Shown piece after piece: positions 1 to 64,000 of a DNA stretch of 64,000 nucleotides. Position 1 is the stretch's first letter. Every line of letters begins with the position of its first letter. Source of the DNA: Domibacillus sp. DTU_2020_1001157_1_SI_ALB_TIR_016 (lineage in GTDB: Bacteria; Bacillota; Bacilli; Bacillales; Domibacillaceae). The position numbers were made by a program, and so were the translations under genes. The notes below the pieces were generated by a model that had not been told where the DNA came from, did no database searches, and saw only the letters and a program-made list of their open reading frames with translations. The DNA lies in NCBI RefSeq assembly GCF_032341995.1, contig NZ_CP135439.1, positions 1,302,001 through 1,366,000 on the forward strand. The letters run 5' to 3'.

Positions 1-2
1 GG

Positions 3-524
3 GAACAAATTGCAGCAACATTATCTATTCCAAAGCAGCAGGCAAAACAAGAGTGGCAGTATAGACTAACAGAAAAAGCAAAGCGAAACGTACAAAATAG
101 TCTTCATACTGTATTGTTGTCGAAAGAACGAATTTATTGCAAATGGCATCTCGATCCTTTTTTATTAAGGGCGGCTTTCTATTGTGAAACTCCGTTAAAT
201 CCTGATGTACTGGATCTTCGTATTTTTGACGTAACAGATATTTATTTTAATGGAACGAACGCTCACTCCATGACATGTGTAAAAGTAAACATGGAGGATA
301 GCTTCTGGATACTAAAAGGGTTAAAGAGCAATCGTTCTTACCTTTGTGAAATCGGCTATTTAACAAAAAACTATTCTTTTTGGCCGATTCTGCAATCACA
401 TCCGGTTCATACTTCATACGAGCGCAGTACAGACTATATACTTAAAGCAGGAGAAGCGGAAGCGTTTTATCAACATTCTTTCAACGAGCCAGCCTGGATC
501 GAACATCCAGATTGCTTGCAATAA
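3..524 (+). CDS. DUF4912 domain protein, 5' end outside window
   Basis: The reading frame is already open at base 3 and runs 173 codons to a TAA at 522-524, so the true start lies upstream. The C-terminal part (residues from about IYCKWHLDP onward) resembles DUF4912 proteins of Firmicutes, which have no established biochemical role and usually sit beside glycosyltransferase or GH57-type genes. That is also the case here: the next gene starts 30 bases downstream. No signal peptide or membrane segment is visible in the part present. The family assignment is from memory of the sequence pattern and is moderately sure; any link to polysaccharide metabolism is inferred from the neighbours only. Confidence 0.6.
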   Translation, partial: EQIAATLSIPKQQAKQEWQYRLTEKAKRNVQNSLHTVLLSKERIYCKWHLDPFLLRAAFYCETPLNPDVLDLRIFDVTDIYFNGTNAHSMTCVKVNMEDSFWILKGLKSNRSYLCEIGYLTKNYSFWPILQSHPVHTSYERSTDYILKAGEAEAFYQHSFNEPAWIEHPDCLQ

Positions 525-554
525 ACCGATACTAGCTGAAGGAGGTAAGGGAAA

Positions 555-2822
555 ATGAAATATTCTTTTTCAAATATTATGATGGTTAATCATCCCTTTC
601 GGCCTCTTGCTCTGGCTGGGTCGACAGCAGACAGCGAGGAAATCATCACACTGATGAAGGCATATGGAACCCTGCTTGAAGCAGCAAGCCGTACGGAGCC
701 TGGAAAGCCGGTTACAGGCGTTGTGAATTTATTTACATTGGGCTGGATGAATGGAGCTCGAGGAAAGATGGCTGTCGCTTCTTTTATGAAGCTTCAATCG
801 GACGGGGTACTGCCAGCGGTTTTACGCGCACATAACGGATCTTTTATTCAAGCTTTTAAAGAGTTGATGACACAGCAAAAGCTTGTGCTGCTGCCTGTGT
901 CTCTCAGCCAGTTTCCTTTGACGGCTTATACACTAAAAGGGGCAGCAAAGGAAGACTTAAAACGAACTTCTGCTATATGGAAAGAACTATTTGGCACTCC
1001 GCCTTTATCCATATGGCTTCCGCGTGGCGCTTATACACCTGGGATAGACGAACTTCTTTTGCAGGAAGGCTGTCAGTTCGTATTTCTTCCGAATGATGCT
1101 TTTCCTTTGGAGGAACAGGAAGGGGTTCAGTGGGTGTCTCCGCGCGGCCTTGAACTGATTCCGTATCAGAAGGATCATCAAGAAAACGGAACAACAGGCG
1201 TCACGCTTTTTTCTTTAGCTGGGCAGGGCGCCTGCATGCATTGGGAAGATATTCAAAAAAAGCAGGTATCCTCGTCTGATCGTTCTTCTGCAAAGCGTGT
1301 GATTCATTTTCCACTCGTGTATGAAAACTTGAATGAAGGACATACATTGATTACGGCGGAAGAACTTCATCGTTGTGATCCTATTATTCATTTAAAAGAA
1401 GAGTGGGACGAAAAGTATGCCCTCGCTATTTCAGAAGCGGCAGGTGTTTTAGATCTGGAATGGGCTTACTGTATTTATGCGGCTGTTCATGGTTTAAAAG
1501 AGGAATTAAAAAGCGCTATTGATTCCTTGCGCTACTTATTAGATGGAGCCCATAAAGAGTTTCCTGACCTTGATTATGCACACCAGCGCATGCGTCTTCA
1601 TTATGGAGTAACGCTTCAATCCAAACAGTTTGTTGGCGGCGTAGAAAGAATGGAAGGAGCTGTCCTGCTGCTTTCATGGGAGTATCCGCCAAACATTGTC
1701 GGGGGAATGGCACGGCATGTTCATGGACTTGCAGAAGCACTTGTTGCCTCTGGACGTGAAGTGATTGTTTTGACATCTTCCCATCATGAATCAGCAGAAT
1801 ATGAATGTGTCAATGGCGTTCACATTTATCGATCCGGCCCGCTTCATAAAGGAGAGCAGGATTTTTTAAAGCAAACCTCCGATTTGAATCTGTGTCTTTT
1901 TCAAAAAGCGATGGAGCTGATGCACAAGCATGACATTGCTCTTATTCATACCCACGACTGGCTGACAGGAGACGCGGCAATTCTGCTTGCCGAACAAAAG
2001 CAGCTGCCGCTCATCTCTACTATTCATGCCACCGAGCATGGACGGAATAATGGGCTGCATAATGAGCTGCAGCATGCGATTGCGTCAAAAGAGAAAAAGC
2101 TCATTGAAGCTTCTGATACGGTTATTGTGTGCAGCCAGCCGATGAAGGAAGAATTACGGGTTTACTATGAGGGGTCAGGGAAAGATATATACGTGGTGCC
2201 GAATGGTGTGGAATTTGAAGAAAGCGTATCAGGCCTGACAAGGTTCCGCTCCATGGAGCCCTTTATTTTTTCAATCGGCCGTATGGTGTTTGAGAAAGGT
2301 TTTCAAACATTCTTTGAAATGAATTTAAAAAACTTGAAAAAAGAAAATATTCAGTTTATTATTGCGGGTAAGGGTCCCCTATTAGAAACATGGCGTGAAG
2401 AAGTGAAAAAGCGCGGACTTGAGGATACGATTCATTTTGTCGGCTATGTGAGTGATGAGGAAAGAAGGGCTTTGTTTCAATCTTGTAAAGTGGCTGTATT
2501 TCCAAGTCTGTACGAACCGTTCGGTATTGTGGCTTTGGAAGCCATGGCGTTCCGAAAGCCTGTAATCGCAGCTGCAACAGGCGGGTTAAAATCGTTTGTT
2601 TTACATAAACAAACCGGGCTTTTGTTCGAACCAGGCAATGCCGAAGACTTATCCGAGAAAATAGCGGCTGTTTTGGATCAGCCCGGTTATGCAAATGAAC
2701 TAGGTTTGAATGGACATGAAATGGCAAAAGAACTTTACAGTTGGGCACACATCAGCGCACAAACAGAAAAGATCTACGATCAGACCGTTTTCATCAAAAA
2801 AATGGAGGGAGTTCGTACATGA
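555..2822 (+). CDS. GH57-like domain fused to GT4 family glycosyltransferase
   Basis: A 755-residue two-part protein with start ATG behind GGAGG. Residues about 1-340 look like a glycoside hydrolase family 57 / DUF1957 fold, including WLPRGAY near residue 155, where active GH57 enzymes normally have Glu before the small residue. Here Arg157 replaces that Glu, so this half is probably not a hydrolase. Residues about 370-745 form a GT4 (GT-B fold) glycosyltransferase: LLLSWEYPPNIVGGMARHV, HTHDWLTG, GRMVFEKG, and the E-x7-E signature in YEPFGIVALEAM. It likely uses a nucleotide sugar in the cytoplasm to make an alpha-glucan or other polysaccharide; the exact product is unknown. It overlaps the nucleotidyltransferase gene by 4 bases (ATGA), indicating translational coupling. 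Confidence 0.75.
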   Translation: MKYSFSNIMMVNHPFRPLALAGSTADSEEIITLMKAYGTLLEAASRTEPGKPVTGVVNLFTLGWMNGARGKMAVASFMKLQSDGVLPAVLRAHNGSFIQAFKELMTQQKLVLLPVSLSQFPLTAYTLKGAAKEDLKRTSAIWKELFGTPPLSIWLPRGAYTPGIDELLLQEGCQFVFLPNDAFPLEEQEGVQWVSPRGLELIPYQKDHQENGTTGVTLFSLAGQGACMHWEDIQKKQVSSSDRSSAKRVIHFPLVYENLNEGHTLITAEELHRCDPIIHLKEEWDEKYALAISEAAGVLDLEWAYCIYAAVHGLKEELKSAIDSLRYLLDGAHKEFPDLDYAHQRMRLHYGVTLQSKQFVGGVERMEGAVLLLSWEYPPNIVGGMARHVHGLAEALVASGREVIVLTSSHHESAEYECVNGVHIYRSGPLHKGEQDFLKQTSDLNLCLFQKAMELMHKHDIALIHTHDWLTGDAAILLAEQKQLPLISTIHATEHGRNNGLHNELQHAIASKEKKLIEASDTVIVCSQPMKEELRVYYEGSGKDIYVVPNGVEFEESVSGLTRFRSMEPFIFSIGRMVFEKGFQTFFEMNLKNLKKENIQFIIAGKGPLLETWREEVKKRGLEDTIHFVGYVSDEERRALFQSCKVAVFPSLYEPFGIVALEAMAFRKPVIAAATGGLKSFVLHKQTGLLFEPGNAEDLSEKIAAVLDQPGYANELGLNGHEMAKELYSWAHISAQTEKIYDQTVFIKKMEGVRT

Positions 2823-3682
2823 TAGGTATTCTGCTTGCTGGGGGGCGTGGAAAAAGGCTGCGCCCGATAACTGACCACATACCAAAGCCAATGGTCCCAT
2901 TGTTGGGTAAACCTCTTTTAGATTACAATTTAAATGTTTTTAAAAGAAATAAAATTTACCGCGTGATCATGACGGTTTGTTATAAAAAGGAAGTTATTCA
3001 GCAGCATGCAGGTTTCGGCCATCAAAATGGACTTGATATTCAATATATAGAAGAGTGCGAGCCTCTTGGTACTGCCGGAAGCTTATTTGCCTCCAAAGGG
3101 TTATTTAAAGAAACACTCGCTATTTTAAGCGGTGATGCACTGACCAATATACCGCTTCGCCAGGCATATAATTTTCACAAAGAAAAAGGAGCCCGTGTAA
3201 CCATTGTTACGGCGAGAGCAGAGCACCCTGAGCATTTTGGTGTCTGCCTCACAGATCAAAGCGGAAAGCTTCTTTCTTTTCTTGAAAAGCCTTCTAACGT
3301 GCAATTGTGGACGAATCAAGTAAGCACGGGAATTTATTTGGTTGAACCGTCCTTGTTTGAAGATTACGCACTTTATGGGAAAGCAGATTTCGCCCAGGAT
3401 GTATTTCCAATGCTTCTGGCCAATCAGGAGCCGGTTTATGTGTATGAAACAAATGCATACTGGCAGGACATTGGCACCCATCCGGCATACAAGCTGGCTG
3501 AGAAGCGGCTTAAGCGGGGAATACCAGGAATTACGAACCGTCTGCAGCCTGTTTACCCGCTTTCGAATACATTTCCTGCTTCTATACTTAACGAAAACGA
3601 TGGACTTGCAGAGCGGTCTGATTGTTATTCACCAATGTTGAAAAAACAGGCTGGCATTTCTGATGAAAAGGTGCTATTATAG
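2819..3682 (+). CDS. sugar-phosphate nucleotidyltransferase family protein
   Basis: A 287-residue NTP-transferase. The N-terminus carries the pyrophosphorylase signature GGRGKRLRPITDHIPKPM, followed by a Rossmann-like core with LGTAGSL and LSGDAL (the metal-binding Asp region), FLEKP and STGIYL. The family makes NDP-sugars from NTP and sugar 1-phosphate; mannose-1-phosphate guanylyltransferase and glucose-1-phosphate thymidylyl/uridylyltransferases share this core and cannot be separated here. The start at 2819 is chosen because it follows ATGGAGGGA and forms an ATGA overlap with the upstream glycosyltransferase. It probably supplies the donor for that enzyme (inference from coupling). The last 50 residues are an extension without recognised motif. 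Confidence 0.8.
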   Translation: MIGILLAGGRGKRLRPITDHIPKPMVPLLGKPLLDYNLNVFKRNKIYRVIMTVCYKKEVIQQHAGFGHQNGLDIQYIEECEPLGTAGSLFASKGLFKETLAILSGDALTNIPLRQAYNFHKEKGARVTIVTARAEHPEHFGVCLTDQSGKLLSFLEKPSNVQLWTNQVSTGIYLVEPSLFEDYALYGKADFAQDVFPMLLANQEPVYVYETNAYWQDIGTHPAYKLAEKRLKRGIPGITNRLQPVYPLSNTFPASILNENDGLAERSDCYSPMLKKQAGISDEKVLL

Positions 3683-3733
3683 TAAAGTCGCAAACGACTT
3701 GAAAATAAGCGAGACAAGTTTGGAGGGAAAAAC

Positions 3734-3883
3734 ATGCGTGTAAACATTACATTAGCTTGCACTGAGAGCGGTGACCGTAACTATATCACAACTAAAAACA
3801 AACGTAACAACCCGGATCGTCTCGAGTTGAAAAAATACAGCCCGCGATTGAAAAAAGTAACAGTGCATCGTGAAACAAAGTAA
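3734..3883 (+). CDS. rpmG: 50S ribosomal protein L33, cysteine-poor form
   Basis: A 49-residue L33: [17 protein letters not shown] at the start, HRETK at the end, behind TTTGGAGGG. It is a component of the large ribosomal subunit. The zinc-binding form of L33 has two CxxC pairs; here only Cys9 remains, with Ser at the second position (CTES) and KKYSPR where KKYCPR is usual. This is therefore a zinc-independent version. The gene order rpmG-yqgN-gluP-yqgQ-glcK matches the B. subtilis rpmGA locus. The 5' leader contains the inverted repeat AAGTCG-CAAA-CGACTT at 3685-3700. No Zur-type operator was recognised upstream. Confidence 0.93.
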
Positions 3884-3884
3884 G

Positions 3885-3912
3885 CAGCAGGAGACTTTCC
3901 TGCTGTTTTTTC
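3885..3912 (+). terminator. Rho-independent terminator after rpmG
   Basis: CAGCAGGA and TCCTGCTG pair around a short loop and are followed by six T. It lies in the 44-base gap before yqgN, so it may attenuate rather than fully separate the two genes. Confidence 0.75.
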
Positions 3913-3927
3913 TTTTAGGAGGAACCA

Positions 3928-4491
3928 ATGGATAAAAAGATACTGAGGGATGGGATAAAACAGCAGCTTGCTGCAATGAGCCGGCCCGTGTATGAGCAAA
4001 AAAGCTTTCAAATTGCCAGAAGATTGTATGCGCTTCCGGAATGGCAGGAATCAAACAAAATTGCGGTTACGATTTCAGCGGATTTTGAAGTAGACACCTG
4101 GCAGATTATCCGATCTGCGTGGCTTGCCGGCAAAAAAGTTTGTGTGCCAAAGTGCCATCCGGATACAAAAGCCATGTATTTTTATCAATTGGAGAAGTTT
4201 GAAGATCTTGAAAAGGTGTATGCGGGGTTGTATGAACCGATTCCTCAAAACACAACATTGATTGATGCGAAGGAGATCGAATTAATGATTGTGCCCGGTC
4301 TGCTTTTTAACCGGAAGGGGTTTAGGATTGGCTTTGGCGGAGGCTACTACGACCGTTTTTTATCTTCGTACATAGGACAAACGATTTCATTAGCGTTTTC
4401 CATTCAATTACGGCCGGATATTCCCGTTGAAGGGCATGACATACCTGTTCAGAAAATTTTGACGGATAGTGAAACAATCCTCTGCTTATAA
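3928..4491 (+). CDS. yqgN: 5-formyltetrahydrofolate cyclo-ligase
   Basis: A 187-residue enzyme of the MTHFS family, which uses ATP to convert 5-formyl-THF to 5,10-methenyl-THF in the cytoplasm and so recovers this folate form. Motifs seen: the N-terminal basic helix, VPGLLFNRKGFRIGFGGGYYDRFL near residue 125-148 (the ATP/phosphate-binding GxGxGYYDR loop), and a C-terminal HDIPVQKILTDS segment. Length is typical. The start follows TTAGGAGGAA. It lies between rpmG and gluP in conserved order. Confidence 0.93.
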   Translation: MDKKILRDGIKQQLAAMSRPVYEQKSFQIARRLYALPEWQESNKIAVTISADFEVDTWQIIRSAWLAGKKVCVPKCHPDTKAMYFYQLEKFEDLEKVYAGLYEPIPQNTTLIDAKEIELMIVPGLLFNRKGFRIGFGGGYYDRFLSSYIGQTISLAFSIQLRPDIPVEGHDIPVQKILTDSETILCL

Positions 4492-4545
4492 ACGTCCTTC
4501 TTTCTTTACCGTCTGAATGAGTTCCGTTATAGTGGAATCAACAGG

Positions 4546-6090
4546 ATGGACGAAAGTAGTGATGAAATGACAACGCAAACAAATTTGATATTTTGGCGTC
4601 TTGCTTATTTTTTTGTCGTAGAGCAGGAGTATACATTAACAAGGCTGAGCCAGGATCGCAGAGAAATGCTGCTTGAAAATCGTTCAGTAAAAGAAGCGGC
4701 CATTATTAGACTTTCTCAGCAAAATCTTGGCTGGGCAGCTTCTCTGGGACGTGACATTGAACAAACGGCCTGGGTCGGTGAGCGCCTCCGAAAGCAAAGA
4801 GGGATGAGAAAGCTTAATATGCTCAATGTAATTGTGTCTCCTCATCTGCCCGTTGACGAATTTTCGCAGTTTATGAAACCGGTTCAAAGCGGAAAAACAA
4901 AAACAGCTGTACTGCTGTTTACTGAAGAAAACCTGGGAGGTCCGCTTCAAGGGCTGGAACAGTTTATGGAGTCTGTACCGGAGCAGCGGGACTTTGAAGG
5001 GGCTGAAGATGAAGCGGCTGCTTATGAGCGGGCTGTTTTATCTCATGAAGTAAAACGAAAAGAAGAAGAAAATCGGTTTTTTTACTACGGAAAACCTTTT
5101 TTCACGTATGTTTTTACCGCGGTTAATGTCATCATGTTTTTTTTAATGACGATCGCAGGAGGCAGCACAGCGACTGATGTGCTTATACAATTTGGCGCAA
5201 AATTCAATCCTCTTATTTTAGAGGGAGAATGGTGGCGTTTTATCACACCGGTTTTTCTGCATATCGGACTGCTGCACCTTTTAATGAATTCAATGGCTTT
5301 GTACTATTTAGGAACAGCGGTTGAACAAATTTATGGCCGGCTGAGATTTTTGTGGATTTATTTGTTTTCCGGCTTTACAGGGAGCCTGCTCAGCTTTTTG
5401 CTGACTCCTAATTTGTCAGCAGGAGCGAGTGGAGCTATTTTTGGGCTGTTCGGTGCCCTTCTTTATTTCGGGGTAACCAAGCCAAAGTTGTTTTTTCGGA
5501 CGATGGGAATGAATGTCCTTGTTGTGATTGGAATCAACCTGGCATTTGGATTTACAGTACCCGGAATTGACAATGCCGGACACATTGGCGGACTTGTCGG
5601 CGGGTTTTTAGCAACGGGGATTGTTCATTTTCCGAAAAAGCGGCGTATTCTGCAGCAGCTGTTGTTTTTGGCAGCAGCTTCGACATTTGTGGCAGCCGGT
5701 TTGTTTTTTGGGTTCCAGCACGGATATGCCGCCCTTGACGCGCAGTCTGTGAATATTCAGGCCGCAGACAAGCTTCAGGACGGAAATAAGCAGGAAGCTG
5801 AACAGATCTTGTCGAACTTTATTCAAAAAGGCGGCCAGCCTTCTGCCGAAACGTATTTTTATCTGGGTGTAATTGAAGCAGGAGACGGGCGCTTAGAGGA
5901 GGCTGCCTCTCATTTTAAGCAAGCCGTCCGGTTAAGAAGTAATTTTCCTGAAGCACATTATAATCTGGCGCTTATTTATTCTAGCCAGGGACGGCAAGAA
6001 GAAGCGCTGCAGGCAGCCGAACAAGCCGCAGCATACGCTCCTAATGAGCAAACATATAAAGATTTAGTTCGCAAGCTGAACAATGAGTAG
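4546..6090 (+). CDS. gluP: rhomboid intramembrane serine protease with TPR tail
   Basis: A 514-residue membrane protein. Residues 1-180 form a cytoplasmic N-domain; about 185-370 hold the rhomboid core with the catalytic dyad Ser295 (GASGAIFG) and His346 (AGHIGG), plus HLLMNS in the second membrane helix. After a seventh helix (about 372-390) come at least two TPR-like repeats (AETYFYLGVIEAG, PEAHYNLALIYSSQG). B. subtilis GluP (YqgP) has the same architecture and cleaves membrane substrates, working in quality control. The ATG at 4546 has only a poor ribosome binding site; ATG 4567 is an alternative. Neighbours yqgN and yqgQ are as in B. subtilis. Confidence 0.93.
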   Translation: MDESSDEMTTQTNLIFWRLAYFFVVEQEYTLTRLSQDRREMLLENRSVKEAAIIRLSQQNLGWAASLGRDIEQTAWVGERLRKQRGMRKLNMLNVIVSPHLPVDEFSQFMKPVQSGKTKTAVLLFTEENLGGPLQGLEQFMESVPEQRDFEGAEDEAAAYERAVLSHEVKRKEEENRFFYYGKPFFTYVFTAVNVIMFFLMTIAGGSTATDVLIQFGAKFNPLILEGEWWRFITPVFLHIGLLHLLMNSMALYYLGTAVEQIYGRLRFLWIYLFSGFTGSLLSFLLTPNLSAGASGAIFGLFGALLYFGVTKPKLFFRTMGMNVLVVIGINLAFGFTVPGIDNAGHIGGLVGGFLATGIVHFPKKRRILQQLLFLAAASTFVAAGLFFGFQHGYAALDAQSVNIQAADKLQDGNKQEAEQILSNFIQKGGQPSAETYFYLGVIEAGDGRLEEAASHFKQAVRLRSNFPEAHYNLALIYSSQGRQEEALQAAEQAAAYAPNEQTYKDLVRKLNNE

Positions 6091-6107
6091 AAAAGCAGGG
6101 TGAAAAG

Positions 6108-6329
6108 ATGGAAACGATTTTTGATGTACAGCAGCTGCTGAAAAGATACGGTGTTTTCGTTTATATCGGCAATCGGGTAGCAGATTTACAATTAATGGAG
6201 CTGGAACTGAAAGAACTGTATCAGTCTCAGCTGATAGAGCCAAAAGAATATCAAATGGCGCTGCTTATATTACGACAGCATATTGCAATTGAAAAAGAAA
6301 AAGAAAAAGAAAAAGAACAGGGGAAATGA
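6108..6329 (+). CDS. yqgQ: DUF910 family small protein YqgQ
   Basis: A 73-residue protein of the DUF910 family (function unknown), conserved immediately before glucokinase in Bacillaceae. The core runs from IFDVQQLLKRYG to about LRQHIAIE. The last dozen residues are a Lys/Glu run encoded by about four copies of GAAAAA (6290-6315), probably a simple-sequence expansion. The stop codon lies 1 base before the glcK start, so the two are co-translated, and the purine-rich tail doubles as the glcK ribosome binding region. Confidence 0.9.
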   Translation: METIFDVQQLLKRYGVFVYIGNRVADLQLMELELKELYQSQLIEPKEYQMALLILRQHIAIEKEKEKEKEQGK

Positions 6330-6330
6330 C

Positions 6331-7260
6331 ATGGCAGAGAAACGGCTCGCTGCTTTTGATATTGGCGGCACAACGGTTAAATTAGCTTTTTTAACAACAG
6401 AGGGAGAAATCATACGAAAATGGTCGATTCCAACCGACCGTACGGACAAAGGAAGTAGAATAGTAGCAGATATTGCCCGTTCTTTTTATAAAGAATTAAA
6501 AGCAGATGGATTAACGACTGCCGATGTGCTCGCAGCAGGAGTGGGGGCACCGGGTCCTGCTGATCCAGTATTGGGGACGATTTCTGGTGCGGTAAATATC
6601 GGCTGGCCGAATGGATACCCTCTAAAACAGCTTCTAGAAGAAGCGATTGAATTGCCTGTTTTTATTGAAAACGATGCAAACTGTGCTGCACTTGGCGAAA
6701 TGTGGAAAGGTGCAGGAGGAGGCGCAGGCGACGTAGTTTGCATTACACTTGGCACAGGTGTCGGCGGCGGCGTTGTGTCAAAGGGAATGATTATTACAGG
6801 AGTAAATGGAGCGGCAGGAGAAATCGGCCACATTACGGTTGTAACAGAAAATGGATTCCCTTGTAACTGCGGCAAGCGCGGCTGTCTTGAAACAGTAGCT
6901 TCTGCAACAGGAATTGTTAATTTGTACAAACAACAAGGCAAAGACGCGCCTGATGCACGCACAGTATTCGAACAAGCTGCGGCTGGAGATGCGGCAGCGC
7001 AATATGCGGTTGACCGCTGTGCTTTTTATTTAGGTCTTGCGGTTGGAAACATTGCTAACACCTTGAACCCAGCTAAGATTGTAATTGGCGGCGGCGTTTC
7101 AGAAGCAGGTGCTGCTCTTATGCAGCCTTTGGAGAAATACGTAAGAGAGTTCACGTTCCCACGGGCGATGGATGTGCTTGCACTTCAAAAAGCACAGCTT
7201 GGCAACGATGCCGGTGTGATCGGTGCAGCTTACTTAGCAAAAGTAATGTCAGTTTCATAA
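6331..7260 (+). CDS. glcK: glucokinase, ROK family
   Basis: A 309-residue cytoplasmic kinase that phosphorylates glucose with ATP. Visible motifs: the phosphate-1 loop AAFDIGGTTVKLA at the N-terminus, ENDANCAALGE (sugar-binding Glu/Asn/Asp), TLGTGVGGG (phosphate-2), GEIGHITV and the ROK zinc signature CNCGKRGCLE (His plus three Cys). Length is usual for Bacillus GlcK. The ATG at 6331 is chosen because it follows ACAGGGG and abuts yqgQ; a longer upstream reading only translates the GAAAAA repeat as poly-Lys. A terminator follows 8 bases after the stop. Confidence 0.95.
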   Translation: MAEKRLAAFDIGGTTVKLAFLTTEGEIIRKWSIPTDRTDKGSRIVADIARSFYKELKADGLTTADVLAAGVGAPGPADPVLGTISGAVNIGWPNGYPLKQLLEEAIELPVFIENDANCAALGEMWKGAGGGAGDVVCITLGTGVGGGVVSKGMIITGVNGAAGEIGHITVVTENGFPCNCGKRGCLETVASATGIVNLYKQQGKDAPDARTVFEQAAAGDAAAQYAVDRCAFYLGLAVGNIANTLNPAKIVIGGGVSEAGAALMQPLEKYVREFTFPRAMDVLALQKAQLGNDAGVIGAAYLAKVMSVS

Positions 7261-7267
7261 ATTAAAA

Positions 7268-7294
7268 AAACAGTTCCGCTGGGACTGTTTTTTA
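7268..7294 (+). terminator. terminator after glcK
   Basis: AAACAGTTCC-GCT-GGGACTGTTT forms a 10-bp stem with one G-T pair, followed by a T run. It ends the gluP-yqgQ-glcK unit. Confidence 0.85.
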
Positions 7295-7490
7295 TTTTAT
7301 GAAACTTTTTTTAATCGTATGCGTATGAATAAGGAGCGGAATTGTCGCGGAACTATTATAAAGCTTTGCTTTTTCGTTCTGATTGATTTTTTGTAAAAAA
7401 AGTATTAAGATTGTGAAAGACAATTTACACTGGGTTAAAGTGTATGCAATTCCCCGATCACTTTTATAGAAGTAACGAGGAGGCTGAAAG

Positions 7491-9359
7491 ATGAAAAGAA
7501 CAATACGCAGCAACATTTCTCTTATTGCTGTAACCGTTTTGTTCTTATGGATGAAAACATACATCGTCTATAAAACAAGCTTTAACATGGATATTGAAAA
7601 CTCACTGCAGGAATTTATTTTGCTGATTAACCCGCTGAGCTTTATTATGCTGACAATGGGAATTGGCTTTTTCTTTAAAAGCGACAAAGCACGCAATCGT
7701 TATTTGCTGGGCATGAGCTTTTTCTTAAGTTTTCTGCTTTATGCAAACGTTGTGTTTTATCGCTTTTTTAATGACTTTATTACGCTGCCTCTTTTATTTC
7801 AAACAAGCAACTTTGCTGATTTGGGTAACAGTGTTACAGAAGAATTTAATGTAGCGGATATTTTATATTTCGCCGATGTCATTCTTTTATTCCTCCTGCT
7901 TAAGTTCAAGCCGTCATTTGTGAAGTTTCGTCCAATGTCAAAAATGAACCGCCGCGCTTATTTTTTATCAGCTGCTGCGCTTATGTTTTTAAACCTTGGA
8001 CTAGCAGAAGTGGAACGTCCGCAGCTTTTAACAAGAACTTTCGACCGTGAAATGCTTGTGAAAAATATCGGAACGTTTAACTATCACCTTTATGACATTT
8101 TTCTTCAATCCAAATCATCTGCCCAGCGTGCACTGGCAGATGGCAGCGAATTAACTGAAATTGAAAACTATGCTGACGCCAATTATGCCGAACCAAATGC
8201 AGAGCTGTTTGGTGCTGCCAAAGGAAAAAACCTGATTATGGTGTCCGTTGAGTCAACACAGGCTTTTGTTTTAAACAATACCGTAAACGGCCAGGAAATT
8301 ACGCCATTTCTGAATGATTTTGCAAAAGAGAGTTTAAACTTCACTAACTTCTACCACCAAACCGGGCAGGGGAAAACGTCTGATGCAGAATTTTTAACAG
8401 AAAATGCACTGTACCCGCTGAGCCGCGGTGCTGTGTTTTTTACTCACTCTGGCAACCAATTTAATTCAATGGCTGAAAAGCTTGAGGAAAATGGCTATTT
8501 TTCAAATGCGATGCATGCGAACAATAAAAGTTTTTGGAACCGGGACATTATGTATGATTCGATTGGATATGAACGTTTTTACAATGTAAATGATTATAAG
8601 GTGAATGAAGACAACAGTGTAAACTGGGGAATGAAAGATATTCCATTTTTTGAACAATCGGCCGAGCTGATGAAAACCATGCCGCAGCCGTTTTATTCAA
8701 AAATGATCACGCTGACCAATCATCATCCGTTCTACTACGATAAAGAAGACCAGATGATTGATGAATTTAATTCATCAAGCGGCACATTAAATCGTTATTT
8801 CGTTACCGTTCGTTACACGGACGAAGCATTAAAAACGTTTGTGGAAGATTTGAAAAAAGCAGGCCTTTATGAAAACTCTGTGATTGTTTTGTATGGGGAT
8901 CATTACGGCATTTCAGAGAATCATAATGAAGCCATGTCTCAATATTTAGGTAAAGAAGTGACGCCATACGTATCAGCTGAGCTTCAAAAAGTACCGTTTA
9001 TGATTCACATTCCAGGCGTTAAAGGCCAGGAAATTGATACGGTCGGCGGACAGGTAGATGTGCGGCCAACACTGCTTCATCTTCTAGGCATTGATACAAA
9101 AGGAGATATTCAGTTTGGACAAGATTTGCTTTCTGACGAGCATGAAAGCTTTGCCGCATTCCGTGACGGCCGTTTTGTGACAGAGAATTATGTGTATGCC
9201 GGCGACGTATGCTGGGATAAAAAGACGGGCGAGCAAACGGATGCTTCCTACTGTGCACCTTATATTGAAAAAGCAGCTGCTGAATTAAATTATTCAGATC
9301 GGGTTATTTACGGGGACCTGCTTCGTTTTTATGATCCAGATGCTGCAAGAAAAGAATAA
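7491..9359 (+). CDS. yqgS: lipoteichoic acid synthase-type sulfatase family protein
   Basis: A 622-residue protein of the LtaS family. Five N-terminal membrane helices (within residues 5-175) are followed by an extracellular sulfatase-fold domain with Glu254 (VSVESTQAF) and the catalytic Thr296 in the QGKTSDAE motif, a DHYGIS metal site and VRYTDEAL. LtaS enzymes transfer glycerol phosphate from phosphatidylglycerol to the growing lipoteichoic acid chain outside the membrane. Position directly after glcK matches B. subtilis yqgS, one of four paralogues there. The start follows GAGGAGG. A 230-base gap upstream suggests its own promoter; no extracytoplasmic sigma site was recognised. Confidence 0.92.
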
Positions 9360-9360
9360 A

Positions 9361-9392
9361 AAAAGCACCTGATTTTTATCAGGTGCTTTTTT
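9361..9392. terminator. bidirectional terminator between yqgS and yqgW
   Basis: AAAAGCACCTGAT and ATCAGGTGCTTTT pair perfectly around TTTT, with A and T runs on the two sides, so it can end both convergent genes. Confidence 0.9.
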
Positions 9393-9567
9393 AATGGGCA
9401 GCTGGATAGCCGTGATGCAAAACCGTCATAATGGTAAACCAGCCGATTACACCAGCTGTACCCAGACTAAAAACGATGCCGAGCAGATTTTTGTTTTTCA
9501 CAGCGCTGATGGTACTGAAAACGGCAAGAAGGGCAATAAGAGCAAAAATAATCGTTAACCCGTTCAT
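9391..9567 (-). CDS. yqgW: DUF2759 small membrane protein YqgW
   Basis: A 58-residue protein with two predicted membrane helices (NGLTIIFALIALLAVFST and GIVFSLGTAGVIGWFTIM). It matches the DUF2759 family and sits where B. subtilis has yqgW, before yqgX. The ATG at 9567 is chosen because it follows AAGGAGG by 8 bases; a longer reading from 9648 would begin without a binding site. Function is unknown. Confidence 0.8.
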   Translation of the reverse strand: MNGLTIIFALIALLAVFSTISAVKNKNLLGIVFSLGTAGVIGWFTIMTVLHHGYPAAH

Positions 9568-9736
9568 TTTTCCAGGCCTCCTTATATAAAAAGCCATAAA
9601 AACCCATGTAAGCGTAAAACACACCCCTATTGTATAAGGTTTTTCCATATTTGTCGAGATGAAAGCGGATAATTCTTTTAACAGCTGCGGTTTCCTGTTA
9701 CGATATCAATTGAATAAAGAAAAAGGTGGAGATTAT

Positions 9737-10366
9737 ATGGATTGGACGCAATTGCCGCTTGGTCCTCTGCAAACAAATTGCTACATACTTTCTCATGAGT
9801 CAAAATGTATTGTTTTTGACCCGGGTTCAGAAGGAGATCAGCTTGTAAACTGGCTGAAGGCAAACAAGCTTGACCCGCTCGCTGTTTTGCTGACTCATGC
9901 TCATTTTGATCATATTGGGGCTGTTCGCCCGCTGAAAGAAGCTTTTAACATGCCAATTTATCTGCATGAAAAAGAAGCAGAGTGGCTTGAAAATGCCGAT
10001 CTGAACGGATCAAGCCGCTTTGGCATGGGAAGCATTACGGCACCGCCGGCTGATGTTTTGATCCGTAATGATGAAGATTTAACGATTGATCTGTTTACAT
10101 TTAAACTGCTGCATACACCGGGCCATTCACCGGGCAGCGTATCTTATTATTTCGAAGAAGGCGGCGCCTTGTTTGCCGGTGACACTCTTTTTATGGGCAG
10201 CATCGGGCGTACAGACCTTGCTGGCGGCGATCACCAGACACTTCTTACGAGCATTCATGAAAAAATTATGTCACTGCCTGAGGAAACCATTGTGCTCCCG
10301 GGACATGGCCCGGCAACATCCGTGATCACGGAAATGGACAGCAATCCTTTTTTAAATGGTTTTTAA
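9737..10366 (+). CDS. yqgX: metallo-beta-lactamase fold hydrolase YqgX
   Basis: A 209-residue glyoxalase II-like hydrolase. Metal ligands are seen in THAHFDHIG (HxHxDH motif), HTPGHSPGS, FAGDTLF and the C-terminal LPGHGP. Family members hydrolyse thioesters such as S-lactoylglutathione or bacillithiol conjugates; the actual substrate cannot be read from sequence. ATG 9737 is chosen because it follows AAAGGTGGAG. It is divergent from yqgW and followed by a terminator shared with mgsR. Confidence 0.9.
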   Translation: MDWTQLPLGPLQTNCYILSHESKCIVFDPGSEGDQLVNWLKANKLDPLAVLLTHAHFDHIGAVRPLKEAFNMPIYLHEKEAEWLENADLNGSSRFGMGSITAPPADVLIRNDEDLTIDLFTFKLLHTPGHSPGSVSYYFEEGGALFAGDTLFMGSIGRTDLAGGDHQTLLTSIHEKIMSLPEETIVLPGHGPATSVITEMDSNPFLNGF

Positions 10367-10368
10367 AA

Positions 10369-10406
10369 AAAACAGAGAACGCCATTACGGTGTTCTCTGT
10401 TTTTTT
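10369..10406. terminator. bidirectional terminator between yqgX and mgsR
   Basis: AACAGAGAAC and GTTCTCTGTT pair with additional CC/GG near the loop, flanked by A and T runs, between two convergent genes. Confidence 0.88.
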
Positions 10407-10786
10407 TATCCGGTATATTTCATAGCCTGCTTTTTTTTCGTCAGGCTTCTTAGCTTTTCAAGATTATATCCAACCACAAGCGATTCTCCGTCCGTTAAAA
10501 TCGGGCGCCGCAGCAATTTAGGCTCTTCAATAATTAAATCGACAACGGCTGAAAGAGGCATCTCATCGACGCTTACATTTAACGATTTAAACGTTCTGCT
10601 TCGGGTGGCAAGCAGTTCATCAAGACCTTCTGAAGTCATGGAAAGAAGATTTAGCAGCTCCTGGCGTGTAGGAGTTTCACGGAAAAGGTGGCGTTCCTGA
10701 ACATCAACTGAATGGGCAGACAGCCATTTTTTTGTTTTTCGGCATGATGTACAGCTTGGATACGTATAAAAGGTAACAGCAGACAT
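10406..10786 (-). CDS. mgsR: Spx/ArsC-family stress regulator MgsR
   Basis: A 126-residue protein of the Spx/MgsR family with a redox-active Cys12-x-x-Cys15 near the N-terminus (YPSCTSCRK) and the conserved LLRRPIL segment. In B. subtilis MgsR (YqgZ) binds RNA polymerase alpha subunit to control part of the sigma-B stress response; the same position next to yqgX/yqgY supports orthology rather than Spx itself. ATG 10786 follows AAGGAGGAG. A palindrome lies 44-60 bases upstream of the start (10830-10846) and may be an operator. Confidence 0.88.
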   Translation of the reverse strand: MSAVTFYTYPSCTSCRKTKKWLSAHSVDVQERHLFRETPTRQELLNLLSMTSEGLDELLATRSRTFKSLNVSVDEMPLSAVVDLIIEEPKLLRRPILTDGESLVVGYNLEKLRSLTKKKQAMKYTG

Positions 10787-10829
10787 AAATACTCCTCCTT
10801 TTTTATTCTTAAATATACTATACAATACT

Positions 10830-10846
10830 TGTACAATAGTTGTACA
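10830..10846. promoter_or_regulatory. palindromic operator-like site upstream of mgsR
   Basis: TGTACAA-TAG-TTGTACA is a perfect 7-bp inverted repeat with a 3-base spacer, and a further TATACAATAC half-site-like sequence lies on the mgsR side. Its location in the divergent mgsR / HTH-regulator gap suggests a repressor or activator site. The cognate protein is not known. Confidence 0.45.
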
Positions 10847-10960
10847 GTGATTACCCTTTCAATTGTGTCCAATTTCGTAACACGCTTATAAGTATGACTT
10901 TTATCATTTTTCACCATAAAATTGTTGCTTATAATAATTAAAAAATGACGAGGTGATAAA

Positions 10961-11653
10961 ATGAATTCTGTTTTAAAAGTAACAGGCGCACTTGCTGATG
11001 CCACACGTTATTCCATTTATGAATATATTTTAAAAGAACATAGAGACCTGACAGTACAGGATATAGCCGCTCAATTTGGCATTCATCCGAACGTGGCACG
11101 CCTTCACTTAACAAAGCTTGAAGATGTCAATTTAATTAGTTCCTGTCTGCAGAAAACAGGAAAAGGCGGCCGGCCGGGCAAGTTATATAAGCCGGCGGAA
11201 CGAGCTGTGCAACTGGCTTTCCCCCATCGCGATTACCAGCTTTTGTCGGATATTTTGCTTGAGGCTCTGGAACTGTTTGGAGAAGACGGAGTGAAAATGG
11301 CGGAAGCGGCCGCTCAAAAAGCCGGCCGGCGTTCTGTAGAAGCAGAAATGAAAGGGACTGTTTCCTCCCTTCCAAATAAAGAACGTCTTCAATTGCTTAA
11401 AACGTTGACTGCAAGAATTGGTTATACAGCGCATACGGAAGAAACAGAAAAGGGGCTCGTCGTTCAATTTGCTATTTATAACTGTCCATTCAAAGAATTG
11501 CTTCAGGAAAAAGCTGCAGCAACATGCCGGATTCATAAAGCGTTTTTACAAGGAATTATGGACACCTTATTTGGGCCTGCTGTTTTAAGCCAGCATTCTA
11601 CGATGCTTAATGGATGCAAGGAATGTATCTATCAGTCGGTTGCAGTAAACTGA
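10961..11653 (+). CDS. winged-helix regulator with C-terminal cysteine cluster
   Basis: A 230-residue transcription factor. Residues 1-75 form an ArsR/DeoR-type winged helix (ATRYSIYEYIL, DIAAQFGIHPNVARLHLTKL). The C-terminal part has cysteines spaced C-x13-C-x29-C-x2-C (NCPFKEL, TCRIHK, GCKEC), like the cluster in SufR-type and related regulators that hold an iron-sulfur cluster or metal. Sensing of Fe-S status is an inference. The start follows GACGAGGTG. It is divergent from mgsR and upstream of yqgY. A specific gene name was not recognised. Confidence 0.75.
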   Translation: MNSVLKVTGALADATRYSIYEYILKEHRDLTVQDIAAQFGIHPNVARLHLTKLEDVNLISSCLQKTGKGGRPGKLYKPAERAVQLAFPHRDYQLLSDILLEALELFGEDGVKMAEAAAQKAGRRSVEAEMKGTVSSLPNKERLQLLKTLTARIGYTAHTEETEKGLVVQFAIYNCPFKELLQEKAAATCRIHKAFLQGIMDTLFGPAVLSQHSTMLNGCKECIYQSVAVN

Positions 11654-11740
11654 ATAAAAGAAACGCTTACATTTTTGTCTCTTATCCTTTATAATAGTGG
11701 TATTAATGGACCAAGCTTTGAAAAAAGGGAGGGATACATA

Positions 11741-11986
11741 ATGGATCGGATGTTTCGCGTTATGGCATTTTGGACCGGTATTTTTTCTTTAATGTTTTAC
11801 TTGGGCCATATGAATATTACGGCTTTAATTTTTCTTGGCCAAACGGGATTTTTCTTATTACTCGGCTATTTACGTCTTTCTGAACGAATGTATATTTATG
11901 TGTTTGGTGCTTATTTAACCGTTTTTTTTGCCGCCTTTACTTATTGGTCAACCTTTATGATGACGCCGGGAAGCGGAGGGCATTAA
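11741..11986 (+). CDS. yqgY: DUF2626 small membrane protein YqgY
   Basis: An 81-residue protein with three hydrophobic segments (FRVMAFWTGIFSLMFYLG, ALIFLGQTGFFLLLGY, YVFGAYLTVFFAAFTY). It matches the DUF2626 family found beside mgsR in Bacillus. ATG 11741 follows AAGGGAGGG. A promoter-like TTACAT-N17-TATAAT lies about 45 bases upstream. Function unknown. Confidence 0.82.
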   Translation: MDRMFRVMAFWTGIFSLMFYLGHMNITALIFLGQTGFFLLLGYLRLSERMYIYVFGAYLTVFFAAFTYWSTFMMTPGSGGH

Positions 11987-11993
11987 AACAAGC

Positions 11994-12027
11994 AAAGCCT
12001 TTAAAGTGGAAAGCTTTAAAGGCTTTT
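11994..12027 (+). terminator. terminator after yqgY
   Basis: AAAGCCTTTAAAG pairs with CTTTAAAGGCTTT around a 7-base loop, followed by TT. It separates yqgY from the comG operon. Confidence 0.8.
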
Positions 12028-12110
12028 TGTTAAAGTTTTGTAAATATTTTGAAAAAACCACGTCTAACCTGGCATATTGTTGTATGCTCAAAGGGAGAGA
12101 GGGTGATAAT

Positions 12111-13190
12111 TTGCAGGTTGAGCAAAAAATGGAGCAAATCTTAAAAGAAGCTGTTCAAATGCAGGCCACCGACCTTCATTTAATGCCAAAACAAAACGGT
12201 TATTTGCTTAAAATTCGTGTCGGCGGCCAGCTGATAAAAAGTAAAACCTTTTCCATACGGGAGGGCGAGCGGCTGATTGCTTATTTGAAATTTACGGCTT
12301 CGATGGATATCGGTGAAAAACGAAAGCCTCAAAGCGGCTCCTTTCACCAGACGGTTGATCAGTTTCCCCTATCGCTGCGTGTTTCCACGCTTCCCGCTGT
12401 ACCCCACAAAGAAAGCCTCGTGATCCGCCTTTTGCCACAGGAACATGTGCCATCTCTTTCCCAATTAACGCTGTTTCCCTACACAGCCGTCAAGTTAACC
12501 TCGTTATTAAACCATTCAAACGGCCTCGTTCTGCTTAGCGGCCCAACCGGGAGCGGAAAATCCACTACACTTTACTCTATGATTCAGCATTGTGCCTCCC
12601 ATTTAAATAAACATGTCATTACACTCGAGGATCCTGTTGAAAAACAGCAGGATGCTTTCGTACAAATTCAAGTAAATGAAAAAGCCGGCATTACGTATGC
12701 CACGGGCTTAAAAGCCATTTTACGCCACGATCCTGACGTGATTATGGTCGGTGAAATACGTGATGAAGAAACTGCACGAGCTGCTGTGAAAAGTGCACTT
12801 ACGGGACACTTGGTTCTTTCGACCATTCACGCTCGCGACGCTGCGGGCGTTATCGGCAGGTTAAAAGAGCTTGGTATTACTCAGCATGAAATGATACAGA
12901 CACTGATCGGCATTACCGCACAGCGGCTTGTCCGTATCTGCTGTCCGGACTGTGGTGCTGCCTGCAGGGAAGAGTGTAAGCAAAAAACAAAGCAGGCGAT
13001 CGTTTGCGAATTACTATTGGGAAAAGCGCTGTTTTCTATACTGGGGAACAAATCATCACATCAGCCGGTATCTGTTTATCAAAAGCTGCAGGATGAGCTG
13101 CGAAAGGGGATAGCATATGGATTTATCACACGCGAGGAATGGACTCGCTGGTGTTTTAGCGAAACGGACTTCAGCGAAAAACGGAGCTGA
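12111..13190 (+). CDS. comGA: competence traffic ATPase ComGA
   Basis: A 359-residue PulE/VirB11-type secretion ATPase that powers assembly of the competence pseudopilus for DNA uptake. Motifs: Walker A GPTGSGKSTTLYS, Asp box LEDPVE, Walker B VIMVGEIRDEETA, His box TGHLVLSTIHARD. A cysteine set (ICCPDCGAACREEC) follows, shorter than the tetracysteine region of PilB-type ATPases. The TTG at 12111 is chosen because GGGAGAGAGGG precedes it; an upstream in-frame ATG at 12084 lacks a site and would be longer than the B. subtilis protein. No clear ComK box (AAAA-N5-TTTT pairs) was found upstream. First gene of the comG operon; overlaps comGB by 74 bases. Confidence 0.93.
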   Translation: MQVEQKMEQILKEAVQMQATDLHLMPKQNGYLLKIRVGGQLIKSKTFSIREGERLIAYLKFTASMDIGEKRKPQSGSFHQTVDQFPLSLRVSTLPAVPHKESLVIRLLPQEHVPSLSQLTLFPYTAVKLTSLLNHSNGLVLLSGPTGSGKSTTLYSMIQHCASHLNKHVITLEDPVEKQQDAFVQIQVNEKAGITYATGLKAILRHDPDVIMVGEIRDEETARAAVKSALTGHLVLSTIHARDAAGVIGRLKELGITQHEMIQTLIGITAQRLVRICCPDCGAACREECKQKTKQAIVCELLLGKALFSILGNKSSHQPVSVYQKLQDELRKGIAYGFITREEWTRWCFSETDFSEKRS

Positions 13191-14184
13191 TTTTATTACA
13201 AGGCTCGGGGAAATGATGATAAAAGGTTTTTCCATTGGGGAAGCGGTAGAATTTCTGTTGATGAACATACCGGATATAAATAAAAGGCAAACAAACTTGA
13301 TTCAAAAGCAGCTGCGGGAGGGCGTTCCGCTTCACGAAATTCTACCGGTGCTTCATGTTCCTTCCCTTATCTGCCTGCAGATTTTCTTTGCTGAACAGCA
13401 CGGAAAGGTTCAGGAAACGCTCGTGCATGCAGGAACGCAGTGGAGCAAGGCCGAACAGGCGAAAGAAAAGCTTGTACGGCTTCTGCAATATCCGATCTTC
13501 CTGCTGGCTTTGCTTATCGTATTGCTCGCCGTCTTAAATACTTTCGTTCTTCCTCAGTTTCGGGATCTTCACGCTTCAATGGGATATGAACCAAAAGGGA
13601 TGATCCTGCTCCTGCTTTTTTTTCTTCAATGGGCACCCCCGGCCGTCTTAATTACAGCCCCTGTTCTGACGGGTCTGCTTCTTCTTTTGTACACCCGCTA
13701 TAAACTTCTTTCTCCGCAAAAAAGAGCGGATATGATCATAAAAATTCCGTATATGAAAACCCTATTTCAGCTTTATTTTACCCGTCTTTTTGCCAGGGAA
13801 TCTGCTCAACTGTTAAACAGTGGATTTTCGGTGAACGAGCTTCTCCATGTATTTGAAGAACAAACGATTTATCCCATGCTTCGTGAAGCTTCAAAAAAAA
13901 TAAACAGCCAGCTTATGTCGGGTACTTCTTTGAAAGAAGCCATTGCGAATATCACTTGGTTTGACCGAAAGCTGCCTGCTTTGATCAGCCATGGAGGGGC
14001 AAATGGCAGAATGGGAGAAGAGCTGCTTCTTTACGCATCATTCTGTGATCAGCTGATTGAAAACAAAATAAAAAAAGCAACAAGTATTATTCAGCCGGCC
14101 GTTTTTTTAATGATTGGCACGGTTGTCATGGCTGTTTATCTGTCGGTGATGCTGCCGATGTTTGAGATGATTGGCTCGGTTTAA
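13117..14184 (+). CDS. comGB: competence pseudopilus membrane platform ComGB
   Basis: A 355-residue polytopic protein of the GspF/PilC family, the inner membrane platform for pseudopilin polymerisation. Two GspF domains are seen, with membrane segments near LLQYPIFLLALLIVLLAVLN, LLFFLQWAPPAVLITAPVL and the C-terminal PAVFLMIGTVVMAVYLSVML. The start ATG follows AAAGGGG and lies inside the end of comGA, showing translational coupling. Confidence 0.93.
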   Translation: MDLSHARNGLAGVLAKRTSAKNGADFITRLGEMMIKGFSIGEAVEFLLMNIPDINKRQTNLIQKQLREGVPLHEILPVLHVPSLICLQIFFAEQHGKVQETLVHAGTQWSKAEQAKEKLVRLLQYPIFLLALLIVLLAVLNTFVLPQFRDLHASMGYEPKGMILLLLFFLQWAPPAVLITAPVLTGLLLLLYTRYKLLSPQKRADMIIKIPYMKTLFQLYFTRLFARESAQLLNSGFSVNELLHVFEEQTIYPMLREASKKINSQLMSGTSLKEAIANITWFDRKLPALISHGGANGRMGEELLLYASFCDQLIENKIKKATSIIQPAVFLMIGTVVMAVYLSVMLPMFEMIGSV

Positions 14185-14201
14185 AAAAGGAGGAAAAAAG
14201 A

Positions 14202-14522
14202 ATGAAGCGATTCTGGAAGAATGAACGAGCATTTACACTGATAGAAATGATGATCGTCTTATTGGTGATTACCGTTTTGCTTTTCATTGCCATTCCAAAC
14301 GTGGCAAAGCAAAGTAAAAATATCAATGCAAAAGGCTGTGACGCGTTTGTTCATATGGTGCAGGGGCAGGTACAGGCGTACCGGATTGATAATGGATCAC
14401 TGCCTTCCTCTGTCAGTACACTCGTTACAGATGGATACTTAAGAGATGATGAAACGACCTGCCCGGGTGGAGGGGCTGTTACGATCGATGCGGAAGGAAT
14501 TGTGTCAGCCGGTGAGTCATAA
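14202..14522 (+). CDS. comGC: major competence pseudopilin ComGC
   Basis: A 106-residue type IV pilin-like protein, main subunit of the DNA-uptake pseudopilus. The class III prepilin leader is MKRFWKNERA followed by FTLIEMMIVLLVITVLLF; the residue before Phe is Ala rather than the usual Gly, which is tolerated but uncommon. Two Cys (GCDAFV and TTCPGG) could form the disulfide known in ComGC. The start follows AAAAAGGAGG. Confidence 0.93.
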   Translation: MKRFWKNERAFTLIEMMIVLLVITVLLFIAIPNVAKQSKNINAKGCDAFVHMVQGQVQAYRIDNGSLPSSVSTLVTDGYLRDDETTCPGGGAVTIDAEGIVSAGES

Positions 14523-14955
14523 AGAAGAAGGCTTTACACTTTTGGAAATGATGATTGTACTGACGGTTTTTACTGTCTGCTTCGGAGCAGCCCTTATTCC
14601 GCTTCGGACGATTGCGGAAGACGTGCGCAACCGTCAGTTTTTTCACCAGGTAGAAAGGGATCTGTTTGCAGCCCAGGCATATGCCGTTTCGAAAAACGCA
14701 AATATTGTTGTAGACTTTTTTGAAAATAAAGACCGGTATTATCACATCTACACATTTGAAATACCGAGAAAAACGATTATCAAGCGTGAGATCCCCGAGC
14801 GTTTCATATTTGATGAGAGGGGGTTAGATACGATTACTTTTTTAAAAACGGGTACGATCAGCCGGTTCGGCACGTTTTATTTTACAACAAATGAAAAAAC
14901 CACCAAGCTGATTTTTTTAATTGGAAGGGGACGTTTTTATTTTTCGGAGGAATGA
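14512..14955 (+). CDS. comGD: minor competence pseudopilin ComGD
   Basis: About 147 residues with a prepilin signature VSHKEEG then FTLLEMMIVLTVFTVCFG. It is a minor pseudopilin needed for assembly. The GTG at 14512 gives a short charged leader and overlaps the end of comGC; AAGGA lies about 13 bases before it, a little distant, so the start is not certain. Confidence 0.87.
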   Translation: MSHKEEGFTLLEMMIVLTVFTVCFGAALIPLRTIAEDVRNRQFFHQVERDLFAAQAYAVSKNANIVVDFFENKDRYYHIYTFEIPRKTIIKREIPERFIFDERGLDTITFLKTGTISRFGTFYFTTNEKTTKLIFLIGRGRFYFSEE

Positions 14956-15253
14956 AAGAGGGATGATATTAGCGGAAAGTCTGCTGGCTTTAACCGCTCT
15001 TTTTATAGCGGCAGGTGTTTTGCTGCCTTTTAGTTTAAAACTAGTGGAGGGCACCTCCTGGCGCTGGGAGCAGCAGGAAGGAATGAGAAAGCTATATGAA
15101 GAAGCCGAATCCCGGATTTTTTCGGATGCTTCCTTTTCTTATGAATTGGATGGGCCAGCCGCCAGGGGAAAATTGGTTTGGGAAGAAGACGGAGGAAGGG
15201 CGAAAGCGTGTGTATTCATTCAAGGGAAAAAGAGATGTGTGGAAGAGCAGTAA
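14921..15253 (+). CDS. comGE: minor competence pseudopilin ComGE
   Basis: A 96-110 residue pseudopilin: leader RRNERG, then MILAESLLALTALFIAAGVL, with Glu5 of the mature N-terminus present. The start is uncertain. TTG 14921 has no binding site. The strong GGAAGGGG at 14923-14930 is 8 bases before an ATT at 14939, which would give an 8-residue leader (IFRRNERG). ATG 14963 would remove the leader altogether. Two Cys near the C-terminus (ACVFIQ, RCVEE). Overlaps comGD and comGF. Confidence 0.82.
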   Translation: MEGDVFIFRRNERGMILAESLLALTALFIAAGVLLPFSLKLVEGTSWRWEQQEGMRKLYEEAESRIFSDASFSYELDGPAARGKLVWEEDGGRAKACVFIQGKKRCVEEQ

Positions 15254-15677
15254 CGGCTTTACACTCATTGAATCTCTTATTGCATTAATGGTTTTTTGTG
15301 CGTGTGCTGCTTCGGTTCCACTGCTTTATGATGGCGCTTATCGGGCTGTGGAAGCTGGAAAAGCCGAGAAAAACACGGAATGGGAGCTTTTTATCATTCA
15401 GCTGCGCAATGAAATGCAGGGATCTTCGAATTGGCATGTGTCTGGGACAAGACTCGCGTACCAAGCAGCAGCTTCTGGTGACATGCTAGTCACGGTTAGT
15501 CAATATCGTGACAAAATTAGAAGGCAGATCAACGGGCAAGGACATGAAGTGATGCTGCAAGATGTAAAAACGGCTTCGTTTTCAGAAAAAGGAGGGAAAA
15601 TGTACATACATGTTACATTTTCAAATGGTGAACAGGAAGGAGCGGTCATGTATCCTTTCTATAAGAAAGCACATTAA
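15210..15677 (+). CDS. comGF: minor competence pseudopilin ComGF
   Basis: About 155 residues. Leader with basic residues, then NGFTLIESLIALMVFCACAAS, and the conserved C-terminal half including RRQINGQGHEVML. Minor pseudopilin of the competence apparatus. The GTG at 15210 follows GGAGGAAGG by about 10 bases; GTG 15237 is a second possibility. It overlaps comGE. Confidence 0.87.
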   Translation: MYSFKGKRDVWKSSNGFTLIESLIALMVFCACAASVPLLYDGAYRAVEAGKAEKNTEWELFIIQLRNEMQGSSNWHVSGTRLAYQAAASGDMLVTVSQYRDKIRRQINGQGHEVMLQDVKTASFSEKGGKMYIHVTFSNGEQEGAVMYPFYKKAH

Positions 15678-16035
15678 GCGTCAGCAGGGAATGATTTTTC
15701 CGCATGTTTTGCTTATTTTAGTACTGATTATGGCAGCATCTGTGTCAGCTGCAGATGCTGCCGTCACCAAATGGAAAACAGCGGATCATTTAACAAACTA
15801 TTATGAGTTTCGTGTGGCTGAGCTGATGGCGCTGCGGCGTGTTTTAACCCAGTCAGAGCCTGCTTCTTTTAATATAGAAACAAATCTGGGCACAACAAAC
15901 GCTGCAGTAACGGAAACAGCTGAACAAAACTGGCAGATTCGAATCACAACAACTCATACTGATGGTTTTTTCCGTGCCACTTATGTATACGATCCCCGCT
16001 TGGAATCGTTTCTCAGCCGGGTTGAATACCATTAA
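15610..16035 (+). CDS. comGG: competence protein ComGG
   Basis: A pseudopilin-like protein of about 127-141 residues with QQGMIFPHVLLILVLIMAAS as leader end and membrane helix. It lacks Glu at mature position 5, as known for ComGG. The start is unclear: ATG 15610 has GGAGGG 13 bases upstream, while the strong AAGGAG at 15637-15642 is 9 bases before an ATC at 15652, which would give a leader of typical length. Last gene of the operon; it converges with yqhG with no spacing and no obvious hairpin between them. Confidence 0.8.
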   Translation: MLHFQMVNRKERSCILSIRKHIKRQQGMIFPHVLLILVLIMAASVSAADAAVTKWKTADHLTNYYEFRVAELMALRRVLTQSEPASFNIETNLGTTNAAVTETAEQNWQIRITTTHTDGFFRATYVYDPRLESFLSRVEYH

Positions 16036-16806
16036 TTATTTTGTCTGAGCCAGGTAGAAAAGCCCGCCATTCAAAACGGAAACACGGATCACTGGTTCAA
16101 AACGGCGCATAATGGCTGCTTTTTCCCGTTCATAATGCGTATTATCCTCTTTCTCCTGGTCAAAAAAAGACTGAAGAAGCTTAAGCTCTGCTTTTTGTTT
16201 TTTAAGAGCCGTTTGAGCCCAGCCATGCTCTTCTTCCATCAAGTCTCTCCATAATTTTTGCTTTAGCCGGTTCAAGCCGCTTGCAGGTGTAATAAGAGGC
16301 GAGAGCACATAATGGTAAGGACTGATCGAGTGGCTGAGAGACAGAGAGCCTGCTTGTTCCAAAAATTGATCCGAAAAAGCTCCGTTGATTAAATGAAGAG
16401 CAAGCGGCACGAGCTTTTCTTTTTTGCTGTTTGCTTCATAGGAAAGGTGAAAATGAACAAACAGCCAAGGATCAAGCTGAATGGTTCCCGATCCGTTTGT
16501 TGTTTCATACAATTTGACAAACGATGCTTTTTTTTGAGCATAGGAAAGAAGCTGATGAAAACGGGGGGACCCGAATGTAATATATTCTTCCTGGTGTTTG
16601 AGCGGCCGGCCAGGGTCTTTTGTAAAAAAGGTGACGCTCATCGGGTCGCCTGCCTGGCCGAGCCGGTCTTTGTAATGCCAGTAAAAAGGGCGGTTCATCA
16701 GGGAACGATCTGCTTCTTCGGTTAACTGAACCTTTAACGAGTGTTCAGATTCTTCAAGAATAGGACATTCACAGGCAGTAAAAAAGGAACGAAGAAAAGA
16801 CATCAA
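16036..16806 (-). CDS. yqhG: conserved protein YqhG
   Basis: A 256-residue cytoplasmic protein matching the YqhG family of Bacillus, always beside the yqhH helicase. No catalytic motif is recognised. It starts 6 bases after the yqhH stop, so the two are one operon. The start may be TTG 16806 or ATG 16803; GGAGTG lies just upstream of both. Function unknown. Confidence 0.85.
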   Translation of the reverse strand: MMSFLRSFFTACECPILEESEHSLKVQLTEEADRSLMNRPFYWHYKDRLGQAGDPMSVTFFTKDPGRPLKHQEEYITFGSPRFHQLLSYAQKKASFVKLYETTNGSGTIQLDPWLFVHFHLSYEANSKKEKLVPLALHLINGAFSDQFLEQAGSLSLSHSISPYHYVLSPLITPASGLNRLKQKLWRDLMEEEHGWAQTALKKQKAELKLLQSFFDQEKEDNTHYEREKAAIMRRFEPVIRVSVLNGGLFYLAQTK

Positions 16807-16812
16807 TGTTGT

Positions 16813-18393
16813 TCACTCCAATGCAGCTGCAAGGTTTTGCATTTTTATTTCCCACTCTCTAACACTTTTGGATGAGTGGAATGTATCATGCAAGTGTTCT
16901 TCAATCCAGTTTTGATCCAAAATATTGTCCAGCTTGCCGATAGCCGTTTGAAAGAGAGCGATCTTTTCGTAAAGCAAAGAGAGCATGCGGTCTTCCACTG
17001 ATTGTTTATAGGCAAGATGATAAATATGGACGTTCTCAGTCTGGCCGTAACGATGTACACGTCCAATTCGCTGTTCGAGTTTCATCGGGTTCCATGGAAG
17101 GTCAAAATTGATAACATGGCGGCAAAATTGAAGATTCAATCCTTCACTGCCCGCTTCCGTAGCAATCAGCACCCGTGCTGGACCTTTGAAAAGTTCAATC
17201 ATCCAATCTTTTTTTCCTTTTTTGAACTTTCCTTGGAAAGAAACAGCCGGAATTTGATGATAACGAAAAAACAGCTCTAAATATTCCTGTGTTGCCCGAT
17301 ACTGAGTAAAAATAAGCACCTTTTCATTTTCCAGGCTATTCACAATTTCTAATGCTTTTTCAGCTTTGGAATTTTGGTCAACAGCTTGAGCGAGCGCAGC
17401 AACTTTTGTTTTGTCAAACCCTTCCTGCTTTTGCAGAGTCGCCAGGGCCGCATACTTGCTGCTGCATGCTTCCCGCTGCAGCGTCAGAAGTGTAATGGAG
17501 CTTGGCAGGCATTCGGACAGCGAGTCATAAAACGCTTTTTCTTCTTTTGACGGGTCGATCCGGATAGTTTGAATAAAGCGTTTTATAGGCTCACTTTCCA
17601 CATCTGTCCGGGTATTGCGGATCATGACCTGCCTGAGCAGGGCGTGAAAAGCATCATGGTTTTGAACGGAGCGCTTTCCATCTTTAAATTGAGACTGGAA
17701 GAACCCGTTGCTGCCAAAAAGCCCGGGTCTTAAAAGAGAAACCAAGTGAAACAATTCATCTGCGTTGTTCTGAACCGGTGTGGCTGTCAGCAGCAGGCAG
17801 TATGTTTTATTTAAGCGGCTGACAAACTGGTGATTTTTTGTAGCAGGATTTTTCAATCGGTGTGCTTCATCGATGATAATCATGTCAAATAACGTATCCG
17901 CAAATGCATCGGCAAACTTCGGCTGTTTGGCCGAATCAATCGATGCAATCTGAACGCCGTTCCAAGACCAGTCAGGATTTTTCCGCTGGACGAGCGCAAA
18001 AATTTGGAATTTTTCACGCAGTTCTTTGGCCCACTGGCTGACCAGGGAAGCGGGTGCTAATATAAGGATGCGGGAAGCAAGGCCCCGCAGCATATATTCT
18101 TTTAAAATAAGTCCGGCTTCAATGGTTTTTCCGAGGCCCACTTCATCTGCTAAAATAGCGGTTCCGCTCATTTCTTCCATTACGGTCTGGGCCGTTTTCA
18201 GCTGGTGGGGAAGAAACTGCATATGCGGCAGAAAATCAGGCGCCAGCAGCCCGTCAAAGCGGGAAGGCAAAATTTGCTTTTTCATCTCGGCTGTTAGATT
18301 AAAAAGTGCCCAGCCGCCGGGTGTTGAAGCGGTTTTTAAGTTTTGCTCGAGTGCATCTGCCCAAGTATCATCATACATAATAGCAGGCTTCAT
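16813..18393 (-). CDS. yqhH: SNF2-family DEAD/H helicase YqhH
   Basis: A 526-residue SWI2/SNF2 ATPase. Helicase motifs in order: LADEVGLGKTIEAGLIL (Walker A), IIIDEAHRLKNP (DEAH), LLLTATPVQN, then the second RecA lobe with KVLIFTQYRATQEYL, ATEAGSEGLNLQ and QRIGRVHRYGQ. It matches YqhH, a compact SNF2 protein of unknown substrate, perhaps acting on DNA-bound proteins or RNA polymerase (RapA-like inference). ATG 18393 follows GAAAGGAGAC. It forms an operon with yqhG. Confidence 0.9.
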   Translation of the reverse strand: MKPAIMYDDTWADALEQNLKTASTPGGWALFNLTAEMKKQILPSRFDGLLAPDFLPHMQFLPHQLKTAQTVMEEMSGTAILADEVGLGKTIEAGLILKEYMLRGLASRILILAPASLVSQWAKELREKFQIFALVQRKNPDWSWNGVQIASIDSAKQPKFADAFADTLFDMIIIDEAHRLKNPATKNHQFVSRLNKTYCLLLTATPVQNNADELFHLVSLLRPGLFGSNGFFQSQFKDGKRSVQNHDAFHALLRQVMIRNTRTDVESEPIKRFIQTIRIDPSKEEKAFYDSLSECLPSSITLLTLQREACSSKYAALATLQKQEGFDKTKVAALAQAVDQNSKAEKALEIVNSLENEKVLIFTQYRATQEYLELFFRYHQIPAVSFQGKFKKGKKDWMIELFKGPARVLIATEAGSEGLNLQFCRHVINFDLPWNPMKLEQRIGRVHRYGQTENVHIYHLAYKQSVEDRMLSLLYEKIALFQTAIGKLDNILDQNWIEEHLHDTFHSSKSVREWEIKMQNLAAALE

Positions 18394-18475
18394 TTATCTC
18401 GAAGTCTCCTTTCGATTTCATGAGCTGTCCCTAGCCTGCCCTTAAAAAGGGGAGAACATACACAAGCGGACAAAC

Positions 18476-18507
18476 AAAAACAGCCCTGTTTAAACAGGGC
18501 TGTTTTT
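18476..18507 (-). terminator. terminator after yqhL
   Basis: AAAAACAGCCCTG and CAGGGCTGTTTTT form a perfect 13-bp stem around TTTAAA, immediately overlapping the yqhL stop. It is symmetric and could act on either strand. Confidence 0.88.
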
Positions 18508-18880
18508 ATTTTGTTTTAATTTTTCCGGTCCATTTTTTAAATCCGCCTTGCAGATGGTAAATGTCGCGGTATCCTTTTCTGTATAGCATTTGTGCAGCAC
18601 GGCCGCTGCGAAGGCCGCTCTGGCAATACAAATAAACAGGCTTGTCCGGGCGAATTTCTTTCATTCGCTGCTTCATTTGCGTAACAGGAATGTTCCGGGC
18701 TCCTAAAATGTGGCCGCCATTGTATTCATTCGGTTCGCGCACATCAACCAGCTGCGCTTTCCGGTATCCTTTTACAAATTCTTCCTGACTAAGCGGTTTT
18801 ACTGCACGCTTTTGGGAAAAGTACATAAAGATCGCGTACAAAATAATGGCACCGAGTACCGCGGCAATAGAATAAAGCAA
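18506..18880 (-). CDS. yqhL: membrane-anchored rhodanese domain protein YqhL
   Basis: A 124-residue protein with one N-terminal membrane helix (YSIAAVLGAIILYAIFMYF) and a rhodanese domain: LVDVREPNEY, GHILGARNIP and the active-site loop YCQSGLRSG with the catalytic Cys. Rhodaneses carry sulfane sulfur; YqhL is the B. subtilis counterpart beside lipM. The gcvT-gcvPA-gcvPB operon, which lies between yqhH and yqhL in B. subtilis, is absent here. Confidence 0.9.
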   Translation of the reverse strand: MLYSIAAVLGAIILYAIFMYFSQKRAVKPLSQEEFVKGYRKAQLVDVREPNEYNGGHILGARNIPVTQMKQRMKEIRPDKPVYLYCQSGLRSGRAAQMLYRKGYRDIYHLQGGFKKWTGKIKTK

Positions 18881-19041
18881 CGTTGTGTTCCCCTTTCGAA
18901 TAAACTGCTCCCTTTATTATATCGATATGGTTATAAGAAGAAAAGAAAATTCTCTTTAAAAAAAGAAGCGTGTTCGCCTTTGAATTTCAGGGTCAATTTG
19001 ATAGACTGAGTGAGGAAATTTACTAAGAAAAGAAGGCGTAT

Positions 19042-19881
19042 ATGATGGCAAAAGAAACATGGGCTTTTCTTGATACTGGAAATCAAAATGCAGCTTATAA
19101 TATGGCTGTGGATGAGGCGCTGCTTGATTGGCACAGCAAGGGCCTGATCCCGCCCGTCGTCCGCTTTTATGGCTGGGAGCCGGCGGCGCTGTCCATTGGG
19201 TATTTTCAAAAAGCGGAAAAAGAAGTGGATTTTGACGCTGTCCGAAATTATGGGCTTGGCTTCGTGCGCCGTCCGACTGGCGGAAGAGGCGTGCTTCATG
19301 AGCATGAGTTAACGTACAGCGTGATTGTGAGTGAAGAGCATCCAGACATGCCGACAGGTGTAACAGAAGCATACCGGGTCATTTCTGAAGGCGTGCTTCA
19401 AGGATTCCGTAAGCTTGGACTTGCTGCAGAGTTTGCTGTCCCGCGGACAGAGGAGGAAAAAGCAAGTTTAAAAAATCCGCGTTCAAGCGTTTGTTTTGAT
19501 GCGCCAAGCTGGTATGAGCTTGTCGTTGAAGGAAGAAAAGTGGCGGGAAGCGCGCAGACCCGGCAAAAAGGGGTAATCCTGCAGCACGGCTCTATCCTGC
19601 TTGATTTGGATGAAGACAAGCTGTTCAGCTTGTTTCACTATCCAAACGACCGGGTAAAAGAGCGGATGAAGAAGGCGTTTGGAAACAAAGCAGTTGCGAT
19701 TAATGCGCTGCGGGCTGAACCGGTAACGCTCGATGAAGCACGTGTTGCATTCAAACAAGGGTTTGAAGAAGGGCTCAATATTCACCTTGAACCGCTCGTT
19801 TTAACAGATGACCAAAAACATCAAATTGAAACAATTCAAAGAGATCGGTATGAAAATCCGGATTGGAATTTTCGCAGATAA
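19042..19881 (+). CDS. lipM: octanoyl-[ACP]:protein N-octanoyltransferase LipM
   Basis: A 279-residue cofactor transferase that moves octanoate from acyl carrier protein to the GcvH lipoyl domain, the first step of lipoate assembly. Motifs: [17 protein letters not shown] (substrate loop), [15 protein letters not shown] with the LipM-type catalytic Cys, and [21 protein letters not shown] with the lysine. The yqhL neighbour supports LipM. Two adjacent ATGs (19042, 19045) follow AAGAAGG. No hairpin terminator was seen downstream. Confidence 0.93.
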
Positions 19882-19964
19882 AAAGAAGTTCGACAAAATT
19901 ATTTTTTTTGCTTTTTTCTCTTTGATTTCAAGGCCTGCCAGAGGATGAGCAGAAGGGCGGCTGC

Positions 19965-20032
19965 TTGACAAACCGCAAGATCTAAATCAATATATAGAAT
20001 ATAAAATTGAAAACAAACACAATATATTGTGT
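19965..20032 (+). promoter_or_regulatory. nrdJ promoter region with tandem NrdR boxes
   Basis: ACACAATATATTGTGT at 20017-20032 matches the NrdR box consensus (ACACWATATATWGTGT) fully and is extended by further dyad symmetry. AATCAATATATAGAAT at 19985-20000 is a degenerate copy (12 of 16 positions). The start-to-start distance is 32 bp, about three helical turns, as known for NrdR operators. TTGACA at 19965-19970 is a good -35; the AT-rich -10 falls in the upstream box. Repression of nrdJ by NrdR is inferred. Confidence 0.8.
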
Positions 20033-20076
20033 TTGTTTTCGCTTTTTTTCAACAGAATACAAAAGGAGTTGTTTCC

Positions 20077-20895
20077 ATGTCTGCTACGTCCGCTAAGGTT
20101 ATGTCACTGAACGTCGACCAGTTAAACAAGGACATCAGCATTTTCCCGCAGGTTTTCCCGATCACGCCGGAAATGAACATTACACACAAAGGCGTTTCCC
20201 GCCTGGTTATGATTGACCGATATTCATTTAAAGATACTGAAAAAATTACCCTGTCTGAAGGCGACTTTGTTGTTTTAACAATTAAAGAAGATCCTAAATT
20301 CCCAGCTCGTGGGACAGGCTTTGTCGTATCGCTCGACCGAGAAGCGAAAAGAGCATCGATTTTGATTGATGAAGAATACCGCAGTGCGATCGATGATCCA
20401 AAAGAAGCAGAAACAGGTATTATTCACCGCAGTCTTGATGTGATTGAAAAACCGCTTGAAGTTTTTTACGAGCAGATTGCTAAGCGCAATGCAGCAGGGC
20501 TTTCATCTGTTGAAAAAACAGACGAAAAGAAAAAAGAATGGTTCGATAAATTTTATAACGAACTTGTAAGCTTAAACTTTATTCCGGCGGGCCGTGTGTT
20601 ATACGGGGCGGGGGCAGACACAGACGTGACGTATTTTAACTGTTATGTGATGCCATTTGTAGCTGATTCACGTGAAGGCATATCTGAGCATCGTAAGCAG
20701 GTAATGGAAATTATGAGCCGCGGCGGCGGTGTTGGAACGAACGGCTCCACTCTTCGTCCGCGCAATACCCTTGCCCGCGGCGTAAACGGTAAGTCATCAG
20801 GGTCAGTTTCGTGGCTTGATGATATTGCCAAGCTGACACATCTTGTTGAGCAGGGCGGATCGCGCAGAGGTGCTCAAATGATTATGCTGGCGGAT
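20077..20895 (+). CDS. nrdJ: class II (B12) ribonucleotide reductase, exon 1
   Basis: First 273 codons of adenosylcobalamin-dependent ribonucleoside-diphosphate reductase, which makes dNDPs from NDPs using a cobalamin-derived thiyl radical. ATG 20077 follows AAAAGGAG. The N-terminal domain leads into the barrel with Cys189 (TYFNCYVMPF, one of the reducing cysteine pair), GGGVGTNGSTLRPRN and GSRRGAQMIMLAD. Translation would stop at TAA 20896 without splicing. The missing sequence resumes exactly in frame at 21231 (WHPDIVEF), giving an 853-residue protein of normal length once the intron at 20896-21230 is removed. Confidence 0.93.
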
Positions 20896-21230
20896 TAATG
20901 TTTTTATGCTAGTCCGCGCCGTTCAGACAATGAACGGCAAGTAAACTGGGTGAATTGCAGGAAAGTCCTTAGAGGCGTTCAAGCTACAACGTGACTGGAA
21001 ACGGTGAGCGTGAAATGCTTAAAAATTGAACGCATTGGATAATCTGCAGCCAAGCACCGTTTAAGGTGAAGGTTCAACGACTATCGAAAACACTAACGTG
21101 GAAGTAGAGTAGAAAAGCATAATGCTTTTCGAAGCGCCCAGCCCCTAACAGGTGATGCTGAGGGTGATGATATAGTCTATCCCGTCTGCAAAAGCAGAGT
21201 TAAAGTATCCTGAAAAGGACGGTATAATAG
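20896..21230 (+). ncRNA. self-splicing group I intron in nrdJ
   Basis: A 335-nt intervening sequence without a coding region of note. Core elements are present in order: P AATTGCAGGAAA (20953), Q AATCTGCAGC (21041), R GTTCAACGACTA (21072) and S GATGATATAGTC (21166). The guide GTCCGC (20912-20917) pairs with exon end GCGGAT (20890-20895) to form P1 with the required U-G pair at the 5' splice site. The preceding ATGCTA (20906-20911) pairs with TGGCAT at the start of exon 2 to form P10. The last base is G. Hairpins GTTCA-GACAA-TGAAC (P2), GAAAAGCA-TAA-TGCTTTTC (P8-like) and CTGC-AAAA-GCAG (P9) are visible. No homing endonuclease gene. Subgroup not assigned with certainty. Confidence 0.95.
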
Positions 21231-22973
21231 TGGCATCCTGACATTGTAGAATTTATTATTTCAAAAATGCAAAACCCGCGTATTTTGCGCTACCTTCTTG
21301 AAAATACAGAAGACGAGCAAATCCAAAAAGCGGCAAAGGATAAATTAAACTTTAAGCCGCTGACTGAGCGCGAAGAGCAAATGTACCAGGGTGTGGTGAA
21401 TTACAAAAACATCCCGGGCTATGGCGGCTTCAGTCCTGAAATTATCAAAGAAGCGGAAGAGAAACTTCGCACCGGCGGAACATACAGCGTTCATAACGCT
21501 GAGTTTTTAACAGGTGCCAATATTTCAATCTGCCTGACGAATGAATTTATGGAGGCAGTGGAAAAAGATGCGGATTATGAGCTTCGTTTTCCGGCTGTAG
21601 AAACGTACGACAAAGAAGAAATGGCCTATTACAACGAAAATTGGCACAAAGTCGGCGATGTCCGTGAATGGGAGCGCGAGGGACATAAAGTTCGCACGTA
21701 CCGCAAAATTAAAGCGCGCGAGCTATGGAATTTAATCAATGTCTGTGCAACCTATTCAGCAGAGCCAGGCATTTTCTTTATCGACAATGCCAATGAAATG
21801 ACCAATGCAAAAGCGTATGGCCAGCAGGTTGTTGCAACAAATCCATGTGGTGAGCAGCCCCTTGCACCATTTTCAGTCTGCAACTTAGCAGCCGTTAACC
21901 TTGCTGAAATGGCGGACAAGGATTCGAAAACGGTGAACTTTGATAAGTTAAAACAAACGGTTCGCACAGGTGTCCGTATGCAGGATAACGTGATCGATGC
22001 GACACCGTATTTCCTTGAGGAAAACAAAAAACAGGCGCTCGGTGAACGGCGGGTTGGCCTTGGCGTAATGGGACTAGCGGACCTGCTTATTTATTGCGAA
22101 AAAGAATATGGTTCTCCAGAAGGAAATGCCCTTGTTGACCAGGTGTTCGAAGCGATTGCTGTAACAGCGTACGAAACGTCTGTAGAGCTGGCAAAAGAAA
22201 AAGGCAGTTTCCCATTCCTTCAGGGAGAAACACAAGGTGAAACCAATCGTCTTCGTGAGGCATTTATTGATACAGGCTACATGAAAAAAATGCCGGATCA
22301 TGTACGGGAAGCTATTCTTCAAAATGGTATTCGCAATTCGCATTTGTTAACTGTAGCACCAACGGGCTCTACTGGAACGATGGTGGGTGTATCAACGGGA
22401 TTGGAGCCATATTTCTCCTTTACGTACTACCGCAGCGGACGTCTTGGTAAATTTATTGAGGTCAAAGCGGATATTGTAAAAGACTATCTGGAGCGCAATC
22501 CGGAAGCAGATCCGGATCAATTACCGGATTACTTTGTAACGGCGATGAGCCTGGCACCAGAGGCGCATGCAGATGTTCAGTGTGTGATTCAACGGTGGAT
22601 TGACAGCTCTATCTCCAAAACCGTAAACGCACCGCGCGGCTATACAGTTGAGCAGGTAGAAAGCGTGTATGAGCGTCTTTACAAAGGCGGGGCAAAAGGC
22701 GGCACGGTTTATGTAGATGGAAGCCGTGATTCCCAGGTTCTTACGCTGAAAGCAGAAGAAAACACGTGGGATGAAGAAGAGAAAACAGAACCGAAACAAC
22801 ATGAAAACCACGTTGTTTTAATTGATACGATTCAGGATCTTCGTTCAACGAATGTGACAATTGGCAGTGAAGTCGGCAATACTTGCCCGGTCTGCCGCAA
22901 AGGAACAGTAGAAGAGCTCGGCGGCTGCAACACATGTACGAACTGCGGCGCCCAGCTGAAATGTGGATTATAA
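21231..22973 (+). CDS. nrdJ: class II (B12) ribonucleotide reductase, exon 2
   Basis: Codons 274-853 of NrdJ, starting TGG CAT CCT directly after the intron G. It holds the active-site NPCGEQPLAPFSVCNL segment (thiyl-radical Cys, Glu and partner Cys), MQDNVIDATPYF, PTGSTGTMVGVSTGLEP, and a Cys-rich C-terminal tail CPVCRKGTVEELGGCNTC-TNCGAQLKC that rereduces the active site. The frame is intact to the TAA at 22971-22973 and a strong terminator follows. Everything indicates a functional gene interrupted only by the intron. Confidence 0.95.
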   Translation, partial: WHPDIVEFIISKMQNPRILRYLLENTEDEQIQKAAKDKLNFKPLTEREEQMYQGVVNYKNIPGYGGFSPEIIKEAEEKLRTGGTYSVHNAEFLTGANISICLTNEFMEAVEKDADYELRFPAVETYDKEEMAYYNENWHKVGDVREWEREGHKVRTYRKIKARELWNLINVCATYSAEPGIFFIDNANEMTNAKAYGQQVVATNPCGEQPLAPFSVCNLAAVNLAEMADKDSKTVNFDKLKQTVRTGVRMQDNVIDATPYFLEENKKQALGERRVGLGVMGLADLLIYCEKEYGSPEGNALVDQVFEAIAVTAYETSVELAKEKGSFPFLQGETQGETNRLREAFIDTGYMKKMPDHVREAILQNGIRNSHLLTVAPTGSTGTMVGVSTGLEPYFSFTYYRSGRLGKFIEVKADIVKDYLERNPEADPDQLPDYFVTAMSLAPEAHADVQCVIQRWIDSSISKTVNAPRGYTVEQVESVYERLYKGGAKGGTVYVDGSRDSQVLTLKAEENTWDEEEKTEPKQHENHVVLIDTIQDLRSTNVTIGSEVGNTCPVCRKGTVEELGGCNTCTNCGAQLKCGL

Positions 22974-22989
22974 GAAAAAGAAGGCCTCC

Positions 22990-23024
22990 AAAAAGCCGCC
23001 CTTGAATAAAAAGGGCGGCTTTTT
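22990..23024 (+). terminator. terminator after nrdJ
   Basis: AAAAAGCCGCCCTT and AAGGGCGGCTTTTT form a perfect 14-bp stem around a 7-base loop. Confidence 0.92.
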
Positions 23025-23040
23025 ATATATTGCCGGCAAT

Positions 23041-23067
23041 AAAAAACCCTGCGCGGATATCCGGCAG
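23041..23067 (-). terminator. terminator for yqhQ-yqhP
   Basis: Read on the minus strand: CTGCCGG-ATAT-CCGCGCAG followed by GGTTTTTT, just downstream of the yqhP stop. The stem has one bulge. Confidence 0.65.
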
Positions 23068-23069
23068 AG

Positions 23070-23450
23070 TCATTCAGAAGAAGCTCGGGAGCTTCGCTTT
23101 CCTTTATTTCCTTGAATAAGGGTTAAATGTGAGGCTTTCTTGCGGCGGGCTGCTTTCTTTTTCGGCTTTCCTGTCGTGAAAGCAACAGATGGTTTCGATT
23201 TAAAACCTGTTTTTGTGGCGTAGCGTTTTTTGGATTGTTTCACAGCTTTAGAGTAAGCGCGGTTTTCGCTGTGATTTCCTCCAGTCCGGTTACGCATAAA
23301 CAGCCGGAGCAAGAACATCACAATCGCAACAGTGATTACAGCAAAAGCAATTTGCTGCACGAGCTGCCCGGGAGAGGTGATCATCATTGACACAAGACCA
23401 ATGGCAGCGAGTGCAGTAATGACGGAAACGACAACAGTGCGAACATTCAT
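23070..23450 (-). CDS. yqhP: YqhP family membrane protein
   Basis: A 126-residue protein with two N-terminal membrane helices (VRTVVVSVITALAAIGLVSM, IAFAVITVAIVMFLLRLF) and a very basic C-terminal half rich in Lys, Arg and Ser. It matches the YqhP/SA1362 family by position next to yqhQ and by this architecture. ATG 23450 is chosen since GGGAGG lies 8 bases before it. Function unknown; the basic tail may contact nucleic acid or membrane (inference). Confidence 0.75.
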   Translation of the reverse strand: MNVRTVVVSVITALAAIGLVSMMITSPGQLVQQIAFAVITVAIVMFLLRLFMRNRTGGNHSENRAYSKAVKQSKKRYATKTGFKSKPSVAFTTGKPKKKAARRKKASHLTLIQGNKGKRSSRASSE

Positions 23451-23487
23451 TAAAGCCACCTCCCGGAAAAATAGTGTTACTTACATA

Positions 23488-24426
23488 TTAGACAATTTCG
23501 TCTGCTTTTAATCCTTTTTCAGTACTTTCTTCAATGGAAATTAATTTCTTGAAAGAGGCGATCGCCACTTCCACTTGATCATCTGATGGATCCTTTGTGG
23601 TTAAAAGTTGAAGCCAAAGTCCAGGATACCCAAGCCACTTTAAGCCGGGAACATCACGAACTTTGTTTGTGAGCTGCAGAACCTCAAAAGAAAGGCCAAG
23701 CACAACAGGAATAAGAGCAAGCCGGTTAAGCACTCGTACATAAAATGGCTCAGTCGGTACAAGCATATACACAAAAACACCAACAATAACCGTAAATAAA
23801 ATAAAGCTGGATCCGCAGCGGTAATGAAGCCGGGAAGAGGCCTGCACATTCTGCACAGTCAGCGAAAGCCCGTTTTCATAAGCATTTATTACTTTATGCT
23901 CCGCTCCGTGATATTGGAATACACGTTTAATAAGCGGCGTCATCGAAATGGCCCAAATGTAAACAAGCAGCAGGAGTAATTTAAACAGCCCTTCTACCAA
24001 GATCTGGGCCATATCACTTTGAAAAATAGGCCTTGTCAGTTCAGCCAGGCCAACCGGTACAAGGGTAAAAACAAATTTTCCAAACAGGAACGATAAAATC
24101 CCAACGAGCGCTACCCCAAACATAAGGGTAAACTTCGACGGCTCTTCTGCTTTTGCTTCTTCTTCACCCGGCGGGACATCATACCGGTCATTGGCAAAGT
24201 TTAAATGTTTAGACCCTGTCGCAGCAGCTTCTAAAATGGCAACGATACCGCGAAGAAGAGGAATTTTTTTTATTGTCTGGAGGGCGGGGCGAATCGTGCG
24301 GGGCAGATGGAAATATTCAATGGATCCATCGTTGCGCCGTACGGCGGTAACCGTATGATTTTTTCCGCCGAACATAACACCTTCAACAACGGCCTGCCCG
24401 CCATACACCGGCTTTTCATTACTCAT
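23488..24426 (-). CDS. yqhQ: DUF1385 membrane protein YqhQ
   Basis: A 312-residue polytopic protein of the DUF1385 family. The N-terminus has the signature YGGQAVVEGVMFGGKNH; the middle has membrane segments and the conserved QYHGAEHKVINAYENG and RCGSSFILFTVIV. Metal binding by the conserved His/Glu is suggested but unproven. ATG 24426 follows AAGGAACG; an upstream ATG at 24450 overlaps its own binding site. Divergent from yqhR. Function unknown. Confidence 0.88.
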   Translation of the reverse strand: MSNEKPVYGGQAVVEGVMFGGKNHTVTAVRRNDGSIEYFHLPRTIRPALQTIKKIPLLRGIVAILEAAATGSKHLNFANDRYDVPPGEEEAKAEEPSKFTLMFGVALVGILSFLFGKFVFTLVPVGLAELTRPIFQSDMAQILVEGLFKLLLLLVYIWAISMTPLIKRVFQYHGAEHKVINAYENGLSLTVQNVQASSRLHYRCGSSFILFTVIVGVFVYMLVPTEPFYVRVLNRLALIPVVLGLSFEVLQLTNKVRDVPGLKWLGYPGLWLQLLTTKDPSDDQVEVAIASFKKLISIEESTEKGLKADEIV

Positions 24427-24533
24427 GTGTTCGTTCCTTCTTTCGTTCATCCTTTAGCAAGGACGTATAGTAATCATATTTTAGCGATAATCCGGCTAAA
24501 ATAAAAGCGGGACCTGCTTGAAGGAGGAAAGAA

Positions 24534-24953
24534 ATGATTCGAACCAACAATTCTAAACATTCTGATTATTCAAGGCGTATGATAAGTGAGACCGGCGTGA
24601 TGGCAGGCCTGCTGCTGCTGCTATTCAGCTGGCTTTCTTATACCTTTCATTTTATGAACTGGAACCCTGTCTTTATGCTTGCTGTTTTCCCGCTGCCGCT
24701 GCTTGTAAAATACGGAATTGCCTTAGTGATAAGTGTGCTTATTTCTATTGTACTCTCTTTATTATACTATGCGCTGTTCCGTAAAAGAAAGCCCTTCACC
24801 GTTGGAATTTCCATAACTGTTTTCTTTTTTTTGTTTGTTTTTTTCGGTGCTGACCGGTCACTTCTGCACCTGGTCACCATTTTTTCTCTTTTGCTCGGTT
24901 ATTTCCTGTTTATCAGCCTCACAATTTCCTGGCATTACGAAAGAGCCAAGTAG
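24534..24953 (+). CDS. yqhR: conserved membrane protein YqhR
   Basis: A 139-residue protein with four predicted membrane helices (GVMAGLLLLLFSWLSYTF, YGIALVISVLISIVLSLLYYAL, FTVGISITVFFFLFVFFG, LHLVTIFSLLLGYFLFISL). It matches YqhR by position between yqhQ and aroQ. The start follows GAAGGAGGAAAG. Function unknown. Confidence 0.85.
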   Translation: MIRTNNSKHSDYSRRMISETGVMAGLLLLLFSWLSYTFHFMNWNPVFMLAVFPLPLLVKYGIALVISVLISIVLSLLYYALFRKRKPFTVGISITVFFFLFVFFGADRSLLHLVTIFSLLLGYFLFISLTISWHYERAK

Positions 24954-25012
24954 TCAGAAGCCGGGCAAATATGGTAAACTAGTCGGGAAAATGAATAGCC
25001 GGGGGATAAGAA

Positions 25013-25450
25013 ATGAAGAAAATTTTGCTTATTAATGGGGTAAACCTGAACCGGCTTGGAAAGCGTGAACCGCATATTTACGGAACGACGACGCTTGCCG
25101 AGCTTGAGGAACGGCTGATCAAACGCGGGGCGCAGGCAGGCGTGGAAGTGGTAACCTTTCACTCCAATTTTGAAGGAGAAATTGTGGAGCGGCTTCATCT
25201 AGCAGAGGATGAAGGAATGGATGGGATTATTTTCAATCCCGGCGCATTCACACACTACAGCTATGCTATTGCTGATGCAGCAGCAGGGATTAACGTACCG
25301 ATTGTAGAAGTACATATTTCAAATATTCATAAGAGGGAAGCTTTCCGGCATCATTCAGTTACGGCATCTCACGCGGTAGGACAGCTGTGCGGCTTTGGGC
25401 TGTATGGCTACGAAATGGCACTCGACTTTTTGGTAAACAGGGAGGGCTGA
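25013..25450 (+). CDS. aroQ: type II 3-dehydroquinate dehydratase
   Basis: A 145-residue dodecameric-type enzyme of the shikimate pathway that dehydrates 3-dehydroquinate. The catalytic Tyr23 in GKREPHIYG and the base His in VEVHISNIHKREAFRHHS are present, as is NPGAFTHYSYAI. Two positions differ from the usual consensus: GVNLNRLG (Val for Pro) and HSNFEGE (Phe for the more common His). These are unlikely to abolish activity. The start follows GGGGGATAAG. yqhT starts 4 bases after the stop. Confidence 0.93.
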   Translation: MKKILLINGVNLNRLGKREPHIYGTTTLAELEERLIKRGAQAGVEVVTFHSNFEGEIVERLHLAEDEGMDGIIFNPGAFTHYSYAIADAAAGINVPIVEVHISNIHKREAFRHHSVTASHAVGQLCGFGLYGYEMALDFLVNREG

Positions 25451-25454
25451 GAAA

Positions 25455-26516
25455 ATGGGACAGATTGAAAAGCTGCGCTCAAAAATAGCTGAGCAGGGAC
25501 TGGATGGCTTGTTTATTATGAGCCCTTATAATCGCCGCTATGTGAGCGGGTTTACCGGTACATCAGGCGCTGTGCTCGTTACAAGTGAAGAAGCCGTTTT
25601 TATGACCGATTTTCGTTATACAGAGCAGGCAGCAAAGCAGGCAGCTGGATTTACGATCGTCCAGCATACAAAATCGATTTTCGAAGAAGCTATGCAAAAA
25701 GCAGAAGCACTTGGTGTAAAGACGCTTGGTTTTGAAAAAGAATACGTTTCTTACCAGGAGTTTGAATTGCTTCAAAAGTATTTCAACGGGACACTCAAGC
25801 CGGTGGCAGGAATTGTGGAAAACTTGCGCTTGATTAAGACCGAACCAGAGATTAAGATATTAAAGGAAGCGTGTGACATCGCAGATGCAGCGTTCAAGCA
25901 TATTTTGGATTTTCTAAAGCCGGGAGTAAGAGAAATTGATGTATCGAATGAACTTGAATTTTTCATGAGAAAATGCGGTGCAGATTCTTCCTCTTTTGAT
26001 ATTATTGTTGCTTCAGGTGCCCGCTCAGCTTTGCCGCACGGTGTAGCGAGTGAAAAGGAAATCCAGTCAGGCGACTTTGTTACGCTTGATTTTGGCGCAT
26101 ACTATAAAGGATACGCATCGGACATCACCCGTACAGTAGCGGTTGGAGAACCATCCGAGCAGCTAAAGGAAATTTATGCGATTGTATTGGAAGCGCAAAT
26201 GGCTGCGGTAGATCAAATCAAGCCTGGAATGACAGGTGCCGAGGCAGATGCTGTAGCACGCGATATTATTTCATCAAAAGGATATGGAGATGCATTTGGC
26301 CACTCCACTGGCCACGGCCTTGGCCTTGAAGTGCATGAAAGTCCGAGACTCTCGGTAACAAGTGATAAACCGCTCGAATCCGGTATGGTTGTAACAGTGG
26401 AACCGGGCATTTATTTGCCGGGTATCGGCGGCGTCCGGATCGAAGACGATATCCTGCTTACAAACAGCGGGAATGAACGGCTCACACATTCTGCTAAAGA
26501 ACTTATTATTTTGTAA
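25455..26516 (+). CDS. yqhT: M24B Xaa-Pro aminopeptidase family protein YqhT
   Basis: A 353-residue cytoplasmic metallopeptidase with an N-terminal creatinase-like domain (about 1-125) and a pita-bread M24 domain. Dinuclear metal ligands are seen in [31 protein letters not shown] and VRIEDD. It removes N-terminal residues before proline. The order aroQ-yqhT-efp is conserved; release of Xaa-Pro peptides together with EF-P is a well-kept linkage. Confidence 0.92.
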
Positions 26517-26536
26517 AAACCCCAGGAGGAACACAC

Positions 26537-27094
26537 ATGATTTCAGTAAACGATTTTCGTACAGGCTTAACGATTGAAGTAGACAACGGCATTTGGCGCG
26601 TTGTAGATTTCCAGCACGTAAAACCAGGAAAAGGAGCAGCGTTTGTTCGTTCAAAGCTGCGCAACCTTCGTACGGGTGCCATTCAGGAAAAAACATTCCG
26701 TGCCGGTGAAAAAGTAGGAAAAGCACAAATCGACAACCGTCGTATGCAATACTTGTATGCAAACGGCGACCAGCACGTGTTCATGGATAACGAATCATAT
26801 GAACAAATCGAAATTCCAGCATCTCAAATTGACTATGAGTTAAAATTCTTGAAAGAGAATATGGAAGTATCCATTATGATGTTTGGAACAGAAACACTTG
26901 GTGTAGAACTTCCAAACACAGTAGAATTAAAAGTAACAGAAACAGAACCAGGCATCAAAGGCGATACAGCATCAGGCGGTACAAAGCCGGCAACTGTAGA
27001 AACAGGACTTACTGTAAACGTGCCGTTCTTCGTAAACGAAGGTGACGTACTGATCGTAAATACAACAGATGGATCATATGTATCGCGTGCATAA
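26537..27094 (+). CDS. efp: translation elongation factor P
   Basis: A 185-residue three-domain EF-P that rescues ribosomes stalled on polyproline. Lys32 in the loop KPGKGAAF is the residue modified post-translationally (5-aminopentanol in B. subtilis). The end motif DGSYVSRA is standard. Strong AGGAGGA site. Followed by a clear terminator. Confidence 0.96.
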
Positions 27095-27103
27095 TAATTT
27101 TTT

Positions 27104-27132
27104 AGGGCGTACCTGACAGGTATGCCCTTTTT
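27104..27132 (+). terminator. terminator after efp
   Basis: AGGGCGTACCTG and CAGGTATGCCCT pair with one G-T, followed by TTTTT. Confidence 0.88.
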
Positions 27133-27196
27133 ATTTGCGTTCTGTCCTGCTTATTCGTACGATGAAAGAAGATAAAGAGAAAGAAGGTCGATCGTA

Positions 27197-28309
27197 TTGA
27201 ATATGAAAGAAAAAATCGAGCCGCTGATTCCGGCCTTTCAATCTAGAGAACCGGCATTAGACGAGCTGAATTCTTTTCCGTTTGAAAATATAAAAGATTT
27301 AAAGGAGATCGGCTATACAAAAGCGATGCTTCCGCAAAACGGAGGAATGTCACTCGTTGATTTTATCCAGCATCAGGAATTGATCGCAAAAGGATGCGGG
27401 GCAACGGGTCTTTCAATTGGGTGGCACACCGGCATCCTGATGGAATATGCAGAGTACCGGCACTGGAACCCGGCGATTGCTGACTTTCTTGTAGAAGAAA
27501 TCCAAAACGGCAAACTGGTCAATGCGGCAGCAAGTGAACGCAATGCAGGAAGCCCGCTTCGAGGGGCACGATTTAAAACAAATGCCGTTCGTGACGGCCA
27601 GGAATATGTAATCAACGGGGAAAAAACATTTACCTCTGCAGCGCCCGTCTTGGATTACGTATTTGTCTCTGCATCGATTGGTGAGACAAAAGAGGCAGCT
27701 GTGTTTCTTGTACCAATGTCTGCCGAAGGAGTTTCCATACGGGAAACGTGGGACAGTGTAGCCATGCGTGGAACAGCGAGCCATGATTTACTTCTCGAGA
27801 ATGTGAGAATTCCAGCTGATTATATTGTGGAGAAGCTTGATCATTCCCAGCGGCTTCGCCGAAAAGGGTCTCTTCTTCACATCCCGGCTTGTTACATTGG
27901 CATTGCCGGTGCCGCCCGTGATTATGCGCTCAAGTTTGCGGCCTCTTATACGCCGGCTGCACTCGATCACCCGATCGGCGAATTGCCGGTTATGGAGCAG
28001 TCTATTGGTGAAATGGAAACCAAGCTGATGGCTGCCCGTCAATTTTTGTACCGAACGGCAGAGCTGTATGACCGGGAACCAGAGAATCCGATCGGTCCGC
28101 AAATGGCCGCCGCAAAAGCGTTTGTAACCAACACAGCTATTGAAGTAACCGATATAGCCATGCGGATTGTCGGTGCCAGAAGCTTGTCTGCGAAAAACCC
28201 GCTTCATCGGTACTGGCAAAACGTTCGTGCAGGCCTTCATAATCCGCCAATGGACGATATTGCTTACCGGACGCTTGCTCAAAGTGCACTGGCGCAATTT
28301 CGCTCATAA
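27197..28309 (+). CDS. acyl-CoA dehydrogenase family flavoprotein
   Basis: A 370-residue FAD enzyme. The three domains are visible: an N-terminal helical part, the central beta domain with GEKTFTSAAPVLDYVFVSA and WDSVAMRGTASHDLLLENVRIP, and a C-terminal helical bundle ending with MRIVGARSLSAKNPLHRYWQNVRAG. It resembles YdbM and related monooxygenase-like members more than classical AcdA/MmgC; the catalytic Glu is not clear. The substrate is unknown. TTG 27197 follows AAGAAGG; ATG 27203 is an alternative. B. subtilis has yqhV here instead, so this gene is a local insertion. It is alone between two terminators. Confidence 0.8.
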   Translation: MNMKEKIEPLIPAFQSREPALDELNSFPFENIKDLKEIGYTKAMLPQNGGMSLVDFIQHQELIAKGCGATGLSIGWHTGILMEYAEYRHWNPAIADFLVEEIQNGKLVNAAASERNAGSPLRGARFKTNAVRDGQEYVINGEKTFTSAAPVLDYVFVSASIGETKEAAVFLVPMSAEGVSIRETWDSVAMRGTASHDLLLENVRIPADYIVEKLDHSQRLRRKGSLLHIPACYIGIAGAARDYALKFAASYTPAALDHPIGELPVMEQSIGEMETKLMAARQFLYRTAELYDREPENPIGPQMAAAKAFVTNTAIEVTDIAMRIVGARSLSAKNPLHRYWQNVRAGLHNPPMDDIAYRTLAQSALAQFRS

Positions 28310-28313
28310 ATAT

Positions 28314-28342
28314 TAAACCGCCAATCTCTTGGCGGTTTTTTT
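28314..28342 (+). terminator. terminator after acyl-CoA dehydrogenase
   Basis: AAACCGCCAA and TTGGCGGTTT pair around TCTC, followed by TTTT. Confidence 0.9.
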
Positions 28343-28345
28343 CAT

Positions 28346-28374
28346 GGATAATATGCCTTCTTCAGTCATACAAT
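28346..28374 (+). promoter_or_regulatory. probable sigma-E promoter of spoIIIA operon
   Basis: GGATAAT at 28346-28352 and CATACAAT at 28367-28374 are separated by 14 bases. The second element is a very good match to the mother-cell sigma-E -10 (CATACANT), which is known to drive spoIIIA in B. subtilis. Confidence 0.6.
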
Positions 28375-28401
28375 GTGAAAAGAGCGGAAGGAGGCGGCGG
28401 A

Positions 28402-29295
28402 TTGCCCTATAAAACCATTATTCCTTATTTACCCGAATCGACGTTACAAGCTGTCAGTCCTCTTTTGAAAAGCGACCCGGCGATTGAAGAAATCCGGCTT
28501 CGAACCGGGCAGCGTATAGAGCTGTCAGGACCAAAGCCGTACGTGCTGTCCACTTGTTTTTCCGAGCAGGACCGTGCCGCGTTTGTTCATAAAATTACCA
28601 AACATTCTGTATACCGGCTTGAGGAGCAATTAAAGCGCGGTTATTTAACAATCGAAGGAGGACATCGAATCGGTCTGGCGGGACAAGCTGTTTTAAAAGA
28701 CGGAACGGTGTCTTCGATGACAAACTTATCATTCTTCAATATTAGGATCGCCAAGCAAAAAAAAGGAGCAGCTCTTCCGTTGCTGGCATCTTTATGTGAA
28801 GACGGATGGAAAAGCACACTGCTGATTGGTCCCCCAAGGTCCGGTAAAACAACGCTTCTGCGGGATATTGCCCGCATTGCGGGTACGGGGGAGGACAAGC
28901 GGAATATAAAGCCGGTGAAAACATGCATCGTCGATGAAAGATCTGAAATTGCCGGCTGTCTCTATGGGGTTCCCCAGCTCGACGTTGGCATGAAAACAGA
29001 TGTACTCGATGCATGTCCTAAATCGGAAGGCATGATGATGATGATCCGTTCGATGAGCCCGGAAGTTTTGATTGTGGATGAGATTGGACGGCCAGAGGAT
29101 GCGCAGGCGCTTTCTGAAGCCCTGCATGCAGGCATTGCGGTGATTGCCACTGTTCATGCACGCTCCTTAGAAGAAGCGCTCCGCCGTCCCGTTATTCGCC
29201 ATATTAAAGAAAGCGGCTTGTTTGATACGTATATTGAGGTAAACCGGGAGCATGGCTTTACGATTTTAAAAAAGGAAAGGCAAGCGGCCGGATGA
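28402..29295 (+). CDS. spoIIIAA: stage III sporulation ATPase SpoIIIAA
   Basis: A 297-residue secretion-type ATPase of the SpoIIIA-SpoIIQ channel linking mother cell and forespore. Walker A GPPRSGKTTLLRDIARI, Walker B VLIVDEIGRPED and the ATVHARSLEEALRRP segment are present. TTG 28402 is chosen because GGAGG at 28390-28394 is 7 bases before it; GTG 28375 upstream has none. Overlaps spoIIIAB by 4 bases. Confidence 0.93.
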   Translation: MPYKTIIPYLPESTLQAVSPLLKSDPAIEEIRLRTGQRIELSGPKPYVLSTCFSEQDRAAFVHKITKHSVYRLEEQLKRGYLTIEGGHRIGLAGQAVLKDGTVSSMTNLSFFNIRIAKQKKGAALPLLASLCEDGWKSTLLIGPPRSGKTTLLRDIARIAGTGEDKRNIKPVKTCIVDERSEIAGCLYGVPQLDVGMKTDVLDACPKSEGMMMMIRSMSPEVLIVDEIGRPEDAQALSEALHAGIAVIATVHARSLEEALRRPVIRHIKESGLFDTYIEVNREHGFTILKKERQAAG

Positions 29296-29804
29296 AGTGG
29301 GCAGGGGCTCTTTTTATTATCGCAGCGAGCTTGTTTATCGGCTGGCACAAGTCCAGGTCATACGGGGAGCGTGTTCGCCAAATTCGCCAGTTTGAAACAG
29401 CCCTAATGATGCTTGAGTCTTCTATTGCTTATGGTGCTGAATCGATGGAAACGGCTGCGCGCTCTATTTCCCAAACGATTGAAAAGCCTGCCAATCTGGC
29501 TTTTGCAGAATTTGCTGAAGCGCTGGCCGTCTCAGAAAAAAGTGCCGGTGATCTTTGGTCCGCTGTTTTAAAAAAGCAGGGAACCGGGCTGGCATTGAAA
29601 AAAAGGGACTTACAGGTTGTAGAACAGGCAGGCTGTATGCTGGGGACTGTAAACCAGACGGCAGAAGCGAGAAAGCTCCAGCTTGTTTTAAAGCAGCTTG
29701 AAAAGCAGCGGGAGGAAGCAGCCATCGAAGAAAAAAGGCTTTCCGGCATGACACGGTCCGTCAGCCTGCTGTGTGGACTTATGACAGCCATTTTGCTCCT
29801 ATAG
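29292..29804 (+). CDS. spoIIIAB: stage III sporulation protein SpoIIIAB
   Basis: A 170-residue protein with one N-terminal and one C-terminal membrane helix around a GspF-like helical domain (IRQFETALMMLESSIAYGAE). It is the presumed platform of the SpoIIIA complex, similar to GspF. ATGA overlap with spoIIIAA shows coupling. Confidence 0.92.
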   Translation: MKWAGALFIIAASLFIGWHKSRSYGERVRQIRQFETALMMLESSIAYGAESMETAARSISQTIEKPANLAFAEFAEALAVSEKSAGDLWSAVLKKQGTGLALKKRDLQVVEQAGCMLGTVNQTAEARKLQLVLKQLEKQREEAAIEEKRLSGMTRSVSLLCGLMTAILLL

Positions 29805-29817
29805 GGTGGGTCGATAG

Positions 29818-30021
29818 ATGGATATGGACGTGGATTTACTGTTTAAAATTGCAGGCATTGGCATTGTCGCTGCTTTTCTGCACACCATTTTAGACCAGCT
29901 TGGAAAAAAAGAATATGCCCAGTGGGTCACGCTGTTTGGCTTTGTTTACATTTTATTTATGGCGGCTACTATTGTTGGCCAGCTGTTTGAAAAAATCAAA
30001 TCCGTATTTTTATTTCAATGA
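29818..30021 (+). CDS. spoIIIAC: stage III sporulation protein SpoIIIAC
   Basis: A 67-residue protein with two membrane helices (LLFKIAGIGIVAAFLHTIL and VTLFGFVYILFMAATIVG), typical of SpoIIIAC, a small integral component of the channel. The start follows AGGGTGGG. spoIIIAD follows within 15 bases in the same reading frame. Confidence 0.93.
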   Translation: MDMDVDLLFKIAGIGIVAAFLHTILDQLGKKEYAQWVTLFGFVYILFMAATIVGQLFEKIKSVFLFQ

Positions 30022-30036
30022 CAGGAGCGGTGGATC

Positions 30037-30429
30037 ATTGCCATTACTCATATTGCCGCTATTATACTCGTCGCTGTTTTTTTAGCCATTCTGCTTCAGG
30101 AGTATAATCCGGGTTTTTCTTTGCTGTTTGTTCTGTTTACGTGCAGCATTCTTTTATTTCAATTTGCAGACGAAATGGCCAAACTGATTGCGGCCGTCCG
30201 GAAAATGGCTGCCTATGCAGGCGTGGAAACCCTTTATATTGAGACCGTTTTAAAAGCGGTCGGCGTAGCCTTTATATCGGAATTTATCGCTAATATTGCG
30301 AAAGATGCCGGTCAGCAGGCGCTTGCGGCAAAAATGGAGATAGCCGGGAAAATTATTATTTTAGCGCTTATCCTGCCGATTTTGACCATTTTGATTGAAA
30401 CAGTGTTAAACATGCTTCCAGGGCGGTGA
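30037..30429 (+). CDS. spoIIIAD: stage III sporulation protein SpoIIIAD, atypical start
   Basis: About 130 residues with four membrane helices, including GFSLLFVLFTCSILLFQFA and IIILALILPILTILIETVLNML. It is a homologue of SpoIIIAC with an extra part. Between the spoIIIAC stop (30019) and TTG 30121 this frame has no ATG, GTG or TTG. Starting at 30121 would delete the first helix. AGGAG at 30023-30027 lies 9 bases before ATT 30037 (ATC 30034 is next), so an AUU start is proposed. A sequencing frameshift cannot be excluded: a TTG at 30038 opens a different frame that stops after 15 codons. Confidence 0.85.
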   Translation: MAITHIAAIILVAVFLAILLQEYNPGFSLLFVLFTCSILLFQFADEMAKLIAAVRKMAAYAGVETLYIETVLKAVGVAFISEFIANIAKDAGQQALAAKMEIAGKIIILALILPILTILIETVLNMLPGR

Positions 30430-30432
30430 TCC

Positions 30433-31518
30433 ATGGGATCTATATGGCAGCCGATAATGGAGCAAGCGGATTTATCGGCGCTTGAAAAAAGGTGGAGCGA
30501 ATTAAAGCAGCTGTACGGCCCTTTTTTGCCAAGAAAAATGGAGTTTGATTCCGGAAATATTGATTTAGCTGCTTTGTTTTCTCCCGAAAGCTGGATGTCG
30601 GCATTGAAGTCTTACGTGCTTTTCGAAGTCACCACACACGCGCAAAGCTTAGCCATTATTTTTTTGCTGTCCATTTTGGCAGCTGTGCTTAAAACAGTAG
30701 GACAAGCATTGGAAACGCAGACGGTAACGAAGACAGCAGAAGCCGCCGTATTGATACCGATTTTTATACTGGCGATGGGCACATTCCGGCTCGCTGTCGA
30801 GTCTATTTCGGGTGCGGTAGAGCAAATGACCGTTTTCATGATGGCCTTTATGCCGGTCTTGATCGCTTTATTGACGATAAGCGGCGCTGTAGCCTCTGCT
30901 GCTTTATTCCCGCCGCTGCTTCTTTTTATGATGAACGCGTCCGGCATTTTAATTGACCAGATTATTTTGCCGTGCTTGATCTTCTCGGTTGTTTTCAGCC
31001 TGGTCAGTTTGCTTTCCGACCACTACAATGCCGATCGGATTGCTGCACTCCTTAGAACGGTCAGTATCTGGCTTCTCAGTGCGTTTATGACGGTGTTTCT
31101 GACCATTTTAACTTTAAGGGGTGTGACTGCTGCGGCGGCAGACGGTTTAACCGTCAAAACAGCAAAATTTATAAGCGGTACGTTTGTGCCGGTTGTAGGG
31201 CGCATGATGGCGGATGCCGCGGACACGGCTTCCGGGGCCGCTTTAATGATTCACAATACAGCCGGTGTGGCCGGCATTGGGCTTTTGGCGCTGACGGCTC
31301 TTTTTCCCGTCGTAAAACTAATGGTGCTCGTCATCCTGTATAAGGCATCTGCCGCCGTGCTGCAGCCGCTTGGCGACTCAGCGGCTGCGTCACTGCTGGA
31401 TATTATCGGCAAAACGATGTCATTTATGCTGGCTGCGCTGGCACTCGTGTCTTTTATGTATTTTCTATTCATGGCCGCTGTTGTAGCGGCTGGAAATGCC
31501 GCTTACATGATGAGGTGA
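30433..31518 (+). CDS. spoIIIAE: stage III sporulation protein SpoIIIAE
   Basis: A 361-residue polytopic protein with about seven membrane helices after an N-terminal extracellular segment (residues about 1-55). It is the large membrane subunit of the SpoIIIA feeding tube or secretion complex. GGCGGTG precedes the ATG, 3 bases after spoIIIAD. Usual family members have a cleaved signal peptide; here none is obvious before WQPIMEQADL, so a slightly shortened N-terminus is possible. Confidence 0.92.
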   Translation: MGSIWQPIMEQADLSALEKRWSELKQLYGPFLPRKMEFDSGNIDLAALFSPESWMSALKSYVLFEVTTHAQSLAIIFLLSILAAVLKTVGQALETQTVTKTAEAAVLIPIFILAMGTFRLAVESISGAVEQMTVFMMAFMPVLIALLTISGAVASAALFPPLLLFMMNASGILIDQIILPCLIFSVVFSLVSLLSDHYNADRIAALLRTVSIWLLSAFMTVFLTILTLRGVTAAAADGLTVKTAKFISGTFVPVVGRMMADAADTASGAALMIHNTAGVAGIGLLALTALFPVVKLMVLVILYKASAAVLQPLGDSAAASLLDIIGKTMSFMLAALALVSFMYFLFMAAVVAAGNAAYMMR

Positions 31519-31522
31519 GGAA

Positions 31523-32023
31523 ATGCAGGGGCTTTTTGACTGGCTTGCATCAGTGCTGGCACTTCTTTTATGCGCTTCTATCGTAGACATGTTTTTGTCC
31601 GAATCACCGATGAAAAAATATGTCAGGCTGGCGGCAGGACTTGTGATCATGGCCGCCCTGGTCAAGCCGCTATTTTCTGCTGATTGGTCCTTTTCTTTTT
31701 CGAATGAACGAACCGTTTCTTCGTTTGAGCAGGAAACGAAACAGCAGGTCGAGCAGTTGTCCGGTGTTTCTGAACTGGCTTCTGATACCTATGTCAACCA
31801 AGCGCTGCAGCAGGAGGCACAGGCGACTGTTTCTGCTTTTTCCTCCTGTGAAGTAACCACTGTTGAAGCAGAAGTGGCAGAAGAGCAAGTAAAACAGGTG
31901 GACATAGAGATGAAAGGGCAGTGCCCGGAACAAGAAATTGAGCGCCGTTTAACGGAAAAATGGAATATTGGGGCTCATCAGCTGAATATGGTGATGGAAA
32001 AGGAGGAAACAGGAGGTGGCTGA
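31523..32023 (+). CDS. spoIIIAF: stage III sporulation protein SpoIIIAF
   Basis: A 166-residue protein: two N-terminal membrane helices (LASVLALLLCASIVDMFL, RLAAGLVIMAALVKPLF) and a soluble ring-building-like domain, as in SpoIIIAF, part of the intermembrane ring. The start follows GGTGAGG. Overlaps spoIIIAG by 8 bases. Confidence 0.92.
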   Translation: MQGLFDWLASVLALLLCASIVDMFLSESPMKKYVRLAAGLVIMAALVKPLFSADWSFSFSNERTVSSFEQETKQQVEQLSGVSELASDTYVNQALQQEAQATVSAFSSCEVTTVEAEVAEEQVKQVDIEMKGQCPEQEIERRLTEKWNIGAHQLNMVMEKEETGGG

Positions 32024-32564
32024 CCGGCAATCGCTTTTAACATGGTGGAAAAATGGAAAAGCGGACAAGCCGCTGAAGTGGGCAGCAATCATGCTGGGCG
32101 CCGGCATCGCACTGATGGCGCTTAGTGATTTAACCGGACCGGAACAACCGCCTGAGAAAGAAGAAAGCAAGCCTGCTGCTGTGAATACAGAAGCGGATTG
32201 GAAAAAAAGCTACGAAACAGAATTAACAGACGTATTAAATAAAATTGAAGGTGTCTCGGATGTTTCAGTAGTCGTGAACCTGGCTTCTTCTGAACGAAAG
32301 GTATACGAAAAAAACATTGTTTCTTCCGATGGAGAAAGTGAAAGCACGAGGGATGAACAAATCGCTCTTGTGCGGGATGGCGATGTAGAAAGTCCGGTCA
32401 TGATTGAAACGCGCAGGCCGGATATTCAAGGAGTACTCATTGTTGCCGGAGGGACAGAACGGGCTCAAGTCAAAAAAAGGGTGGTAGAGGCGGTCACACG
32501 GGTGCTTGGTGTTCCGGTGCACCGCGTAGCCGTCATGCCCGGAAAATCAGGAGGGAAAAACTAA
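32016..32564 (+). CDS. spoIIIAG: stage III sporulation protein SpoIIIAG
   Basis: A 182-residue protein with one membrane helix (WAAIMLGAGIALMALSDL) and a ring-building motif domain containing NKIEGVSDVSVVVNL and IQGVLIVAGG. It forms the large ring of the channel in the intermembrane space. GTG 32016 follows AAGGAGG by 9 bases. Overlaps spoIIIAH by one base. Confidence 0.93.
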   Translation: MADRQSLLTWWKNGKADKPLKWAAIMLGAGIALMALSDLTGPEQPPEKEESKPAAVNTEADWKKSYETELTDVLNKIEGVSDVSVVVNLASSERKVYEKNIVSSDGESESTRDEQIALVRDGDVESPVMIETRRPDIQGVLIVAGGTERAQVKKRVVEAVTRVLGVPVHRVAVMPGKSGGKN

Positions 32565-33082
32565 TGCCGAAAAAACAAACGGTTTGGCTGTTTACAATGG
32601 TTAGTTTAACGGCTGTGCTTGGTGTGTATTATATGACCGGTCCGGAGAAGCTGCTGCCAGCCTCTACCCTTGAGGAAAAAGTGTCAGAACCGGAAAAAGA
32701 AGTAGATGTAGCCGTCGAAGAAACGCCAACGGATGAAGTATTTGAAATGATCCGGCTTGAAGCGGAAGAAGAGCGCAGCCGCTTAAAAGAAGAATTAACC
32801 GCTAAAGTAGCTTCTGCGGACCTGTCAGCGGAAGCAAAAGATGAAGCTTATACAACGATACAGGAGCTCGATGAGCAGGCTGCAAGCGAGCGGATGCTTG
32901 AGACGGTAATTAAATCAAAAGGGTATGAAGACGCACTCGTACGAACAATGGATGGAGAAGTTCGGATTACCGTCAAAGCGGACAGCCATTCCACCGAAGC
33001 CGCCAATGAGCTGATTCGGCTTGCCAAAGAGGAAATGGGCGACAAAATGCCTGTTTCAGTAGAATTTGAACCCTTAAAATAA
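32564..33082 (+). CDS. spoIIIAH: stage III sporulation protein SpoIIIAH
   Basis: A 172-residue protein with one N-terminal membrane helix and a YscJ/FliF-like ring domain (DEQAASERMLETVIKSKGYED and VRITVKADSHSTEAANEL). It pairs with forespore SpoIIQ across the intermembrane space. The start follows AGGAGGG. The linker is shorter than in B. subtilis. Last gene of the operon. Confidence 0.93.
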   Translation: MPKKQTVWLFTMVSLTAVLGVYYMTGPEKLLPASTLEEKVSEPEKEVDVAVEETPTDEVFEMIRLEAEEERSRLKEELTAKVASADLSAEAKDEAYTTIQELDEQAASERMLETVIKSKGYEDALVRTMDGEVRITVKADSHSTEAANELIRLAKEEMGDKMPVSVEFEPLK

Positions 33083-33091
33083 AAAAAGCTT

Positions 33092-33113
33092 CCCGCTTTT
33101 CGTAAAGCGGGTT
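33092..33113 (+). terminator. weak hairpin after spoIIIAH
   Basis: CCCGCTTT-TCGT-AAAGCGGG is a perfect 8-bp stem but the following tract is TTCCTTT, so termination may be partial. Confidence 0.5.
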
Positions 33114-33134
33114 CCTTTCATTTGGATTCTATAT

Positions 33135-33162
33135 TTGCTAATTGACGAAAAAAAGATAAAAT
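33135..33162 (+). promoter_or_regulatory. probable sigma-A promoter of accBC
   Basis: TTGCTA (33135-33140) and TAAAAT (33157-33162) are separated by 16 bases, about 70 bases before accB. No FapR operator was recognised. Confidence 0.45.
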
Positions 33163-33231
33163 GAGAAAAGGAGCTTTTTTGTTATGTGAAAACGGCTCGT
33201 TTATTTTTTTCCTAAAAGGGGTGCTCTGTAC

Positions 33232-33714
33232 ATGAAAGTACAAGAAATTAGAGAATTAATCAAACTGGTTGATCAATCAGGAATTGATGAATTTGTATTT
33301 GAATCAGCAGGAAGTAAGCTGAAAATGAAAAAATCAACAGGAACGACTACATATGCTGCAGCACCGGTCTCACATGTTCAACAAGTATCTGTTACACCGG
33401 AAGCGCCAGCCGCGCCTGTTATGCAGGAAACACCGGCACCAGAAGCGCCAAAATCAGCAGTGGATGATTCCAGCCTACATAAAATTACTTCACCAATGGT
33501 TGGAACGTTTTATCAATCGCCATCGCCGGATAAAGAAGCATATGTAAAAGCAGGGTCAAAGGTTCAGCCGGACTCCGTTGTCTGCATTGTGGAAGCTATG
33601 AAGCTGTTTAATGAAATCGAAGCAGAAGTAAGCGGAGAAGTTGTTGAAATCCTTGTAAAAGATGGCCAGCTTGTTGAATATGGCCAGCCGCTTTTCTTGG
33701 TGAAACCGGAATAA
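33232..33714 (+). CDS. accB: acetyl-CoA carboxylase biotin carboxyl carrier protein
   Basis: A 160-residue BCCP. Pro/Ala-rich linker (about residues 48-78) leads to a biotinyl domain with the attachment Lys in [13 protein letters not shown]. It carries CO2 between AccC and AccAD in fatty acid synthesis. The start follows AAAAGGGG. accC starts 13 bases later. Confidence 0.95.
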
Positions 33715-33727
33715 AGGAGCATTTGCG

Positions 33728-35086
33728 ATGATTAAAAAAGTATTGATTGCCAATCGCGGAGAAATCGCGGTTCGAATTATCCGCGCCTGCAGGGAGCTTG
33801 GGATTGACACAGTGGCGGTTTATTCAGAAGCAGACCGCGAAGCGCTGCATGTACAACTGGCTGATGAAGCGTACTGCATCGGCCCAACTGCTTCAAAAGA
33901 CAGCTACTTGAACTTTACCAATATTGTCAGCGTAGCGAAGCTGACAGAATCAGATGCCATCCATCCCGGTTACGGCTTTTTAGCGGAAAACGCGAGCTTT
34001 GCGGAATTATGCCGCGAGTTGAATATTACCTTTATCGGTCCGTCGCCAGAAGCGATTACGCAAATGGGAACAAAAGACGTAGCGCGCGATACAATGGAAG
34101 AAGCAGGAGTGCCGATTGTTCCTGGTTCAGATGGGATCATTAAAGATATTGAGGAAGGACTGACGGTTGCCGCCAAAATCGGATATCCGGTGATTATCAA
34201 GGCGACAGCCGGCGGAGGCGGAAAAGGGATCCGCGTAGCCCGTGATGAAGCGGAACTGGAAAAAGGCATTAATATGACGCAGCAGGAAGCAGCGACTGCT
34301 TTCGGTAATCCAGGTGTGTATTTAGAGAAATTCATCGAGGATTTCCGTCATGTTGAAATTCAGGTGCTGGCTGATACGCATGGAAACGTGATTCATTTGG
34401 GTGAGCGTGACTGTACGATTCAGCGCCGTATGCAAAAGCTGCTTGAAGAAACGCCGTCTCCGGCTTTGAACGAAGAAACAAGAGCCCAAATGGGTGAAGC
34501 AGCCGTTAAAGCAGCCCAAGCAGTTGATTATACAGGGGCAGGCACGGTAGAATTTATTTATGATGCGCATGCGGGCACATTTTATTTCATGGAAATGAAT
34601 ACCCGTATTCAAGTAGAGCATCCTGTCACAGAAATGGTCACCGGCGTTGATTTGATCAAGGAGCAAATCCGGGTCGCTTCCGGTGAAACATTATCACTGA
34701 CACAAGAAGACGTCACATTTGACGGCTGGGCGATTGAATGCCGGATCAATGCAGAAAACCCGGAAAAGAATTTTATGCCGTCTGCAGGAAGAGTAGAAGG
34801 ATACCTTCCGCCGGGCGGATTCGGGGTACGGATCGATTCTGCAGTGTATCCAGGCTATATGATTCCGCCTTATTATGATTCAATGGTTGCGAAATTAATT
34901 GTTCACGGGAAAACCCGGGAAGAAGCGATTGCACGGATGAAGCGGGCGCTTTCAGAATTTGTGATTGAAGGTGTTCATACAACTATTCCGTTTCATCAGA
35001 AGCTGCTTGAGCATGAAGTGTTTGTAGGCGGAGATTTCAATACGAAATTTCTTGAAATCCATGATGTAATGCAAACTCAATCCTAA
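33728..35086 (+). CDS. accC: acetyl-CoA carboxylase biotin carboxylase
   Basis: A 452-residue ATP-grasp enzyme that carboxylates BCCP biotin. Motifs: [18 protein letters not shown], the glycine-rich lid [41 protein letters not shown] with catalytic residues. Normal length. Operon accB-accC-yqhY. Confidence 0.96.
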
Positions 35087-35102
35087 TCCGGAGGTGCTTA
35101 AA

Positions 35103-35522
35103 ATGTCGGAACAGCAATCTGTAAATCAAGTACTTGAAATGAGCAATGGAGAGGGCGGCCATGGCCGTATTGAAATTGCTCCTGAAGTAATAGAAGTGAT
35201 TGCCGGTATCGCTGCATCAGAAGTGGATGGCGTTGAAAAAATGCGCGGAAGCTTTGCATCGGGTGTAGTGGAACGGCTTGGAAAGAAAAACCACGGCAAA
35301 GGTGTCCGGGTTGATTTAACGGAAGACGGCATTAAAGTAGATGTTTATTGTGTTGTGAAATTTGGTGTATCGATTCCGCGTGTTGCCAAATTGATGCAGG
35401 AAGGAATCCGCCAGACACTTCTCAACATGACGGCACTCGAAGCTGACGAGATTAACATTCATATTGTTGGGATACAATTTGAAACGAAACAGCCGGAACC
35501 TGAATATCAGGATGAAGTATAA
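35103..35522 (+). CDS. yqhY: Asp23/Gls24 family protein YqhY
   Basis: A 139-residue Asp23/Gls24 (DUF322) protein: IEIAPEVIEVIAGIAASEVDGV, RVDLTEDGIKVDVY and the conserved IQFE end. In B. subtilis YqhY is linked with acetyl-CoA carboxylase and its loss selects acc mutations, so it probably tunes this enzyme. ATG 35103 follows CGGAGGTG. Followed by a terminator. Confidence 0.93.
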   Translation: MSEQQSVNQVLEMSNGEGGHGRIEIAPEVIEVIAGIAASEVDGVEKMRGSFASGVVERLGKKNHGKGVRVDLTEDGIKVDVYCVVKFGVSIPRVAKLMQEGIRQTLLNMTALEADEINIHIVGIQFETKQPEPEYQDEV

Positions 35523-35527
35523 GTGAA

Positions 35528-35557
35528 AAAGCGCTCTGGCATTGCCGGAGCGTTTTT
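35528..35557 (+). terminator. terminator after yqhY
   Basis: CGCTCTGGC and GCCGGAGCG pair around ATT, followed by TTTTT. Confidence 0.85.
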
Positions 35558-35624
35558 CGTATGTTTTCCACGGCGCTGTTTTATGCTATGATCAAAAAGG
35601 CATTAAACAAAAAGGAGCAATCGA

Positions 35625-36017
35625 ATGAACAGACGTACGGCACGGGAAAAGGGCATCCAGGCTCTTTATCAAATGGATTTAAGTGGAGCGGAGTCAGCAG
35701 AAGCAGTTGCAAACGTATTAGAGGACAGCGACAGCGACAGCAGTTACTTGCGTGAAATCGTCACGGGAGTGGAACAGCACCGTGAGGAAATCGATACAAT
35801 TATTAAAAATAATCTGGAAAAGTGGTCGTTTGACCGCTTGGCAAAAGTGGACCGGAATATTTTACGTCTCGCTGTATATGAAATGCAATATTCAGACGAT
35901 GTTCCAGCAAAAGTAGCCGTGAACGAGGCAATTGAGTTGGCGAAATATTTTAGTGATGAACGAGCCGGTAAATTTATTAATGGCGTTTTATCAAAAATTA
36001 ATCAATCAATGGACTAA
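35625..36017 (+). CDS. nusB: transcription antitermination factor NusB
   Basis: A 130-residue all-helical NusB: N-terminal basic [16 protein letters not shown] for boxA RNA, and [30 protein letters not shown]. It works with NusE/S10 in rRNA antitermination. Strong AAAGGAG site. Confidence 0.95.
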
Positions 36018-36031
36018 GTGAGGGATTTTCA

Positions 36032-36883
36032 ATGGCAGCTATTATTGACGGAAAAGCAATTGCAAAAGACATTCGTGCAGAATTAAAAGAAGAAATCGAT
36101 GCAATGAAAGCAGCAGGTACAACACCAGGACTCGCTGTTGTGATCGTCGGAGATGATCCGGCATCCCATACGTATGTAAACAGCAAGGAAAAAAGCAGCA
36201 AAGAAATTGGCATTTACTCGGAAGTACACCGTTTTCCAGCGGATTTCACGGAAGAAGCACTTTTAGAAAAAGTGGATGAATTAAACCGTGACAAAAATAT
36301 CCATGGCATTCTTGTGCAGCTGCCGCTTCCTAAACATATTTCTGAGGACAAGGTCATTGACGCCATTTCACCTGAAAAAGACGTGGACGGCTTTCATCCT
36401 GTAAACGTTGGTAAAATGGTCATCGGTAAAGACTCGTTTTATTCATGTACACCATACGGAATTATGAAGATGCTCGAGAAAGAACATATTTCGCTTGAAG
36501 GCAAGCATGTAGTGGTCATTGGACGCAGCAACATTGTCGGCAAACCAGCTGCTCTTCTTTCCTTAATGAACAACGCAACCGTCACAATCTGCCATTCCCG
36601 CACGAAAGATTTAGCGGCGATCACCCGTCAGGCTGATGTTGTAATCGCGGCTGTCGGCATTCCGAATTATGTGACAGCAGACCACTTAAAACCAGGCGCT
36701 GTTGTAATTGATGTCGGCATTAACCGCAATGAAGAAGGCAAGCTGTGCGGCGATGTAGATTTTAACAGCGCGAAAGAGGTAGCGGGTGCGATTACTCCAG
36801 TGCCAGGCGGCGTGGGCCCGATGACAATTACAATGCTTCTTTACAATACAGTCAAATCAGCGAAAGCATTCGCAGCGAAATAA
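36032..36883 (+). CDS. folD: bifunctional methylene-THF dehydrogenase / cyclohydrolase
   Basis: A 283-residue folate enzyme interconverting 5,10-methylene- and 10-formyl-THF with NADP. Motifs: [15 protein letters not shown] (catalytic Lys), [39 protein letters not shown] (nucleotide loop), [11 protein letters not shown]. Start follows GTGAGGG. Confidence 0.96.
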
Positions 36884-36901
36884 ATTCATAGCAGATGAAT
36901 G

Positions 36902-36946
36902 AAACTGTCTTTTCGATCATGTTATAATCGGAAAGACAGTTTTTTA
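36902..36946 (+). terminator. terminator after folD
   Basis: AAACTGTCTTTTCGAT and ATCGGAAAGACAGTTT form a long imperfect stem followed by TTT, 20 bases before the xseA binding site. Confidence 0.8.
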
Positions 36947-36970
36947 ATGGACAGAAAAAGGTGATCGGAA

Positions 36971-38326
36971 ATGGAACCAGGACGGCATTTAACTGTTAAA
37001 GCATTAACCAAATACATAAAGCGAAAATTTGATGCGGATCCGCATTTAAAAAATGTGTCTGTAAAAGGCGAGCTTTCAAACGTAAAGCACCACTCCAGCG
37101 GGCATTTATACTTTACATTAAAGGACGATAGTGCGCGTATCATGGCGGTTATGTTTGCCGCATCTGCCCGGCATTTGGCGTTCCGGCCGGAAAACGGAAT
37201 GGAAGTTATTTTAACAGGGGATGCCACCGTTTATGAATCAAGTGGGCAGTACCAGCTGTATGTAAAAACGATGCAGCAGGAAGGCGCTGGGAATTTGTTT
37301 GCGGCTTTTGAGCAGTTGAAAAAAAAGCTTGAGCAGGAAGGGCTTTTTCGTCCGGAGGCAAAGCGCCGGGTTCCGGCGTACCCATCTGTTATCGCCGTTG
37401 TGACGTCTCCAACCGGCGCAGCGATTCGGGATATTTTAACGACCATTAACCGGCGTTATCCATCAGCGGAAGTGCTCATTTATCCTGCGCTTGTTCAAGG
37501 AGAGCGTGCACCTGAGTCGATCGTCAGACAGCTTCAGAAAGTGAACCAGGATGGCCGGGCGGACGTGGTAATTGCCGGGCGCGGCGGCGGCTCTATCGAA
37601 GAGCTTTGGGCATTTAATGAAGAAGCCGTTGCGCGGGCGATTCGTTCTTCAAAGGTTCCGGTTATTTCTGCTGTTGGCCATGAAACCGACTTTACTATTG
37701 CCGATTTTGCAGCAGATCTGCGCGCCCCAACACCGACAGCCGCTGCGGAAATGGCGGTTCCCCATGTGGAGGAAGTATCGGAACGGATCAAAGCAAAAGA
37801 AAGCCGTCTGATGCGGGCAGCTTCTGAAATGGTCCGCTCTTCACGGAATCGTCATCAAGCCGTAATGAACTCATACGTGATGCGCAATCCAGAAGCGCTT
37901 TACAGGCAGCAGTTTGAGCGGGCAGACCGGCTGCATGAGCAGCTTATCCGCAGCACCAACGCTTTAATTGACCGCAAGAAAACAACAGTGCAGCATGCAT
38001 CGTTCCGCCTGTCGAGAACAGGACCCGGCCCGCGCATTGCATATGAGACAGAGCAGCTTGAGAAATTAAAAAAAAGCTTATACCGGCTGACTCAGTCGAT
38101 TGTAAACGAAAAAAAATCGACATTTGGGCGTCATATTGCCATGCTAGAAGCGCTTAGCCCGCTGAAAGTGATGGAAAGAGGGTACAGCCTCGTATACAGT
38201 GAAGAGAAAGAATTAATCAAAACGGTTCAAGACGTACAACAAGGAGACCGCATCCATGTGCAGATGGCAGATGGCACCATTTACGCACAGGTTGATTCAA
38301 TTGGGAGGAACAAAGATGAAACGTGA
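36971..38326 (+). CDS. xseA: exodeoxyribonuclease VII large subunit
   Basis: A 451-residue XseA: N-terminal OB fold (VKGELSNVKHHSSGHLYFTLKD), the catalytic domain with VITSPTGAAIRDI-type VVTSPTGAAIRDIL, GRGGGSIEELWAFNEE, PVISAVGHETDFTIAD, and a coiled-coil C-terminal region for XseB. It degrades single-stranded DNA. Overlaps xseB by 11 bases. Confidence 0.95.
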   Translation: MEPGRHLTVKALTKYIKRKFDADPHLKNVSVKGELSNVKHHSSGHLYFTLKDDSARIMAVMFAASARHLAFRPENGMEVILTGDATVYESSGQYQLYVKTMQQEGAGNLFAAFEQLKKKLEQEGLFRPEAKRRVPAYPSVIAVVTSPTGAAIRDILTTINRRYPSAEVLIYPALVQGERAPESIVRQLQKVNQDGRADVVIAGRGGGSIEELWAFNEEAVARAIRSSKVPVISAVGHETDFTIADFAADLRAPTPTAAAEMAVPHVEEVSERIKAKESRLMRAASEMVRSSRNRHQAVMNSYVMRNPEALYRQQFERADRLHEQLIRSTNALIDRKKTTVQHASFRLSRTGPGPRIAYETEQLEKLKKSLYRLTQSIVNEKKSTFGRHIAMLEALSPLKVMERGYSLVYSEEKELIKTVQDVQQGDRIHVQMADGTIYAQVDSIGRNKDET

Positions 38327-38546
38327 AGACATCAGTTTTGAAGAAGCAATGGAACAACTAGAAAAAATAACAGCCCGCCTTGAAGAAGGGGATGTCCCGC
38401 TTGAAGAAGCGCTCGAAGAGTATAAACGCGGAATGGAATTGTCCGCTTTATGCCACAGCAAGCTGAAAAAAGCGGAAACAGAACTGGCTAAGCTTGTAAC
38501 CAATGACGGCGACCAGCCATTTTTGCTGGATGGGGAAGACGCATGA
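38316..38546 (+). CDS. xseB: exodeoxyribonuclease VII small subunit
   Basis: A 76-residue XseB with SFEEAMEQLEKITARLEEGD and PLEEALEEYKRGMEL, the two-helix XseA-binding hairpin. ATG 38316 follows GGGAGGAA. The stop overlaps the ispA ATG (GCATGA). Confidence 0.95.
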   Translation: MKREDISFEEAMEQLEKITARLEEGDVPLEEALEEYKRGMELSALCHSKLKKAETELAKLVTNDGDQPFLLDGEDA

Positions 38547-39424
38547 CGAATATTAAAACATACATCGAAGAAAAGCTGCCGTTATTTGAAGCGCATATGA
38601 TGGAACGGATAGACGCGCTGCAGGCACCGGGTTCGCTTAAAGAAGCAATGATCTATTCACTCAAAGCGGGAGGCAAACGAATCCGTCCCATGCTCCTGTT
38701 TGCGGCGCTTGAAACGTACGGTAAAAAAGCGGACGCCGGTCTTGATGCAGCCTGTGCGCTAGAGATGATTCACACGTATTCGCTGATTCATGATGATCTG
38801 CCGGCAATGGATGATGATGATCTGCGGCGTGGAAAGCCGACCAATCATAAAGTCTTTGGTGAAGCAACCGCTATTTTAGCGGGAGATGCCCTCCTAACAT
38901 ACGCATTTGAAGTGATTGCGCGTTCCGAGGCGTATTCGTCGGAGCAGGCGGTTGAGCTGATTCGAATGCTGTCATTTGCAGCAGGACCGGCCGGAATGGT
39001 CGGCGGGCAAGTGGCGGACATGGAAGGGGAACAAAAAAAGCTGTCTCTCGGAGAGCTTGAATATATTCACCATCATAAAACGGGCCGTCTGCTTGCTTTT
39101 AGTGTAATGGCCGGCGCATTGATCGGCGGGGCGGACGAAATGGAAAAAGCGCTGCTGGAGACCTACGCCCGTCATATCGGCCTTGCTTTTCAAATCCGGG
39201 ACGATATTTTGGATATTGAAGGCACTGAAGAAGAGATTGGCAAGCCCGTCGGCAGTGACGAGTCGAATGAAAAAAGTACGTATCCGTCCCTGCTGACAAT
39301 GGCAGGAGCCAAAAAGAAATTAGAGGAAGAGCTGCAGGGAGCGCAATCTGCCCTTGCTTCATTAAAAAGACCAGCACCTCTTCTCGAAGCCTTTGCGGAT
39401 TTGATTGCCAAACGCACGTCGTAA
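38543..39424 (+). CDS. ispA: farnesyl diphosphate synthase-type polyprenyl synthase
   Basis: A 293-residue trans-isoprenyl synthase that condenses DMAPP/GPP with IPP. First Asp motif DDLPAMDDDDLRRGKPTNH, second DDILDIEGTEEEIGKPVGSD, and GGKRIRPML. Next to dxs, so isoprenoid supply and chain elongation are one cluster. ATGA overlap with xseB. Confidence 0.95.
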   Translation: MTNIKTYIEEKLPLFEAHMMERIDALQAPGSLKEAMIYSLKAGGKRIRPMLLFAALETYGKKADAGLDAACALEMIHTYSLIHDDLPAMDDDDLRRGKPTNHKVFGEATAILAGDALLTYAFEVIARSEAYSSEQAVELIRMLSFAAGPAGMVGGQVADMEGEQKKLSLGELEYIHHHKTGRLLAFSVMAGALIGGADEMEKALLETYARHIGLAFQIRDDILDIEGTEEEIGKPVGSDESNEKSTYPSLLTMAGAKKKLEEELQGAQSALASLKRPAPLLEAFADLIAKRTS

Positions 39425-39435
39425 AATGCCGAAAA

Positions 39436-39464
39436 TTGTTAGCACTCTGAGCGTGTGCTATAAT
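39436..39464 (+). promoter_or_regulatory. sigma-A promoter of dxs
   Basis: TTGTTA (39436-39441), 17-base spacer, TATAAT (39459-39464). The element lies 52 bases before the dxs start codon. A TAGCAC / GTGCTA inverted repeat sits within the spacer. Confidence 0.7.
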
Positions 39465-39516
39465 AGCGGTACATTTTAACCAAAACTGAAACAGTCAGGA
39501 AAGTGAGCTGATCCAC

Positions 39517-41412
39517 TTGGATCTATTATCCATTAAAGACCCATCTTTTGTGAAAAAAATGAATGTGCATGAAATGGAGCAGCTGAGTTCAGAAATCCGT
39601 AAATTTCTTATTGAAAAATTGTCGGTTACAGGCGGACACATCGGCCCGAACCTTGGAGTTGTTGAATTAACGATTGCCCTTCATCACTGTTTTACAAGCC
39701 CGAAAGACAAATTTTTATTTGATGTTGGACATCAGTCCTATGTTCATAAAATCTTAACCGGCCGTGCCGACAAATTTGATACACTGCGGCAATACAAGGG
39801 GCTATGCGGATTCCCGAAAACGATTGAAAGCGAGCATGACGTATGGGAAACAGGCCACAGTTCAACATCGCTGTCTGCGGCAATGGGTATGGCAATTGCC
39901 CGTGATTTAAAAAAGTCAGGCGATCATATCGTACCTATTATTGGAGACGGCGCTCTAACAGGCGGGATGGCACTCGAAGCGCTGAACCATATTGGCCACG
40001 AAAAAACCAATATGATTGTTATTTTAAATGATAACGAAATGTCCATCGCTCCGAATGTTGGAGCGATGCATAATATGCTTGGCCGAATGAGAACTGGCGG
40101 CAAATACAATAAGCTTAAAGATGAATTGGAAGTGCTGCTCAAGCGAATTCCAGCTGTAGGCGGGAAAGTAGCTTCAACAGCGGAGCGCATGAAAGACAGC
40201 TTGAAATATATGTTTGTTCCTGGCATGTTTTTTGAGGAATTTGGATTTACTTATCTCGGTCCCATTGACGGCCACAATTTTGATGATTTGATTAAAAGCC
40301 TGGAGCAGGCGAAGCGGACAGAAGGGCCAGTCCTGGTGCATGTAATCACGAAAAAAGGAAAGGGATACAAGCCGGCCGAAACGGATACGGTTGGTTCCTG
40401 GCATGGCACCGGCCCTTATAAAATGGACACCGGCGATATGATTAAAGCAAGCGGTGAACCGCCTGCCTGGAGCGCAGTTGTCAGCGAGACAGTCCGGGAG
40501 CTTGCTCGTACGGACGAGCGTATTGTGGCGATTACACCAGCTATGCCGGTCGGGTCAAAACTGCTTGGTTTCGCAGGCGAATTTCCGGATCGGATGTTTG
40601 ATGTTGGGATTGCCGAACAGCACGCGGCAACCGTAGCAGCCGGCCTTGCCACACAGGGCATGAAGCCGTTTCTCGCCATTTATTCAACATTTTTACAGCG
40701 CGCCTACGATCAGGTCGTTCATGATATATGCCGGCCAAATTTAAATGTATTTATTGGCATTGACCGCGCCGGTCTCGTTGGAGCCGATGGGGAAACACAT
40801 CAGGGAGTGTTTGATATTGCATTCCTCCGTCATATGCCGAATATGGTGCTGATGATGCCGAAAGATGAAAATGAAGGACGCCATATGGTAAATACGGCCA
40901 TTCAGTACGACGGCGGGCCCATTGCGATGCGCTTCCCGCGCGGCAACGGGCTTGGCGTGGAAATCGATCCAGAGCTTGGGGTTATTCCAATCGGATCGTG
41001 GGAAGTGATCAGGGAAGGCAGCGATGCAGCTATTTTAACGTTTGGGACAACCATTCCGATGGCGCTTGAAGCGGCAGAGGAGCTTGAAGCCCGCGGAATC
41101 AGCGTAAAAGTAGTGAATGCACGCTTTATTAAGCCGCTTGATCATAACATGCTGAATGTTCTTTTCGCGCAAAAGATGCCGGTTTTAACGATTGAAGAAG
41201 CAGTGCTTGAAGGCGGGTTTGGCAGTGCTGTGCTTGAGTATGCACACGAGGCAGGCCATCACGGTGCGGTCATTGACCGAATGGGAATCCCGGATCAATT
41301 TATAGAACACGGCAGTGTGGGTAAGCTGCTTGAAGAAATCAATTTAACGAAAGAAGAAGCGGTTCGCCGGGTAGCTGCTTTTGTTCGGGAAAAGCAAGAG
41401 GAACGTGCATAA
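39517..41412 (+). CDS. dxs: 1-deoxy-D-xylulose-5-phosphate synthase
   Basis: A 631-residue thiamin diphosphate transketolase-like enzyme, first step of the MEP isoprenoid pathway. Motifs: [14 protein letters not shown], the ThDP site [32 protein letters not shown], and the pyrimidine domain with [17 protein letters not shown] and [20 protein letters not shown] start at 39517 behind AGGAAAGTGAG. yqxC follows after 2 bases. Confidence 0.95.
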
Positions 41413-41414
41413 AC

Positions 41415-42242
41415 ATGGCAAAAAAAGAACGTATTGATGTATTGCTTGTAGAAAAAGGATTAATTGAAACACGAGAAAAAGCAAAGCGTGCTGTTATGGC
41501 AGGAATTGTTTATTCTAATGAAGAGCGAATCGACAAACCTGGGGAAAAAATTCCTGTTGATGCTCCGCTTGAAATAAAAGGAAAAACGATGCCTTATGTA
41601 AGCCGGGGCGGTTTAAAACTTGAAAAAGCACTGCAGGTGTTTGATTTGACCGTTCAAGACAAAACGTTAATTGATATTGGTGCTTCAACGGGCGGCTTTA
41701 CCGACTGCGCGCTTCAAAACGGCGCAAAAATGTCTTATGCACTCGATGTAGGGTACAATCAATTAGCGTGGAAGCTTCGGCAGGATGAGCGTGTAGTCGT
41801 CATGGAACGAACAAATTTCCGCTATGTAACACCGGCGGACTTGGAGAGGGGCATGCCGGATTTTGCCGTTATTGATGTATCATTCATCTCGCTGTCCCTC
41901 ATTTTACCTGTTTTGAAAACATTGCTTGTGCCGGGTGCTGACGTGATGGCCCTTGTAAAGCCCCAGTTTGAAGCGGGGCGTGAAGAAGTAGGCAAAAAAG
42001 GGATTGTGCGTGATCGCAAAGTGCACCAGGCGGTTATTGAAAAAATCGTACAGCTGGCTTCCTCACTGGGGTACGACATCATCAACCTATCCCATTCACC
42101 GATTACAGGCGGCGACGGAAATATCGAATTTCTGCTGCATATACGCTGGACGGGTGAAGAAAAAAGCGGAAATATCAAGCTGCCTATTACACCTGAACAA
42201 GCCGTTAAAGCTGCACATGAGGAATTTAACCAAAAAAGCTAA
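41415..42242 (+). CDS. yqxC: TlyA-family rRNA methyltransferase YqxC
   Basis: A 275-residue protein with an S4 RNA-binding domain (RIDVLLVEKGLIETREKAKRAV) and a FtsJ-like SAM methyltransferase domain (LIDIGASTGGFTDCALQNGA, AVIDVSFISLSLILP, KPQFEAGRE). TlyA enzymes 2'-O-methylate rRNA; members may also be called haemolysin-like for historical reasons. Conserved order dxs-yqxC-ahrC-recN. Confidence 0.92.
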   Translation: MAKKERIDVLLVEKGLIETREKAKRAVMAGIVYSNEERIDKPGEKIPVDAPLEIKGKTMPYVSRGGLKLEKALQVFDLTVQDKTLIDIGASTGGFTDCALQNGAKMSYALDVGYNQLAWKLRQDERVVVMERTNFRYVTPADLERGMPDFAVIDVSFISLSLILPVLKTLLVPGADVMALVKPQFEAGREEVGKKGIVRDRKVHQAVIEKIVQLASSLGYDIINLSHSPITGGDGNIEFLLHIRWTGEEKSGNIKLPITPEQAVKAAHEEFNQKS

Positions 42243-42255
42243 CAGATTCAGCTTC

Positions 42256-42305
42256 AAAAAAGCGGCCGATTCCGTAAGTGTAAATGGAAACGTGCCGCTT
42301 TTTCT
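42256..42305 (+). terminator. terminator after yqxC
   Basis: AAAAAAGCGGC and GCCGCTTTTT form the outer stem, with TTCC/GGAA inside the loop. Confidence 0.75.
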
Positions 42306-42346
42306 ATACATTTTAAATGAGATACAGTATGATAATGTATAAAGAA

Positions 42347-42358
42347 GTATAATTATAC
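42347..42358. promoter_or_regulatory. palindrome before ahrC, possible ARG box
   Basis: GTATAATTATAC is a perfect 12-bp palindrome 17 bases before the ahrC ATG. ArgR-type regulators bind AT-rich palindromes of similar make-up and often control their own gene, but the match to the ARG consensus is only partial. Confidence 0.35.
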
Positions 42359-42375
42359 ATTACGAGGTGAACGAT

Positions 42376-42825
42376 ATGAATAAAGGACAACGACATATAA
42401 AAATTAGAGAAATGATTGCCAATAATGAAATCGAAACGCAGGACGAGCTTGTCGATTTGCTGCGTGAATCAGGATATAATGTAACACAGGCAACGGTATC
42501 GCGCGATATTAAAGAGCTTCACCTTGTCAAGGTGCCTTTAATGGATGGGCGTTATAAGTACAGTCTGCCTGCGGACCAGCGTTTTAATCCGCTGCAAAAA
42601 CTAAAACGAACGCTTGTAGACAGCTTTGTCAGCATTGACTCAGCTGGTCATTTTGTTGTTATGAAAACCCTGCCAGGCAATGCGCAGGCTGTCGGAGCGC
42701 TTATTGATAATCTGGACTGGGAAGAAATTATGGGAACGATATGCGGTGATGATACATGCCTGCTTATTTGCCGTGCGCCAGAGCATACAGAGGTTGTCTC
42801 GGCTCGCTTTTTAGAAATGCTTTAA
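42376..42825 (+). CDS. ahrC: arginine repressor/activator AhrC
   Basis: A 149-residue ArgR family hexamer that senses arginine. N-terminal winged helix ([31 protein letters not shown]) and C-terminal arginine-binding domain ([29 protein letters not shown] with the Asp pair). ATG 42376 follows CGAGGTG; the upstream GTG 42367 overlaps that site. Length equals B. subtilis AhrC. Confidence 0.95.
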
Positions 42826-42842
42826 TAAGGATGTGACCGATT

Positions 42843-44534
42843 GTGCTTCAGGAATTATCCATTCGCCATTTTGCCATCATTGATTCCCTGGCGCTCTCAT
42901 TTGAACGGGGACTCACGGTATTAACTGGTGAAACAGGAGCAGGGAAATCGATTATAATTGATGCCCTTCAGCTTTTAACAGGCGGAAGAGGTTCAGGCGA
43001 ATTTGTTCGTCATGGAGAAAAAAAGGCGGAAATCGAAGGGATGTTCACAATTCATAGTGAGCATCCATGTGCCCAAGTCTGCCGGGAGTTCGGCATCGAT
43101 GTGGATGAAGAGACCATTATTTTACGGCGAGAAATTTCTGCGGCGGGTAAAAGCGTCTGCCGGGTCAATGGAAAAATGGTGACGCTGTCTATTCTTCGGG
43201 AAATAGGCGCCCGTCTGATGGATATTCATGGACAACACGAGCATCAAGAATTAATGAATGCAGGAAGCCACATTCGGCTGCTGGACGATTTTGGCGGTTC
43301 GGCTGTTTTGGGCGCACGTGCACAGTATGGAGAAGTATATGAGCGCTACGCGCATTTACAAGCTGAGATTCGCCGTTTAAGTGAAAACGACCAGCATCTG
43401 GCACACCGGCTCGATTTGATTCAATTTCAGCTCAATGAAATTGAAAAATCGGCGCTGGTGCCTGGCGAAGAAGAAAAACTGGAAGCCGAACGCCAGCAGC
43501 TGGCGAACTTTGAAAAATTATACGGCGCGCTGTCTGAAGCATATAATGCCTTATCCGGCGAAGGCAGAGCACTGGATTGGCTCGGAGTGGGAGTGAATGG
43601 GCTTGAATCCGCTGCCGATATTCATGAAGAATACAAAGCTCTTCACGAATCTGCGGCAAACAGCTTTTATGTACTTGAAGATACCGTGCGGGATGTGAGT
43701 TCACTGCTTGATACACTGGAGTTTAATCCAGAGCGGCTAAATGAAATTCAAAGCCGCTTAAATGAAATCAGTCAGCTCAAGCGCAAATACGGATCCACTA
43801 TTGATGAAATTTTACAATACGGAGAATCCATTGCCAAAGAAATTGATCAGCTGACTCACCGTGATACGCATGTAAACCGCCTTCAAAAAGAATTGGCCGA
43901 AGTGGAAGTTCTTGTACAGAAGGAAGGAGAAAAGCTCTCCTCTCTTCGCCGCGAAGCAGCCGTGAAGCTTGAAGAAGCGATTCACAGAGAACTAAAAGAA
44001 CTTTATATGGAAAAAACCGTTTTTAAGGTACATGTAGTGAATGAATCCGGGCAATTTAAAAGAGACGGAATGGATCAGGTTGAATTTTACATGACCACCA
44101 ATCCGGGAGAACCGTTAAAGCCGCTTGTGAAAATTGCTTCCGGCGGGGAAATGTCCCGGGTGATGCTGGCGATGAAAACGATTTTTTCAAGACACCAGGG
44201 CATTACCTCCATCATTTTTGATGAGGTCGATACAGGTGTAAGCGGGCGGGTTGCCCAGGCCATTGGCGAAAAAATTTATAAAATTGCCATTCATTCGCAG
44301 GTGATGTGCATTTCGCATTTACCGCAAGTAGCAGCGATGGCTGATACACACTTATACATTCAAAAGAATCTGGAAGGGGAACGGACAAGCACGTCTGTAA
44401 CACCTCTGGATGAAGAAGAAAAAGCGGCAGAAATCGGCCGTATGATTTCCGGTGTAGAAATGACCGACTTAACGAAAAAACATGCGAAAGAGCTGCTGGC
44501 TCTATCTGCAAAATTAAAGCAATCGGCTGTTTGA
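42843..44534 (+). CDS. recN: DNA repair protein RecN
   Basis: A 563-residue SMC-like ATPase acting early at double-strand breaks. Walker A GETGAGKSIIIDALQLL near residue 30, long coiled coils between about 150 and 360, signature KIASGGEMSRVMLAMK, Walker B SIIFDEVDTGVSG. GTG start after AAGGATGTG. Confidence 0.95.
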   Translation: MLQELSIRHFAIIDSLALSFERGLTVLTGETGAGKSIIIDALQLLTGGRGSGEFVRHGEKKAEIEGMFTIHSEHPCAQVCREFGIDVDEETIILRREISAAGKSVCRVNGKMVTLSILREIGARLMDIHGQHEHQELMNAGSHIRLLDDFGGSAVLGARAQYGEVYERYAHLQAEIRRLSENDQHLAHRLDLIQFQLNEIEKSALVPGEEEKLEAERQQLANFEKLYGALSEAYNALSGEGRALDWLGVGVNGLESAADIHEEYKALHESAANSFYVLEDTVRDVSSLLDTLEFNPERLNEIQSRLNEISQLKRKYGSTIDEILQYGESIAKEIDQLTHRDTHVNRLQKELAEVEVLVQKEGEKLSSLRREAAVKLEEAIHRELKELYMEKTVFKVHVVNESGQFKRDGMDQVEFYMTTNPGEPLKPLVKIASGGEMSRVMLAMKTIFSRHQGITSIIFDEVDTGVSGRVAQAIGEKIYKIAIHSQVMCISHLPQVAAMADTHLYIQKNLEGERTSTSVTPLDEEEKAAEIGRMISGVEMTDLTKKHAKELLALSAKLKQSAV

Positions 44535-44623
44535 AAAGCCATCCATCTAGCCCCCTAATTACCGTTATAAGAACACGCACCTCCGGACAAAGTAACAACG
44601 CAGGATGAAAAGGAGGGAGTGGG

Positions 44624-45706
44624 ATGGCGGTAGTAAGTCGGGGTCTTTTTTCATTTTTACTACTGTTTACGTTTTGGACGGCAGATGGAGCCGTCACGAA
44701 GGCAGAGCAGACAGAGACAGAGCTGCTGCAATCGGCTGGCTTTTTAAAAGCAGAGGAAAAGCGTGAACGTGTTTTTGTTGTACCCGGCGGACAGTCGGTT
44801 GGTGTACAGCTTGAAACAAAAGGGCTTTATGTAGTCGGCTTTCATTTTATCCAAACAGATACAAACCGTATTTCTCCAGGTGAAGAAGCAGGTCTCCTGC
44901 CAGGTGATGTCATTACAAGTATAAATGGCCACAAAGTAACAGAACCTCAAGCCATTCGGCCGTATGTACAAAAAGCGGCTGATGAAAAAACCTCCGTAAA
45001 GCTCACAGTGTTACGCGGCAAGAAAACGCTGAGTCTTTCAGTAAAACCGATCAAGGATACAGAAACAAAAAGTTCAAAGCTGGGCTTATACATTAAAAAT
45101 AAAACTGCAGGAATTGGGACATTGACGTTTTATGAACCAAAATCGAAAAAATTTGGCGCACTTGGCCACGTCATCAGCGACGTGCAGTCAGGAAAGCCGT
45201 TTGCACCTGTTAAAGGTACGCTTTACCCTGCCCATGTAACTGGAATCAAGCGTGCAACGGAAGGGATTCCGGGAGAGAAAGCGGCTGAGATTCCTACAGA
45301 AGAGAGATGGGGAACGGTCACATCTAATACACCATTCGGCTTGTTTGGACGGCTGGATCGCGAATTGAGCAGAACAAAGTTGTATCCGGCGGCGCACCCG
45401 GATGAAGTAAAAGAAGGACCGGCGCAAATTTGGACGGTGACAAAGGACAATAAAATTGAAACATTCGATATTTCCATTGTTCGCACGGTTGAGCAGTCAA
45501 AGCCTGCCATTAAAGGTATGATTATTAAAATGACCGATCCCCGTTTAATTGAAAAAACAGGCGGTATCGTTCAAGGAATGAGCGGCAGCCCTATCTTACA
45601 AAATGGCCGGGTGGTTGGAGCTGTTACGCATGTTTTTGTGAACGATCCACTTTCCGGATACGGTGTCCACATTGACTGGATGCTTAAAGATGCCGGAGTG
45701 TTGTAG
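44624..45706 (+). CDS. spoIVB: SpoIVB peptidase, shortened N-terminal region
   Basis: A 360-residue S55 serine peptidase secreted from the forespore to trigger pro-sigma-K processing. N-terminal membrane anchor (SFLLLFTFWTADGAV), PDZ domain (about 65-140, GLLPGDVITSINGHKV) and protease domain with triad His182 (GHVISD), Asp305 (MTDPRL) and Ser320 (GMSGSP). The B. subtilis protein has about 60 more residues between anchor and PDZ; that region is missing here. ATG follows AAAGGAGGGAG. Confidence 0.93.
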   Translation: MAVVSRGLFSFLLLFTFWTADGAVTKAEQTETELLQSAGFLKAEEKRERVFVVPGGQSVGVQLETKGLYVVGFHFIQTDTNRISPGEEAGLLPGDVITSINGHKVTEPQAIRPYVQKAADEKTSVKLTVLRGKKTLSLSVKPIKDTETKSSKLGLYIKNKTAGIGTLTFYEPKSKKFGALGHVISDVQSGKPFAPVKGTLYPAHVTGIKRATEGIPGEKAAEIPTEERWGTVTSNTPFGLFGRLDRELSRTKLYPAAHPDEVKEGPAQIWTVTKDNKIETFDISIVRTVEQSKPAIKGMIIKMTDPRLIEKTGGIVQGMSGSPILQNGRVVGAVTHVFVNDPLSGYGVHIDWMLKDAGVL

Positions 45707-45728
45707 AGCGCAGCTGCGCTCTTTTTTT
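45705..45728 (+). terminator. terminator after spoIVB
   Basis: AGAGCGCAGCTGCGCTCT is a perfect self-complementary stem followed by TTTTTT, overlapping the stop codon. Confidence 0.9.
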
Positions 45729-45799
45729 GGCGAATTTTTTCTGGAAAGAAAGTCGAAAAATGACAGAAAACGGTGTAAAATAAATATTTTGAATTTTTT

Positions 45800-45828
45800 A
45801 AAGGAATCCATTTCGCTTTGTCGAAAAA
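45800..45828 (+). promoter_or_regulatory. sigma-H promoter with 0A box upstream of spo0A
   Basis: AAAGGAATC (45800-45808), 11-base spacer, GTCGAAAAA (45820-45828) match the sigma-H consensus with one mismatch in each element. TTTGTCGAAA at 45817-45826 is a full 0A box lying over the -10. Other 0A-like sequences (AGTCGAAAAA, TGACAGAA) lie upstream at about 45750-45768. This fits known Spo0A autoregulation. Confidence 0.75.
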
Positions 45829-45892
45829 ACCTTTAGAATAACCTTATGGATTGAGCAGCGCCTTAAGGATCGAGAAGTGAGGAGGAAATGAT

Positions 45893-46669
45893 TTGAGTAA
45901 AATAAAGGTAGCAATTGCGGACGATAACCGGCAGCTTGTACAGCTGCTTGAAGAAGTGATAACAAGCCAGGAAGATATGACAGTTGCAGGAACGGCATTT
46001 AATGGGCAGGAGTGTCTCGGCATGCTGCCGGAAACAGAAGCAGATGTGTTAATTTTAGATATTATTATGCCGCATATGGACGGACTGGCTGTACTTGAGC
46101 GTCTCCGGGCAAGCGGCCAGAAGCAGCCTCATGTGATTATGCTGACTGCATTCGGCCAGGAAGATGTAACGAAAAAAGCGGTTGATCTGGGGGCTTCCTA
46201 CTTTATGCTGAAGCCATTTGACATGGAAAGTTTAATCAGTCAAATCCGCCAGGTGGCCGGTGCAGAACAGCCGATGCGCCATGTAGAACGAAAAGAAGAG
46301 CCGAAAAAGCAAAAGAAAAATATTGACGCCAGCATTACGGCAGTGATTCATGAAATCGGTGTACCCGCGCATATAAAAGGCTATTTGTATTTGCGCGAAG
46401 CAATTACAATGGTATTTAACGACATTGAACTGCTTGGCTCAATCACAAAAGTACTTTATCCAGAAATTGCCCGGAAATACAACACAACACCAAGCCGGGT
46501 GGAACGGGCGATCCGGCATGCGATCGAAGTAGCTTGGAGCCGCGGCAATATGGAATCCATTGCGGCATTGTTCGGGTATACAGTATCTGTATCCAAGGCC
46601 AAACCGACAAATTCAGAATTCATCGCCATGGTAGCAGATAAGCTCCGCATTGAATACATGGCTTCTTGA
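45893..46669 (+). CDS. spo0A: sporulation master regulator Spo0A
   Basis: A 258-residue response regulator. Receiver domain with acidic pocket Asp10-Asp11, phospho-acceptor Asp56 ([13 protein letters not shown]), Thr in MLTAFGQ and Lys in MLKPFD. After a charged linker rich in Lys and Glu (about 127-142), the Spo0A DNA-binding domain with the recognition region [21 protein letters not shown]. It governs entry to sporulation. TTG start after GTGAGGAGG. Located after spoIVB as in all Bacilli. Confidence 0.97.
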
Positions 46670-46980
46670 AGCGGAAATAATATAGCTTTACACGTTAAGA
46701 TACAATGATTATAGATGGGCTTCCGATGCAGGCTGATAAGGGCGACGCCGGCTTTCCAGTTATAAAAGCGTACCTCTTCCATAAAAAGAGGGCGCTTTTT
46801 TTGTGCCGCCCAACCGATTTTCAGGCTGACAAACCGCGAGTCAAAGAGCTGAATAAGCAAAAAATTACACGGGTTTTAAAGCTGATGGGTATGAGTTCAA
46901 ATTTAAAACATAAATTTAGGGTAAAGCAAGGTTCACAAAAGCGAGGTAAAATATCAGGACCGAAAGAAGGCGAAAAAATC
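46670..46980 (+). other. intergenic region after spo0A with promoter and terminator
   Basis: Contains TTTACA (46687-46692), 17 bases, TATAGA (46710-46715), a good sigma-A promoter, and a hairpin with T run at 46764-46802. The two define a possible transcript of about 80 nt. The hairpin also serves as spo0A terminator. An open frame from 46705 crosses the region but has no ribosome binding site. Confidence 0.45.
46764..46802 (+). terminator. terminator downstream of spo0A
   Basis: AAAGCG-TA-CCTCTT and AAGAGG-GC-GCTTT form a stem with one internal mismatch, followed by TTTT. Confidence 0.85.
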
Positions 46981-47205
46981 ATGCTGAAAAGAGTATATTG
47001 GTCTAAATTAAACGACTCGCATGATAAAATAACAGCAAAAGCGGGCTTTAGAAAAGAAAGCAACAAGCTGTATGAGCCATATGAACTTTACCTTGAAACA
47101 TGGGAAAAAGAAGAGAGCGGCTGGGTATATAAAGGCAGCCAGCCGGAACAAAGACAGCAGCAATTAGAGGCGCACCCGGCGATAGAACCACTTTTAAAGA
47201 GCTGA
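46981..47205 (+). CDS. small hypothetical protein
   Basis: 74 residues, not recognised. It begins MLKRVYWSKLNDSHDKITAK and is charged, with many Lys, Glu and aromatic residues and no membrane segment; the last part is Gln-rich (EQRQQQ). ATG 46981 follows GAAGGCG at about 9 bases. A terminator follows. It could be an accessory gene of limited distribution. Confidence 0.55.
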   Translation: MLKRVYWSKLNDSHDKITAKAGFRKESNKLYEPYELYLETWEKEESGWVYKGSQPEQRQQQLEAHPAIEPLLKS

Positions 47206-47230
47206 TATGGTAAATAAGTAATGCCAAATG

Positions 47231-47255
47231 AGCGCCGCAAAAAGGTGCTTTTTTC
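47231..47255 (+). terminator. terminator after small hypothetical gene
   Basis: AGCGCC-GCAAAAA-GGTGCT with one G-T pair, then TTTTTC. Confidence 0.65.
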
Positions 47256-47316
47256 TTTTTTACTTATTATCCGCTCTACCGCACAATATATTGAAAATCC
47301 CGGCGTTTGCTATTTA

Positions 47317-47910
47317 TTACGTTGGCCGGGTTTCCTGCGGTTTGGCCATAACACTGTTTTCTGAGAGCAGCCCAATCAAATCATTGCGGTCGATTAGTTT
47401 TACGTTCAGTTTCTCTGCACAATGATACGCACTTTTAGTAAATGCATGATTGGTGACAGCCCAAACTTCATTTGTTTTATAGTACGCTTTGCCGCAGCTC
47501 GCTTCTTGCACGGCTTTGACACCGGCTGAGCCATTGTGCCGTTTTGCCTGCACAGCGATACTGTCGTTTCCCTTGCGTAAAATAAAATCAGCCCCATAAT
47601 CACCTGATTTCGGCGTATACTCAATGGCGTACCCTTTGCTTTCAAACAAGGCACCCACATATTCTTTAAATTGAACACTATCCATATTGTCAAGTTCGTT
47701 TAATCCTGATTGAAGGAATTGTTGTTTTTTCTTATCTTTTGTATACCAGCGCAGCAAAAAATACGGGATCGCTAACAGGGCGACGAGTATTGTATAGCCA
47801 ATGAACACTTCGATATGCTGCAGGATAACAATTAAAACGACAGCATACAGCATGTAGATCAGTATTTTATCGCTGCTAATCCCAAGTCCTTTATGGCCCC
47901 TTCCTGACAT
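47317..47910 (-). CDS. membrane-anchored Mrr-like restriction endonuclease
   Basis: A 197-residue protein. Two membrane helices lie near residues 15-55 (ILIYMLYAVVLIVILQHI, IGYTILVALLAIPYFLL), then a Mrr/PD-(D/E)XK nuclease domain from about residue 75: QFKEYVGALFESKGY, the catalytic DYGADFILRKG and VQAKRHNGSAGVKAVQEA (QxK motif). Mrr proteins cut modified DNA; similar membrane-anchored forms are widespread in Bacilli with unknown role. ATG 47910 follows AAAGGAGC. There is no methyltransferase beside it, so it is not a classical restriction system. Confidence 0.8.
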   Translation of the reverse strand: MSGRGHKGLGISSDKILIYMLYAVVLIVILQHIEVFIGYTILVALLAIPYFLLRWYTKDKKKQQFLQSGLNELDNMDSVQFKEYVGALFESKGYAIEYTPKSGDYGADFILRKGNDSIAVQAKRHNGSAGVKAVQEASCGKAYYKTNEVWAVTNHAFTKSAYHCAEKLNVKLIDRNDLIGLLSENSVMAKPQETRPT

Positions 47911-48211
47911 CGTCCCAGCTCCTTTAAACCTGTTTTTTTTATTTTTGACGACGAAAGCGAGAACTATCCAAAAAGATAAAATAAAAACACTCATTCAAGA
48001 GTGTGGACCGAAGCATTTTTTAATCATGATCTTTTTTATGGCAAAAAAGCAATAAAAGAAACGAACTTTGCTTGTTTGGTTAAAGCGGGAAAAGAAAGAT
48101 CGGCAGAATGATTAAAAAAGATAAATTAACTCTTTAAGAAATTTCTTCCAATCCCTCGTGAATACCCTCCAGTTTTATGGTAAAGTTGTTTTATAGATTG
48201 GAGCTGGGAAA

Positions 48212-48730
48212 ATGAAGAAGGTCATTGGATGGACCATCGTTGTTTGTATCACTCTTCTCATTGCCGGGCTGGGGACTTATGTATTAATAGAAATGAATAA
48301 TACAAAAGCAACTCAACAAGAAAAGCTGAATGGCGGGAACGATGAGAAAATTGGCGGTGTTCAAAATACAACCCATTTAAAAAAGAGTGACGATAAAGAA
48401 AAAGTCGTTTCTGTTATGCATAAAATGACGCATCAAAAAGTAGCAGCTGATGAAAAATGGGGAGCCGTGCCCATGACACCTTCTACTATCAATGAAGTTA
48501 TTTCAATTGTAGAAAAAGAGGATTATAAAGAAAAGAAGCCTCTTCTTGACATACTTCAAAAATGGCAGGCGGGCAATTTTACAGAAATTGACGAAGATCA
48601 TAATTATTTATGGACACTTCAAGATGGAACAGAAGGCAAAGCCTACGGAATCATGAGCCCTGTTCAGGAAAGGCAATTTGTTCATCAAAACTTTAACGAG
48701 ACTGTTGCAAGAGAGCTCGGTTACCTATAG
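48212..48730 (+). CDS. DUF6241-like membrane-anchored protein
   Basis: A 172-residue protein with one N-terminal membrane helix (VIGWTIVVCITLLIAGLGTYVLI) and an exported domain with VVSVMHKMTHQKVAADEKWGA and LLDILQKWQAGNFTEIDEDHN. It resembles DUF6241 proteins of Bacillaceae, which are uncharacterised. The start follows GGAGCTGGG at suitable distance. A terminator-like hairpin follows. Confidence 0.65.
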   Translation: MKKVIGWTIVVCITLLIAGLGTYVLIEMNNTKATQQEKLNGGNDEKIGGVQNTTHLKKSDDKEKVVSVMHKMTHQKVAADEKWGAVPMTPSTINEVISIVEKEDYKEKKPLLDILQKWQAGNFTEIDEDHNYLWTLQDGTEGKAYGIMSPVQERQFVHQNFNETVARELGYL

Positions 48731-48740
48731 GAATGTCTGC

Positions 48741-48777
48741 AAAAAAGCGTCCATTTTGTTTAAAGAGGCGCTTTTTT
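48741..48777 (+). terminator. terminator after DUF6241-like gene
   Basis: AAAAAAGCGTCC and GGCGCTTTTTT form an imperfect stem with a long loop, ending in T. Confidence 0.65.
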
Positions 48778-49214
48778 CGCTATAGGGGAACTTGGTTTAC
48801 ACATAGTTCATAATGTGTAAAATTCAAAATGTAAATACTTGTATAAAAAAGATTGTACTGCCAACAGGAGAAACGTTAAAGGAGGCAAAGCATAAGCGGA
48901 AGAAGCCTCTCTTTTATAGAAAGGTTTAACATGAGCGCATGACGGAAATAGTAATACATGGAGCTTTCGGTCAGATAACGTCAAGCAAGCCGGTATGCAG
49001 TACAAGCCGCTTTGATGGATCAAAACGACCAAAGCCAGTCAAATGCTTTTGGGGAGGCATGAAGCTTCACTTATTTTTTCTCCATTCGCTCGTATCAAAG
49101 GCTGCAATATTACGGAACAGCTCCGGCTTGTTTGGCTGAAATGAAATTCTGCCAATAAAACTGACGCTGACCGTTAGACCCTCCAGTATCTTTTAAAAGG
49201 GGTTATGCAGCCGA
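48778..49214. other. intergenic region without supported gene
   Basis: Holds a perfect inverted repeat TTTACACAT-N8-ATGTGTAAA (48796-48821) and a hairpin GGAGGC...GCCTCT followed by TTTT around 48876-48912. A 26-codon frame from ATG 49060 behind GGGGAGG ends at 49139; it is possible but unsupported by any recognised family. Confidence 0.4.
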
Positions 49215-49523
49215 ATGACAGAAGACGAACGCAAAATCATCACATATGTCAGAGAAGTCAGCACAGCTCAATTAGTTCAAGAGCTGTCTGACGGAAAATT
49301 ATTAGGAACGGACCTGAGGGCGATTGGAAAGCTGCGGTTGTACCGCTTGCCTGAAGAAGTAAAAAACGTTCTATTATACTGTGCAAAATGTAAAATGAGC
49401 AAACACATAAATTATAGGGACGTTTATAAAATAGCCGCCCGCTGGAACAGGCTCCGTGTTCAAACAGCAGAAGAAGCGTTCGAATTAGCGAAGCAGGAGG
49501 GTTGTTTTCAACAACAGAAGTAA
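49215..49523 (+). CDS. small protein with DnaB_2 (helicase loader C-terminal) domain
   Basis: A 102-residue protein. Residues about 45-95 (LPEEVKNVLLYCAKCKMSKHI, YKIAARWNRLRVQTAEEAFELA) look like the C-terminal domain of Gram-positive DnaB/DnaD primosome proteins (LPxxVxNVLxxYV...IAxxWxRxxVxTxxEAxxxA). The N-terminal domains of full DnaB are absent. It could be a cut-down paralogue or a regulator of replication initiation. The start follows AAAAGGGG at a slightly long distance. Family match is from memory. Confidence 0.55.
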   Translation: MTEDERKIITYVREVSTAQLVQELSDGKLLGTDLRAIGKLRLYRLPEEVKNVLLYCAKCKMSKHINYRDVYKIAARWNRLRVQTAEEAFELAKQEGCFQQQK

Positions 49524-49536
49524 ATGTCTCCCATTG

Positions 49537-49563
49537 AAACTGCACTCTTTATGAGTGCAGTTT
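49537..49563. repeat. 27-bp hairpin repeat, copy 1
   Basis: AAACTGCACTC-TTTAT-GAGTGCAGTTT, a perfect 11-bp stem. It lies just after the DnaB_2-domain gene and may terminate it. Confidence 0.7.
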
Positions 49564-49780
49564 CAGATTGTAGACAAATAAAATCTTTTGTCAAAAGATC
49601 TCCTTCGTTTCTTTTTCATGTAAGACGTTCGAGTGGTTGGGAGGAGAGTCGATAAGGCGGCGGATGCGCGGCTTCCCCTATCGGCTCTTTTTGAGAAGCA
49701 ATGTTTCTCGAAAAATCTTCTGCCCGTTTTCAGCGGTGAAAACTTTCATAAAAAAGACTGCCCGCTTTGTCGACAGTCTC

Positions 49781-49807
49781 AAACTGTATTCTTTATGAGT
49801 GCAGTTT
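49781..49807. repeat. 27-bp hairpin repeat, copy 2
   Basis: AAACTGTATTC-TTTAT-GAGTGCAGTTT differs from copy 1 at two positions; in RNA both changes give U-G pairs, so the stem is kept. Confidence 0.65.
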
Positions 49808-49862
49808 TCTTTGATTATAGAATGGCTCAGATAATGCGAAGAAAGAATGTGAACAGACAAAA

Positions 49863-49897
49863 TGCAGTCCTCGGGAAAGGACTGCTTTTATTTTTTC
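49863..49897. terminator. hairpin at end of yqzF
   Basis: GCAGTCC-TCGGGAAA-GGACTGC with TTTTATTTTTT on the plus side and AAAA on the other; it overlaps the yqzF stop and could act on both strands. Confidence 0.7.
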
Positions 49898-50127
49898 TCT
49901 TGGAATTTTGCCTGCACCTTGTTGTATTTGCGGTCCCGTCTAAAAATAAATCCGGCAACAAAGCCAAGACCGCCAATAAAAAGAAGGAAACCGGCCATAA
50001 ATTGCATCCATAATGCAGGAAAAGGGGACTGCAAAATGCCAAAAAGCATATCCCGCATCCATTTAATTCCGACGCCGGCTAAAAAGCCGGGGATGACTAA
50101 AATAAGCAGGGCAATAATCCGGATCAT
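49888..50127 (-). CDS. yqzF: DUF2627 membrane protein YqzF
   Basis: A 79-residue protein with two membrane helices (IRIIALLILVIPGFLAGVGI and FMAGFLLFIGGLGFVAGFIF), matching DUF2627. In B. subtilis yqzF lies near the bkd cluster as here. ATG 50127 follows GAAAGAAGGGG. Function unknown. Confidence 0.82.
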   Translation of the reverse strand: MIRIIALLILVIPGFLAGVGIKWMRDMLFGILQSPFPALWMQFMAGFLLFIGGLGFVAGFIFRRDRKYNKVQAKFQEKK

Positions 50128-50295
50128 GTGAACCCCTTCTTTCAAGATTCTTCTTTTTCACATCATAGCGCAAACGCTTTATTTGTCAAGAACAGGATAA
50201 AGAGTGAAAAAACAAATAAAATTTGGTTTATTACATGACATAGTTTTAAAAACCGTATAAAATGATAAAGGAATTATAAATAAGGAGCGAAGTAC

Positions 50296-51711
50296 ATGAC
50301 AATAACATATGATCTTGTCATTTTAGGCGGAGGAACCGGTGGATATACGGCAGCCATTCGTGCAGCACAGCTTGGGTTGAAAACAGCCCTGGTTGAAAAA
50401 GGGAAAGTAGGCGGCACTTGTCTGCACAAAGGCTGTATTCCAACAAAAGCGCTGCTGAGAAGTGCAGACGTTCAGCGAACGGTAAAAGAAGCTGCATCAT
50501 TTGGTATAGAAGCGGGCAGTCCAATCGTTCATTTTGAGCGGGTACAGGAAAGAAAAGAAGAAATTGTACATACATTATATAACGGCGTAAAGTCCCTTTT
50601 AAAACGAGGGAAAATTGACCTTTATGAAGGGACGGGGCGCCTGCTGGGTCCATCTTTATTTTCACCGATGGCCGGAACAGTTTCGGTTGAAATGAATGAT
50701 GGAACAGAAAATGCAATGCTCGTACCACGGAATGTCATTATCGCAACAGGATCGCGTCCAAAGCATCTTCCGGGCCTTCAGCCGGATGGCGAAATCGTTT
50801 TGTCTTCGGACGAAGCACTTGAGATGAAAGAGATCCCGGCGTCCATTATGATTGTAGGCGGCGGTGTGATTGGAGTGGAATGGGCATCTATGCTTGTTGA
50901 CTTTGGCAGCAAGGTCACCATTCTTGAATACGGAGACCGAATTTTGCCGTTTGAGGACAAAGCGGTTTCGGCCGAAATGGCACGCCAGCTTTCAAAAAGA
51001 GGCGTTCAAATTATCGTAAATGCAAAAGTGAAAACAGACACGCTGCAAAAAAACTCGGGTACTGTTTCGATTCAAACAGAAGCAGGCGAAGCCTTTTCGG
51101 CAGAGAAAATACTTGTTGCCGCCGGTCGTACAGCAAACACGGAACAGCTTGGACTTGAAAACACGGACATTAAGGTTGAAAACGGCGTGATCCAAGTGAA
51201 TGAGTGGATGCAGACAAATGAATCGCACATTTATGCGGTGGGCGATGTAACGGGAGGGCTGCAGCTGGCACATGTAGCTTCTTACGAAGGAATTACAGCC
51301 GTTGAACATATGGCAGGAAAAGCGGCAGACCCCGTTGATTATTCGGCTGTTCCGCGTTGTATTTACTCACATCCAGAAGCGGCCAGTATCGGTATGACGG
51401 AAGAGCAGGCTGCTCTTGAAAGAACGAAAATTAAAACAGGTGTATTTCCATTTCAAGCGAATGGGAAAGCTCTTGTATATGGTGAAACAGAAGGATTCGT
51501 AAAAATAGTGGCAGATGCTAAAACGGATGATATACTAGGAGTTCATGTAATTGGACCGCATGCAACCGAGCTGATTTCAGAAGCTGCATTGGCCCAGCTG
51601 CTCGATGCATCCGGCTGGGAGCTTGGCGCAGCCATTCATCCGCATCCTGCTTTATCGGAAGCGATAGGAGAAGCAGCTCTAATGCTGGATGGAAAAGCGA
51701 TTCACTTTTGA
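50296..51711 (+). CDS. lpdV: dihydrolipoamide dehydrogenase of branched-chain complex
   Basis: A 471-residue E3 flavoprotein that reoxidises dihydrolipoamide with NAD. FAD site ILGGGTGGYTAAIRAA, redox disulfide GGTCLHKGCIPTK, NAD site IVGGGVIGVEWASMLV, second FAD motif YAVGDVTGG, and the His-Glu dyad in HPHPALSEAIGEA. First gene of a four-gene bkd unit. Of the B. subtilis cluster, bkdR, ptb, bcd and buk are not present directly upstream. Start follows AAGGAGCG. Confidence 0.94.
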   Translation: MTITYDLVILGGGTGGYTAAIRAAQLGLKTALVEKGKVGGTCLHKGCIPTKALLRSADVQRTVKEAASFGIEAGSPIVHFERVQERKEEIVHTLYNGVKSLLKRGKIDLYEGTGRLLGPSLFSPMAGTVSVEMNDGTENAMLVPRNVIIATGSRPKHLPGLQPDGEIVLSSDEALEMKEIPASIMIVGGGVIGVEWASMLVDFGSKVTILEYGDRILPFEDKAVSAEMARQLSKRGVQIIVNAKVKTDTLQKNSGTVSIQTEAGEAFSAEKILVAAGRTANTEQLGLENTDIKVENGVIQVNEWMQTNESHIYAVGDVTGGLQLAHVASYEGITAVEHMAGKAADPVDYSAVPRCIYSHPEAASIGMTEEQAALERTKIKTGVFPFQANGKALVYGETEGFVKIVADAKTDDILGVHVIGPHATELISEAALAQLLDASGWELGAAIHPHPALSEAIGEAALMLDGKAIHF

Positions 51712-51725
51712 AGGGAGCGGGAGAA

Positions 51726-52733
51726 ATGGAATCTAAACATAAACAAGCAGGATTAACCGATCAGGACGTAATCGGCATGTATGAAATAATGCTCCTTACA
51801 CGCCGTCTCGATGAAAGAATGTGGCTTTTAAACCGGTCAGGAAAAATCCCATTTGTCGTATCGGGCCAGGGCCAGGAGGCGGCGCAGGTCGGTGCTGCTT
51901 ATGCGTTAAATAGAAAAGAGGACTACATATTACCTTATTACCGTGATTATGGAGTCGTACTTGCTTTTGGCATGACGGTTCGCGACCTGATGCTTTCTGC
52001 TTTTGCGAAAGCAGAAGACCCAAACTCAGGAGGGCGCCAGCTGCCTGGGCACTTCGGACAGCGGAAAAACCGGATTGTGACAGGATCATCCCCGGTAACG
52101 ACCCAGGTGCCGCATGCTGTCGGCATTGCGCTTGCAGCGAAAATGGATCGAAAACCGATCGTTTCATTTGTGACGTTCGGAGAGGGGTCTTCTAATCAAG
52201 GTGATTTCCATGAAGGAGCAAACTTTGCGGGCGTGCACAAGCTGCCGGTTATTTTTATGTGTGAAAACAACCAGTATGCTATTTCAGTACCGTTAAACAA
52301 GCAAATTGCAGCCCGCGTATCAGACCGGGCAGCAGGGTATGGGATGCCGGGCTATACGATTGACGGAAATGATCCGATTGAAGTGTACAAGTGCGTAAAA
52401 GAAGCCGCCGACCGTGCGCGTCGCGGCGAGGGACCTACGTTAATTGAAACACTCACATACCGGTTGACGCCACACACATCTGATGATGATGACCGTTCGT
52501 ACCGGACAGCAGAAGAAGTGGAAAGCGCGAAAAAAGAAGATCCGCTTCACTCCTTCCGGCTGTACGTAAAAGAAGCAGGTCTTTTAAGTGACGAGCGTGA
52601 AGAGCAGCTTGAAAAAGAAATTGCTGCCGTCATTAACGATGCAACGGAGTATGCGGAAGAAGCACCTTTTGCAAATCCAGAATCGGTTCTTCAATTTGTT
52701 TACGCCGAAGAAGAAAGAGAGGCGGAAAAATAA
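51726..52733 (+). CDS. bkdAA: branched-chain keto acid dehydrogenase E1 alpha
   Basis: A 335-residue thiamin diphosphate subunit that decarboxylates branched 2-oxo acids from Leu, Ile and Val. Motifs: GQGQEAAQVGAAYAL, the ThDP site GEGSSNQGDFHEGANFA to ENNQYAIS, and the phosphorylation-loop-like HTSDDDDRSYR. ATG 51726 follows AAGGGAGCGGG. Stop overlaps the bkdAB start by one base. Confidence 0.94.
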   Translation: MESKHKQAGLTDQDVIGMYEIMLLTRRLDERMWLLNRSGKIPFVVSGQGQEAAQVGAAYALNRKEDYILPYYRDYGVVLAFGMTVRDLMLSAFAKAEDPNSGGRQLPGHFGQRKNRIVTGSSPVTTQVPHAVGIALAAKMDRKPIVSFVTFGEGSSNQGDFHEGANFAGVHKLPVIFMCENNQYAISVPLNKQIAARVSDRAAGYGMPGYTIDGNDPIEVYKCVKEAADRARRGEGPTLIETLTYRLTPHTSDDDDRSYRTAEEVESAKKEDPLHSFRLYVKEAGLLSDEREEQLEKEIAAVINDATEYAEEAPFANPESVLQFVYAEEEREAEK

Positions 52734-53716
52734 TGGCTGTTATTTCGTATATCGAAGCAGTGACCATGGCGATGCGCGAAGAAATGGAACGCGATCCGAA
52801 CGTATTTATCCTCGGTGAGGATGTTGGGAAAAAAGGCGGTGTTTTCAAAGCAACAGCCGGGCTTTATGAACAGTTTGGAGAAGACCGGGTGCTTGACACG
52901 CCTCTTGCTGAATCGGCGATTGCCGGCGTAGCTATCGGTGCGGCCATGGTTGGAAAACGACCCATCGCTGAAATGCAATTTGCCGATTTTATTATGCCGG
53001 CAGTGAACCAAATTATTTCAGAAGCTGCGCGGATCCGATATCGGTCCAATAACGACTGGCACTGCCCAATTGTCATTCGGGCGCCGTATGGAGCCGGCAT
53101 TCAAGGGGGATTATATCATTCTCAGTCGGTAGAAGCCGTTTTTGCCAACCAGCCGGGGCTGAAAATTGTGATTCCATCTACACCGTATGATGCAAAAGGG
53201 CTTTTAAAAGCCGCTATCCGTGATGAAGATCCGGTATTATTTTTTGAGCATAAAAAGGCGTACCGTTCCATTAAAGGGGAAGTGCCGGAAGATGACTATG
53301 TACTTCCAATCGGCAAAGCGGACGTAAAGCGCGAAGGAGAAGACATTACCGTGATTACGTATGGTCTTTGCGTTCACTATGCTCTGCAGGCGGCCGAAAA
53401 GCTGGCAGGGGAAGGCATCAGTGCAGAAGTAGTCGATCTTCGGACGGTTTATCCTCTTGACCAGGAAACAATTATTCAATCCGCCTCCAAAACAGGGAAA
53501 GTACTTTTGATTACAGAAGACAATAAAGAAGGCAGTGTAATCAGTGAGGCAGCGGCGATTATTGCCGAGCACTGCTTGTTTGATCTGGATGCTCCAATTG
53601 CGCGTCTGGCTGGGCCTGAAGTGCCAGCTACGCCATATGCAGCACCTTTAGAAAAGCATTTTTTAGTAAATCCCCAAAAAGTAGAGAAAGCAATGCGTGA
53701 TCTCGCTGAATTTTAA
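52733..53716 (+). CDS. bkdAB: branched-chain keto acid dehydrogenase E1 beta
   Basis: A 327-residue partner of BkdAA. Typical motifs: LGEDVGKKGGVFKAT, DTPLAESAIAGVAIGAAM, QFADFIMPAVNQI, APYGAGIQGGLYHSQS, and VVDLRTVYPLD in the C-terminal domain. Overlap with bkdAA implies coupled translation. Confidence 0.95.
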   Translation: MAVISYIEAVTMAMREEMERDPNVFILGEDVGKKGGVFKATAGLYEQFGEDRVLDTPLAESAIAGVAIGAAMVGKRPIAEMQFADFIMPAVNQIISEAARIRYRSNNDWHCPIVIRAPYGAGIQGGLYHSQSVEAVFANQPGLKIVIPSTPYDAKGLLKAAIRDEDPVLFFEHKKAYRSIKGEVPEDDYVLPIGKADVKREGEDITVITYGLCVHYALQAAEKLAGEGISAEVVDLRTVYPLDQETIIQSASKTGKVLLITEDNKEGSVISEAAAIIAEHCLFDLDAPIARLAGPEVPATPYAAPLEKHFLVNPQKVEKAMRDLAEF

Positions 53717-53736
53717 TAAGAAAGAGGAGGCGCACC

Positions 53737-54966
53737 ATGGCAATTCAAGAAATGAAAATGCCTAAACTCGGCGAAAGTGTAACAGAAGGAACCATTACCA
53801 AATGGCTTGTTGCACCGGGAGATTATGTGAATAAATATGACCCGATCGCTGAAGTGCTGACCGATAAAGTAACAGCTGATATTCCGTCTTCTTTCGCCGG
53901 AGTCATTAGTGAAATTGTAGCAAAAGAAGATGAAAAAATGGCTGTTGGCGAAGTGATCTGCACCATTGAAACAGAAGCAGCCACAAAAGAGCCGGAAAAG
54001 CAGCCTGAAGCTCAAACATTTGTAAAAGGTGAAACATCTGCTCAATCAGCCGCTGATCAAAGCAGCCGATATTCACCGGCAGTATTAAAGCTTTCGCAGC
54101 TTCATGGCATCGATTTAAAAGAAATCAAAGGAAGCGGAAGAGGCGGCCGCATTACCCGTAAAGATGTGCAGGCAGTCATCGACAGCGGAGTAAAAAGCGT
54201 TGTGCCTCCAACGGCAACGGCCAGCACTCCGGCCGCTGAAACAAAGAAATCATTTGAAACGCAAACAGGCGATATCATTGTGCCAATCGATGGCATTAAG
54301 CAGACGGTTGCAGCCAATATGGTGAAAACAAAGCAAGAAGTGCCTCATGCGTGGATGATGGTAGAAGTGGACGTTACCAGCCTTGTGCGTTACCGGGATT
54401 CCATTAAAACGTCATTCAAAGAAGCGGAAGGGTACAACGTAACGTATTTTGCTTTTTTTGTGAAAGCAGTCGCGCGTGCGTTAAAAGAGTTTCCGGAAAT
54501 GAACGCCATGTGGGCGGGCGACCACATTATCCGCAAAAAGGATATTAATATCTCGATTGCCGTCGCAGCAGACGACAAGCTGTTTGTACCGGTTGTGAAG
54601 CATGCGGATGAGAAAACCGTCAAAGGCATTGCCCGAGATGTAAATGAATTGGCTAAAAAAGCGCGCAGCGGTACACTGACAACTGAAGACGTCAGCGCGG
54701 GTACTTTTACGGTAAATAATACAGGCTCGTTTGGATCTGTTCAGTCAATGGGCATTATCAATTATCCGCAGGCGGCTATTTTACAGGTAGAATCGATTGT
54801 GAAGCGTCCTGTAATTATTGACGGTATGATCGCAGTGCGGGATATGGTAAACCTGTGCTTGTCACTCGACCATCGCGTGCTTGACGGGCTTGTATGCGGG
54901 CGGTTTATGCAGCGTGTGAAAGAATTGTTAGAGGCGGCTTCAGAAGATACAATGCCGATTTATTAA
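53737..54966 (+). CDS. bkdB: branched-chain keto acid dehydrogenase E2 acyltransferase
   Basis: A 409-residue dihydrolipoyl acyltransferase. One lipoyl domain with Lys44 in VLTDKVTADIP, a peripheral subunit-binding domain (RYSPAVLKLSQLHGIDL, GSGRGGRITRKDV), and the catalytic domain ending with LSLDHRVLDGL (His and Asp). It makes branched acyl-CoA, used for branched fatty acids or degraded. Start follows GAGGAGG. Confidence 0.95.
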   Translation: MAIQEMKMPKLGESVTEGTITKWLVAPGDYVNKYDPIAEVLTDKVTADIPSSFAGVISEIVAKEDEKMAVGEVICTIETEAATKEPEKQPEAQTFVKGETSAQSAADQSSRYSPAVLKLSQLHGIDLKEIKGSGRGGRITRKDVQAVIDSGVKSVVPPTATASTPAAETKKSFETQTGDIIVPIDGIKQTVAANMVKTKQEVPHAWMMVEVDVTSLVRYRDSIKTSFKEAEGYNVTYFAFFVKAVARALKEFPEMNAMWAGDHIIRKKDINISIAVAADDKLFVPVVKHADEKTVKGIARDVNELAKKARSGTLTTEDVSAGTFTVNNTGSFGSVQSMGIINYPQAAILQVESIVKRPVIIDGMIAVRDMVNLCLSLDHRVLDGLVCGRFMQRVKELLEAASEDTMPIY

Positions 54967-55003
54967 AAAAACAGCTTCTCCTATTTGGGAGAAGCTGTTT
55001 TTT
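54965..55003. terminator. bidirectional terminator between bkdB and DUF1002 gene
   Basis: AAACAGCTTCTCC and GGGAGAAGCTGTTT pair around TATTT with A and T runs on each side. Confidence 0.92.
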
Positions 55004-55863
55004 TATTTAAACAAGCCGGCAAGGCTGTCGACGATTGATTGAAGGAAATCGATAATGGACTGTAGAAAGCCTTGTCCTTCTTCCGAATTTTTAAAGCTGT
55101 CCCACTGTTCTTTTGCTTTATCAATTTGGGAGTTTACTTGATCCCAGTTGATATTTAAATCTTTCATCTTATTGAATAAACCAGCAAGCTGGTCTGTCTG
55201 TGCGTCGGTCAGCGTAATATTAAGCTCGTTGGAAATATTATTGACAATCACTTTAATTTCCTGAAGCGTTTGTGGATTCTGAGCGGCCACTTCTTCTTTA
55301 ATTCGTTCAATCAGCTGAGTGGCATCTTCCTGTCCGATGTCCTCACCAAGCTTAGCCGTTGTCACCATTTCTTCATTGGCTACTTGTTTTTGTTCTTCGG
55401 GAATTTTTTCACCAGTCGTCGTTTCATAGGCTTTAATAATGCCGGTTAGAGCAGCAGTACCGGACACCTCAAACGGGGCTGTAATGAAAATATCAGCATC
55501 TTTTACACTGGCAGTAGATAAGGCATTGGTGTACATTTCTTTCGATACCCATGAAATGTTTTGGGTTTCTACATTTAATCCGGAACCAGATTCCGTCGTT
55601 GTAATTTTGCTTGATGAGATGGCTTTTGTCCCAATTTGGGCTTTTGGAATATATTCACCCAAATATTTGTGTTCCTCCGCATTGGATACCGTAATCGTTT
55701 GAACATCCGCTGGTACGTTCATTTCTTCAAGCACCTTTTCTTTTTGGGCAGGTGTTAAATTTTCGCCAAGCGTGACCATTGTATCGCCGGGCGTACTATC
55801 TGCAGAAACGGCAGTACCAAAACTCAAAACGGCAACCCCAAGCAAACCCATTAATTTTCTCAT
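55003..55863 (-). CDS. secreted DUF1002 family protein
   Basis: A 286-residue protein with a signal peptide (KLMGLLGVAVLSFGTAVSA then DS) and a DUF1002 domain (TMVTLGENLTPAQKEKVLEEM, ADIFITAPFEVSGTAALTGI). The C-terminal helix region is amphipathic (FLQSIIDFLQSIVDSLAGLF). B. subtilis YpuA is of this family; function unknown, likely at the cell envelope. It has its own promoter region; start follows AGGAGAGAG. Confidence 0.85.
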   Translation of the reverse strand: MRKLMGLLGVAVLSFGTAVSADSTPGDTMVTLGENLTPAQKEKVLEEMNVPADVQTITVSNAEEHKYLGEYIPKAQIGTKAISSSKITTTESGSGLNVETQNISWVSKEMYTNALSTASVKDADIFITAPFEVSGTAALTGIIKAYETTTGEKIPEEQKQVANEEMVTTAKLGEDIGQEDATQLIERIKEEVAAQNPQTLQEIKVIVNNISNELNITLTDAQTDQLAGLFNKMKDLNINWDQVNSQIDKAKEQWDSFKNSEEGQGFLQSIIDFLQSIVDSLAGLFK

Positions 55864-56049
55864 ACTCTCTCTCCTGAATTCTAAAATTGGCTCCGTAGAG
55901 CTAGTAATAGAATAGCATGCGGCTGATATTTTTTCACGTTTTGGCTAAAGTGCATTGCTTCTAAAGTGGTGCTTATATTACAATAAAGAGAATATCCAAT
56001 TGCTTACTTTTTATTTGTAACCGATTACAAAATGAAGAGGAGTGGGAAC

Positions 56050-57579
56050 TTGGCTGATCAATTATTTCCACCGGTATCAGAGGCAGATTGGAAAGCAGCT
56101 GCAGAAGCTGCATTAAAAGGCGCTTCTTTATCGGCTTTGTGTACAGAAACTGCAGAAGGATTTCAGTTGAAACCGTTGTATGTGAAGGAAGATCGCAGCG
56201 TACTTTCACCTTTGCCAGGTGAAAAGCCGTTTACCAGAGGGTTTCGAGCTGCGTGGTCTTTTCCGGAAACAAATGCTGAGCTGGGGATCGACCCTATTTC
56301 TTCCGGTGCTGCAGCCGGCGTTTTTCCAGAAGATTCCGCTCTTCAAGCTGTACGAAAAGGAGAAAGGATTACCGTTAATACCGTTCCTTACCACACAGCC
56401 GGAGCGAATGCAGTTCAGGAACTCGCCTTGGCGCTTTCGGAGGCGGCCTGCTTTTTAAAAGCGGAAAGAAAAGAGTGGGAGACGGTCTCAAAGTGGCTGT
56501 TTCATTTTGCCGCCGGCACCAGCTTTTTTACAGAAATAGCGAAAATCCGGGCTTTCCGCACACTTTGGTCTGCCTTTGTGGATATATATCAGATTGAAGG
56601 CCATCAAAAGCCGGTGCTGAGTGTGGAAACAAGTGAATCGATGCTGTCTGTCCTAGATCCTCATGTAAACCTGTTACGTACAAGCAGCGCCGCGTTTGCT
56701 GCTGTCGTTGGAAATGTTGATTATGTAAAAGTATCCCCATTTGATCAAATAAAAGAAGGAGCTTCCTCCGAGCTTGCTGAGCGGATGGCCCGCAACATAC
56801 CGTCCATTTTAAAGCATGAGGCACTGCTCGACAAAGTAATGGACCCCGCAGGAGGCTCTTATTATATCGAGTCACTTACCGAAGAAATTGGCCGAAGAGC
56901 CTGGGATTTATTTGCGGAAATCGAAGAAGCCGGCGGGATCAAGCAGGCCTTAACGGCTGGATCGATTCAAAAAAATATAGAAGCGGTCCGCACAAAAAAA
57001 GAACAAGATACAGCGAAGCTCCGGTTTAAAATGATCGGGGTTAACCACTACGCTGATCCAGGAGGGCAGGTCCAGCAGCCGAAGAAGCCGGCGGTACAAA
57101 AAGCAGCACGGGGAGAACTTATCCAGCCTGTTGTGCCAAAAAGAACAGCAGAGCCATTTGAAGCGCTTCGATTGGAAGCTGTAAAGCTGCGACAAACTGG
57201 ACAGTCTCTTACAGCGGGATTGATTTGTTTCGGTGAACGGAAAACTTATCAAAAGCGGGCCGATTATGCGGCAGGTGTTTTGTCTGCGGGAGGAATTAAA
57301 ACAATTTGTTCTGAGGGGTGCCGCACAATAGAGGAAGCTGTTGCGTTTATCCAAAACCATTCAACAAGCTACTACTGCATTTGCGGCTCCGATGAGACGT
57401 ATGAACAATTCGGTTCCTCTCTGGCGCCTTCGCTGAAAAAAGCAGCAAACGGTGCGGTGATTGATAGTGCCGGAAGCCAGGCAGTGGAGGGGGCTGACGG
57501 ACGGATTGCGGCTGGAGACGACACGGTAAAAAAACTCACGCAAATCCTTGCCGTGTTTAAGGGAGGCCGTCCTGCATGA
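56050..57579 (+). CDS. mutA: methylmalonyl-CoA mutase small subunit
   Basis: A 509-residue beta subunit. The TIM-barrel-like half includes [39 protein letters not shown] and [15 protein letters not shown]. The C-terminal domain resembles a B12-binding fold but lacks the DxHxxG motif, as expected for the non-catalytic subunit. TTG 56050 is chosen since GAGGAGTGGG precedes it; ATG 56032 has no site. ATGA-type overlap with mutB. Confidence 0.9.
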
Positions 57580-59759
57580 ATTTAAAAAAGCGAAATCCGT
57601 TTAACCGGCCGTCCGAACCGTCATCGAAACGGGAGCAGAAACAAGCATCAGCCAACATCAAGCAGTTGTATGAGGCACTATCCTTCCAAACAAACGAATC
57701 CATTCGCCTGCGTGCCCTCTATACAGAAAAAGAAACTGAGGGACTTGCTCATACAAATGATTATCCAGGTATTGTCCCATTTACCCGTGGCCCTTATCCA
57801 ACCATGTACATCACGCGTCCGTGGACCATTCGCCAATATGCCGGCTTTTCAACAGCCGAGGAAAGCAATGCGTTTTACCGGCGCAATTTAGCAATGGGTC
57901 AAAAGGGGCTTTCTGTTGCGTTTGATCTGCCGACCCATCGGGGGTATGACTCCGATCATCCGCGTGTGGTCGGGGACGTGGGCAAAGCTGGCGTCGCCAT
58001 TGACTCTGTAGAAGACACCAATATATTATTCAAAGGCATACCGCTTGATCAAATGTCGGTTTCTATGACCATGAACGGCGCTGTCCTGCCTATTATGGCT
58101 TTTTATATTATTTCGGCAGAAGAACAGGGAGTAGCGAAAGAAAAACTGGCCGGCACGATTCAAAATGATATTTTAAAGGAATATATGGTGCGCAACACGT
58201 ACATTTATCCGCCGGAAACCTCCATGCGGATTATCACCGATATTTTGGGTTACACATCGGCTCATATGCCAAAATTCAATTCGATTTCCATCTCCGGCTA
58301 TCATATGCAGGAAGCCGGTGCACCGGCTGACCTGGAGCTTGCTTATACGCTCGCTGACGGACTGGAGTATGTCCGTACAGGACTTGCTGCCGGCATTGAC
58401 ATTGATTCTTTTGCTCCCCGGCTATCCTTTTTCTGGGCGGTCGGCATGAATTATTTTATGGAAGTGGCGAAAATGCGTGCCGCCCGGCGGATGTGGGCAG
58501 AGCTGATGAAGCCATTTGGCCCTAAAAATCCAAAATCGCGCATGCTGCGGGCCCACTCGCAAACATCCGGCTGGAGCTTAACCGAACAGGACCCGTTTAA
58601 TAATGTGACAAGAACGTTGATTGAAGCACATGCTGCAGCGATGGGGCACACACAATCTCTTCATACGAATGCCCTTGATGAAGCTATCGCTCTTCCAACC
58701 GATTTTTCGGCACGGATTGCCCGTAACACACAGCTCTTTTTACAGGAGGAAACAGGTATTACCAATGTGATTGATCCATGGGGCGGTTCGTATTATGTAG
58801 AAACACTCACCGATGAGCTGATGACACGTGCATGGGCCCATATTGGAGAAATTGAAACGCTTGGCGGGATGACAAAAGCGATAGAAACAGGGATTCCGAA
58901 GTCTAAAATCGAGGAAGCGGCTGCCCGCCGCCAGGCAAGAATCGATTCAGGGGAAGAAGTGATTATTGGCGTAAACCGGGACCGGCTTTCACAGGAGGAA
59001 GCGATCGACATTTTGGACATTGACAATACTGCTGTCCGTTTAGAACAAACGGACCGGCTGAGAAACGTGCGGCAAAACCGTGACAATCACCAAGTTAAAC
59101 AATCACTCGAAGCGATTACAACGGCTGTTAGATCAGGTAAGGGAAACCTGCTTGAATTGGCTGTTCAAGCGGCAAGACTGCGGGCAACGCTCGGTGAAAT
59201 CTCTGCTGCTGTAGAAGCAGCAAGCGGAAGGCATAAGGCGGTGATCCGGACAGTGAGCGGTGTGTACAGTGAACATTACTCGGATGCAGAACAAATAGAA
59301 GCGGTTCAGAAGATGACGGAAGAATTCAAAGAACAGGAAGGGCGGCGTCCACGGATTTTAGTTGCTAAAATGGGGCAGGACGGCCATGACCGGGGAGCGA
59401 AGGTGATTGCTTCTGCTTATGCAGACTTAGGCTTTGACGTGGATATCGGACCGCTTTTTCAAACGCCGGAAGAAACAGCCAAACAAGCAGTTGAAAATGA
59501 TGTTCATGCCGTTGGCTTTAGTTCTCTTGCTGCTGCTCATAAAACGCTGCTGCCTGCGCTCGTAGAGGAATTGAGAAACCGCGGGCGGGAAGACATTGTC
59601 GTGTTTGTAGGCGGTGTGATTCCGCCAAAAGATTATGCTTTTTTAAAAAGCCATGGCGCTGCTGCTATTTTTGGGCCGGGAACCATTATTCCTGTTTCTG
59701 CTCAAGTAATCTTAGAAAAAATTTATGAACGGCTTGGGTATGAGGAAGTGGTGGAATGA
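57576..59759 (+). CDS. mutB: methylmalonyl-CoA mutase large subunit, B12-dependent
   Basis: A 727-residue catalytic subunit that isomerises (R)-methylmalonyl-CoA to succinyl-CoA. Barrel motifs: [74 protein letters not shown]-terminal cobalamin domain with [21 protein letters not shown], where His is the lower cobalt ligand. Forms a unit with mutA and meaB. Confidence 0.95.
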
Positions 59760-60838
59760 GCGGTAAACAAAAAGGAGGAGAGGAAAAGGGCAACGCGTCT
59801 CATGATGGCATGACAGCACCGCCGCCCAAAAGGTTTCGCAAAAAGAACCGTCCGCTGCCTGAGCCAGCATCACTCGCTGCTGCAGTAAGGAGCGGATCGG
59901 TAACGGATTTGGCAAAGGCGATTACTTGTATAGAAAGCAGCACACCGGCTCATTTTGAATATAGCGAGCAGCTGCTTCAACTGCTGCTGCCGCATACAGG
60001 AAACTCGATTCGGGTTGGAATAACGGGGGTGCCGGGGGCAGGAAAAAGCACGTTTATTGAATCATTTGGCCTTATGCTATGTGAACAGGGCCGCCGGGTT
60101 GCTGTTTTGGCCATTGATCCGAGCTCTTCCATTTCAGGAGGCTCTATTTTAGGGGATAAAACAAGAATGGAAGAGCTGGCGAAGCATTCAAATGCTTTTA
60201 TCCGCCCTTCGCCATCCGGAGGAACGCTTGGCGGTGTACACGGGAAAACACGCGAAACCATTCTTTTATGCGAAGCTGCCGGCTTTGATGTCATCCTCGT
60301 AGAAACAGTTGGCGTAGGCCAAAGTGAAGGCATCGTTCGCAATATGGTTGATTTTTTTATGATGCTTGTGTTAACGGGGGCCGGAGATGACCTGCAGGGA
60401 ATCAAAAAAGGGATTATGGAACTGGCAGATGCCATTGTAATCAACAAAGCAGATGGTCCGAATAAGCCGCTGGCTGAACGAACGAGAAAGGAATACGAAC
60501 AGTTTCTTCATGCGATAAAGCCATATACGGAAGGATGGAAATCCAAAGCTTATACGTGCTCCGCTTTGGAAAACGAAGGCATAGATATGCTCTGGCAGGC
60601 GATCCAATCTTTTCAATCCGTTACACAAAAAACGGGTACATTTGATAAGCGGCGCCGTACTCAGGTAAAAGCATGGATGCATACGTTGATTGCAGATGAG
60701 CTGGATCGCTATTTTTATCATCATCCGTACGTGAAGGAGCATCTCGATGGCTGGGAACAGCAGTCCATGGCGGGCAGTGTAACTCCAGCCCAGGCCGCCC
60801 GGGCACTTTGTAAACAAGTACTTCAAGCTTATAAATAA
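59756..60838 (+). CDS. meaB: methylmalonyl-CoA mutase-associated GTPase MeaB
   Basis: A 360-residue G3E family GTPase (also called ArgK) that protects and reloads the mutase with adenosylcobalamin. Walker A GVPGAGKS at 91-98, [18 protein letters not shown] switch region, [12 protein letters not shown], and NKADGPN base motif. The first 35 residues are a basic, low-complexity extension. Overlaps mutB by 4 bases. Only a weak hairpin follows. Confidence 0.93.
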
Positions 60839-61036
60839 AAAAGGACCGGCCGAGTTGCACTCAGCCAGTCAATACAGGGAGTTTAGGGGTATGGATCCAG
60901 TTGCCTTATTATTCTACCCGCGTTTTAAAAAAGTAAACATTATTTTTAAAGCCATATAAAAGAGAGGAGCCGCTTTATTGAAATAAACGTTTTTTTCCCT
61001 TATGATTAAGCTACTAATCACAAAGGAGAGAAAAAC

Positions 61037-61474
61037 ATGGGAATGAATTTTAATTTTTTCATGAATGATGTTGTTCGCCAGGCGCGCGATGAAATCAAAG
61101 CGGCCGGCTATTCAGAGCTTACAACACCCGAGGAAGTCGATGCAGCTCTAAACGAAAAAGGAACAACACTTGTAATGGTGAATTCTGTATGCGGCTGTGC
61201 CGGAGGAATTGCCCGTCCAGCAGCAGCACATGCGATTCATTATGACAAGCGCCCTGACCGTTTAGTGACTGTGTTCGCAGGGCAGGATAAAGAAGCGACA
61301 GCTCAGGCGCGCAGCTTTTTCACAGGTTATCCGCCGTCTTCTCCATCTTTTGCTTTATTAAAAGATGGACAGATTCAAGCGATGGTGGAACGCCATGAAA
61401 TTGAAGGGCATCACCCGATGTCTGTCGTTGAACATCTGCAATCACTCTTCGATCAGCACTGCGAAGAAGTGTAA
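61037..61474 (+). CDS. brxB: bacilliredoxin BrxB
   Basis: A 145-residue thioredoxin-fold protein of the DUF1094/BrxA-BrxB family with the CGC active site in [15 protein letters not shown]. It removes bacillithiol from mixed disulfides. YqiW of B. subtilis is BrxB, and the same position before yqjA supports the name. AAAGGAGAG site. Confidence 0.93.
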
Positions 61475-61484
61475 GGATGACCTG

Positions 61485-61514
61485 AAGCCCTGCCGTGTGC
61501 GGCAGGGCTTTCTT
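61485..61514 (+). terminator. terminator after brxB
   Basis: AAGCCCTGCCG-TGTG-CGGCAGGGCTT, perfect 11-bp stem, followed by TCTTT. Confidence 0.88.
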
Positions 61515-61532
61515 TAATTCGAGGTGAATGTA

Positions 61533-62519
61533 ATGATCAAAATCGGGTACCGAACGTCCAAAACGGCTCTTGGTATAGCGGTGTCTATTTTAATTGCTGA
61601 ATGGATCGGCCTTCACAACTCGGCTTCTGCCGGCATTATTGCCATTTTGTGTATTCAAAACACGAAGCAGCAGTCTTTAAAAGCTTCCTGGACCCGTCTT
61701 GTAGCCGGGATGCTCGCTCTTTTTTATTCCGCCGTTTTTTTTGAATTGCTTGCGTATCACGCGGTTGTGATCGGCCTGATCTTAATCGTCTTTATTCCGA
61801 CAACCGTGGCGCTTAAAGTACAGGAAGGCATTGTTTCAAGCACCGTTCTTATTTTGCATATGTATGCTGCAAAAGAAGTTTCTACAGCGCTTCTCTTAAA
61901 TGAAATGGCTCTTGTCATCATAGGAGTAGGCATAGCACTTGTACTCAATTCCTACATGCCGAGCGTAGAAAACGAGCTTGTAAAAATGCAGCAGCAGACA
62001 GAAGAACTGTTCGAGCGTATTTTCAAAGAAATTATCTCTTACTTACGAACGAATGAACACACTTGGGACGGAAAAGAACTGACGGAAACGGCCGAGCTGC
62101 TTAAACGGGCAAAATCGCTTTCCTACAAAGACGTACAAAACCATTTTACCCGTCATAACAGCTTGTTTTATCAGTACTTCACGATGCGTGAAAAGCAGTT
62201 TGAAATTATCGAACGGCTTATTTCAGTCGTGATTTCTATTTCTCACCGTCCGGAGCAGGCGGAAATGATCGCTTCTTTTATGGAAGAAGTAAAAGGGAAT
62301 ATTCACCCAGGCAATACTGCCAAGCTGCATTTAAGCCATTTAAATGATTTAAAACGGGAATTTGAAGAAATGCCTTTACCGAAAACACGCGAAGAGTTCG
62401 AAGCACGTGCTGCTCTTTTGCAGTTTGTAAGGGAAATGGAACGATATCTCCGTATTAAAGCACGGTTCCGGGGCATGAAAAAAAGAGCAGCCCATAGGCG
62501 CCGCCCTTCTGTTACATAA
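61533..62519 (+). CDS. yqjA: aromatic acid exporter family protein YqjA
   Basis: A 328-residue membrane protein. Four membrane helices in the first 145 residues (TALGIAVSILIAEWIGL, LVAGMLALFYSAVFFELLAY, VIGLILIVFIPTTVAL, MALVIIGVGIALVLNSY) and a long helical cytoplasmic domain, as in DUF939/ArAE proteins. Substrate unknown. ATG 61533 follows CGAGGTG. Its last 8 bases overlap prli42 on the other strand. Confidence 0.87.
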   Translation: MIKIGYRTSKTALGIAVSILIAEWIGLHNSASAGIIAILCIQNTKQQSLKASWTRLVAGMLALFYSAVFFELLAYHAVVIGLILIVFIPTTVALKVQEGIVSSTVLILHMYAAKEVSTALLLNEMALVIIGVGIALVLNSYMPSVENELVKMQQQTEELFERIFKEIISYLRTNEHTWDGKELTETAELLKRAKSLSYKDVQNHFTRHNSLFYQYFTMREKQFEIIERLISVVISISHRPEQAEMIASFMEEVKGNIHPGNTAKLHLSHLNDLKREFEEMPLPKTREEFEARAALLQFVREMERYLRIKARFRGMKKRAAHRRRPSVT

Positions 62520-62607
62520 ACATCGTTAAGCCAAACATAAGTGTTGAAATCAACATTGCAAATAACATTAAATACACAATAATCTTTTGAAATGTTTTAT
62601 TACGCAT
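62512..62607 (-). CDS. prli42: stressosome-associated microprotein Prli42
   Basis: A 31-residue protein beginning MRNKTFQKIIVYLMLFAM, with a basic N-terminus followed by a single membrane helix, and ending GLTMFM. This is the pattern of Prli42, a conserved Firmicutes miniprotein that tethers the stressosome to the membrane in Listeria. ATG 62607 follows AAAGGAGAG at ideal distance. Its stop overlaps the end of yqjA in antisense, so the two genes converge. Confidence 0.82.
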   Translation of the reverse strand: MRNKTFQKIIVYLMLFAMLISTLMFGLTMFM

Positions 62608-62730
62608 GAAACTCTCCTTTAAGGGTTGTTGAGTATTATTGTACCGGCAATGAAGCGGATTTTCAACAGGCTCACTGCAGAAGAAACGCCATTTAACCGC
62701 TTATCTATTTTCATCAAAGGGGATGGGAAC

Positions 62731-63141
62731 ATGAATAAAGTCGATCATATTGGCATAGCCGTTTCATCATTGGAAGCAGCACTTTCACTGTATACCGGGC
62801 AGCTTGGCATGACTCATATCAAAACAGAAACAGTCGCGTCACAAAAGGTGCGCGTCGCTTTTATTGATGCCGGTAATGTAAAATTGGAATTATTAGAGCC
62901 GGCTGCGCCTGACAGCCCAATCGCCCGGTTTATCCAAAAACGAGGGCCTGGCATCCACCATATCGCGTTTAACGTGAAAGATATCGAGACGAGAATAGCA
63001 GAGATGAAAAGCCGGGGAATTGAGATGATTCAAGAAGAGCCGGCCGCCGGTGCGGGAGGAGCTAAAATTGCTTTTATGCATCCGAAGTCAACAGGCAGCG
63101 TGCTGATGGAACTGTGTGAAAAAGGGGAGGGCAAAGCATGA
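62731..63141 (+). CDS. mce: methylmalonyl-CoA epimerase
   Basis: A 136-residue vicinal oxygen chelate protein that interconverts (S)- and (R)-methylmalonyl-CoA. Metal ligands: His in VDHIGIAV, Gln/Glu in KLELLEP, His in GIHHIAFNV, and Glu near the C-terminus (VLMELCE). ATG 62731 follows AAAGGGGATGGG. Overlaps pccB by 4 bases. Equivalent to yqjC. Confidence 0.92.
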   Translation: MNKVDHIGIAVSSLEAALSLYTGQLGMTHIKTETVASQKVRVAFIDAGNVKLELLEPAAPDSPIARFIQKRGPGIHHIAFNVKDIETRIAEMKSRGIEMIQEEPAAGAGGAKIAFMHPKSTGSVLMELCEKGEGKA

Positions 63142-64000
63142 AGGATATGTTTGATGCTATTCATTATTTGCAGGATAAACGGCGGGAAGTGGAATTGGGC
63201 GGCGGCGACGAGCGAATTGACAAGCAGCATGAAAAAGGAAAACAAACAGCACGTGAGCGGATTGACCTGCTTGTAGATGAAGGTACATTCGTCGAATTAA
63301 ACCCATTTGTCAAACATCGGAGCACAGACTTTGGACTTGACCACATCGAGGGGCCTGGAGACGGAGTTGTCACGGGATACGGGAAAGTAAACGGCCGTCC
63401 GATTTATTTGTTCTCACAGGATTTTACCGTTTTCGGAGGCGCTCTCGGTGAAATGCACGCACAGAAAATTGTTCACGTAATGGATTTAGCGGCTAAAAAT
63501 GGTGCTCCTTTTGTCGGTTTAAACGACTCAGGAGGAGCCCGTATTCAAGAAGGAGTCCTTTCGCTTGATGGATACGGCCAAATTTTTTATCGGAATGCGA
63601 TTTATTCAGGAGTGATTCCGCAAATCTCAGTTATTTTGGGCCCATGTGCAGGCGGCGCGGTGTATTCGCCGGCCATTACTGATTTTGTGTTTATGGTCGA
63701 CCAAACGAGCCAGATGTTTATTACAGGCCCCAAAGTGATTGAAACGGTAACAGGTGAAAAAATTTCGGCCGAAGATTTAGGCGGGGCGAAGGTACATAAC
63801 ACCGTCAGCGGCAATGCCCATTTTCGCGGCCGTACAGAAGAAGAAGTCATAGAAGGCGTGCGCACATTATTAACCTATCTCCCTCAGAACAATCATCAAA
63901 AAACACCTCTTTCTGCAGTAAAAGATGAAAGCGATTACCGAGACGACTTGGCGGATATAGTGCCATTTGACGGGCTTCGTCCATACGATGTGCGCCTCGT
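63138..64000 (+). CDS. propionyl/methylmalonyl-CoA carboxylase carboxyltransferase, 3' end outside window
   Basis: 287 codons are present, without a stop. ATG 63138 follows AGGGGAGGG. The crotonase-fold carboxyltransferase is clear: QTARERIDLLVDEGTFVEL, SQDFTVFGGALGEMHAQKI, GLNDSGGARIQEGV, GPCAGGAVYSPAITDF, MFITGPKVIETVTGE. It matches YqjD / PccB-type acyl-CoA carboxylase beta subunits and fits the propionyl-CoA route with mce and mutAB; a biotin-dependent partner was not seen within the window apart from accBC. Confidence 0.9.
   Translation, partial: MKDMFDAIHYLQDKRREVELGGGDERIDKQHEKGKQTARERIDLLVDEGTFVELNPFVKHRSTDFGLDHIEGPGDGVVTGYGKVNGRPIYLFSQDFTVFGGALGEMHAQKIVHVMDLAAKNGAPFVGLNDSGGARIQEGVLSLDGYGQIFYRNAIYSGVIPQISVILGPCAGGAVYSPAITDFVFMVDQTSQMFITGPKVIETVTGEKISAEDLGGAKVHNTVSGNAHFRGRTEEEVIEGVRTLLTYLPQNNHQKTPLSAVKDESDYRDDLADIVPFDGLRPYDVRL

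Follow-up and report, generated by a model that had tools for sequence, protein, structure and literature searches.

What is the 335-nt stretch that interrupts nrdJ, the class II ribonucleotide reductase gene, in Domibacillus sp. DTU_2020_1001157_1_SI_ALB_TIR_016, how did it come to lie there, and does the host depend on its removal to make dNTPs? We addressed these questions in a window of 64,000 nucleotides (contig NZ_CP135439.1, positions 1,302,001 to 1,366,000), the whole stretch of DNA analyzed here, in which coordinates count from the first letter. We put at about 93% the probability that the stretch is a group I intron at a nrdJ homing site which has lost its own HNH-type homing endonuclease, and whose ORF-bearing ancestor would have spread by homing. 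Elements of this kind are known, and the window intron is a further member at site 273 (named for the nrdJ codon that precedes it).

A group I intron splits nrdJ between codons 273 and 274

The nrdJ gene starts with ATG at 20077, and 20895 is the last base of its codon 273 (GAT); the insert that follows (20896–21230) opens with U, in TAA, and closes with G, after which the frame resumes as TGG CAT CCT GAC. Removal of 20896–21230 leaves one open frame of 853 amino acids. The NCBIfam profile NF005991 (vitamin B12-dependent ribonucleotide reductase) matches on both sides of the insert, with 519 bits for the 5′ part (profile positions 3–273) and 1153 bits for the 3′ part (274–858), to be read against a cut-off of 854 that is set for the whole protein. 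The first-pass annotation had placed a 335-nt insert between codons 273 and 274 of a class II nrdJ, and the reading frame and the profile matches bear out both the exact coordinates and the identity of the gene. The insertion point also appears to fall in a conserved motif, in line with the first-pass annotation. Among the matches listed, the named nrdJ loci nearest to that of the window are from Domibacillus.

The insert had been called a group I intron, with a covariance-model search proposed as a check. At gathering thresholds, cmscan of the window returns a single match, RF00028 at 20895–21197, which spans the full model with 68.8 bits (E 2.4e-15, window), above the gathering score of 50 bits. 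The same intron is the one RF00028 match in the 5.1-Mb host genome at E 0.001, and no further RF00028 introns were found in that genome at this threshold. None of 100 shuffles folds as well as the intron (z −3.9).

A secondary structure from P2 to P9 plus P10, hand-written for the window, was tested on an alignment (A1) that runs from the guide to the 3′ exon and holds 27 introns at site 273, 26 of them distinct. The resulting features are listed below with their evidence; "double changes" are pairs with changes on both sides, and percentages refer to paired cells of A1.

20077–20895 (+): 5′ exon of nrdJ, codons 1–273, ending GCG GAT; reading frame, NF005991 positions 3–273
20890–20895 (+): P1 5′ strand in the exon, GCGGAU, with U at the 5′ splice site; exon codon association
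20896–21230 (+): group I intron, 335 nt, starts UAA and ends G; RF00028 68.8 bits, same-site relatives
20906–20911 (+): P10 5′ strand AUGCUA, candidate partner UGGCAU at 21231–21236; sequence, partly conserved
20906–20944 (+): tail of the presumably lost endonuclease ORF, 12 codons plus stop, also guide and P2; same closing peptide in ORF-bearing relatives
20912–20917 (+): internal guide sequence, P1 3′ strand GUCCGC; 27/27 site-273 introns
20918–20938 (+): P2 hairpin; 5/8 pairs with double changes
20946–20952 (+): P3 5′ strand, partner 21135–21141; 2/7 pairs with double changes, 100% paired
20955–20960 (+): P4 5′ strand, partner 21044–21049; 2/6 pairs with double changes, 100% paired
20965–21040 (+): P5 and extending hairpins; P5 79% paired, first extension stem 7/7 pairs with double changes, next short stem 53% paired
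21050–21072 (+): P6 and P6a; 100% paired, P6a 2/4 pairs with double changes, P6 invariant
21079–21083 (+): P7 5′ strand GACUA, partner UAGUC at 21173–21177, the guanosine-binding helix; invariant in 26 distinct sequences
21091–21130 (+): two hairpins between the P7 5′ strand and the P3 3′ strand, presumably of P7.1/P7.2 type; 3/3 and 5/8 pairs with double changes, counted in the roughly half of A1 sequences that have the region
21135–21141 (+): P3 3′ strand; A1 alignment
21143–21164 (+): P8 hairpin; 98% paired
21173–21177 (+): P7 3′ strand; A1 alignment
21182–21222 (+): P9 with two hairpins; 100%, 90% and 100% paired
21230 (+): terminal G of the intron; G in 27/27
21231–22973 (+): 3′ exon of nrdJ, codons 274–853 plus stop; reading frame, NF005991

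Over the whole structure 94.1% of 2139 cells are paired, compared to 32–41% when partners are slid by 1–3 columns, a control that favors the tested structure, which was written from the window's own sequence. Double changes occur in 38 of the 89 pairs, against a shuffle mean of 18.9 and with 0 of 500 shuffles reaching 38; kinship among the introns inflates such counts, and the effect is large. P7 and P6 are invariant in A1 and contribute no covariation signal. This covariation across same-site introns supports a predicted P3–P9 core in which P7 crosses P3. From the extra hairpins between P7 and P3, we take the intron to be of IA type.

Splice sites and predicted splicing

In P1, the exon end GCGGAU pairs with the guide GUCCGC and places a U-G pair at the splice site. 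The guide (GTCCGC in the DNA) is present in 27/27 introns at site 273, and the exon codons that it pairs with, GCG GAT, occur in 26/26 distinct intron-bearing alleles compared to 7/70 distinct intron-free ones (Fisher p 2e-17, which assumes independence among genomes that are related; the count is restricted to alleles matching the pattern Ile-Met-Leu-Ala-Asp). All eight Ala-Asp codon pairs occur among the intron-free alleles. The P1 helix proposed in the first-pass annotation is thus upheld by guide and exon alike, as are both splice sites, with U before the 5′ site and G at the intron end in all 27 same-site introns. Its observation that the intron opens with UAA likewise extends to an in-frame stop as first codon in 27/27 (TAA 23, TGA 3, TAG 1).

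P10, which had been said to fix the 3′ splice site, is the weakest of the elements claimed: six pairs are possible in the window, while across A1 72% of cells pair, with the two innermost pairs constant. In part of A1 the AUGC block is shifted by two bases away from the guide, and counting by columns (72%) may therefore underrate the pairing of this candidate helix.

Given this architecture, the intron RNA would fold after transcription and the exon end GCGGAU would dock on the guide GUCCGC; guanosine would bind in P7, and the cut would fall after U20895. U20895 would then be joined to U21231, the intron leaving as RNA and the 853-aa reductase being restored. The UAA at intron base 1 would halt ribosomes ahead of the ribozyme.

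An endonuclease ORF present, partial or absent at the same site

In 8 of the 27 site-273 loci (L005, L076, L090, L156, L160, L164, L166, and L169), which represent seven distinct strains, L076 and L166 being by sequence the same strain, an ORF of about 260 aa lies complete or almost complete in the P1 loop; three of the 19 loci without a full ORF keep its last 19–24 codons. The Pfam HNH profile scores just above cut-off in both of the ORF proteins tested, and the protein collection contains 62 relatives of the ORF protein, with identities of 49% or above across no less than 71% of the query. Same-site relatives of the window intron thus encode a putative HNH-type homing endonuclease. The introns of Robertmurraya massiliosenegalensis (L090), Bacillus sp. 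ISL-45 (L076) and genome G002 (L005) share the site, the guide and the core with the window intron, but differ in their length of 1133–1146 nt and their P1-loop ORF of 260–278 aa, which the window intron appears to have lost.

Wherever the ORF is present, its last codons overlap the guide and P2 in an identical manner. No long ORF, and with it no homing endonuclease, was found inside the window's 335-nt intron, so that the description of the intron as ORF-less holds for the endonuclease itself, but a 12-codon frame plus stop (MLVRAVQTMNGK-stop) remains and equals the ORF tail of the relatives. In ORF-less introns this peptide is partly forced by RNA constraints, so its presence in the window does not by itself prove that an ORF was lost. 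We infer that a deletion in the P1 loop removed the ORF and spared its last codons, which the ribozyme would need as guide and P2.

A search of 21 intron-bearing genomes for the ORF found six full copies, always at the intron, and one remnant, also at the intron; in the remaining 14, the window's own genome included, a homologue was not found. The short remnants in G004 and G005 went undetected in this search, and very short remnants elsewhere would escape it as well. On the intron tree a minimum of seven ORF-state changes is required, a count that fits either direction; losses only would take nine, therefore ORF gains are possible.

Probable transfer among Bacillaceae and a tract of silent exon changes

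The window and genome G012 both carry the site-273 intron, with core identity of 98.7%. Genome G016, with 97.2–97.6% identity over this region, lacks an insert at 273 and carries a 1249-nt insert at codon 265, and Domibacillus robiginosus WS 4628, 84–86% identical, has an nrdJ without insert.

The window differs from G016 at 100 exon nucleotides, which amount to 13 amino acid changes and are thus mostly silent, and 13 of the 100 are concentrated in a single 60-nt segment around the sites (reached in 0 of 20,000 permutations). Similarly, 27 exon changes are common to the window and G012 versus G016 and D. robiginosus; eight of them lie within 43 nt (exon 785–827), a clustering reached in 2 of 20,000 permutations, and change no amino acid. 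Exon positions 777–901 are identical in the window and G012. These clustered silent changes are, on sequence comparison, the pattern that co-conversion would leave; selection for P1 or P10 pairing could account for two of the eight (815, 824).

Vertical inheritance alone is disfavored both by presence and absence of the intron among near relatives and by trees, since neither the intron nor the exon alignment accepts the tree of the other (AU 1e-6 and 5e-5, in a test that compares whole topologies, weak nodes included). Raw identity of introns versus exons was not used as proof of transfer because third codon positions of the exons are near saturation outside Domibacillus (38–55% identity). We infer that the ORF-bearing form moved between Bacillaceae by homing, and that the window's lineage received the intron from a donor, along with a short stretch of the donor's exon.

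Alternative explanations

The order of events at site 273 could be the reverse, with an ORF-less intron as the ancestral state and the HNH-type ORF invading the P1 loop later in some lineages. Such a history accommodates the 19 of 27 loci without a full ORF, three of them with a remnant, and the number of changes counted on the tree does not separate gain from loss. It fits less well with the existence of three partial ORFs, with sister introns that have and lack the ORF while being only about 1–3% apart in the tree (REN10/G002, L085/L090, L169/L170), or with the uniform overlap of the ORF's end with guide and P2 in every intron that carries the ORF, and we regard it as unlikely, though the most serious of the competing accounts. 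Loss of the ORF remains our preferred order, and it leads to the question of whether the intron can still move. The exon tract of the window's lineage resembles a conversion scar and hence points to transfer at some time, which would suit an intron still driven in trans by an endonuclease encoded elsewhere; however, the same search that recovered full ORFs in six genomes found no homologue of the site-273 ORF in 14 of 21, including the window's own, and we give continuing mobility in trans little credence. Because its ORF is lost and no endonuclease homologue was found elsewhere in the genome, in a search that covered homologues of the site-273 ORF, the window intron is probably immobile by itself. 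The first-pass annotation had left open immobility or mobilization in trans, and it is the former that this favors.

A more radical alternative is that the ribozyme has decayed and no longer splices, which would make nrdJ a pseudogene and leave the class I enzyme to make all dNTPs. The endonuclease is gone, and nrdE and nrdF are encoded, so nrdJ could in principle be dispensed with. Nevertheless, the core helices are intact in A1, the exons stay open over 853 codons with 13 amino acid changes per 100 nucleotide differences from G016, and the exon codons of P1 are kept, all of which make decay very improbable.

Does dNTP synthesis depend on splicing?

It had been concluded at first that dNTP synthesis depends on splicing. 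This does not stand as a general statement, as the window's genome also encodes the class I reductase, with nrdE and nrdF adjoining each other and a cobalamin riboswitch (106 bits) upstream of nrdE at L021:545–714 (G000:C2 535008–535177); a class III reductase had no match in this genome. For Bacillus methanolicus, PMC4342826 describes a cobalamin riboswitch upstream of class I genes and compares it to Streptomyces. When B12 is available, dNTP supply may fall to the intron-bearing nrdJ, and because of the riboswitch upstream of nrdE the dependence of dNTP synthesis on splicing is at most conditional.

Among 22 genomes tested, the class I small subunit has a match in 21; G185 has none, and the match in G376 reaches 67 bits only. 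Neither G185 nor G376 yielded a class III match or a large-subunit match outside the interrupted nrdJ. The G185 genome is one contig of 3.62 Mb, 99% complete, and its nrdJ (L189 = G185:C1:2256500–2265500; L155) contains a 1186-nt insert at 263 and, after an exon of 30 nt, an intron of 332 nt at 273. The intron at 273 passes the RF00028 cut-off and the insert at 263 does not; the latter has an open stretch of 305 residues that by eye is LAGLIDADG endonuclease-like. Strict dependence on splicing may hold in G185, in which the sole detected reductase is an nrdJ with two inserts; if it is indeed the sole reductase, ribozyme splicing would be essential for growth.

A broader and speculative proposal, which we think rather improbable, is that in some Bacillaceae the ribozyme is obligatory for dNTPs and that sites 263, 265, and 273 are the ground of a contest in which a co-converted exon recodes a neighbor's target. 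If this were true, no dNTPs would be made without splicing in strains that have NrdJ as their one reductase, or when class I is switched off by cobalamin via the riboswitch, and splicing efficiency (guanosine, temperature, translation) could be a control point.

Related introns in other genes, phages and plasmids

To judge by its title, a paper by Meng et al. in 2007 reportedly concerned a bacterial ribonucleotide reductase gene with a group I intron that has an insertion sequence element. For Bacilli, the part of PMC3984707 available to us names flagellin, recA, nrdE, and nrdF as hosts of group I introns, and not nrdJ. The recA, nrdE, and nrdF introns of Bacillus and those of phages are likewise group I introns in DNA-metabolism genes, some of them phage-like (same part of PMC3984707), but the window intron differs from the recA, nrdE, and nrdF introns described there in its host gene, class II nrdJ, and its site. 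We found no description of group I introns in nrdJ of Bacillaceae in the open-access literature, as far as the sources were accessible. Introns in nrdJ may have been noticed before, since RNRdb, in the portion of PMC2795772 consulted, puts the number of curated reductase group I introns at over 100 and does not name them.

The top DNA match among 50,697 phage records is Bacillus phage vB_BpuM-BpSp (KT895374), with 76% identity over 165 nt; about half of the window intron aligns, and the phage's intron core sits in a B-family DNA polymerase gene. Plasmids gave four matches, at 72–78% identity over 39% of the intron, one of them under a phage tail gene and three unannotated. A search of viral contigs for the endonuclease, with patterns able to reach only close relatives, produced three distant fragments of 36–41% identity over part of the protein and hence no phage donor.

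Inserts at five nrdJ sites across Bacillaceae

In related Bacillaceae, nrdJ carries inserts at five sites (263, 265, 273, 480, and 652), four of which have RF00028 matches, and this wider distribution is more interesting than the single intron. A DNA search with the intron at E ≤ 1e-25 matches 25 of 397 genomes of the host's order, 19 of them at codon 273 of nrdJ and the other 6 at codon 265. Among 80 named loci, the best of 557 relatives of the nrdJ N-terminal part, 24 have at least one insert, with 28 inserts in all (8 at 273, 2 at 265, 12 at 480, and 6 at 652; L127 ends before 652). An insert at 263 or 265 lowers the rank of a gene in this selection, hence these figures are not frequencies. 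At site 273 the ORF is present, a remnant or gone, which makes gain, loss and transfer readable from close relatives.

At the gathering threshold, RF00028 is matched at site 273 by 10/10 loci tested besides the window, at 263 by L005 and not by L189, at 265 by L064 and not by L066 or L007 (47.5 bits, just below the cut-off), and at 652 by L061, L078, and L097 and not by L092 or L133. Ten site-480 loci gave no match at gathering, and relaxing the threshold to E 0.1 in three of these brought up none either. The site-480 inserts follow U and end in G, and by eye have R- and S-like elements with another P7 (L055:7441–8655, L062:7441–8647, L065:7441–7719, L076:8574–8822, L099:1596–1857, and others). 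The longer inserts contain ORFs for proteins of about 310 aa, and the two proteins checked have no Pfam match. A 183-nt insert at this site (L162:2434–2616) is unlike the others, and two different inserts may thus use site 480.

A search with the N-terminal half of the protein found that 98 of the best 120 of 1089 matches end at or just after codons 263–265 or 273, a count that leaves out one entry running on out of frame; candidates were limited to 1.75 times the query length, which excluded full-length NrdJ, so the result says nothing on frequency. Introns may explain such split NrdJ entries in protein databases.

We also considered whether introns at neighboring sites are mutually exclusive and rejected this as a rule, as 9 of the 27 site-273 loci also have an insert at 263 or 265. 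Inserts at 263 and 273 are separated by the 10-codon exon RGAQMIMLAD in L005, L155, L157, L159, L162, L163, L168, and L170, and in L158 an 8-codon exon lies between inserts at 265 and 273. The site-265 insert L066:5639–6882 contains a 296-aa ORF with PF04480 (DUF559) above and Vsr below cut-off, a nuclease type that differs from that of site 273.

An nrdJ on a viral contig (L150:6526–7452) has an in-frame insert near codon 189, in which the intein splicing domain PF14890 scores below cut-off. Glycine riboswitches, of which none was reported in the window at gathering thresholds, are found about 6 kb upstream of nrdJ in L061:57–232, L062:58–233, L063:60–235, L133:338–426, and others.
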